From NCBI GenBank assembly GCA_021324235.1, contig JAJPJM010000118.1, forward strand, positions 1 to 37,130: 37,130 bases of DNA. Direction: 5' to 3'. Below the pieces are notes generated by a model. It ran no database searches and was not told where the DNA came from. It saw only the letters and a program-made list of their open reading frames with translations. Position numbers and translations under genes: made by a program. Position 1 is the stretch's first letter. The number at the start of each line of letters is the position of its first letter. The stretch comes from Verrucomicrobiota bacterium. GTDB lineage: Bacteria > Verrucomicrobiota > Verrucomicrobiia > Limisphaerales > UBA11358. This document shows, piece by piece, positions 1 to 37,130 of the stretch.

Positions 1-1736
1 AAGTTGCCGTGCGGCGGCGGCGTGGGCGTCTGCCATTCGAGCGTGGTTGAATGCCACGGATTATCGCCCACCTTTTCGCCGTGGTTGATGCTCCAGAACA
101 AATTGAGGATGAACGGGATTTGCGCAATGCCCAGCGCCACCGCCGCCCAAAGAATCCACGAGTGAAGTTCCATGATCGTGCCCGGCAGCGCGCCAATCGC
201 ATCCGGCACGCGCGCAGCGGAATAATTCGCGCCGCCGTCGGCCATGCGCCGCAACATGCCCTTGATGCCCTGCGCGAACATCGGCATGAAAACGAGGTTC
301 ATGAAAACCAGGGAACCCCAGAAGTGCACGTGTCCCCAAAATTCATTCATTTTCCGCCCCGTCATCTTCGGGAACCAATAATAGATGCCGGCGAACAGCG
401 CAAAAATTGTCCCCGGCGCAACGACGTAATGGAAGTGGGCGATGACGTAATACGTGTCGTGCAGATAAACGTCGCTGGCGTTGAAGCCGAGCGGCAGGCC
501 CGTCAGGCCGCCAATGCCGAACATCGGCAGAAACGCCAGCGCGAACAGCATCGGCGTGTTGAAACGAATCGAGCCGCCCCAAAGCGAAATAAACAGGCAG
601 GTCAGAATAATGACCGACGGAATGGAGATGATCATCGTCGTGGCCTGAAAGAACGCGGAAATCTTGGTGCCCATGCCGGTCAGATACATGTGGTGCGCCC
701 AGACGATGAACGACAGGAAACCGATGGCGAGCACCGAATACACGAGCGATTTATAACCCCAGATCGGTTTGCGGGTGTTGTTGGCAATGATTTCACAAAC
801 AATGCCCATCCCCGGCAGAATCAACACGTACACCTCCGGGTGACCCAGAAACCAAAACAGATGCTGCCACAACAACGGGCTGCCGCCGCCGCTGATGTGG
901 GCCAGTTGGCCGCCCACGGCCAGACCCGTCGGCAGAAAGAAACTGGTGTGCAAGGCATTGTCCATCAATTGCATCACCGCCGCCGCCTCCAGTGGTGGGA
1001 AGGCAAGCAACAGCAGAAACGCCGTCACGAATTGCGCCCACACAAAAAACGGCAGCCGCATCCACGTCATGCCCGGCGCGCGCAATTGAATGATGGTCGC
1101 AATGAAATTCACCGCGCCCAGCAGTGACGACGTGATGAGCAGCACCATGCCGATGATCCAGAACAACTGGCCTTCGGTGGGGATGGACGTCGCCAGCGGC
1201 GAATAGGAAGTCCAGCCCGCCTGCGCCGCGCCCCCGGGAATAAAAAAGCTGACCAGCATCACCAGGCCGCCAAGCACATAGGCCTGGTAGCTCGCCATGT
1301 TCACGCGCGGAAATGCCATGTCCGGCGCGCCAATCATCAACGGCACGACGTAATTGCCGAACGCAGCGAACGCCAGCGGCACGATCGCCAGGAACACCAT
1401 GATCGTGCCGTGCATCGCACCGAAGGAGTTGTAAAGTTCGGGCGACATCACTCCGTTGGCGGCAGGCTGGCCGAGCACCCTGGCCAAAACCGGCCCCATA
1501 ACGGGAATCGGTGAACCCGGGTGCGCGATCTGCCAGCGCATCATCAACATCAGGAAAAAGCCGAACAGCATGAAACACAGCGCCGTAAAGCCGTATTGAA
1601 TGCCGATGATTTTGTGGTCGGTCGAAAAAATGTATTTGCGCCCGAAGCCGATGTCCTCGTGATGCCCGTGGGCGCCGGACTCGTGGGTCGCCTTGTGCCC
1701 GCGGTGCGGTGGAAATTCATGAACAATCGTTTCCAT
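1..1736 (-). CDS. ctaD: Cytochrome c oxidase subunit I, 3' end truncated by window start
   Basis: Reverse-complement reading frame from ATG at 1736 stays open to base 1 (no stop, so absent from ORF track). N-terminus METIVHEFPPHRGHKATHESGAHGHHEDIGFGRKYIFSTDHKIIGIQYGF; C-terminal part WSINHGEKVGDNPWHSTTLEWQTPTPPPHGN is typical of COX1. Confidence 0.95.
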   Translation of the reverse strand, partial: METIVHEFPPHRGHKATHESGAHGHHEDIGFGRKYIFSTDHKIIGIQYGFTALCFMLFGFFLMLMMRWQIAHPGSPIPVMGPVLARVLGQPAANGVMSPELYNSFGAMHGTIMVFLAIVPLAFAAFGNYVVPLMIGAPDMAFPRVNMASYQAYVLGGLVMLVSFFIPGGAAQAGWTSYSPLATSIPTEGQLFWIIGMVLLITSSLLGAVNFIATIIQLRAPGMTWMRLPFFVWAQFVTAFLLLLAFPPLEAAAVMQLMDNALHTSFFLPTGLAVGGQLAHISGGGSPLLWQHLFWFLGHPEVYVLILPGMGIVCEIIANNTRKPIWGYKSLVYSVLAIGFLSFIVWAHHMYLTGMGTKISAFFQATTMIISIPSVIILTCLFISLWGGSIRFNTPMLFALAFLPMFGIGGLTGLPLGFNASDVYLHDTYYVIAHFHYVVAPGTIFALFAGIYYWFPKMTGRKMNEFWGHVHFWGSLVFMNLVFMPMFAQGIKGMLRRMADGGANYSAARVPDAIGALPGTIMELHSWILWAAVALGIAQIPFILNLFWSINHGEKVGDNPWHSTTLEWQTPTPPPHGN

Positions 1737-1737
1737 G

Positions 1738-2655
1738 TTATTTTACCTTGTCCAAAACCATCACCGCCAATAACAGCGGCAGATAAAGAATCGAGGCCAG
1801 AAACAATTGACGTGCCCGTGCCAGAGTCAGTTGCCGCGAAAACTGAATGGCGCACCACACGTAACCCGCACCCAAAATCAGGGCACCCGCGAGGTAAACC
1901 GGTCCCGCCAGCTTGAACGCGAACGGACATAACGCCACCACCAGCAACGCCAGCGTGTGGCTCACGGCCTGTTGCCCCGTGCGATGGCCGTCCGGGTCGA
2001 TCGCCGGCAACATTTTGAAACCGGCGCGCGCATATTCATCGCGGTATATCCAGGCGATGGCCATGAAATGGGGAATCTGCCAGAACGCCAGAATTGCGAA
2101 CAACGCCCAGCCTTCGCCGTTCAATTCGCCGCGCGCGGCCGTCCAGCCCATCAATGGCGGCAGGGCGCCGGGTACCGCACCGACGAGTGTATTGAGCCAC
2201 GTCAAACGCTTCAGCGGCGTGTAGATGAACAAATAACTGATGAGCGTGACGGCGCCGATGACACACGTGAGCAGATTCACCCCCAGCGCGAGATAAACCA
2301 ATCCGGTCACGGCGCAAACGCCTCCAAAGAGCATTACGGTGGTGGGCTGCAGGCGGCCCGACGGCAGCGGCCGGTTTTGCGTACGACGCATTCTGGCATC
2401 GTACTCACGTTCCAGTAATTGGTTCAGTGCCGCGGCGCCCGCGGCGACCAGCGCCGTGGCCGCCAGGGTATTGAGCATGAGCGGCAGGTTCATCGGGCCG
2501 CGCCATCCGACATAAAAACCGACGAGCGTCGTCAGCAGCACGAGCGTCGTCAACCGCGCCTTGACCAAATCGGCGAAGACGGCCGCCCAACCTTTCTCCA
2601 CCATCCCAACACCGGATGCCGGAGCGCTTAATATTTCCACCGAGGCTTCTTTCAT
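1738..2655 (-). CDS. ctaB: Protoheme IX farnesyltransferase (heme O synthase)
   Basis: UbiA-type prenyltransferase: LVKARLTTLVLLTTLVGFYVG, NQLLEREYDARMRRTQNRPLPSGR, YTPLKRLTWLNTLVGAVPGALPPLMGW. Start moved to internal MKEAS (2655) because the long ORF overlaps ctaA. Confidence 0.93.
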   Translation of the reverse strand: MKEASVEILSAPASGVGMVEKGWAAVFADLVKARLTTLVLLTTLVGFYVGWRGPMNLPLMLNTLAATALVAAGAAALNQLLEREYDARMRRTQNRPLPSGRLQPTTVMLFGGVCAVTGLVYLALGVNLLTCVIGAVTLISYLFIYTPLKRLTWLNTLVGAVPGALPPLMGWTAARGELNGEGWALFAILAFWQIPHFMAIAWIYRDEYARAGFKMLPAIDPDGHRTGQQAVSHTLALLVVALCPFAFKLAGPVYLAGALILGAGYVWCAIQFSRQLTLARARQLFLASILYLPLLLAVMVLDKVK

Positions 2656-2656
2656 T

Positions 2657-3919
2657 TCACTTGTTTGCGGCCATGGCCGGAGCGCCTCCAAACGCGCCGG
2701 ATATTGTCGCGGCAGGCGCAATTTCAGGTAATGCCGCCGAACGGCGGAAAGCAATAGCGCACCAGAGCGCGCCTGTCACGAGCGAAAGCGCGCCACCCAG
2801 CACGTGGGCGGTCGCCACATCCGCCGCCTTGTTCGACCAGATCGTCGCCGCCCCGAGAAGGATTTGCGCCAGAATCAACCCCAGCCAGAACCATGCGAGT
2901 TTTGCCAGTGAATCGGTCTTCCCCAGTTGCCGGCGCGCCTGCCACGCACAGGTCACGGTTAAAAAGAAAATCGCCAGCGCGACGAGGCGATGGATCATCT
3001 GCAAAATAATCTGGGGAGCCGTGATCGCATTTTCCGCGATCACGTTCATGCGATGTTCATTGTAACTTTGGACGGCGGCCGGGCTGGTGTCCGGCCAGAT
3101 CTTTCCATAAGCGAGCGGGAAATCGGGGATGGCCAGGCCGGCGTGCTGCTGGCGCATGGTGGCACCGATGATCAATTGGCAGAAAATCAAAACTGTGGTG
3201 AACAAAACCAGCGTTCGCAGGTTCGTTTCGACCGGACGCGTCACCCCGTGCGCGCCCACGGCGGGCAGAGCAGCGCCCGCCCGATCGGGTCGCAGGTTTT
3301 GCCACCAGCGGCTCGTGAACAGGGCGATGGCGGCGGTCAAAACGAAGAACGATTGTCCGGCAATCGCGTGAAAAATGCCGAGCTGGGCGTCCGCCAGGAC
3401 CACCCGCAGACCGCCGAGCACCCCCTGCACCACCACCAGCAGGAACGCGGCCACACCAAGCCAGCGCATCCATCTCACTGAACGTTCACAGGACGGCCAG
3501 AAGAAACTTGCGACGTAAGAAATAAAACCTGTCGCGCCATAAAGAACGCCATCAAGCCAGCGATTTGGGAACAAAATTTCGCTGGCAATTCCGAGGATCG
3601 GCAGAATTAATCCCATCCAGCGCATGAACGGACGTGCGTTTCTCCCAAAAAGCCAAAGAGCAAGAATGGTCGTCATCAACCCGACGCCGGAGGCCATCAG
3701 CCGGTGGGTGTGTTCATAGAAGATGCCGCCGATCCACTTGGACGGTGGAAATAAAAACATGTTGTAGCCGTAGCTGTTCGGCCAGTCGGGCACCGACATG
3801 CCGGCCTCGTGACTGGTGACCAGACCGCCCGCGCCGAGCAGCAAAAAGGTGAACAGTGCCGTCAGTACGGCGAACCAATGCAGCGGCCGATTTAGCTTTA
3901 CCAACACGTTTTCAGACAT
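2657..3919 (-). CDS. ctaA: Heme A synthase (COX15/CtaA family)
   Basis: Multi-TM protein with FEYTH-like motif (IFYEHTHRLMASGVG), GGLVTSHEAGMSVPDWPNSYG and a second half IPDFPLAYGKIWP...MIHRLVAL. Likely start MSENVLVKLNRPLHWFAV at 3919 (ORF extends to 3949). Confidence 0.92.
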   Translation of the reverse strand: MSENVLVKLNRPLHWFAVLTALFTFLLLGAGGLVTSHEAGMSVPDWPNSYGYNMFLFPPSKWIGGIFYEHTHRLMASGVGLMTTILALWLFGRNARPFMRWMGLILPILGIASEILFPNRWLDGVLYGATGFISYVASFFWPSCERSVRWMRWLGVAAFLLVVVQGVLGGLRVVLADAQLGIFHAIAGQSFFVLTAAIALFTSRWWQNLRPDRAGAALPAVGAHGVTRPVETNLRTLVLFTTVLIFCQLIIGATMRQQHAGLAIPDFPLAYGKIWPDTSPAAVQSYNEHRMNVIAENAITAPQIILQMIHRLVALAIFFLTVTCAWQARRQLGKTDSLAKLAWFWLGLILAQILLGAATIWSNKAADVATAHVLGGALSLVTGALWCAIAFRRSAALPEIAPAATISGAFGGAPAMAANK

Positions 3920-3971
3920 TTTTGCAAAAGAGGGCCAACCCCGGCACACCGGAGCCGCCGCGATTTCCGGT

Positions 3972-4673
3972 TTATTTCACGTCAAACGTGAAATTCACAG
4001 TCACATCGCTGTCTTTGACTTCCACGTCCTTGGTCAGAGTGCCGAGTTTGCGGTGATCGGCCTCCACAGTGTATTTGCCCGCGGGTACGTTCTTGATGAC
4101 GAATTTGCCTTCCTTGTCACTGATGCAGTAGTACGGGCTGTCAAACACGCTCACCCAGGCAAACATCCACGGATGCACGTCGCATTTGAATTTCATAAAC
4201 ATCTCCGGCTGCGAAAAGGTGAAATCCAGGTCCGGGCCACCGGGCATTTGCACCTGGTTGGACTCCGGATTACCGGCCACGGCGGGCACACAATGAACAT
4301 TGTGAATGCACGTGTCGGAATTTTTAACCACCAGTTTTTGGCCCGTTTGCATCGCCAGAATCTGAGGCTGATACAGGCAACCTTTTTGATCCATCACCAC
4401 CGGCGGCTGATTCGCACCGGTGGATTTGCCGGTAACCCCCTTCAAGGAAACGATCGCGTCGGCCAGTTCATGATTCGGTCCGACGACATAAAAATGTGTT
4501 GTGGGGGGCGTGGTATACATCGCGCTGCAGGTGGAATCATTCATGAGCGGCGTGTAGGGCACTTCCGGCGGCGGCGTGCCATTGAGGGTAATGGTGCCAA
4601 TAATGTCCGCCGCCCGCAAAGCGGACAGGCCGGTAAGCACCGCCAGCAAAAGAACTAACGAGAATTTTTTCAT
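3972..4673 (-). CDS. Exported cupredoxin-like / carboxypeptidase-regulatory-like domain protein
   Basis: Signal peptide MKKFSLVLLLAVLTGLSALRAAD; CIHNVHCVP and KCDVHPWMFAWV resemble cupredoxin copper ligands; C-terminal GKFVIKNVPAGKYTVEADH is a carboxypeptidase-regulatory-like beta-sandwich. Confidence 0.75.
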   Translation of the reverse strand: MKKFSLVLLLAVLTGLSALRAADIIGTITLNGTPPPEVPYTPLMNDSTCSAMYTTPPTTHFYVVGPNHELADAIVSLKGVTGKSTGANQPPVVMDQKGCLYQPQILAMQTGQKLVVKNSDTCIHNVHCVPAVAGNPESNQVQMPGGPDLDFTFSQPEMFMKFKCDVHPWMFAWVSVFDSPYYCISDKEGKFVIKNVPAGKYTVEADHRKLGTLTKDVEVKDSDVTVNFTFDVK

Positions 4674-4743
4674 ACTTTTTTGGCTTTCGAAGCGCAAGAA
4701 CCAGTCACAACCTAGCAACCTTGCGTGGAGTCGGCAAGAATTA

Positions 4744-4759
4744 TGTGAAAAATTTCACA
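4744..4759. promoter_or_regulatory. Candidate CRP/FNR-family operator TGTGA-N6-TCACA
   Basis: Sequence TGTGAAAAATTTCACA, exact match to the CRP half-site pair, about 70 bp upstream of the ATG at 4673 (minus strand). Confidence 0.45.
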
Positions 4760-4799
4760 AGCGCTCATCATCAGCATTAACCCTTTGATTGGATGGCGA

Positions 4800-5288
4800 T
4801 TAACCGACGGTGTTCAAATCCGCGAGCATCCGCGCCATGGCCAGGGCCGTCTGCGCCGCTTCCGCCCCGCGGTTGTGTTTGGGATCGAGACAGCGTGCGT
4901 CCGCTTGCGCCTCGTTTTCCAAAAGGAGCACTTCGTGAATGACGGGGATTTCGTGGGCGAGCTGGATCTCCATGAGCGCGCGGCTGACCGCTTCGCCGAT
5001 GTGCGCCGCGTGGACCGTTTCGCCGCGTAAAATCACACCCAGACAAATGATGGCCGAAAGTGCGGATTGCGGTTCCATTTGGGAGACGCGGGCCAGTCGT
5101 TTGACCACGAGAGGGATTTCATACGCGCCCGGCACATGAAAGATCCGGACCCCCGAGAAGGCGCGCTGCAACTCCGCCTTGGCCGCTTGCACCATGGCGT
5201 CCACATAATGCGCATTATAGCGGGAGGCGACGATGGCAAAGCTCCCGCCACGCGCTTGACCCTTCTTCTGCTGAATCTGTCGAAGCAT
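4800..5288 (-). CDS. ribH: 6,7-dimethyl-8-ribityllumazine synthase
   Basis: FAIVASRYNAHYVDAMVQAA...FHVPGAYEIPLVVKRLA...AIICLGVILRGETVHAAHIGEAVSRALMEIQLAHEIPVIHEVLLLENEAQADAR. Confidence 0.92.
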   Translation of the reverse strand: MLRQIQQKKGQARGGSFAIVASRYNAHYVDAMVQAAKAELQRAFSGVRIFHVPGAYEIPLVVKRLARVSQMEPQSALSAIICLGVILRGETVHAAHIGEAVSRALMEIQLAHEIPVIHEVLLLENEAQADARCLDPKHNRGAEAAQTALAMARMLADLNTVG

Positions 5289-5342
5289 TCCGGGAGTTTA
5301 ACTACAAAGGAACCCGCTTGGACACAAAATTCAAAACCCCGG

Positions 5343-6629
5343 CTACTTCCTGGTATCATCCACGGACTTCCACTTGCCATCGTAAGCGGCCACCACCACA
5401 ACGTCATTGCCCAGGCCGGCCGGCTTATCGTCCGGCGCCGGCTTGTTTGCAGGTGTGTTGGCCGCCGGATTGGGCCCGGCGGCCGGTGGTTTCACCGCGC
5501 CTTCAACCGGCTTTTTCCGGATCAAAACCGTTTCTTCATCGCAGATGCGCGCGGCATCCATCAGCAACAATTCCCATCGCTCCTGGATGGTGCGCTGCGG
5601 CGGGGGCTTGAAAGGTTTTACCTGAAACTCGCCGCCTTTGAGCGAAAGCAACCGATAAAAGGCCTGGACCCCGACCAGCGTTCCCACGGCCGCATGCGTC
5701 ACCGCGCCGGCCTCAATATAAATCTGGCCGCGCAACTGCCGGTTGCGGATTTCCAGGATCGAGGAATGGCGCCCGATACATTCCATCTGGATGACCTCCT
5801 GCATCCCCACCTGTCGCAGCGCACCGCTGAAACCTTCCCGATGCGCCCATGACATCAGGTCGTTCAGAAGGTTGAAAACGACCTTGATGCCGTCGGCGGA
5901 AACCGGTTTCTCGATAAAAAGTTCGGCCCCATTTGAGAGGCAGGCGGCGCGGTTGCCTTCCGTGGCATTACCGGTCATGACGGCGATTTTGAGGCCCGGA
6001 TAACGCTGGTTGATGATGCCGAGCAATTGAATGCCGTCCACCACCGGTATTCCAATGTCCAGTACGGCCAGTTCGATCGGACTTTCCTGCAGGATGGCCA
6101 GCGCCCGGTCAGCCGTGGCGGCGCAATGAATTTCCCAGGCATTGTTGGCAAAGACGGTACACAACTTACTGAAAGTCTCCAGAAAGGCCAGACTGTCGTC
6201 CACGAACAGGATGTGGTGCTTTTTGATCGAATCACTGTCGGTTTCAGCCTTGGCCGCCGTGACCGGTTTCTGAACCGGAAACGGCGTCAGGGCCGCCGCG
6301 GGTGCGTCGGTTCGGGCCGACGGGGACGGGGGCGACGGCGTGGCGGAAAGTTCCAGGCGTAATTCGACGTGGCCAAGGCGCAACACCTGTCCCGGTTTCA
6401 ACACCGCCTCGGCAATTTTCCTGTCCTGGACAAACGTGCCGTTGGTGGAAAGCAGGTCGCGGACGACCAGTTCATGGCCCTGCAACCGGACTTCACAATG
6501 CCGGCCGGAAATCGACGCTTCGACGATCTGGAAGGTATTGCCATCCGCGCGCCCGATGGTTGCCCAGCCTCCGCTCAATTCATGGGACAAGCCGCCCAGC
6601 GCCGGTGAAACCACAACAAGTTTGGCCAT
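5343..6629 (-). CDS. FHA domain - response regulator receiver - DUF4388/PATAN-like protein
   Basis: N-terminal FHA (IGRADGNTFQIVEASISGRHCEVRLQGHELVVRDLLSTNGTFVQ), central REC (HHILFVDDSLAFLETFSKLC...LAVLDIGIPVVDGIQLL...IAVMTGNA...FIEKPVSADGI), C-terminal GFSGALRQVGMQEVIQMECIGRHSSILEIRNRQLRGQIYIEAGAVTHAAVG...LLSLKGGEFQV. Start MAKLVVV at 6629. Confidence 0.85.
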   Translation of the reverse strand: MAKLVVVSPALGGLSHELSGGWATIGRADGNTFQIVEASISGRHCEVRLQGHELVVRDLLSTNGTFVQDRKIAEAVLKPGQVLRLGHVELRLELSATPSPPSPSARTDAPAAALTPFPVQKPVTAAKAETDSDSIKKHHILFVDDSLAFLETFSKLCTVFANNAWEIHCAATADRALAILQESPIELAVLDIGIPVVDGIQLLGIINQRYPGLKIAVMTGNATEGNRAACLSNGAELFIEKPVSADGIKVVFNLLNDLMSWAHREGFSGALRQVGMQEVIQMECIGRHSSILEIRNRQLRGQIYIEAGAVTHAAVGTLVGVQAFYRLLSLKGGEFQVKPFKPPPQRTIQERWELLLMDAARICDEETVLIRKKPVEGAVKPPAAGPNPAANTPANKPAPDDKPAGLGNDVVVVAAYDGKWKSVDDTRK

Positions 6630-6779
6630 AAACCTTACAGACTGACCCGGAGTCTGAATTATCAGGCCAAGCCGGGCAAATAAAAAGTCGGGTTGGGAAC
6701 GCCGGGGCGGGCTGACAAATGTTTCGCCACCGGGCGAGCCGTTCCGGCTTTGAATGGTTTTTGCATGATCAAGGCAGTT

Positions 6780-6796
6780 TACGATCTGTGATCGTA
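6780..6796. repeat. Inverted repeat TACGATC-TGT-GATCGTA
   Basis: Perfect 7-bp stem with 3-nt loop in the intergenic region between ribBA and the FHA-REC gene. Confidence 0.6.
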
Positions 6797-6830
6797 GGAC
6801 CAATGGGCACATCAATCTTCAATCGTAAAT

Positions 6831-8030
6831 TCAAAGCAAGTGCCCCATCTTCTGCCGTTTGGTTTTCAAATACTTCTCATTGTGCGGGTTGGGCTTCACC
6901 CGAATCGGCACCTGTTCGACGATTTTCAGTCCATAGCCTTCCAGCCCGACGATTTTCTTCGGATTGTTCGTCAGCAGGCGGATGGTTTTCAGTCCGAGGT
7001 CAACGAGGATTTGCGCGCCGAGGCCATATTCGCGCAGGTCCATTTCATAGCCGAGCTTCTGGTTCGCCTCGACGGTGTCATAGCCCTGTTCCTGCAGCTT
7101 GTAGGCCTTGATTTTCGGCGCGAGGCCGATGCCGCGGCCCTCCTGCCGCATATAGACAATCACGCCCCGCCCTGCCCCGGTCACCTGCCGCATGGCCTGA
7201 TGCAGTTGCGACCCGCAATCGCAACGGCGCGAACCGAACACGTCGCCGGTCAGGCATTCGCTGTGAACGCGCACAAAAACCTTTTCCCGGCCGGCCACAT
7301 CGCCGTGAACGAGCGCCAGGTGATGCTGGCCGTCCAGCTTGGAGCGATATAAATGCAAATCGAAATCGCCGTAATCGGTCGGCAACTTCACGACTTCGAC
7401 GTGCTCAACCAATTTTTCACGTGTGCGGCGGTACTCAATCAAGTCGGCAATGGTGCAAATTTTCAGGCGATGTTTTTTGGCGAAATGACGCAACTGCGAC
7501 AATCGCGCCATGGTGCCGTCATCGTTCAGGATTTCACAAAGCACGCCGATGGGTCGCAATCCGGCGAGTCGCACGAGATCCACCGCCGCCTCGGTATGAC
7601 CGGCGCGCTGCAGGACACCGCCCGGCCGCGCCCGCAGGGGGAAAACATGGCCAGGCTGGACCAAATCATCGGGCACGGCCGTCGGCGCCGCCATGATTTG
7701 AATGGTCCGGGCGCGGTCGGCGGCGCTGATGCCGGTGGTGATGCCGCGCGCGGCGTCCACGCTCACCTGAAAATCGGTGCGAAAATTTTCGCGGTTTTGA
7801 TGCACCATGCGGTCAATGCCCAGTTGCTGCAGCCGTTCTACGTTCGTCGGCACGCAAATCAGGCCACGGCCGTGTTTGGCCATGAAATTCACCGCGGCGG
7901 GCGTGACGAACTGTCCGGCCAGGATTAAATCCCCCTCATTCTCGCGATCGGCATCGTCCACAACGATAACCAGTTTGCCGCGGCGGATGTCGGCGATGAT
8001 GGATTCGATGCTGTCAAAAGTATTTTTCAT
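6831..8030 (-). CDS. ribBA: Bifunctional 3,4-dihydroxy-2-butanone-4-phosphate synthase / GTP cyclohydrolase II
   Basis: RibB half: IVVDDADRENEGDLILAGQ...GHTEAAVDLVRLAG; RibA half: VRVHSECLTGDVFGSRRCDCGSQLHQAM...YMRQEGRGIGLAPKIKAYKLQEQGYDTVEAN...LLTNNPKKIVGLEGYGL. Start MKNTFDSIES at 8030. Confidence 0.94.
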   Translation of the reverse strand: MKNTFDSIESIIADIRRGKLVIVVDDADRENEGDLILAGQFVTPAAVNFMAKHGRGLICVPTNVERLQQLGIDRMVHQNRENFRTDFQVSVDAARGITTGISAADRARTIQIMAAPTAVPDDLVQPGHVFPLRARPGGVLQRAGHTEAAVDLVRLAGLRPIGVLCEILNDDGTMARLSQLRHFAKKHRLKICTIADLIEYRRTREKLVEHVEVVKLPTDYGDFDLHLYRSKLDGQHHLALVHGDVAGREKVFVRVHSECLTGDVFGSRRCDCGSQLHQAMRQVTGAGRGVIVYMRQEGRGIGLAPKIKAYKLQEQGYDTVEANQKLGYEMDLREYGLGAQILVDLGLKTIRLLTNNPKKIVGLEGYGLKIVEQVPIRVKPNPHNEKYLKTKRQKMGHLL

Positions 8031-8221
8031 TTGGCGGGGACCAGCGTAATCCCGGAAAGCCCGGACGTCAGCCGCAAAACGTCGCCGTTTTCGCAGATGC
8101 GAAGGCACGATTTTAGCTTTTTTTGTTTGTCGCCGCGCAATCGCGATTTAATATGGCGCGACCATTGGGTTTGGAATCAACAAAGGCAGGGGCAACGGGC
8201 GCCAGAAGGTTGTTTTGATTT

Positions 8222-9337
8222 ATGCCACCCGGCAGCTCAATTCAGAAAAAAAGCGGACTTCCGACCGGAAACCCGGCGAGTCTATTGCAGGAGTGTCTTG
8301 CGTATGGTGTGTTGGTGGCAGGTGCGCGCGGGCGCATTGTCGCGTGCACACCCGAGGCGGCTGCGCTTCTGCGCCTGCCGGCGGCGCGATTGCAAAAGGC
8401 GCCGTTGAAGTCCCTGCCCGCCCCGTTCCCCAAACTCATTCGCGATGCCGCCAAGAACGGCCGGCTGGTGACCAACCGGGAGATTCGACTAAAAACCTCA
8501 CGCCGTGACGCCATCACGCTGCGGGCCAGTATTTTGCCCGTGCAAGGCCGCGGGCAATCGCAGGTGGTCGTGGTGCTCAACAACCAGGCTTCCGTGCCGG
8601 TTTTCGAGCAAAACATGCGGCGCCTCGACCGGCTGGCCAGCCTCGGCACGCTTTCCGCCAGCATGGCGCACGAAATCAAAAATGGCATGGTCGCGATCAA
8701 AACGTTCATCGATTTGCTGATGCAACGGGGCCAGGACACGGAACTGACCGAGGTCGTCAGCCGCGAATTGCAGCGTATCAACGCGATTGTCACGCAAATG
8801 ATGCGGTTCGCGGCACCCAAGGGAACCACGTTCGCCACCGTCCGGGTGCATGAGTTACTGGACCATTCGCTGCGTCTGCTGCACCACCAAATCGCCGGAA
8901 AACTGATTTCCCTCCAGCGCCATTACCAGGCTGAGACGGACGCGGTGCGCGGAGACGACGTGCAATTGCAACAAGCTTTCATGAATCTGCTGCTGAATGC
9001 GCTTGAGGCGATGGACACCAAAGGCGCGCTGACCGTCGCCACGGAGACCATGGAAGGCAAACGGGGAGCGCGATGGATGCGGATTCACATCCAGGACACC
9101 GGCGCGGGTATTGCCCGGGAAAATCTGGAGCGCCTGTTTGAACCGTTCTTCACCACCAAAAGGAACGGCACGGGACTGGGTCTGGCCATCAGCCAGCGCA
9201 TCGCGCACGAACATCGCGGTGTCATCCAGGTGCAGAGTGAAATCAACCAGGGCTCCACGTTCAGCTTCTTGATTCCGGTGCTTCCTTCCAGGCCTCCGCT
9301 CTCGAAACCGGCAACCGAAACAGTGGATGCCAGGTAG
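8222..9337 (+). CDS. Sensor histidine kinase (PAS-like N-terminus, HisKA, HATPase_c)
   Basis: LGTLSASMAHEIKNGMVAIKTFIDLL (H-box), QQAFMNLLLNALEAM (N-box), DTGAGIARENLERLFEPFFTTKRNGTGLGLAISQRI (G1/F/G2). Confidence 0.92.
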   Translation: MPPGSSIQKKSGLPTGNPASLLQECLAYGVLVAGARGRIVACTPEAAALLRLPAARLQKAPLKSLPAPFPKLIRDAAKNGRLVTNREIRLKTSRRDAITLRASILPVQGRGQSQVVVVLNNQASVPVFEQNMRRLDRLASLGTLSASMAHEIKNGMVAIKTFIDLLMQRGQDTELTEVVSRELQRINAIVTQMMRFAAPKGTTFATVRVHELLDHSLRLLHHQIAGKLISLQRHYQAETDAVRGDDVQLQQAFMNLLLNALEAMDTKGALTVATETMEGKRGARWMRIHIQDTGAGIARENLERLFEPFFTTKRNGTGLGLAISQRIAHEHRGVIQVQSEINQGSTFSFLIPVLPSRPPLSKPATETVDAR

Positions 9338-9399
9338 CGGGCGGAAAACAGCGGCAATTTTAATCCCGCCGGGCCATGACAACCGGGAGTACCACCAAC

Positions 9400-9430
9400 A
9401 AAAAAGCCCCGCACCTGCGTGCGGGGCATG
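9400..9430 (-). terminator. Rho-independent terminator of the PEP-CTERM gene
   Basis: GCCCCGCAC (9406-9414) / GTGCGGGGC (9419-9427), 4-nt loop; on the minus strand followed by TTTTTT. Confidence 0.85.
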
Positions 9431-9463
9431 AAAAACAAACTTATCCCAAGGTTTGTTAACGTG

Positions 9464-10210
9464 TCAGGCTTTACGACGGCGAATCAGCAAACCTGTAAGA
9501 CCAATGCCAGCTCCCATCAGCGCCATAATGGCCGGCTCGGGCACCGGGGCGCCCGACAGAACCACGTTGTTCAAAAATTGGTCCGTTGGGGCGCCGCCAC
9601 CGTTATTGAAGGTAAAGATCAACTGCACATAACTCTCACCACCGGCTTGAATCGCAGGCAGAAGGCTTGAATAGTTATATGATATAGTTTCCGACCGCAC
9701 TGAACCACTCGGCCCGAAATAATAATTGGGCTCTCCACTCGAGTTGTTATCAGTGCCCTGAAGATCAACCGATGTCGTACTCGCCCACGACACGTTGTTG
9801 TAGCCATAACCCGGGGCATTGATCGTCAACGCATAAATCTGTGAATATCCCGTCGTCGATGCAGAAGCTGGAACAGCGAACGTGAACGACAACGTAGTAT
9901 TGTTGTTGAAAGCTGCCAAGTCAGCCGGGATAGTGGGTAAATTTAGCGCTAATTGCTGGCCATAACCTGATGACTGTATTTGAAGACTTTGAGAATAACC
10001 GGTCACGCCAGCAGCGACAAAACTGTATATGCTAGTGTTGGAGGGATCTGTAATCGGATTGTTGTTGGATGGATTATACCACCCTTCAGCCTGGCCAGTT
10101 TGCCAGTTACCAATTACAACTTGCGCTTGTGCTACCGGGGCGGCAAACACTGCCAGTGCAGTTAAAGCCAAACAGCTGATTCCAGTTTTGTGAAGGTAAG
10201 TCATTTTCAT
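9464..10210 (-). CDS. PEP-CTERM sorting-domain protein
   Basis: Signal peptide (LALTALAVFAAPVAQAQ) and C-terminal VPEPAIMALMGAGIGLTGLLIRRRKA (PEP motif, TM helix, basic tail). Confidence 0.9.
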   Translation of the reverse strand: MKMTYLHKTGISCLALTALAVFAAPVAQAQVVIGNWQTGQAEGWYNPSNNNPITDPSNTSIYSFVAAGVTGYSQSLQIQSSGYGQQLALNLPTIPADLAAFNNNTTLSFTFAVPASASTTGYSQIYALTINAPGYGYNNVSWASTTSVDLQGTDNNSSGEPNYYFGPSGSVRSETISYNYSSLLPAIQAGGESYVQLIFTFNNGGGAPTDQFLNNVVLSGAPVPEPAIMALMGAGIGLTGLLIRRRKA

Positions 10211-10460
10211 AAGTCTTAAGTCTTTTAGTCTATTCAGGGTACCAACGATGCCTTATATTATCAATATAGCCGCCGGAATGCAATGGATAATACTATGAAA
10301 TAAACGGGGATTTTATCGTTCCTTGCCATCCCTCAAATACATATTTGTCTTTGTTTTACAACAACTTGCAATCGTTCGTCTCACTCCAAAATGACTTCCC
10401 GGGGCCATTTATTAGTTACTAATGCCGGTTTATAATAGATTCCAATTGTTCTAATGAAGG

Positions 10461-10611
10461 CTGCATGACAAATTGGTCTGCAAAGTCCCGCATGGTTTGT
10501 CAGGCAGCGCGGCAAATCTCCGGCGGTTCAAAATAATGAGGACGGACACGGCTTAATCTTACTTTTTTGTTTTGTCAAAGTTCAAAATGTCTAAACATAT
10601 CCCATGACAAA
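10461..10611. promoter_or_regulatory. Cluster of four TGACAAA/TTTGTCA heptamers including an imperfect 12-bp inverted repeat
   Basis: TGACAAA at 10466-10472 and 10605-10611; TTTGTCA at 10496-10502 and 10571-10577. CTGCATGACAAA (10461-10472) pairs 11/12 with TTTGTCAGGCAG (10496-10507). Confidence 0.4.
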
Positions 10612-11842
10612 GAACATCCTACGTGCCGCATCCATCATACGGACGGCTTCATGCCTGGCAGTGATCTTATTCTGCGCACGACCGGTTCTTGCCGCACCGG
10701 ATCAAGGCGGCCATTGGGTGGGCACTTGGGGAACATCGCCACAGTTAACGGAACCTAGAAACCTGCCGCCGCGGCCAGGCTTGACCAGCAACACGCTGCG
10801 CCAAATCGTACAGGTATCCATTGGTGGGGAAAAATTGCGCGTGCGGTTCTCCAACGCGTTTGGCACGAGTTCCGTCGCGATACGTTCGGCGCAGGTGGCC
10901 CGGTCGGCCGGTGGCAGCGCAATCCAGACAAACAGCGAAATGGTACTGGCGTTTCAAGGCAAACCTTCCGTGACGATTCCGGCGGGGGAATCCGTGTTGT
11001 CGGATGCTTTTGATTTTGACCTGGCACCCTTATCCGACCTGACGGTGACAATCCATTTCGATGACACTTCGGAAGCAGTCACCGGACATCCGGGTTCACG
11101 GACAACGTCGTATTTGCAGGCTGGCGATGCGGTTTCAGCGGTGGAGCTGCCGACGGCGGCCCGGACGCAGCACTGGTATATTTTGGATGGTATCGACGTG
11201 GAGGCGGACAATTCGAGTGCGGCCACGGTCACCCTGGGCGATTCGATTACCGATGGCAGGGGCTCGGGAACAGACAAAAACGACCGCTGGCCGGATGATC
11301 TGGCGCGCCGTTTGCAGGCGGACCAAAACACAGTCCACATTTCGGTGTTGAACGAGGGCATCGGTGGAAATTGTGTCTTGCGCGGCGGCTTGGGACCGAC
11401 GGCGTTGTCACGTTTCAATCGGGACGTGCTGTCACAAAGCGGCGTGCGTTGGCTGATTATACTTGAGGGCGTCAACGACATTGGGGGGAGCCGCAGTCCC
11501 GAAGCGTCGGCGTCAGTGGCGACAAATTTAATCGCCGCGTATGAGCAGATGATTGACAAGGCTCATGCCGGGAAGATTAAAGTGTACGGGGCGACCATCA
11601 CGCCCTTTGGAGGATCGTTTTATGACAGCCCGGCCCACGAAACGGCACGGCAGGCGATCAATGATTGGATCCGAACCAGTGGCCGGTTTGACGCGGTCGT
11701 TGATTTCGACGCAGCCGTACGCGACCCCCAAAAACCCTCACATCTGATGCCGGCGGCGGACAGCGGCGATCATCTGCACCCGAATGAAGCTGGCTATCGA
11801 ATGATGGCGGATGCGATCAATTTGAAATTGTTTGAGAAATGA
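10604..11842 (+). CDS. Secreted SGNH/GDSL-type hydrolase (probable carbohydrate esterase)
   Basis: Signal peptide; HWVGTWGTSPQ, TLGDSITDGRGS (block I), GGNCVL (block II), EGVNDIGGS (block III), DHLHPNEAGYRMMADAI (block V). Confidence 0.88.
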   Translation: MTKNILRAASIIRTASCLAVILFCARPVLAAPDQGGHWVGTWGTSPQLTEPRNLPPRPGLTSNTLRQIVQVSIGGEKLRVRFSNAFGTSSVAIRSAQVARSAGGSAIQTNSEMVLAFQGKPSVTIPAGESVLSDAFDFDLAPLSDLTVTIHFDDTSEAVTGHPGSRTTSYLQAGDAVSAVELPTAARTQHWYILDGIDVEADNSSAATVTLGDSITDGRGSGTDKNDRWPDDLARRLQADQNTVHISVLNEGIGGNCVLRGGLGPTALSRFNRDVLSQSGVRWLIILEGVNDIGGSRSPEASASVATNLIAAYEQMIDKAHAGKIKVYGATITPFGGSFYDSPAHETARQAINDWIRTSGRFDAVVDFDAAVRDPQKPSHLMPAADSGDHLHPNEAGYRMMADAINLKLFEK

Positions 11843-11898
11843 CAGCTTGAAACCGTGGCGTGTCTTGCTTATTTAAAAACAGCCAAACCTGCCAGATT

Positions 11899-13347
11899 AT
11901 GCAACTGAGAAATGTATTTGTTCCCGCCCTGGCGGCATTGACCGCGGCGAACTTTTGCCACGCGGAGCCGTCGGCTGCGCCAGCCACGGCCACAAACCTG
12001 CCGCCGCCAATGAATTGGACCGCCGGGCAGGACCATCAAAACATGATGGAGCAACTGGGTATCAAAACGCTGCGACCCGGCGCCGACGGCATGAATCCCA
12101 AGGCGGCAAATTATCAGAACACCGACGAAGCCAGGGCCAATCCTTATCCCAACCTGCCCGACCCGCTCACGTTGAATGACGGCAAAAGGGTGACCACGCC
12201 CGAAATGTGGTGGCAGCAGCGGCGGCCGGAAATCGTCGAGGACTTTGACCGGGAAGTCTATGGCCGGGTCCCGAAAAATGCGCCCAAAGTGACCTGGGAA
12301 ATCACCAGCGTTACCCGGACCAATAATGGCGCCATTCCGGTCATCACCAAACAACTCACCGGCCACGTGGACAACTCTGCCTATCCGCTCATCAGCGTCA
12401 ACATTCAGTTGACGTTGACCACCCCCGCCAACGCGACGGGCCCGGTGCCCGTGATGCTGGAATTTGGTTTCGATTTCAGCCGTTTCCTGCGCGGGACGAA
12501 TCGATTCGGCGGAACGAACGCTTTCCGCCGCTTTCCCGGGTTTAACGGACCCAACTGGCAACAGCTGGTTTTGTCCAACGGCTGGGGTTATGCGATTATT
12601 GTTCCGACCAGTTACCAAGCCGACGACGGCGCCGGCTTGACGCGCGGCATCATTGGTTTGTGCAACCGGGGCCAGCCGCGCAAACCGGATGATTGGGGCG
12701 CGTTGCGCGCGTGGGCCTGGGGCGCGAGTCGCGCGCTGGATTATTTTGAAACCGATCCGGCGGTGGACGCAAAGCAGGTCGGCATCGAAGGCCTTTCGCG
12801 TTACGGCAAGGCGACCCTGGTTACAATGGCTTACGACCCGCGTTTCGCCATTGCGCTGGTGGGTTCCTCCGGCGAAGGCGGGGCAAAACTTTCCCGCCGC
12901 AACTGGGGCGAATTGGTGGAAAATCTGACCGGCACCGGGGAGTATCATTGGATGGCGGGCAATTTTCTCAAATACGGGGGCCCGTTGACACCCGGCGATT
13001 TACCCGTGGACGCGCATGAATTGATTGCCCTGTGTGCACCGCGACCCGTGTTCATCAGCTATGGCGCCACCTCGGGCAGCCCCGGCGCGGAAGGCACGTG
13101 GGTGGATCAACACGGTAGTTTCATGGCCACCGTCGCCGCCGAACCGGTTTACCGATTGCTGGCGAAGAAAGGATTGGAGGTTCACGGCAATTATCTCACC
13201 GCTCCGATGCCGCCGGTCAATACCGCGCTGACCAACGGCGATCTGGCCTGGCGGCAGCACGACGGCGGACACACTGACGCGCCCAATTGGCCGGCATTCC
13301 TGCAATGGGCAGACCGTTACATCCATGGTCCGCCACCCACAAAATGA
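11899..13347 (+). CDS. CE15-like 4-O-methyl-glucuronoyl esterase
   Basis: EDFDREVYGRVPKNAPKVTWE, RGQPRKPDDWGALRAWAWGASRALDYFETDP, VGIEGLSRYGKATL (nucleophile Ser elbow), GSSGEGGAKLSRRNWGE, RPVFISYGATSG. Likely start MQLRNVFVPALAAL at 11899 (ORF from 11860). Confidence 0.87.
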   Translation: MQLRNVFVPALAALTAANFCHAEPSAAPATATNLPPPMNWTAGQDHQNMMEQLGIKTLRPGADGMNPKAANYQNTDEARANPYPNLPDPLTLNDGKRVTTPEMWWQQRRPEIVEDFDREVYGRVPKNAPKVTWEITSVTRTNNGAIPVITKQLTGHVDNSAYPLISVNIQLTLTTPANATGPVPVMLEFGFDFSRFLRGTNRFGGTNAFRRFPGFNGPNWQQLVLSNGWGYAIIVPTSYQADDGAGLTRGIIGLCNRGQPRKPDDWGALRAWAWGASRALDYFETDPAVDAKQVGIEGLSRYGKATLVTMAYDPRFAIALVGSSGEGGAKLSRRNWGELVENLTGTGEYHWMAGNFLKYGGPLTPGDLPVDAHELIALCAPRPVFISYGATSGSPGAEGTWVDQHGSFMATVAAEPVYRLLAKKGLEVHGNYLTAPMPPVNTALTNGDLAWRQHDGGHTDAPNWPAFLQWADRYIHGPPPTK

Positions 13348-13421
13348 CCCAGGCACAATGGTTTCCAGGTTCCGATTCTAAAAGGATTGTTGGATTTTAA
13401 GAAACATTTCATCATCAAACC

Positions 13422-15380
13422 ATGCAAATCAAACGTTGCTGCCTGTGCCTCTTTGCGTTTATGGCGTTGCTCCCGGCGACGGCGGCGGAACTGCCGTTTG
13501 TCAGTCCGATGTTCAGTGACAACATGGTGCTCCAGCGGGGAAAACCAAACCCGATCTGGGGTTGGGTAAAGCCGGGAGAAGTCGTCAAAGTGGAAATTGC
13601 CGGGCATACGGCGAAAGCCGTGGCAGATGCGGATGGCCGCTGGCAGGCAGAAATTCAACCGCCTGCGCCCGGAGGACATTACACGATCAAAATCGTCGGG
13701 CCGGACCGGACCGTCGAATTTCATGAAGTCCTGGTGGGCGACGTCTGGTTGTGTGGCGGCCAATCCAACATGGAGCTGGGCATCGGGCTGGTGAATAATG
13801 CCGCGGAAGAAATCGCGTCAGCGAACCATCCTGAAATCCGGCTATTCCTGCTGAACCACAAAGTTTCCTATTCGCCCGCATCGGTCCCCGATGGCACCTG
13901 GAAGATTTGCTCGCCGCAAACGATTACCGAAGGTGGTTGGCAGGGTTTTTCCGCCGTCGCCTATTTTTTTGGACGCCGGGTGCAGCAGGACATTCACGTG
14001 CCGGTTGGTTTGATTGAGGATTGCTGGGGCGGCACGCCGGTGGAGAGTTGGACGAGTCCGGCAGTGCTGCACAAAGTCGGCGGCTATGATCCAAAACTGG
14101 CGGAAATCGAACGCCTCAGCACCAAACCCGGACCGCAATACGGCAGTTTCCTGATGCATTGGCTCGATGAATACGACATGGGGATCAGCAACAAATGGGA
14201 AGCTGCGGATATGAACGATTCCCCCTGGCAAACGGTTCAGATTCCAGGCGCCTTTGGAGAAATGGGCCTGGCCGATGTGCCGTGTATCTGCTGGTTCCGT
14301 AAAGAAGTCACCCTGCCCAACCCCTTGCCCACCGGCAAGGCCACAATTTACCTGGGGTCGATCGAAAAGATGGACACCACCTACATCAACGGCCATTGGG
14401 TCGGAGAGAGTTCCTGGGTGGAAAATCCGCGGGCCTATGACATAACCGGCGGAATTCTCAAGCCGGGCACGAACCTCGTTGTGATACGGGTTTTTAAGTG
14501 GGAATCAAAAAATGGCTTCCTGTCCGGGCCGGACGTGATGCGATTGGAATTGGGCGACAAAACTGCCATTCCGCTGGCCGGTGATTGGAAAGGCAAACTC
14601 AGTTGCAACGCCAAACCGCCCCACCCGATGCCATTGGATTTTGAAAATTATCCGACCATGCCGGCCGTGCTTAATCTGGAAATGATTGACCCGGTGGCGC
14701 CGCTGGCGATCAAAGGAGCGATCTGGTATCAAGGCGAGGCGAACTTCACGCAGGCCTACCGATACCGGACACTGCTCCCGGCCATGATTGGCGACTGGCG
14801 AAATCTGTTTGGCCAGGGGGACTTCCCATTTTACATCGTCAGCCTGCCCGCCTTCATGCAACGTCGCAGCGAACCCGGCACCGATGGTTGGACGGAGTTG
14901 CGTGAGGCACAGGCGTTGACCGCCCAAAACGTCCCGCATTGCGGCCTGGCCGTCACGGTGGATACGGGGGATGCTGATAACATTCACCCGAAAAACAAAG
15001 TCCCGGTAGGCGAGCGCCTGGCCTACTGTGCGTTGGCCGAAACCTACGGCGAAAAGATTCCTTATCAAGGTCCCACCTTTACTTCGATGAAACCCCTGCC
15101 CGGCGCGCTAAAACTCAATCTCACCCATACCGACGGCGGGCTGGTCGTTCAGGGTGACAAGCTGGGGGAATTTTCCGTTGCCGGAAAAGACCGCCAATGG
15201 CACTGGGCCACTGCCAGGATTGACGGTGACGCGGTTGTGGTTTCGTCACCCGAGGTGCCCGACCCGGTCGCAGCCCGTTACGCCTGGCAGGCGAATCCGC
15301 TGGCCACGCTTTACAATGGAGCCGGGCTGCCGGCCGTGCCGTTCCGCACGGATGATTGGCCGGAAAGTACCGGGAATTAA
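13422..15380 (+). CDS. Sialate O-acetylesterase-type SGNH esterase (likely acetylxylan esterase in this context)
   Basis: LPFVSPMFSDNMVLQRGKPNPIWGW, VGDVWLCGGQSNMELGIG, VPVGLIEDCWGGTPVESWTSP, GAIWYQGEANFTQAYRYRTLLPAMIGDWR. Confidence 0.9.
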   Translation: MQIKRCCLCLFAFMALLPATAAELPFVSPMFSDNMVLQRGKPNPIWGWVKPGEVVKVEIAGHTAKAVADADGRWQAEIQPPAPGGHYTIKIVGPDRTVEFHEVLVGDVWLCGGQSNMELGIGLVNNAAEEIASANHPEIRLFLLNHKVSYSPASVPDGTWKICSPQTITEGGWQGFSAVAYFFGRRVQQDIHVPVGLIEDCWGGTPVESWTSPAVLHKVGGYDPKLAEIERLSTKPGPQYGSFLMHWLDEYDMGISNKWEAADMNDSPWQTVQIPGAFGEMGLADVPCICWFRKEVTLPNPLPTGKATIYLGSIEKMDTTYINGHWVGESSWVENPRAYDITGGILKPGTNLVVIRVFKWESKNGFLSGPDVMRLELGDKTAIPLAGDWKGKLSCNAKPPHPMPLDFENYPTMPAVLNLEMIDPVAPLAIKGAIWYQGEANFTQAYRYRTLLPAMIGDWRNLFGQGDFPFYIVSLPAFMQRRSEPGTDGWTELREAQALTAQNVPHCGLAVTVDTGDADNIHPKNKVPVGERLAYCALAETYGEKIPYQGPTFTSMKPLPGALKLNLTHTDGGLVVQGDKLGEFSVAGKDRQWHWATARIDGDAVVVSSPEVPDPVAARYAWQANPLATLYNGAGLPAVPFRTDDWPESTGN

Positions 15381-15424
15381 AATCCTTCCAACGAGTCGGC
15401 CGGATCGGTGCCACATCACCGGCA

Positions 15425-17059
15425 TCACGGACTGCTGACCTGGTAAAAGGCCGGGCTGACCGAAGCCGTTGTGTCCGTGTACGAGAGCGGACCGCCCGAC
15501 GCTCCACCCGCAGGATAACCCGTGGCGATCACCGGCCATGGGCTGGCAAAGCCGTCCAGAACATTGGTCCTGAAGACCGAATAGGTTGCCCCGGCGGTTG
15601 AATTCCAGGTCAGGATGAACGCCGGCGTGCCAGGATCATATGCAACGTTGGAAATGGTGATGTTGGTCGAGGCCACATAACCCTGTCCCGCAAATGTCAC
15701 CACACTCAGGGCCGGCAGCGCATAAGTAAAGGACGCGTTAGCGACACTGACCGCGGGCTGGCTGGCCAGGGAAAGATTGCTGGAGGTAATCCACGGCGTC
15801 ACCGAACCGGCGGTAAAATTCGTCAGATTAAAAGTTTGGGTCACGACGGTTGAATTTGGATTGATGGCGACGATGGCAAAGTTTCCGGAATTGGTGTCTT
15901 TGTAAGCGCTGATCAAGGCGGCGCTGCCGGTGTTGGCGGCGTCAATGCGATAATAACCCGGGCGCACAAAGCGGCTGAACTGGCCGAAAGCAAACAAACG
16001 CTTGGTGATGGAGCCGTTGTTGTCCAGCAGCCCCGAGTTGCCATTCGCGGTGCTGGAAGCCATCAGCCACCAGTAATGGTAGGCGTTGGCCTGCGCCACG
16101 GTCATAAACAGGTGTATCCGCTGGGCATAGTAGATGCCATTGGCGATGCTGCTGTCGCTGCCGGAAAGAATGGCGACTTCGGTTTCCCAGAGCGCCTTCC
16201 CATAACTATTTTTGGTCAACGTCGCCGGCCCATTGACGCCGTCATAATTATGGTCCGCCACAATGCCCACATCTGCCGCGACATTTGGATCCGACATGGC
16301 AGTGGCGGCAAGACCGTGTGGATCCTGCCAGTTTTGACTCTCCGGAAGCATGATCATGGTTGAAGTCAGGTTTTGGGCCAGCAAAGCATTATAAAGATTG
16401 GTTGCAAAATCATGAATCTGGGAACCGGTCCACTGACATGCCTCGTAGTTGGTCACACCGGCATCCGGCTCGTTCTGGATCGAAATGGCGTAGATGTTGA
16501 TGCTGAAAAGGGTCTTCATGATCCTGACATAATTGGCCAACTGGCTGGCATAGGCCAGATTTGTCGCGTTGTTACCACTTCCGAGATAACTGCCGCCGTT
16601 GATTCCGCCGCCGGTGGCATGCTTGGCATCGTAGATGTCGTTGGTACTCTTAAACCCGGCTGCGGGCGTCCACGGGGTACTCCATACTTTGGCCCCAAGC
16701 GTCTGCGCATCCTTCATGATGGTGGTTTCACCCGTGCCCAGCGCTACCGTCGAAGCCGTCGAGTTGGCATAATTGATATGGTTGCGCAGCAGGGAAAGGC
16801 CGATCCCATTGTCGATCGTCGTGGTCCCCAACCGATCCGTGTAAAGGATGCCATTGTTGGTGGAAAAAAACAGATTGGCCTCCGTCGTGGTCCAGGTGGT
16901 CTGCCAGGCAGAAGACGCGCCAAAGCCGTCAATCCGTTGATGCACGTTGTTCCAGTTTACGGTGCAGGTTTGCGCATGGGCTGCCATGAACGCCGTAAAC
17001 GTTATTAACGCCGGCAGAATCATCACCATGCCGGCAAACAATTTTCGAACATTTTTCAC
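15425..17059 (-). CDS. GH30-family glucuronoxylanase/endoxylanase with C-terminal exported-protein tail (paralog A)
   Basis: TVNWNNVHQRIDGFGASSAWQ, ISIQNEPDAGVTNYEACQWTG (acid/base Glu), GKALWETEVA (nucleophile Glu), FGQFSRFVRPGYYRIDA; signal peptide; C-terminal AFYQVSSP tail. Confidence 0.87.
   Translation of the reverse strand: MKNVRKLFAGMVMILPALITFTAFMAAHAQTCTVNWNNVHQRIDGFGASSAWQTTWTTTEANLFFSTNNGILYTDRLGTTTIDNGIGLSLLRNHINYANSTASTVALGTGETTIMKDAQTLGAKVWSTPWTPAAGFKSTNDIYDAKHATGGGINGGSYLGSGNNATNLAYASQLANYVRIMKTLFSINIYAISIQNEPDAGVTNYEACQWTGSQIHDFATNLYNALLAQNLTSTMIMLPESQNWQDPHGLAATAMSDPNVAADVGIVADHNYDGVNGPATLTKNSYGKALWETEVAILSGSDSSIANGIYYAQRIHLFMTVAQANAYHYWWLMASSTANGNSGLLDNNGSITKRLFAFGQFSRFVRPGYYRIDAANTGSAALISAYKDTNSGNFAIVAINPNSTVVTQTFNLTNFTAGSVTPWITSSNLSLASQPAVSVANASFTYALPALSVVTFAGQGYVASTNITISNVAYDPGTPAFILTWNSTAGATYSVFRTNVLDGFASPWPVIATGYPAGGASGGPLSYTDTTASVSPAFYQVSSP
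15786..15828. repeat. 43-bp exact direct repeat copy 1 (within GH30 A)
   Basis: GTAATCCACGGCGTCACCGAACCGGCGGTAAAATTCGTCAGAT, identical at 17491-17533; part of a longer high-identity 3' module. Confidence 0.9.
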
Positions 17060-17132
17060 TATATAGAACGCCGTTCATGGCTCGATTAAGGACACGGCAC
17101 GAGCACGGCTCCGGGGGGCGGTGTTAATTGAA

Positions 17133-18644
17133 TCACGGGCTGCTCACCCGATAAAACGCCGGGCTCACGGTGGCGGTGGTGTCCGTGTATGAGAGTGGAC
17201 CGCCCGTCGCCCCACCCGCAGGATAACCCGTGCCAATCAGCGGCCATGGGCTGACGGAGCCGCCCAAAATATTTGTCCTGAGCACGGAATAGGTCGCCCC
17301 CGCTGTCGAATTCCAGGTAAGAACAAAGGATCCATTCGGAATATAGGTGGTACTGGAAATAGTAATGTTGGTTGACACCACATAACCCTGTCCCGCAAAT
17401 GTCACCACACTCCAAGCCGGCAGCGTATAAGTGAAGGACGCGTTAGTAACGTTGACCGGTGTCTGGACGGCCAAAGAAAGATTGCTGGAAGTAATCCACG
17501 GCGTCACCGAACCGGCGGTAAAATTCGTCAGATCAAAAGTCTGGGTCATGGCGGTCAAATTGGTATTGACGGCGACGATGGCAAAATTTCCAGAATGGGT
17601 GTCTTTGTAAGCGCTGATCGAAGCCGCAGCCGGATTGCTGTTGGTCACGTCAATTCGATACCAACCCGGGTGTACGAACCGGCTCCACTGAGCCATGACA
17701 AATCCGCGTATTTGAGGCGCTCCGGATGCATTGACAAGTCCGTTGGCATCGCCCAGGCATTTCCACCAGATATAGGCGCTAAAGTTGCCAATTGTCAGGC
17801 AATCGTGAATCTGTTGAGCCGTGGTGATGGCTGTACTGATGGTTTGGTCATTTACGAGAAACTCTGTCATCCATGTCGGCTTGCTATGGTTGTGGGCATT
17901 GGGATAGTCCACAATGGGAACTGCGTTAGTGCCGGATCCGTAAAGATGCTCGCCGATGTAGGTCACATTGCCGACGGCCACGGGATCGTTGAGGGTTGGA
18001 TCGGACATGGCCTGGTTGTACGATGCGGATTCCGGCATGATGACCGGCGCGTTGGTAATCAACCCGGCAACGTTATGACAGAAGGTCTGGAGTTGTGTAG
18101 GGGTCCAACCACACCCTTCATAAGTGGTAGGCACAAAATCCGGTTCATTCTGGAGTGATATGGCTTTGAGCGGCGCTCCGTTTGCCGCCATATAGCCGGC
18201 AAAGTAATTCAGGTAATTTGCATAATTCGTGTACTGCGACGCCAGTAACGAGCCGCCGATGATACTGTTGGTGGTTTTCATTCCCGCCGGCGGCGTCCAG
18301 GGCGTTGCCAAAACTCCGGCGCCGCGCGCGACGGCTCCCTGGCCGTCCTGGAGTGCGGCAGCCCAATTGGTTGTCGGGTCGATGCGGATACGGAGAAGCG
18401 TAAGTCCCAGTTGATTGGTATTATTGGTGCCGAACAGGGTGTCCATATTGGGACTGGTGACCGGATCGAGCGTGCCCGGATTCAAAAACACCACGCCGCC
18501 GCCGAAGCCATCAATTCGCTGATGCAAATTATTCCAATCCACGACGCCCACGCCAGCGGCACAACACCGCGCGACGACGAACCAGAAAAGCATGACAGGC
18601 GACATCCACCGGCAAAACCAAGCATTACTGACGATCGTTTTCAT
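17133..18644 (-). CDS. GH30-family glycoside hydrolase with C-terminal exported-protein tail (paralog B)
   Basis: VVDWNNLHQRIDGFGGGVVF, ISLQNEPDFVPTTYEGCGWTP, KPTWMTEFL, MAQWSRFVHPGWYRIDV; C-terminal AFYRVSSP tail. Confidence 0.85.
   Translation of the reverse strand: MKTIVSNAWFCRWMSPVMLFWFVVARCCAAGVGVVDWNNLHQRIDGFGGGVVFLNPGTLDPVTSPNMDTLFGTNNTNQLGLTLLRIRIDPTTNWAAALQDGQGAVARGAGVLATPWTPPAGMKTTNSIIGGSLLASQYTNYANYLNYFAGYMAANGAPLKAISLQNEPDFVPTTYEGCGWTPTQLQTFCHNVAGLITNAPVIMPESASYNQAMSDPTLNDPVAVGNVTYIGEHLYGSGTNAVPIVDYPNAHNHSKPTWMTEFLVNDQTISTAITTAQQIHDCLTIGNFSAYIWWKCLGDANGLVNASGAPQIRGFVMAQWSRFVHPGWYRIDVTNSNPAAASISAYKDTHSGNFAIVAVNTNLTAMTQTFDLTNFTAGSVTPWITSSNLSLAVQTPVNVTNASFTYTLPAWSVVTFAGQGYVVSTNITISSTTYIPNGSFVLTWNSTAGATYSVLRTNILGGSVSPWPLIGTGYPAGGATGGPLSYTDTTATVSPAFYRVSSP
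17491..17533. repeat. 43-bp exact direct repeat copy 2 (within GH30 B)
   Basis: Identical to 15786-15828. Confidence 0.9.
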
Positions 18645-18742
18645 TTTTAACTCCTGCCATATGTTCCCGGAGAAGAAGCATGGGTGCTTCCATGGGAGAA
18701 TTCAGCATTAAAAAGATCGGCGATTTATTCGATAAACTAAAA

Positions 18743-18777
18743 GGCCGACGGACAATACAACATACTGTCCGTCGGCC
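18743..18777 (-). terminator. Hairpin/terminator-like element between LamG-like gene and GH30 B
   Basis: GGCCGACGGACA (18743-18754) / TGTCCGTCGGCC (18766-18777), perfect 12-bp stem, 11-nt loop; on minus strand followed by TTTTAG. Confidence 0.65.
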
Positions 18778-18825
18778 ATGTTATTTAACATCTATTATCT
18801 ATTGCGGTTTCTATCCGCGCATTAA

Positions 18826-21351
18826 TTACGGCCAAGTAATGCGATAGTACGCCGCATTGGCACTGCCCACCGTGCTATCGGTGAAGCTCGTGGTCGCCCC
18901 GCCAGTCGGCAAGCCATTCGTCAGAGTGACCCACGTGGGCGTGGCCAGATTAAACGTACGTTGCACCGAGTAGGTGTTGGTCTGGAACATCGAGCCAAGC
19001 GAATTCCAATTGATGCTTACGCTTACACCATTGGTCGTGACCGAGCGAGCAACGGAGTTCAGGTTGAACAACCTGGGGATCGTTGAATCGTAACCATTCG
19101 CGCTCAAATAGAAGTCATCCAATAAGAGCATGTTGTTGGTTTCGAAGAAGGCGCCATTTGCCGCCGTCGTGATGTCTTCGTTGGCGACACCCATGAACAC
19201 CTTGTCCAAGTAGGGCGTCGGCGTATCCACGGCCGGATTGGCACCGTCATAGTCTCGATCTCCATGGAAACCCGAAAACAGGAGCGTCCGGGTGGGATCA
19301 CCCTGCTTTTGCAGCCAAACTGCATACACCGGTTCCTGAACCGTGTTGCTAGTGCCAGAGATGATTGCGATATGAGTGTTGTCATTCGAAACATCCATCC
19401 AGCAATAATAGGTCACATTGGTCTGCAAGCCATTCGCATTAACCGAAGTCACATAGGAATACGAATTGGTGACCGAAGTACCGCCGTAATCCGCAGCCTG
19501 CAAGTCAAAAGGCATGTTGGGCCCAAAGGCGCCGCTGGGATCATAGTGGACGATTCGCACGGCCGGGCCGTACGTTCCAGCACCGCCCGGAGGCGAGGTG
19601 CCACCGAGAGGGCCAGTGCTGCCAAAACCATAATCGCTCAAGCCCAATGCGAAATCCAATCCGCTGTAAAGTGGAATACTTGCATAACTTCCGGGATCGG
19701 TAAGCGAGAACCGGAAGAACAGCGTGGTTGTCTGATACGGAGGAATGGTCAGATGACCCAACTGTCCGTACGCCAGCGCGCCGGGTGAATCATGACCAAT
19801 CGAAATGCTATTATCAGTCTTGTAACCGCTCTTTGGCGACAGAACCTTGTTGCCATTCACTGTCACCACGTTAAACCGGTCCATGGTCCCCTGATAATAA
19901 CCTTGCACACCCACCCAGTCATTGCCTTGGATTCCCTGGGTGGTATTTCCAAACACGCCATCGAACCGTTGGATCAAATTCCAGTCCGACGGAACGCCAG
20001 CGAAGGTTTGAACAGTAACCGAGGCTTGCTGATCCGCCGCGATGCCATTATGGGCCACCAGCGTAAATGTGTAGCTGGCGTTGTTACCCAAGGTCACAGT
20101 TGTTGAACCAACAGAGGTCGCACTCACATCGCCTACTCCACCACTGATGACAATGCCACCGGGGGTGTTATTGGCGCCCGTTACGTTCCAATTTAGGGTG
20201 ACTGTGTGATTTTTCCCGATTTCAGCCAGGCCCGCAGTGAAGCTGCCAATTATGACGACGTTCGTATTGACTGACAGGGCGAACACTCCATTGGTGTTCA
20301 TTCCGTTGGTCATGACGAATTGTATTTCGTTGGTGTTCAGAACGCGGTTCCAGTATCCAATGTCGCTAACCTGCTCGACCAGACCGCCGGAGAAAGCGTT
20401 GTTGCGAATGAAACCACCAAAAGCGGTGTCCCCACTCTTGCACATGTTCGACATCCATCGCACAAAACCATTCGGAGGTGGATTGGACGAACCGACAAAC
20501 GGATAAATGTTGGTCGTGTAATAGGTGTTCGTCACATTTAGCGGCGGGCCGATGGCAGGGTTACCCTCATGATCGGTGTACGGGCCGCCACTTTGCAAAC
20601 CCGGATCATAATTGCCATCCACGAACACATGAAAATCGCCGTTGGTGTCAATGGTGGTTGTGAGCATGTGCCAATTGCCGTCCAGCACCGGATTGGCGAC
20701 GGAAGTATTTTGGCTGCCTTGATTATATTCATACGCCACGTTCGGAAGCTGATAAGTACCATCATCCAACTGCTGGCAGGCAACCCCGTTGGGGTCAGTC
20801 GCCTGACCTGCGGGATCGTCCCGGAAGAAATAATTTGCTTGACCATTGCCGGGTTTGCCGCTGACCGAGTAAAACGGCTGGCTGTCCCCGTTATTGGCGC
20901 ATTCCGCGAAAATTCGCAGTTCGCCGGCGATGTTAGAAGCGTTGGCCTTGACCCAGAAGTTCATAGTCGCGCCGCGCTGGTCGATGAAGGGCAGAAAATC
21001 ACCCGAACCATCCAACGGATTCTGTCCGGTGGTGCGATAGTAGATGAGCGTGGTGCCCGGGGATTGGTTGAAATTGAAGGCCAAGCCGGCCGGTTCAATG
21101 CCTGGATGGCTCGCGGCCACGATGTTGGCGGCGGTCATTCCGGACAAGGTCATATCACGCCGGTTGATATAATCGGGCGTGGCATTGGTATTGCCGGGTG
21201 CAAGCCCGTTCAGTGGGTAGTAGTCAACCAGGCCGTTGGTTATCTGCTGGAAGGTAACCTGCGCCTGACTGGTGTTTATGAAAGCGGCCAATGCCGCCAA
21301 CAGAGCTGCCAGCATAACGGCAGAGGGATGTTTTTGAGTTGGGTTTTTCAT
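18826..21351 (-). CDS. Secreted LamG/concanavalin A-like protein with Ig-like region and C-terminal tail
   Basis: Signal peptide; GLVDYYPLNGLAPG..., NFWVKANASNIAGELRIF, DGNWHMLTTTIDTNGDFHVFVDGN, DIGYWNRVLNTNEI (LamG hallmarks); C-terminal TSFTDSTVGSANAAYYRITWP. Confidence 0.8.
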   Translation of the reverse strand: MKNPTQKHPSAVMLAALLAALAAFINTSQAQVTFQQITNGLVDYYPLNGLAPGNTNATPDYINRRDMTLSGMTAANIVAASHPGIEPAGLAFNFNQSPGTTLIYYRTTGQNPLDGSGDFLPFIDQRGATMNFWVKANASNIAGELRIFAECANNGDSQPFYSVSGKPGNGQANYFFRDDPAGQATDPNGVACQQLDDGTYQLPNVAYEYNQGSQNTSVANPVLDGNWHMLTTTIDTNGDFHVFVDGNYDPGLQSGGPYTDHEGNPAIGPPLNVTNTYYTTNIYPFVGSSNPPPNGFVRWMSNMCKSGDTAFGGFIRNNAFSGGLVEQVSDIGYWNRVLNTNEIQFVMTNGMNTNGVFALSVNTNVVIIGSFTAGLAEIGKNHTVTLNWNVTGANNTPGGIVISGGVGDVSATSVGSTTVTLGNNASYTFTLVAHNGIAADQQASVTVQTFAGVPSDWNLIQRFDGVFGNTTQGIQGNDWVGVQGYYQGTMDRFNVVTVNGNKVLSPKSGYKTDNSISIGHDSPGALAYGQLGHLTIPPYQTTTLFFRFSLTDPGSYASIPLYSGLDFALGLSDYGFGSTGPLGGTSPPGGAGTYGPAVRIVHYDPSGAFGPNMPFDLQAADYGGTSVTNSYSYVTSVNANGLQTNVTYYCWMDVSNDNTHIAIISGTSNTVQEPVYAVWLQKQGDPTRTLLFSGFHGDRDYDGANPAVDTPTPYLDKVFMGVANEDITTAANGAFFETNNMLLLDDFYLSANGYDSTIPRLFNLNSVARSVTTNGVSVSINWNSLGSMFQTNTYSVQRTFNLATPTWVTLTNGLPTGGATTSFTDSTVGSANAAYYRITWP

Positions 21352-21426
21352 GTTTTTATGTGTTTTGGGTTTGAGCGAAAGTTTAAACAGGGAAAAAATA
21401 GGGAATCAGGTTGGTGCGTAATAATT

Positions 21427-22434
21427 TTAATAAAACCAATAGTTTCCGCCTTGAAAATACGCACTCTTCACCTGGCCCAAGCTATGGCTTATCACGTGCC
21501 CGTCGGCAAATCCCAGATTGATCGGGTTAAACGAACCGCTGTTGAAGTGGCCCGTATCGGGGGAAATATTGTTCGGATCCGGCGACCCCGCCAGCTTCGA
21601 ATGCAAGCCGCCCGCCTGGCCCGACCCGGCGGTGTCACTGATGAACGGAACCATCGGCACCGCCTTATCCGTCATCTTGGTCGCCCAGCCATAAATGGCG
21701 CAAGTGGGGTACTGTTGCTTGAGCCAACTCGGCCAGAGGGCATAAATCTGCTTGGAGTAATCCGTCGGAAATATCGGCTGGCCAGGTGTGTAAACCAATA
21801 AATTCTGGCGTGGCACCCAATAATTGTAGCCGCCAGTCCAGCTAATCTCTTGCGGGAAATTCCTGGCAAAATATGAAATCACATTGGTGATATTCATCGG
21901 GTCGGCCAGCGGGTTCGGAGCCGGGTATGTTTGTTGCACCCAGGTTGCATACGCGGAAAACCCGGCCGGACGGACGGGGTCAAACCACATGGGCACGTTC
22001 AAATTATACGGCTTCAGCAATTCCGGCATCTGCGTGCCTATGTCCCAGGCATACGAGCCGCCGCCGGCTGGATTGGAACCCGGTTCTTTGCATGGCAGGT
22101 ACTCCTGGTTATCTCCCGAGTACAGGTTGGCTACGATTCCCCACTGCCTGAGATTTGAAGTGCAATTGATCATCCTGGCGCGGAACTTGGCGCTGGCCAA
22201 GGCCGGCAGGAGCATGGCCGCCAATATGGCAATAATGGCAATGACCACCAGAAGCTCAATCAGCGTAAAAGCGTTTTTGCCCTTACATTCGGGGCGCCCC
22301 GAATGCACACCGACCGCCTTGTTGCTTTCGGCAGACGAGATGGAAAAAGACTCTGGCTGGGTCATATCTTGTGGATTTCTCTCTAATATAACATTTTGAG
22401 CTCTTTTGGGAATGGACAATGCTATGATTTTCAT
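21427..22434 (-). CDS. Prepilin-type N-terminal cleavage/methylation domain protein (DUF1559-like pseudopilin)
   Basis: [48 protein letters not shown] and C-terminal [15 protein letters not shown]. Start uncertain (22434, or MTQPES further in); longer ORF to 22578 would overlap the AraC gene. Confidence 0.88.
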
Positions 22435-22459
22435 TGAATTTAATTTTGATTGTATTTTT

Positions 22460-22969
22460 TTATTCGAATTGAATGCGTCTCGAGTTCCTTTTTGCCTGAG
22501 GGCCGGCGGGTAAATCTGCGCCGTCCGGACCGGCTCCGGATTTGCAGGCCCTTGTTTGACGGTATTCGGTGGGCGCAAGCTGGTTCACGGATTTAAAAAC
22601 ACGTGAAAAATAGAACGGATCATCGTAACCCAGCGCCGCGGCGACTTCCTTGACGTTCAAGGACGTGCTTTCGAACAGCCGGCATGCCTGTTGCATGCGC
22701 AAGTGAATGAAATAATCAATGGGCGGACATCCCATCCAGCGTTTGAACAACGCTGAATAGTGCGAGGGGGAAAAGTTCACGGCCGCGGCCAGGGTGGCCA
22801 CCTGCAGCGGCTGGTTCAGGTGCTCTAACATGTAGGAAATACTCTGTTCGATTTTCCGCGCGGTGCGCGAGCCGGCGCTATCGCCCGCAACCGGCCCATC
22901 GTGTTCAACAAGAACGCCAACCCACCGATGGCCGTTGGTTGGCAGCCGCTCAATTCCATTACTTTTCAT
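22460..22969 (-). CDS. AraC-family transcriptional regulator, HTH domain only (169 aa)
   Basis: [83 protein letters not shown]; in-frame TGA two codons upstream of ATG. Confidence 0.87.
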
Positions 22970-23064
22970 CGTTCACTTGCAATCTTACGTTGTGATTAGT
23001 TCGACCGGCGAACAAATTTGGCAATAAAAGTCATCGTCACGTTTTAAAATTATATTATCGGGGC

Positions 23065-23087
23065 GCAGAAAAATGTTAAGTTTCTGC
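23065..23087. repeat. Inverted repeat GCAGAAA-N9-TTTCTGC
   Basis: Perfect 7-bp stem (23065-23071 / 23081-23087). Confidence 0.6.
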
Positions 23088-23110
23088 AGAACCATCGCAA
23101 TGGTACCACG

Positions 23111-23139
23111 CAGCCGGGATTGAGCCTCGGACCCGGCTG
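23111..23139. repeat. Inverted repeat CAGCCGGG-N13-CCCGGCTG
   Basis: Perfect 8-bp stem (23111-23118 / 23132-23139). Confidence 0.6.
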
Positions 23140-23216
23140 GCACAATCCGGGTGATGGATTGAGCGGCAGGTGTTCGAGTGTAGACTTAAATTCATCTCTC
23201 GTGCCGCATCAGACTG

Positions 23217-23234
23217 GGAGTCGCCGGCGACTCC
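23217..23234. repeat. Perfect 18-bp palindrome GGAGTCGCCGGCGACTCC
   Basis: Self-complementary with no loop; intergenic, upstream of the AraC gene. Confidence 0.75.
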
Positions 23235-23442
23235 TTCACCGCGTCGGCTTGAAAGGCGAGCCGGCTTATAACACTCTGATTGACCGTTACTCTCTGTCCT
23301 CATATCCGCAACATCTACGTTCACTTTTCTCCGTCCCATCAACTGGTGGCCACATGAAATCTGTTCAAATCAAATTTACGCACGGAGTATCACTATTACA
23401 TACACGATTGCCGGACTGTTTGCAACCAGACATTAGACATTA

Positions 23443-24513
23443 TCAGTTTGCTGTCAACAATAATAACGCGGCGCGCAGGTAGCCCAGCGCGTAGGCCATG
23501 CCCGCGTGCCACGGCGCCGCACAATTCATCTGTGGCGTGTGGTCGGGTATGATGACGCCGTTGAAATTATTCTGCTTCAAAATACGCAGCACGCGAACCG
23601 TGTCCACGTCCCCGTCATCAATAAATGTTTCGCGGTAAAACGGTGCTTTGCCCCGGACATTCCGGAGGTGCATGTAGGCCACCCTGCCCTGCCGGCTGTA
23701 GCTGTCCACCGCATGGTAAACGTCGCCTTCGTTCATCTCCGCCAGCGTGCCCACGCAAAATTCAAAGGCGTTGGCCGGGCTGGGATTCAAATCAACCACC
23801 TTCTGATAAAGCCGCGGTTGATAAACCAATCGTGGCTGGCCGCGCATCGTTGGCATCGGCGGATCGTCCGGATGCAGGGCGAGCTTTACGTTCGCTTCCT
23901 CGGCCACCGGCAATACTTCCCGGAGGAAATTTCCCAACCGCCGCCAGAGCTCATCCTGCGTAATTGGCGGCACGAAAGCTTTCGGCGCGTTGGGATCATA
24001 AACCATGTTCCAGACCATGCCGTTGGGCATCGGTTCCTCGAGCGGGCCTTCCATGCCCACCGACATGGCCGCGCCGCGCGCGTAGGGACCGGTGGTGCGT
24101 CCACAAACCCCGGCGATGCTGAAGTTGTAACCCATGATGGGAATGCCCGCCTGGCCGAGATTGCGGATGATCGTTTTTACATTTTCGATCTGCCGATTTC
24201 TTTTCGGACCGTCGAGCAGCACGTCGTGCCAGTGGGCAGGGTCGAAATTTTCGATGGCTTCGAGTTTCAATCCCTCCGCTTCAACGGCCTGGCGCAATTC
24301 GCACAATTCTTCGGCGCTCCATAATTTTTCAGGGTCGCCGGCCAGTCCCCAGCCCTGCTCCGTGCCGGTCGGCTGGTTGCCGTTGGGATTGTGCGCGCCG
24401 CCTTTGAAATAATCCACGAGGTGGGCCACGATGTGCGTGGCGCCGGCCTGCCGGGCGAATTGGAAATTTTCGCGCGTCAGCATGTGACGGTACAAGCCCA
24501 GTCCGAGTTTCAT
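23443..24513 (-). CDS. uxuA: Mannonate dehydratase
   Basis: MKLGLGLYRHMLTRENFQFARQAGATHIVAHLVDYF, MGYNFSIAGVCGRT, ANVKLALHPDDPPMPTMRG, FCVGTLAEMNEGDVYHAV, FIDDGDVDTVRVLRIL, IIPDHTPQM. Confidence 0.9.
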   Translation of the reverse strand: MKLGLGLYRHMLTRENFQFARQAGATHIVAHLVDYFKGGAHNPNGNQPTGTEQGWGLAGDPEKLWSAEELCELRQAVEAEGLKLEAIENFDPAHWHDVLLDGPKRNRQIENVKTIIRNLGQAGIPIMGYNFSIAGVCGRTTGPYARGAAMSVGMEGPLEEPMPNGMVWNMVYDPNAPKAFVPPITQDELWRRLGNFLREVLPVAEEANVKLALHPDDPPMPTMRGQPRLVYQPRLYQKVVDLNPSPANAFEFCVGTLAEMNEGDVYHAVDSYSRQGRVAYMHLRNVRGKAPFYRETFIDDGDVDTVRVLRILKQNNFNGVIIPDHTPQMNCAAPWHAGMAYALGYLRAALLLLTAN

Positions 24514-24837
24514 ACAGGTTCAAAAATAACGGCGGCGGAAGAGTCCCATGATCACCAAATGGAAAAACGCTTTTGCCAGGCCATGCCGCAGGCCGTTCAC
24601 CGGTTCAAAATATCTTTGCCATTTAAAACCCGGTCACTTCAAGAATGAAATATCAAATCCGGGCGTTCTGCGTAAAATCATGGTTTCATCCATTCCCCGA
24701 TACGATATGCTCCCGACGTGAGACGGGCGCTAAAAATCGCGCACCCGACAAGGCCGTGAGGGACAAATCAACGGTGTGCCGGTGAACTCTGGCGGGTCTG
24801 AATACTGCGCCAACAAGAACAAAGAACGGAACGCTCC

Positions 24838-27819
24838 ATGAATTTTCAAATGACCACCCATTCTCAATTGAACCGGTCAACGTGCAAAATCTCCTGGCTG
24901 CTGGGTTTTTGCCTACTGGCTTTTGTCCGTCAAAGTTTCGCCCTCGTCGAACCGCAATATGTGGAGAACATCGCCGACCCCGGCGATTTCTGCGTGGTGC
25001 AAGGAAACGTAACGGCCCCGGTTTACGTGGATCCCAATGACTACGCGGGGGTGATCATCGCGGCCGACAATCTTTGTGCGGATGTTCGTCGGGTGACCGG
25101 TCTAACGCCGGCGATGGTTCATACCGAAGCGGCATTGGGAACCAACGCAATCATCATCGGCACCCTCGGTAAGAGCCGGATCATTGATCGGTTGATCCAG
25201 GCCGGGAAAATCGATGTCTCATCCATCACGGACAAGTGGGAATCGTATTTCACCCAGGTCGTGCCGGATCCCCTGCCGGGGGTCGCCAGCGGCCTCGTGA
25301 TTGTCGGCAGTGACCGGCGCGGGACGATTTACGGCATTTATGATTTGTCCGCGGAGATGGGGGTATCGCCTTGGCACTGGTGGGCAGACGTGCCGGTGCC
25401 GCACCAGGACACGATTTTTGTCAAGGCCGGGAAATACGAACAGGGACCGCCCGCCGTCAAATATCGCGGCATTTTTCTGAATGATGAAGCGCCGGATTTG
25501 ACGCGTTGGATTCAGGAAAAATTCGGCAGCGCGCCCGGATACAGCGGCGCGGCCAATTACGGCCCGGCCTTTTACACCAATTTGTTTGAAGTGATGCTGC
25601 GTTTAAAGGCCAACTACCTCTGGCCGGCGATGTGGAACAACGCGTTCAACGAAGATGACACCAACAATCCGCGGCTGGCCGACGAATATGGAATTGTGAT
25701 GGGCACGTCGCACCAGGAGCCGATGATGCGCGCGCAAAAAGAATGGGACCGGAAATATTCAAGGGAATATGGCAGTTGGAATTACGCCCGCATTCCCAAC
25801 GTGGTCTCGAATTTCTGGCGCGAAGGCATTGAGCGTAATAAAAATTACGAAAATCTCATCACCATCGGCTTGCGGGGCGCGAACGACACACCGATGGCCG
25901 AAGGCGGCCCGGAAGCGAACATGGTGTTGCTCGAAAAAATCGTGGACGACCAGCGAAAAATCATTGCCGATGTGGTCAATCCCGACGTCGCTCAAGTGCC
26001 GCAGGTGTGGTGTCTCTACAAGGAAGTGATGGATTATTACAACGCCGGAATGCGCGTGCCCGACGACGTAACGCTGTTGTGGGCGGAAGATAATTGGGGC
26101 AACGTCCGCCGTCTGCCGACCGCCGAGGAACGCAAGCGCGGCGGCGGCGCGGGAGTTTATTATCATTTTGATTATCACGGCGGACCACGGAGTTATCAAT
26201 GGATCAACGCCAATCCCATTCCCAAAATCTGGGATCAACTGTCGCTGGCCAAACAATACGGCGCGGACCGGGTTTGGATTGTCAACGTCGGCCATTTCAA
26301 AGGCTACGAATTTCCGACGGAATACTTTTTGAGCCTCGCCTGGAATTCCGGCCGCTGGACCAATGACAACCTGGATGAATTTACCCGATTGTGGGCCGCG
26401 CGCCAATTCGGGCCGGAATACGCGAACGACATCGCCGACATCATTTCCAAATACACAAAATACAATGGACGGCGAAAACCGGAATTGCTGGATGCGACGA
26501 CTTACAGCCTGGTGAATTATCAGGAATTCGAAAAGGTCGTGAAGGATTACGACGCGGTCGCCGCGCAAGCGCAGGACATCTCCGACCGACTGCCGGAATC
26601 GGAACGCGCCGCCTTTTATGAACTGGTTTTGTTTCCCGCCAAAGCCTCCGCGCAACTGAATGAAATGTATCTGGCGGCGGCGAAGAACGAATTATACGCG
26701 AGCCAGGGTCGCGCGAGCGCGAATGACTTCGCCGAGCAAACGCGGTCGCTGTTCGCCGCCGAAACCAACCTGATGGATTATTTCAACCACGATTTTCTGG
26801 ATGGCAAATGGGATCATTTCATGGATCAAACGGTCATCGGCTACACCAGTTGGAACGATCCGCCGCGCAACAGTCTGCACGCGGTCAGGCTGAGGAACAT
26901 TGAGGTGCCGGACGCGGCGGCGATGGGCGTGGCGGTGGAAGGTTCGAGCGCGGCGTTCACCAACGGGGAAACCACCCTGCCGCCCTTCGACGCCTTTAAT
27001 CGGCAACAACATTACATTGACGTGTTCAACCAGGGCAAAGCGAGTTTTAACTTCACGGCCACCCCGGGCGAGCCGTGGATTTCCGTGAGCGAAACGGGCG
27101 GGACAATTGAAAAAGACAAACGGCTGTGGGTGAGCATCGATTGGGACAAAGCGCCGAAAAATGCGGCGAGTGGAACCGTAAACATTTCCGGCGCGGGCGG
27201 TGAGGTTGCCGTCAAGGTCAATGCCTTTAATCCGACGGAAATCACCCGAAATACGCTTAATGGTTTTGTTGAAGGCGAAGGCGTTGTGGCCATCGAGCCG
27301 GAACATTACACCCGGCGGACCGAAGCCGGAAAAAACCGCTGGATTAAAATTGAAGATTACGGACGCACGCTTTCGGGAATGCGCGCCACGGGCCCGGTGG
27401 ACGCACCCGGCGCCATCCCGCAGAAAGATTCGCCCTCGCTGGAATATACGATGTATTTGTTCAGCACGGGAGCGGTGGACGTGGTCACGGTTACCTCGCC
27501 CATTTTAAATTTCGCGCCCGACCGCGGAGTACGGTTCGCGGTTTCCCTTGATGATGATGCCCCGCAAACCGTCACGCTGGTTCCCAAGAATTACAACGCC
27601 GGCAACGGAAACCGTGACTGGGAAAATTCCGTCCGGGACAATGCGCGCTTTGCCCATGCCGACTTTACGATTGGAAAGCCGGGTTACCACACGCTGAAAT
27701 TCTGGATGGTGGATCCGGGCGTCGTGCTGCAGAAAATCATCGTGGACTGCGGCGGTCTGAAGCCGAGCTATCTCGGGCCGCCGGAAAGTTATCATAATAC
27801 GGTTTCGCCAACCCAATGA
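24838..27819 (+). CDS. GH115-family alpha-glucuronidase (secreted)
   Basis: GIYDLSAEMGVSPWHWWADVPVP, VKYRGIFLNDEAPDLTRWIQEKFG, LRLKANYLWPAMWNNAFNEDDTNNPRLADEYGIVMGTSHQEPMMRAQKEW, RVWIVNVGHFKGYEFPTEYFLSLAWN; N-terminal hydrophobic signal. Confidence 0.92.
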   Translation: MNFQMTTHSQLNRSTCKISWLLGFCLLAFVRQSFALVEPQYVENIADPGDFCVVQGNVTAPVYVDPNDYAGVIIAADNLCADVRRVTGLTPAMVHTEAALGTNAIIIGTLGKSRIIDRLIQAGKIDVSSITDKWESYFTQVVPDPLPGVASGLVIVGSDRRGTIYGIYDLSAEMGVSPWHWWADVPVPHQDTIFVKAGKYEQGPPAVKYRGIFLNDEAPDLTRWIQEKFGSAPGYSGAANYGPAFYTNLFEVMLRLKANYLWPAMWNNAFNEDDTNNPRLADEYGIVMGTSHQEPMMRAQKEWDRKYSREYGSWNYARIPNVVSNFWREGIERNKNYENLITIGLRGANDTPMAEGGPEANMVLLEKIVDDQRKIIADVVNPDVAQVPQVWCLYKEVMDYYNAGMRVPDDVTLLWAEDNWGNVRRLPTAEERKRGGGAGVYYHFDYHGGPRSYQWINANPIPKIWDQLSLAKQYGADRVWIVNVGHFKGYEFPTEYFLSLAWNSGRWTNDNLDEFTRLWAARQFGPEYANDIADIISKYTKYNGRRKPELLDATTYSLVNYQEFEKVVKDYDAVAAQAQDISDRLPESERAAFYELVLFPAKASAQLNEMYLAAAKNELYASQGRASANDFAEQTRSLFAAETNLMDYFNHDFLDGKWDHFMDQTVIGYTSWNDPPRNSLHAVRLRNIEVPDAAAMGVAVEGSSAAFTNGETTLPPFDAFNRQQHYIDVFNQGKASFNFTATPGEPWISVSETGGTIEKDKRLWVSIDWDKAPKNAASGTVNISGAGGEVAVKVNAFNPTEITRNTLNGFVEGEGVVAIEPEHYTRRTEAGKNRWIKIEDYGRTLSGMRATGPVDAPGAIPQKDSPSLEYTMYLFSTGAVDVVTVTSPILNFAPDRGVRFAVSLDDDAPQTVTLVPKNYNAGNGNRDWENSVRDNARFAHADFTIGKPGYHTLKFWMVDPGVVLQKIIVDCGGLKPSYLGPPESYHNTVSPTQ

Positions 27820-29102
27820 CCATGAACCAGCCGGTTACGCTTGCCGCGGCCCTCGCCTTGTCGCTTTCCCTGACGGCCTGTCGCAGCCTTGATTCAAAGA
27901 CCGCCAGCAACAGCTCCGGCGCTTTTGCCACCGGCCATTACCGCAACCTGTTTGCCGAAGACGGTCATCCGCCGGAACAGGTTAAGGCAAAAGTTGATGC
28001 CGGCTTCCAACAGTTGTTCCACGGCGACCCGGACACGCAGGCGGTTTATTTTCCCGCCGGAACGAACGCCAACGGCCCGCTGGCTTTTGTGGAAGACATC
28101 GCCAACCATGACGTGCGTTCTGAAGGCATGTCCTACGGCATGATGATAGCCGTGCAGTTAAACCGGAAAGCCGAATTTGACGCCATTTGGAACTGGGCCA
28201 TGACCCACATGTACCACGATTCGACCAACAGTCCGGCCTATGGTTATTTCTCGTGGTCCGTCAAAAGCAATGGAACGCCAAATGACGAAATGCCTGCGCC
28301 GGATGGCGAACAATATTTTGCGATGTCGCTTTATTTCGCTTCCGGTCGCTGGGGAAACGGCCCGGGCATCTACCATTATCGGGCCGCGGCCGACCGCTTG
28401 CTGGACGATATGAAAAACCGCGCACTCCTCACCGGCGCGACCATCACGGGAGTAAAAACCGTCGGCGCCTTGTTTGATCCAAATTCCAGAATGGCGCGCT
28501 TTACTCCCGACACCAACAGCTGGAATCACACCGATCCTTCTTATCAATTGCCCGGATTTTACGAATTATGGGCGCTTTGGGGTCCCCAACAAGACCGGGA
28601 ATTCTGGTCCCAGGCAGCGTCGGCGAGCCGGGAATTTTTTCAGCTCGCCGCAAATCCGGTCACCGGGTTGACGCCGGATTACGCCAATTTCGACGGCACA
28701 CCCTGGGCGGCGCCATGGAAAGCCAGCAGCACCAATTTCGAATATGACTCATGGCGCAGCGCGATGAACTGGTCGGTGGACTGGGCGTGGTGGGCCAGGG
28801 ACGACCGGGAAAGACAACGGAGCGATCGTCTCCAAGCGTTTTTCGATTCCCGAGGGATGGACGCCTACGGCGACCTGTATACCGTGGACGGCAGACCATT
28901 GGGCAACGATCATTCGGCAGGATTAGTGGCCATGAACGCGGTGGCCAGTCTCGCGGCCACGAATTCCCGCGCCAAACCATTTGTGGAAGCCTTGTGGAAC
29001 ACGCCGGTCCCGTCCGGCTCATGGCGTTACTACGATGGCATGTTGTACCTGCTGGGAATGCTTCATGACAGCGGCGCGTTCCGCATCTGGGCGCCAAAGT
29101 AG
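27816..29102 (+). CDS. GH8-family glycosidase (probable reducing-end xylose-releasing exo-oligoxylanase), predicted lipoprotein
   Basis: VRSEGMSYGMMIAVQLNRKAEFDAIWNWAMTHM, YGYFSWSVKSNGTPNDEMPAPDGEQYFAMSLYFASGRWG, DPSYQLPGFYELWALWG; lipobox-like LSLTAC; ATGA overlap with the GH115 stop codon. Confidence 0.85.
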   Translation: MTMNQPVTLAAALALSLSLTACRSLDSKTASNSSGAFATGHYRNLFAEDGHPPEQVKAKVDAGFQQLFHGDPDTQAVYFPAGTNANGPLAFVEDIANHDVRSEGMSYGMMIAVQLNRKAEFDAIWNWAMTHMYHDSTNSPAYGYFSWSVKSNGTPNDEMPAPDGEQYFAMSLYFASGRWGNGPGIYHYRAAADRLLDDMKNRALLTGATITGVKTVGALFDPNSRMARFTPDTNSWNHTDPSYQLPGFYELWALWGPQQDREFWSQAASASREFFQLAANPVTGLTPDYANFDGTPWAAPWKASSTNFEYDSWRSAMNWSVDWAWWARDDRERQRSDRLQAFFDSRGMDAYGDLYTVDGRPLGNDHSAGLVAMNAVASLAATNSRAKPFVEALWNTPVPSGSWRYYDGMLYLLGMLHDSGAFRIWAPK

Positions 29103-29326
29103 ATAAATCCTTGCATAAAAAAATCTTATAACAAACGAAACGTTGCAGTTGGTCCGATAATTATGTTGACACTCCCAGACACCGGAGCCTAGAGTCCGCT
29201 GAAATTAAAACCGAACCGGAAAGTTCCGAAGCGCCTCTTGTCGTTACGTTGATCCGGACGGACCTGGCGACCGCGATTGGTGCGCACAGGCCGAAGTCAT
29301 AAAATAATTCTTAAAAGCACATTACT

Positions 29327-31174
29327 ATGTCCAAAGAAAGAGATTCCTTTGTTTCTGCGAAGTTGGCAAAAATGAGCCTGCTGGAAAAATGCGGCCAACT
29401 TCTCACTTTTACCTGGCGCGGGGCCATTCCGACGCCTTCCGGCATCGAACAGATCACCAAACTGCACGCCGGCGGCCTTTGCCTGGAACCCTATGCGCTG
29501 GAGACCTGCAAGAACCTGTATTGGGGCCGTTCCCAGGTGGATCCCAACTTCAAAAAGCCGAAAGACTATTTCGATATCGCGCACACCTACTTCGATGATC
29601 ATAACTACGGTGTGAGCGTGACGCCGGAAGAGTTGACGGTCGCGCTCAATAAAATGCAGGAAATCGCCCTGAACCGGCCCTCCGGCATCCCTCTGCACGT
29701 GACGATTGACATGGAAGGTGATTTCAAGAACGACTACAGTGCCGGCCACGTCCTGCAATTCCCGCCGCCCATGGGCATGACCGCCATTGGCGACCTCGAG
29801 ATCGCGTACAAAGTCGCGAACCTCTGCGCGAAGCAGTGCGCCGCCATGGGCGTCACCCAGTTCTATCACCCCGTCTGCGACGTCAATATCAACCCGCTCA
29901 ATCCTGAAATCGGCGTGCGCTCCTTCGGAGACGATCCGAAGGTTTGCGCGAAGTTCGTGGCAGCGACCATTAAGGGTTATCAGGATGCGAACGTGGTCGC
30001 CACGATCAAGCACTTCGCCGGCCGCGGCGATTCGTCCACCGACGCACACGACACGCTGGACGTCTGCCGCGGCGACCTGAAGCGGATGCGCGAAGTCGAA
30101 TTGGTTACCTTTCAGGCGGGCGTTGATGCCGGGGCCAAGGCACTGATGACGGCCCATACCATCTACCCGGCGTTCGACAAGGAATATCCGGCGACGCTGT
30201 CGAAGAAGATTCTCACGGACCTGCTCCGCGGCGAGATGGGCTTCAAGGGTGTGATCGTTTCGGACGCGATCGGCATGGCCGCGATTCTGAAGAAGTGGCC
30301 ACTGCCGCTGGCGTGCGCCATGGCGGTCAAGGCCGGTGTCGATACGATCCTGCTCAAGGCCGACGACGAATCACGCGCCCAGTGCCTGTTCGGCATCAAG
30401 AGCGCTGTCGAACGCGGCGAGCTTTCCGAAGAGCGCGTCAATGACGCGGTCCGCCGGTTGTTGTGCATGAAGTACGACCAGGGCCTGTTCGAAAAGGCGG
30501 GCAAAATGGATCCGAAGAAGACCGCGGCCGTCGTCAGGGACCAGAAGAACATTGATTTCTCCGTGGAAGTGGCGCAGAAGGCGTTGCTGGTCGTACGCGA
30601 CGACAAGAAGCTGTTGCCGCTCAAGAAGGACAAGAAGCTTTTGGTGATTGAGCAGCTCATTCCCTATCCGTTCCTGGGAAAGGATCTGTACAGCCATCCG
30701 CACATGTTCTGCGAACAGATGACCAAGTACTCCATCAACCTGATCCTGGACGACACCGGCTTTCATGCCAGCGACGAGGATGTGGCAGAAGCGTTGAAGC
30801 TGGCCAAAGAGGTGGACATGGTCGTCATAACGAACTATTACGCCCGCATTGAGAAACGCGGCAACAATCAGCACCTGGTGAAGGCATTGAAAGATGCCGG
30901 ACACACGGTGGTGGTCGTAACCAACTTCCCGTATCGCAAGGGCACAACCACGGAGGCCGATGCTGTCATCTGCAACTTCTCAGGCTCGCCCGATTCAATC
31001 CGTGCCGCCGCAGATCTGCTGTGGGGCGCCATCAAGCCTTGCCAGACGACGAAGATGCCGATTGATCTGAGCGCCGAAAAGAACCTTCCGGACCAGGCGC
31101 CGGCAGCGGCTCCGAAGGCCCCCGCGAAACCAGCAGGCAAGAAGAAAGCCTTTGCGTACGGAGGCAAGTGCTAG
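29327..31174 (+). CDS. GH3-family N-terminal domain glycosidase, no signal peptide
   Basis: MSLLEKCGQLLTFTWRG, HVTIDMEGDF, VATIKHFAGRGDSSTDAHDTLDV, GFKGVIVSDAIGMAAI, AVKAGVDTILL; Lys/Ala/Pro-rich C-terminal tail. Confidence 0.85.
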   Translation: MSKERDSFVSAKLAKMSLLEKCGQLLTFTWRGAIPTPSGIEQITKLHAGGLCLEPYALETCKNLYWGRSQVDPNFKKPKDYFDIAHTYFDDHNYGVSVTPEELTVALNKMQEIALNRPSGIPLHVTIDMEGDFKNDYSAGHVLQFPPPMGMTAIGDLEIAYKVANLCAKQCAAMGVTQFYHPVCDVNINPLNPEIGVRSFGDDPKVCAKFVAATIKGYQDANVVATIKHFAGRGDSSTDAHDTLDVCRGDLKRMREVELVTFQAGVDAGAKALMTAHTIYPAFDKEYPATLSKKILTDLLRGEMGFKGVIVSDAIGMAAILKKWPLPLACAMAVKAGVDTILLKADDESRAQCLFGIKSAVERGELSEERVNDAVRRLLCMKYDQGLFEKAGKMDPKKTAAVVRDQKNIDFSVEVAQKALLVVRDDKKLLPLKKDKKLLVIEQLIPYPFLGKDLYSHPHMFCEQMTKYSINLILDDTGFHASDEDVAEALKLAKEVDMVVITNYYARIEKRGNNQHLVKALKDAGHTVVVVTNFPYRKGTTTEADAVICNFSGSPDSIRAAADLLWGAIKPCQTTKMPIDLSAEKNLPDQAPAAAPKAPAKPAGKKKAFAYGGKC

Positions 31175-31210
31175 GCCAGGCAATTTGACTGGGCAACTGA
31201 TAGGGGAAAA

Positions 31211-33763
31211 ATGCCGAAACCCGCTGCATTTGACATCCGTGATATTTACACCATCACGGGAACCGAGGTGGCCACCATCTATGAAAAGAACAAGATGGCG
31301 GTCCACTTTCAGGGGATGTCCAAAACCCTGCAGTTTCCACAAACCGTGGCATTGCAAGGAGCGCCGACGTGCTCCATCGGCATTTCCCCCCATGGTCTCT
31401 ACAACCGGCTGAACGACGCGGGCCGGCTCATCATGCTGAACCAAAAGACGGTCCAGTTTGGTTCGGCGCCCTTCGTGCGCATTGGCGACAAGCTCACGAT
31501 GCTTACGCAGGCAAAGCCGGGAGCCTCCGAGCTTCCCGAGGACGTCCCGGCAATCAAGAATTACTATCCTCCCGCGATTGACGAAAAGAACGTCTCCCTC
31601 ACCATCGCCACGCCCTCGATGGAGATGGCTTTCAAAATTGGAAAAGTGACGGTTACCCGCCGGCTCATATCACCGCTGCTTTCGGGCAATGAGCAGACGC
31701 TGATGCCGATTGGCGTTGAAGAGTTTGAAGTCCAAAATGCCTCGAACCAATCCCAGACCATCACCCTGGTCGTTCCCAAGCCATCCCTGGTCAATCTCCA
31801 GGAAAAGGAACTCAAACCAACCGACCAGGACAGCGTCTATATTTCCTCCGCGCCCGTCCATGGCCACGTGCATGAGGCGTTCGAGTCCAACGGCGTTCGC
31901 GGCATCGTCATGGGCAGCACCGAAAGCCCCAACCGGATGGTGCTGGCCGTTGCGGAAACGCCCGGAGTGGCGATTGACGTTCAGCCTTATTTCTGCCTGA
32001 ACCGGCTCGTCCAGGATTTGCTGCTCAACGGCGATGGCAGCTTCTTTGAAAAACGGAAGCCCATTCTCCGCAGCGATTACGGTTCGGCCATCAGCCTCAC
32101 CTTCACCGTCAAAGCCAAAGCAACCCGGAAAATCGCCATTGCGGTGGCGCTGGACTTTCCCGAGCAGGTTTATATCGACGGCACAAAGTTCGAACGGAAG
32201 TACGTTCGGAATTTCAAGGATGCCGGGTCGCGGGCGATGGATCTGGCCAGGCTCGCTCTGGACAGCTATCCGCAGTGGTGGGAAAAAACCGTTGCGATTC
32301 AAAAGCGAATCTTTGATTCGATTCAGGCCAGCGCCTCCTATAAAGGCGACCGGGCCGGCGCCCTGCGCCTGACCCGGCTGATTCTGAACGAACTCCATTT
32401 CCCGCTTTCCAACGCCATCGTCTGGGTCGAGGACGAAAAGAACGGCGAGCGCGCCCGGTTTCTGGAATGTTTCGACTACGCCTACATTGATCCCTCGGAC
32501 GTGGATTGGTATTCCATGGTGCTGTTGATGCTCTTCCCGCGAGTGGAAAAGGACCTGTGCCAGGGTTTCGTGGATTCGATTTTGGCCGAGGACCCGACGC
32601 CCCGTTTTTACCACCAACACGCGTCGTTCATCGAAGCCAGAAAGCACTACCTGGAACACCCCGAGGAATACGAAGGCGTCTCGATGACGCAAATCCGCGA
32701 TGCCTTCAAGACCAAGGGCAGCGTCGCCCACGACCTGGGCGCCATGCCCAAGGGCCATCCCCTGCGCAACGTGAGTGATTACGCCTGGTACAACAACAAC
32801 TATTGGGTGGACCTGTTCCCCAAGTTGATGATGCGGGTGTTGCGCAACGTGAAATTCACGGGTGATATTGATTTCCTCAGGCAGAATTGGAAAACGCTCA
32901 AATTCGGCCTGGAGTCCCTGCTTCAGCTCGATTTCGATGACGACGGCCTGCCCGAAGGCTATCCCGATGAGGTGAAAAACACCTTCGACAATCTGGTCCT
33001 CTTTGGCGCTGATGCCTATGACGCCACGCAATTCCTCGGCGGCTGCCAGGCCATGATCAAAATGGCGCAAATGCTCAAGGACAAAGAGGGCGAAGCGCAC
33101 ATCAAAAAAGTTTTCAACAAGGGCTGGAACAGTTTCGAGCAGCTGTGGCGGGATGGGAAGAATCAGCGCGGCGAGAAGCTTCAATACTACGTTACCTGTT
33201 ACGATCCCAAGACCGGAAACAAGAACACCGATGTCTGGACCAACCAGCTCGATGCCTTGTGGTATCTGATCTCCATCGGCGAAGAGCCTTTCATTCCCGA
33301 GGACCGCGCCAGGCAGATCCTGAAGACCATCTATCGGAACAACCGTTCCTTCATGGGCTGGGCCATGTGCAAAACTGAGAATGGCAAACCGGTCGAATCA
33401 GACCAGGGGAAGGACGTCTATACGACTTCCAACTATGTCCTGGCCCAGTTGCTCGATTACTATGGCATGGTCAAGGAAAGCAAGGACGTTTACCAGCACA
33501 TGGACCGGGTCGTCTTTGATTACGGCAATTCGATGATCACCGCCGACAACCTCCGGGCTGAATTGGAGAAGGAAATGGGAGAATCGAAACCCGGACCTCA
33601 TTACATCGTCGCCGCCTATCCCCGGCCCGGGGCCGTCTGGACTCATCTGGTCATGAACCACGTCAAGGACCTGCAGGCCAAAACCAAATCCGGGACCATC
33701 GAGTCGAAGGATTTGATGCCGTTCTTCCCGGGGTTGCTGAGCGGCCCGGAAAAAGCGAAATAA
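31211..33763 (+). CDS. GH116-like (GBA2/DUF608-type) protein, no signal peptide
   Basis: FLECFDYAYIDPSDVDWYSMVLLMLFPRVEKDLCQGFVDSI, GSVAHDLGAMPKGHPLRNVSDYAWYNNNYWVDLFPKLMMRVLRNVKFTGDIDFLRQNW, LLQLDFDDDGLPEGYPDEVKNTFDNLVLFGADAYDATQFLGGCQAM. Confidence 0.7.
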   Translation: MPKPAAFDIRDIYTITGTEVATIYEKNKMAVHFQGMSKTLQFPQTVALQGAPTCSIGISPHGLYNRLNDAGRLIMLNQKTVQFGSAPFVRIGDKLTMLTQAKPGASELPEDVPAIKNYYPPAIDEKNVSLTIATPSMEMAFKIGKVTVTRRLISPLLSGNEQTLMPIGVEEFEVQNASNQSQTITLVVPKPSLVNLQEKELKPTDQDSVYISSAPVHGHVHEAFESNGVRGIVMGSTESPNRMVLAVAETPGVAIDVQPYFCLNRLVQDLLLNGDGSFFEKRKPILRSDYGSAISLTFTVKAKATRKIAIAVALDFPEQVYIDGTKFERKYVRNFKDAGSRAMDLARLALDSYPQWWEKTVAIQKRIFDSIQASASYKGDRAGALRLTRLILNELHFPLSNAIVWVEDEKNGERARFLECFDYAYIDPSDVDWYSMVLLMLFPRVEKDLCQGFVDSILAEDPTPRFYHQHASFIEARKHYLEHPEEYEGVSMTQIRDAFKTKGSVAHDLGAMPKGHPLRNVSDYAWYNNNYWVDLFPKLMMRVLRNVKFTGDIDFLRQNWKTLKFGLESLLQLDFDDDGLPEGYPDEVKNTFDNLVLFGADAYDATQFLGGCQAMIKMAQMLKDKEGEAHIKKVFNKGWNSFEQLWRDGKNQRGEKLQYYVTCYDPKTGNKNTDVWTNQLDALWYLISIGEEPFIPEDRARQILKTIYRNNRSFMGWAMCKTENGKPVESDQGKDVYTTSNYVLAQLLDYYGMVKESKDVYQHMDRVVFDYGNSMITADNLRAELEKEMGESKPGPHYIVAAYPRPGAVWTHLVMNHVKDLQAKTKSGTIESKDLMPFFPGLLSGPEKAK

Positions 33764-33800
33764 CAGCGCAACCATCGGCACGTTTCAGGCAACCATCAAC

Positions 33801-34694
33801 ATGTCCAAGCATTACGATATCACGTTCGTCGGCCACATGTGCTATGACGAGATCATTCCCTTTGGGGGAAAGCCTCACATTGCTCCGGGAAGCGCGGTCT
33901 TGTGCGGCGCCATGGTCGCCGGCCGCATCGGAAAGAAAGTGGCCGCCGTGGTAAAGATGGCTAAAAAAGACGAAAATATCCTGCAGGCCATGAAGGATGT
34001 CGGTGTGGATACCTACCTCATTCCGAGTGCGGAGACAACCTTCTCGAGGGTTTTACACGAGTCCGCAAACGTCGATGAGCGCAAATTGACCCTGGTCAAA
34101 TCCGCCGGTCTTATTTCAATAAACGATGTCCCCGCCCTCAACTCGAAATGCGTTCACCTGGCCGGGATTTCGGACACCGAATTCGACATGGCGCTCATGC
34201 AGGGCCTGAAATCCAGGGGCTACAGCCTTTCGACCGATATGCAGAGCTTTGTCCGCCACGTGACGCCCGTGACGCACGACATTGAGTTTAGTGATGTCGC
34301 CAACAAAAAGGAAATCGCGGCCATGATGGACAAGCTCAAGCTGGACGTCGTGGAAGCCCGCATCCTGACCGGCACTGAAGATCTGGAAAAGGCCGGCGTT
34401 ATCGTTGAATCGTGGGGTTGCCCTGAAATCCTGATTACGCATTCCCAGGGCGTCTTGGCACGGGTAAAAGGCAGGACGTACTACGAGAAATTTTCCAACA
34501 GCAACGTTTCGGGCCGGACCGGCCGCGGCGACACAACCTTTGCCGCGTACCTTTCGTGGCGGTTGAATCATGACGTGGCGGAATCCCTGAGATTCGCCGC
34601 GGCACTGGTTTCCATAAAAATGGAAACGCCGGGACCCTTCAAGGGAACGCTCGAAGACGTCGCCCGGCGTTTAAAGGAAAAGCATTCCTCGTAG
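33801..34694 (+). CDS. PfkB/ribokinase-family carbohydrate kinase
   Basis: N-terminal DITFVGHMCYDEIIPFGGKPHIAPGSAVLCGAMVAGRIGKKVAAVVKM and C-terminal signature GRTGRGDTTFAAYL. Confidence 0.85.
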   Translation: MSKHYDITFVGHMCYDEIIPFGGKPHIAPGSAVLCGAMVAGRIGKKVAAVVKMAKKDENILQAMKDVGVDTYLIPSAETTFSRVLHESANVDERKLTLVKSAGLISINDVPALNSKCVHLAGISDTEFDMALMQGLKSRGYSLSTDMQSFVRHVTPVTHDIEFSDVANKKEIAAMMDKLKLDVVEARILTGTEDLEKAGVIVESWGCPEILITHSQGVLARVKGRTYYEKFSNSNVSGRTGRGDTTFAAYLSWRLNHDVAESLRFAAALVSIKMETPGPFKGTLEDVARRLKEKHSS

Positions 34695-34852
34695 GCCCTG
34701 CATCCGCCCGGCGGCAGGCGGTTTCAACCATCTCTCTTAACGCGGAGTTCGCAGCGAGGCTTGCGCCCCCAATCCGCGTGCATTGGTGAATTTCGCGTCA
34801 ACTTACTCCCTTCCTGGCAAGGGCATCGTATTAGGAACCTCCAGGACTGCCC

Positions 34853-34875
34853 CGGTCAGGCGATTTGACCGTTTT
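34853..34875 (+). terminator. Weak terminator-like hairpin after the kinase gene
   Basis: CGGTCA (34853-34858) / TGACCG (34866-34871) followed by TTTT. Confidence 0.35.
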
Positions 34876-35038
34876 GGCCTTGTCCTTGCTTGTGGCTTTC
34901 AGTAGAAAGCGCACCCAATAAGAGCCGTGAACCAGATTAATAAGCATTTTTTCGATGCCTTGAGCCGCGCTGGCGAGGGCGAAGGAGGACGGCTTCCGCT
35001 CTGGTACTGAACGATTGATGGATGGGGTTGCGGCGAAT

Positions 35039-37130
35039 ATGAATCAAAAACTAGAGTCTTTTACCGGTAATATCAGTTTCAACGCCCAGCATTCGCCGAT
35101 GGGTGCTTTCATGAGCTTCACCTGCGGCAACTTCGGCACGCGAGGGGGCGTTGGACTACAGATCGGCCAGCCAGGCAATCAGGATATTTACATCGGCGTC
35201 AAAGACGGCGACCGCAAAAGCGACGCCGTGCCACGATGCCTGCCGTTTTATCAAGGCAACGCGCGCGATGCGGTCAGTGCCTTTCTCGTCGAAGCCGGAC
35301 CGGAACAGCAAAATATCAAGGAAAAGGTGCAGGCGTTCCGCGCGGAACAGATCAAGCGCTTCTATGGTTGGGGCACCGATCGGTGGCAGACGGACGAACT
35401 GGGGTTCAGCATCTACACGCCTTTCGGCGCCATTCCCGATCCCCAGACCACGACACCGCGGCACATGCGCGACGCACTGCTGCCGGCGATCACGGCGCGG
35501 CTGACGCTGGACAACCGTCAAGGCAAGGGCACCAAGACGGCGTTTTTTGCGCTGCATTTTCACGACCCCGGCGCACGGCCGCTGGATCTGGGATCCAACT
35601 CGCGACTCCGCCTCGCGTTCGCCTACCGGCGGGACTTTGGGGTCGCCGCGGAATTGCGCGAATCCGGCAGCGAAGCGGTTCCCGCGGAGAAACCATTTCT
35701 CTTCCAGCAGTGGACGGTGGACGGTGGTTTGCGCGACATCAATCCGGTTCACATGCTGGGAAGCGCCGTCGGCATCGGGTTTGAAGTTCCGGCGGGGAAA
35801 GCATACGAGCTGGTCATCGCCATCGGCACCTATCTGGATCACATTGTGACGACGGGCCTGGAGGGAAAGTACCTTTACGTGCATCATTTCGGCAGTCTTG
35901 GCGAGGTGTTGTCCAAGGCACTGGAACGCGCCGATGAACTGCGCGCCACCGCCGAAGCGCGCGACGGGGAGTTGCTCGCCTCCGGACTCACCGCGGACCA
36001 ACAGTTCCTCATCGCACATTCGACCCGCAGCTACTACGGCAGCACGCAATTGCTCGAGGTTGGCGGGGAGCCATTCTTCATCGTCAACGAAGGCGAATAC
36101 TGCATGATGAACACGCTGGACCTGAGCATCGACCACGTGTTCTGGGAGTTGAAGCAAAACCCCTGGGTGGTGAGGAACCTGCTCGACAATTTCGTCCGCC
36201 ATTTCAGCTACATCGATGAAGTGAAGCGCGAGCGGGGCAACGATTCGCGCCGTTCACCGGGAGGAATCAGTTTCGCCCACGACATGGGCGTCCACAACAA
36301 TTTCTCGCCCCCCGGTACCAGCAGTTATGAATTGAAAAACCTGACCGGCTGTTTCAGCTATATGACGGCCGAGCAACTGTGCAACTGGAGCCTGCTGGCC
36401 GCAACTTACGTGCTGAAAAGCGGGGACCTGCCCTGGGCGCGGCTGAATCAGCATGTGCTGGCCGCCTGCGTGAGCAGTCTCGTGAACCGCGGCGGCGAAA
36501 CTGGCTACGTCCACTATGACTCATCCCGCTGTGAAAAAGGCGCCGAGATCACCACCTATGATTCGCTGGACAACTCCCTGGCCCAGACACGAAACAACGT
36601 TTACATGGCCGTCAAATGCTGGGCCAGTTATCTCGGCCTGGCCCTGGTGCTTGAAAAGCTCCAGGTTCCCAGCGCCAAAACCGCCCGGGATGAAATGAGG
36701 CGGATTGAGCAGGATCTGCAGCGACGCCCGAACGGCGAGGGCGTCTTCCCCGCCGTCTTTGAAGAGGACAACCCCGGCTATGTCTCGCGCATTCTGCCTG
36801 CGTGCGAGGGTCTTGTTTATCCACTCGTGTGGGGCGTACGTGATGAGCCCTCGGCCTTGTATGAGGTGCTTAAGAAGCACACGCAGGCGCTGCTGCTGGA
36901 CCCACAGCGGCGGAACCTGTTCCCCGACGGCGGCATCAAGCTCTCTTCCACTTCGAATAATTCCTGGATGAGCAAAATTTGCATCGTGATGCACGTGGCG
37001 CGGCGTGTGTCCGGGCTGGATCAGGACGAGCAAGTCAGGCAGATCTTCACAGCCGCCGATGCGGCCCATGTCAAATGGCAGACCGATGGCAGCAGTTACT
37101 GGGCCTGCTGCGACCAAATCGTCAGCGGCA
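35039..37130 (+). CDS. GH52 beta-xylosidase, 3' truncated by window end
   Basis: Frame open to window end. NISFNAQHSPMGAFMSFTCGNFG, VNEGEYCMMNTLDLSIDHVFWELKQNPWVVRNLLDNFVRHFSYIDEV, GGISFAHDMGVHNNFSPPGTSSYEL, GAEITTYDSLDNSLAQTRNNVYMAVKCWASYLGL, LFPDGGIKLSSTSNNSWMSKI. Alternative in-frame ATG at 35018. Confidence 0.9.
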   Translation, partial: MNQKLESFTGNISFNAQHSPMGAFMSFTCGNFGTRGGVGLQIGQPGNQDIYIGVKDGDRKSDAVPRCLPFYQGNARDAVSAFLVEAGPEQQNIKEKVQAFRAEQIKRFYGWGTDRWQTDELGFSIYTPFGAIPDPQTTTPRHMRDALLPAITARLTLDNRQGKGTKTAFFALHFHDPGARPLDLGSNSRLRLAFAYRRDFGVAAELRESGSEAVPAEKPFLFQQWTVDGGLRDINPVHMLGSAVGIGFEVPAGKAYELVIAIGTYLDHIVTTGLEGKYLYVHHFGSLGEVLSKALERADELRATAEARDGELLASGLTADQQFLIAHSTRSYYGSTQLLEVGGEPFFIVNEGEYCMMNTLDLSIDHVFWELKQNPWVVRNLLDNFVRHFSYIDEVKRERGNDSRRSPGGISFAHDMGVHNNFSPPGTSSYELKNLTGCFSYMTAEQLCNWSLLAATYVLKSGDLPWARLNQHVLAACVSSLVNRGGETGYVHYDSSRCEKGAEITTYDSLDNSLAQTRNNVYMAVKCWASYLGLALVLEKLQVPSAKTARDEMRRIEQDLQRRPNGEGVFPAVFEEDNPGYVSRILPACEGLVYPLVWGVRDEPSALYEVLKKHTQALLLDPQRRNLFPDGGIKLSSTSNNSWMSKICIVMHVARRVSGLDQDEQVRQIFTAADAAHVKWQTDGSSYWACCDQIVSG

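Follow-up and report, generated by a model that had tools for sequence, protein, structure and literature searches.

A conserved GH3–GH116–PfkB gene triad with exchangeable kinase types in a glucuronoxylan locus of a Verrucomicrobiota bacterium

Described gene sets for the intracellular use of xylo-oligosaccharides combine GH10, GH43 or GH52 glycosidases with the XylA–XylB pair and a transporter. Few kinases depend on pyrophosphate, and most predicted members of the ribokinase family have no assigned physiological acceptor. One of these kinases is the myo-inositol kinase TM0415 of Thermotoga maritima (PDB 5ysp, 7e4l), whose phosphate donor is pyrophosphate and not ATP; a set of five residues has been put forward, with partial validation, as the signature of this donor, and the criteria for the TM0415 group are K171, F221, R229, R232 and M266 together with an RXGRGD motif (PMC5931981). 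The Km of TM0415 for inositol is 12 mM, and when relatives of the kinase considered here were tried on 14 acceptors including D-xylose, myo-inositol alone worked (PMC5931981). In GH116, residue roles have been assigned in the β-glucosidase TxGH116 (PDB 5bvu), in which Arg786 binds the exocyclic hydroxyl (PMC11375437). According to a review, no GH116 enzyme is known to be active on natural xylo-oligosaccharides, and SSO1353, also of GH116, is not known to cut them (PMC6887791). The preliminary description of the present locus did not recognise its combination of GH3, GH116 and PfkB-family kinase genes as a described system, and no description of such a combination was found in the open-licence literature, while mention elsewhere is possible.

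The three-gene run and its surroundings

The window, i.e., the whole stretch of 37,130 nucleotides that was analysed, belongs to a Verrucomicrobiota draft genome of 3.09 Mb in 185 contigs. Three genes on the + strand encode a GH3 glycosidase (29327–31174; 615 aa; Pfam GH3 N 242.6 bits, and GH3 C 31.7 bits, barely above the cut-off of 31), a GH116 glycosidase (31211–33763; 850 aa) and a PfkB/ribokinase-family kinase of the TM0415 group (33801–34694; 297 aa; Pfam PfkB 41.3 bits; RTGRGD motif). Their common direction and exact coordinates agreed with the preliminary description, the gaps measuring 36 and 37 bp. The second gene, previously called GH116-like, is GH116 proper, as both its catalytic domain (161.4 bits, cut-off 26.3) and its N-terminal domain (62.8 bits, cut-off 30.2) passed the Pfam thresholds. 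The run does not end at 34694, as had been assumed, but is followed by a GH52 gene (β-xylosidase family; + strand; 443 bits), which begins at about 35015–35039 and extends to 37130, where the contig end cuts it; this gene is likely a member of the same run. A scan of the window for promoters and terminators gave no signal clearly above that of shuffled sequence.

Upstream, a 224-bp gap separates the GH3 gene from a GH8 gene (27816–29102, +) with a lipoprotein-like N-terminus, which is preceded by Pfam-assigned genes for a GH115 α-glucuronidase (24838–27819, +) and the mannonate dehydratase UxuA of glucuronate catabolism (23443–24513, −). GH30-like and SASA esterase genes and a glucuronoyl esterase-like (CE15) gene (11860–13347, +) complete an upstream gene set that identifies the setting of the triad as a glucuronoxylan locus. 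A UxuA homolog (78%) also adjoins the cassette in another locus (L065). An 841-aa protein without Pfam match (18826–21351) is flanked on one side by the GH30-like genes and on the other by a protein whose N-terminus carries a prepilin-type motif. Contamination of the contig was considered and deemed unlikely, because its RibBA is 85% identical to that of a same-genus genome and its GH115 up to 73%.

The N-termini of the triad proteins are not hydrophobic. The maximum Kyte–Doolittle 13-mer within the first 40 residues, a hydropathy proxy (not SignalP) with a threshold of 2.0, was 1.05 for GH3, 0.78 for GH116 and 1.79 for the kinase. Across the loci described below, none of 55 GH3, 54 GH116 and 24 kinase sequences reached this threshold, in contrast to 11 of 14 GH115 and 10 of 11 GH67 sequences. 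By this proxy, the earlier proposal that the triad lacks signal peptides and is cytoplasmic was supported, and both glycosidases are predicted to be cytosolic.

Recurrence of the triad and its two kinase types

In the host's own lineage, relatives of the cassette were scarce. The window kinase had no match in the rest of 145 genomes of the phylum except one weak partial match, none in the rest of 146 genomes of the order except one 33% homolog, and none in four same-genus genomes of the order sample; likewise, GH3 of the cassette clade was not found in the 12 same-genus genomes searched. The absence of both the GH3 clade and the kinase from same-genus genomes indicates that the cassette is accessory. 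No match to the cassette was found in 72,556 plasmids. Taken alone, the scans of the phylum, order and genus had suggested non-conservation, which a wider GH116 scan overturned.

This wider scan, in which one genome per species was searched with a two-sequence GH116 alignment, yielded 59 loci, all from metagenome-assembled genomes. The GH116 sequences were 59%–85% identical in 58 loci, the exception being one distant relative (L080). The loci derived from Acidobacteriota, Bacteroidota, Verrucomicrobiota, Chloroflexota, Ignavibacteriota, Calditrichota, Spirochaetota, Planctomycetota, KSB1, WOR-3, Neomarinimicrobiota, Ratteibacteria and one Brockarchaeota archaeon, so that the cassette spans more than 10 phyla, one archaeon included. 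A locus was regarded as full when the whole GH116 gene was present with at least 3.3 kb upstream and at least 1 kb downstream, as in 36 of the 59. All 36 contained a nearby GH3 gene on the same strand as GH116 and exactly one PfkB-superfamily kinase gene. The kinase was of the window type and located downstream of GH116 in 19 loci, and in the other 17 it was a different PfkB-family kinase (ca. 405 aa) encoded upstream of GH3; no full locus had both types and none had neither. The GH3–GH116–PfkB arrangement recurs more than by chance, and the triad is conserved while its kinase types are exchanged. Conserved co-occurrence of the three orthologs, on which the preliminary description had made its proposal depend, was found in every locus that could be fully seen. 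The loci outside the full set are contig fragments, except L062, in which GH116 has no adjacent GH3, and L078, in which GH116 is truncated N-terminally; L080 is the distant relative. In L080 (1–4680), from an Elusimicrobia genome, a single open frame of 1560 aa joins a GH94 phosphorylase domain to a GH116 (38%) that follows it. In L053 (11530–13260), GH116 is followed by another GH3 closely similar to that of the cassette (about 72% to the window copy).

Since the 59-locus scan was conditioned on GH116, an independent genome profile was made in one order holding the ATP-type kinase (161 genomes; centre G314). GH116 and this kinase occurred together in 10 genomes and were both lacking in 149, whereas the kinase alone and GH116 alone were found once each, both at contig ends (Fisher p = 5e-14). 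One genome (G364) has the kinase–GH3 pair and GH116 on separate contigs, and in another (G350) about 5 kb separate GH3 from GH116. As these two genomes keep all parts although unlinked, a joint function beyond shared transfer is indicated.

In both the GH116 and GH3 trees, the window kinase type was confined to one well supported clade, which also contained one Spirochaetales locus with an ATP-type kinase. Two changes of kinase type were needed on the trees, compared with 16–17 changes of phylum label (17 on the GH116 tree, 57 rows), the latter implying movement of the cassette between phyla. On these trees, the cassette appears as laterally mobile across phyla, and one kinase type has replaced the other, with a change in gene position as well. 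Judging from the nesting in a midpoint-rooted tree, the replacement likely proceeded from ATP to pyrophosphate.

Catalytic residues and predicted specificities

All PDB sequence matches of the window kinase were TM0415 entries, and a Foldseek search with its structure model (mean pLDDT 74; last quarter weak) returned TM0415 and its mutant as the top seven. The five signature residues correspond to K180, F231, R239, R242 and M274 and are invariant in 16 orthologs, which also keep, as does the window kinase, the GRTGRGD sequence (RXGRGD motif) and the DXXE magnesium site. The window kinase thus combines the five residues and the motif that define the pyrophosphate-dependent ribokinase family, and its phosphate donor is probably pyrophosphate instead of ATP. 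The acceptor residues D16, Q148 and R152, equivalent to Asp11, Gln141 and Arg145 of TM0415 / MI3K, are likewise invariant. In the window kinase orthologs, position 78 of TM0415 corresponds to V84, position 89 to residue 96 (L or M) and position 116 to I123. The V84/L96/I123 set of the window more closely resembles L77/L87/V112 of the ATP-dependent inositol 3-kinase and the TM0415 N78L/S89L mutant, which according to its PDB title was turned into a myo-inositol-3 kinase. Because the acceptor Asp, Gln and Arg are kept but the pocket residues differ, the acceptor is expected to be a six-membered ring, though not necessarily inositol. Kinase type showed no difference with respect to proton-pumping pyrophosphatase, which was found in 37 of 41 cassette genomes.

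The alternative kinase matched Pfam PfkB and carries the motif GALGSGD, in which the second residue is small. By a published rule, a small residue at this position denotes a nucleotide donor (PMC5931981), so the alternative kinase is predicted from its motif to be ATP-type, in a PfkB subfamily different from that of the window kinase. No NCBIfam model scored above its cut-off against it (best: IolC, 71 of 300 bits), and its AlphaFold model was poor in the N-terminal part (mean pLDDT 67). Relatives outside the cassette (about 40%) directly adjoin GH38 α-mannosidases in three of the inspected loci (L121, L122 and L125). The partners of this kinase family thus include further glycosidases, which suggests that it generally serves sugars freed by such enzymes. 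A protein of ca. 320 aa recurs in L121, L125, L130 and L132, the L121 copy being without Pfam match.

The window GH3 belongs to the His/Asp-dyad (NagZ-type) lineage, with the motif KHFAGRGDSSTDAH and the nucleophile Asp in VSDAIGM; K228, H229, D239, H241 and D313 are invariant in 19 orthologs. Its top PDB matches were the GH3 β-N-acetylglucosaminidase 6k5j and YbbD, and its PDB relatives also include the β-glucoside phosphorylase 5vqd. No NCBIfam GH3 equivalog model reached its cut-off against this protein, that for β-N-acetylhexosaminidase scoring 122.9 against 207 bits. Identity was 63%–84% within its own cross-phylum clade, whereas the remaining GH3 proteins of the genus shared only about 30% with it.

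In GH116, the nucleophile E419 and acid/base D593 are invariant and align with E441 and D593 of TxGH116, and the catalytic residues of both cassette glycosidases are intact. H507, D430, T591 and R805 are also invariant, the equivalents of His507, Asp452 and Thr591 of TxGH116 being kept and R805 taking the place of Arg792 by motif. E791 may be the counterpart of TxGH116 Glu777, which together with Arg786 serves the exocyclic hydroxyl at subsite −1. By motif alignment, other GH116 proteins have an Arg after the HY motif where the cassette clade has an invariant Ile-Val (I799–V800). The replaced Arg appears to correspond to TxGH116 Arg786, the HMMER alignments to TxGH116 ending before this stretch. 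An Ile-Val in place of this Arg, as read from the motif alignment, would fit a sugar without CH2OH, e.g., xylose, and we infer a β-xyloside specificity for the cassette GH116.

Proposed pathway, alternatives and known systems

Xylan markers were found beside the cassette in 31 of the 36 full loci and were absent from the stretch seen in the other five. Neighbours included a GPH-family symporter (26 loci), GH10 (24), GH115 (11) and GH67 (9). Unlike GH67 and GH115, GH10 neighbours often fell under the hydropathy threshold (18 of 30), and such signal-less enzymes fit a cytosolic digestion of imported oligosaccharides; together with the frequent symporter, they also fit the imported glycoside of the preliminary description. 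In one locus (L028, 14762–22299), genes for GH67, an MtaA/CmuA-like methyltransferase of the UroD family, XylB, XylA and a DUF5981-MTHFR protein adjoin the cassette, and UroD-like genes also occur in L037 and L056. No enzyme is known to us that demethylates 4-O-methylglucuronic acid, and the L028 neighbours could represent a route for this step.

A cytosolic pathway can be outlined on this basis. Xylanases and α-glucuronidases would cut xylan outside the cell to oligosaccharides, which would enter via the GPH-family symporter and, in many loci, be trimmed further by a signal-less GH10. GH116 and GH3 would then cut β-linkages in the cytosol, and the PfkB-superfamily kinase would trap a pyranose-like product of this cleavage for catabolism by phosphorylating it. 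In the window lineage, the phosphate would come from inorganic pyrophosphate via the TM0415-type kinase; in sister lineages, an ATP-type kinase of the other PfkB subfamily, encoded upstream of GH3, would occupy the same slot. Taken as one claim, the full pathway, in which the triad forms the centre of a laterally mobile, cytosolic cassette that breaks down imported oligosaccharides from xylan, is slightly favoured in our judgement. Points counted against it are that this GH3 lineage is known mostly for N-acetylglucosaminidases, that GH116 enzymes have no proven activity on xylo-oligosaccharides (PMC6887791), that most cassette genomes already possess XylA and XylB-family genes, which makes the need for a further xylose kinase less obvious, that published relatives of the window kinase accepted myo-inositol but not D-xylose (PMC5931981), and that five full loci showed no xylan marker. 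More tentatively, and with less than even confidence, the cassette may constitute a phosphorylating route for a xylan-derived pyranose, other than XylA–XylB, that is driven by pyrophosphate or ATP depending on the branch and has spread laterally over more than 10 phyla and one archaeal lineage.

Several other explanations accommodate part of these data. GH3 and GH116 might free xylose for the xylose isomerase pathway, with the kinase supplying its last step as a non-orthologous xylulokinase; 4 of 36 loci include XylA, 8 of the 41 cassette genomes have no XylA match at all, and in a Spirochaetales locus (L034, 12734–14395) an FGGY kinase weakly similar to XylB stands directly behind GH116 besides the ATP-type PfkB kinase. 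However, the window kinase has the PfkB/ribokinase fold (Pfam, Foldseek) and not the FGGY fold of XylB, its TM0415-type acceptor site keeps the six-membered-ring binders D16, Q148 and R152, and two loci (L028 and L042) have XylB alongside the cassette kinase. XylB-family matches were found in all 41 cassette genomes and XylA in 33 (24 above the curated cut-off), often side by side, and since most cassette genomes already have XylA–XylB, the cassette kinase is unlikely to be only a xylulokinase. An amino-sugar cassette, in which a NagZ-type GH3 frees GlcNAc for an amino-sugar kinase and the xylan neighbours are incidental, would suit the best PDB matches of GH3 (β-N-acetylglucosaminidases), its intact His/Asp dyad motif and the occurrence of N-acetylglucosaminidases within GH116. 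This seems quite unlikely given that 31 of 36 loci, from different phyla, carry xylan markers and that chitinase and muropeptide families were not found among the recurring neighbours.

The acceptor could also be a cyclitol, either myo-inositol or a different one, that GH3 and GH116 release from a glycosyl-inositol, as the nearest known enzyme is TM0415, an inositol 1-kinase whose acceptor residues are kept as D16, Q148 and R152, V84 and L96 sit where N78L/S89L made TM0415 an inositol 3-kinase, and the weak top NCBIfam match of the ATP-type kinase is IolC. Yet no recurring inositol dehydrogenase or iol genes were seen in the loci, where xylan genes recur, and TM0415 itself has an inositol Km of 12 mM (PMC5931981), which leaves inositol an improbable acceptor. 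Phosphorylation might instead come first, with the kinase acting on the imported oligosaccharide and GH3 and GH116 cleaving phospho-oligosaccharides; the same gene content would be expected, as genomics does not fix the order of steps. To our knowledge, however, neither GH3 nor GH116 is known as a phospho-glycosidase family, and a monosaccharide acceptor is the simpler assumption where relatives of the ATP-type kinase pair with GH38, making this order very unlikely. A chance or hitch-hiking neighbourhood with no joint function would agree with the lack of the clade GH3 in 12 same-genus genomes, which makes the cassette accessory, but is hardly credible given exactly one kinase in 36 of 36 loci, the exchange of types at a different position and the retention of the parts when unlinked.

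Should the cassette indeed serve imported xylan-derived oligosaccharides, uncultivated bacteria of peat, sediment and springs would digest glucuronoxylan, a major plant polymer, with an additional step in the cytosol, and GH116 may gain its first role on natural xylan fragments. The catabolic context of more than 20 window-kinase orthologs is fixed, an ATP-type kinase matches them at this step in other loci, and the paired kinase types offer a natural experiment on why cells pay with pyrophosphate.

Compared with known systems, the general kind, cytosolic oligosaccharide catabolism, is familiar, while the interchange of pyrophosphate and ATP kinases is unusual. The window kinase is 31%–32% identical to TM0415 over the full length and has its RXGRGD motif, the acceptor-site Asp, Gln and Arg and the complete set of five pyrophosphate residues, but differs in the pocket (V84/L96/I123 instead of N78/S89/L116) and in being encoded in xylan cassettes with GH3 and GH116 and not in an inositol operon. 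The GH3 has the dyad loop, nucleophile and two-domain layout of NagZ/YbbD-type enzymes (PDB 6k5j, 3bmx), whereas its loop has GRG for GHG, DMEGD replaces DQEGG and its context is xylan. Similarity of the GH116 to TxGH116 is only distant, despite the same two-domain organisation, nucleophile and acid/base and the presence of the H507, D452, T591 and (by motif) R792 equivalents, and Arg786 is apparently swapped for the invariant Ile-Val in the cassette clade. With intracellular xylo-oligosaccharide gene sets, the cassette has in common a transporter, cytosolic glycosidases, a kinase and xylan markers; in contrast to them, it always combines GH3 and GH116 with a PfkB-family kinase, for which two types can stand in for each other, and most of its host genomes possess XylA–XylB as well.
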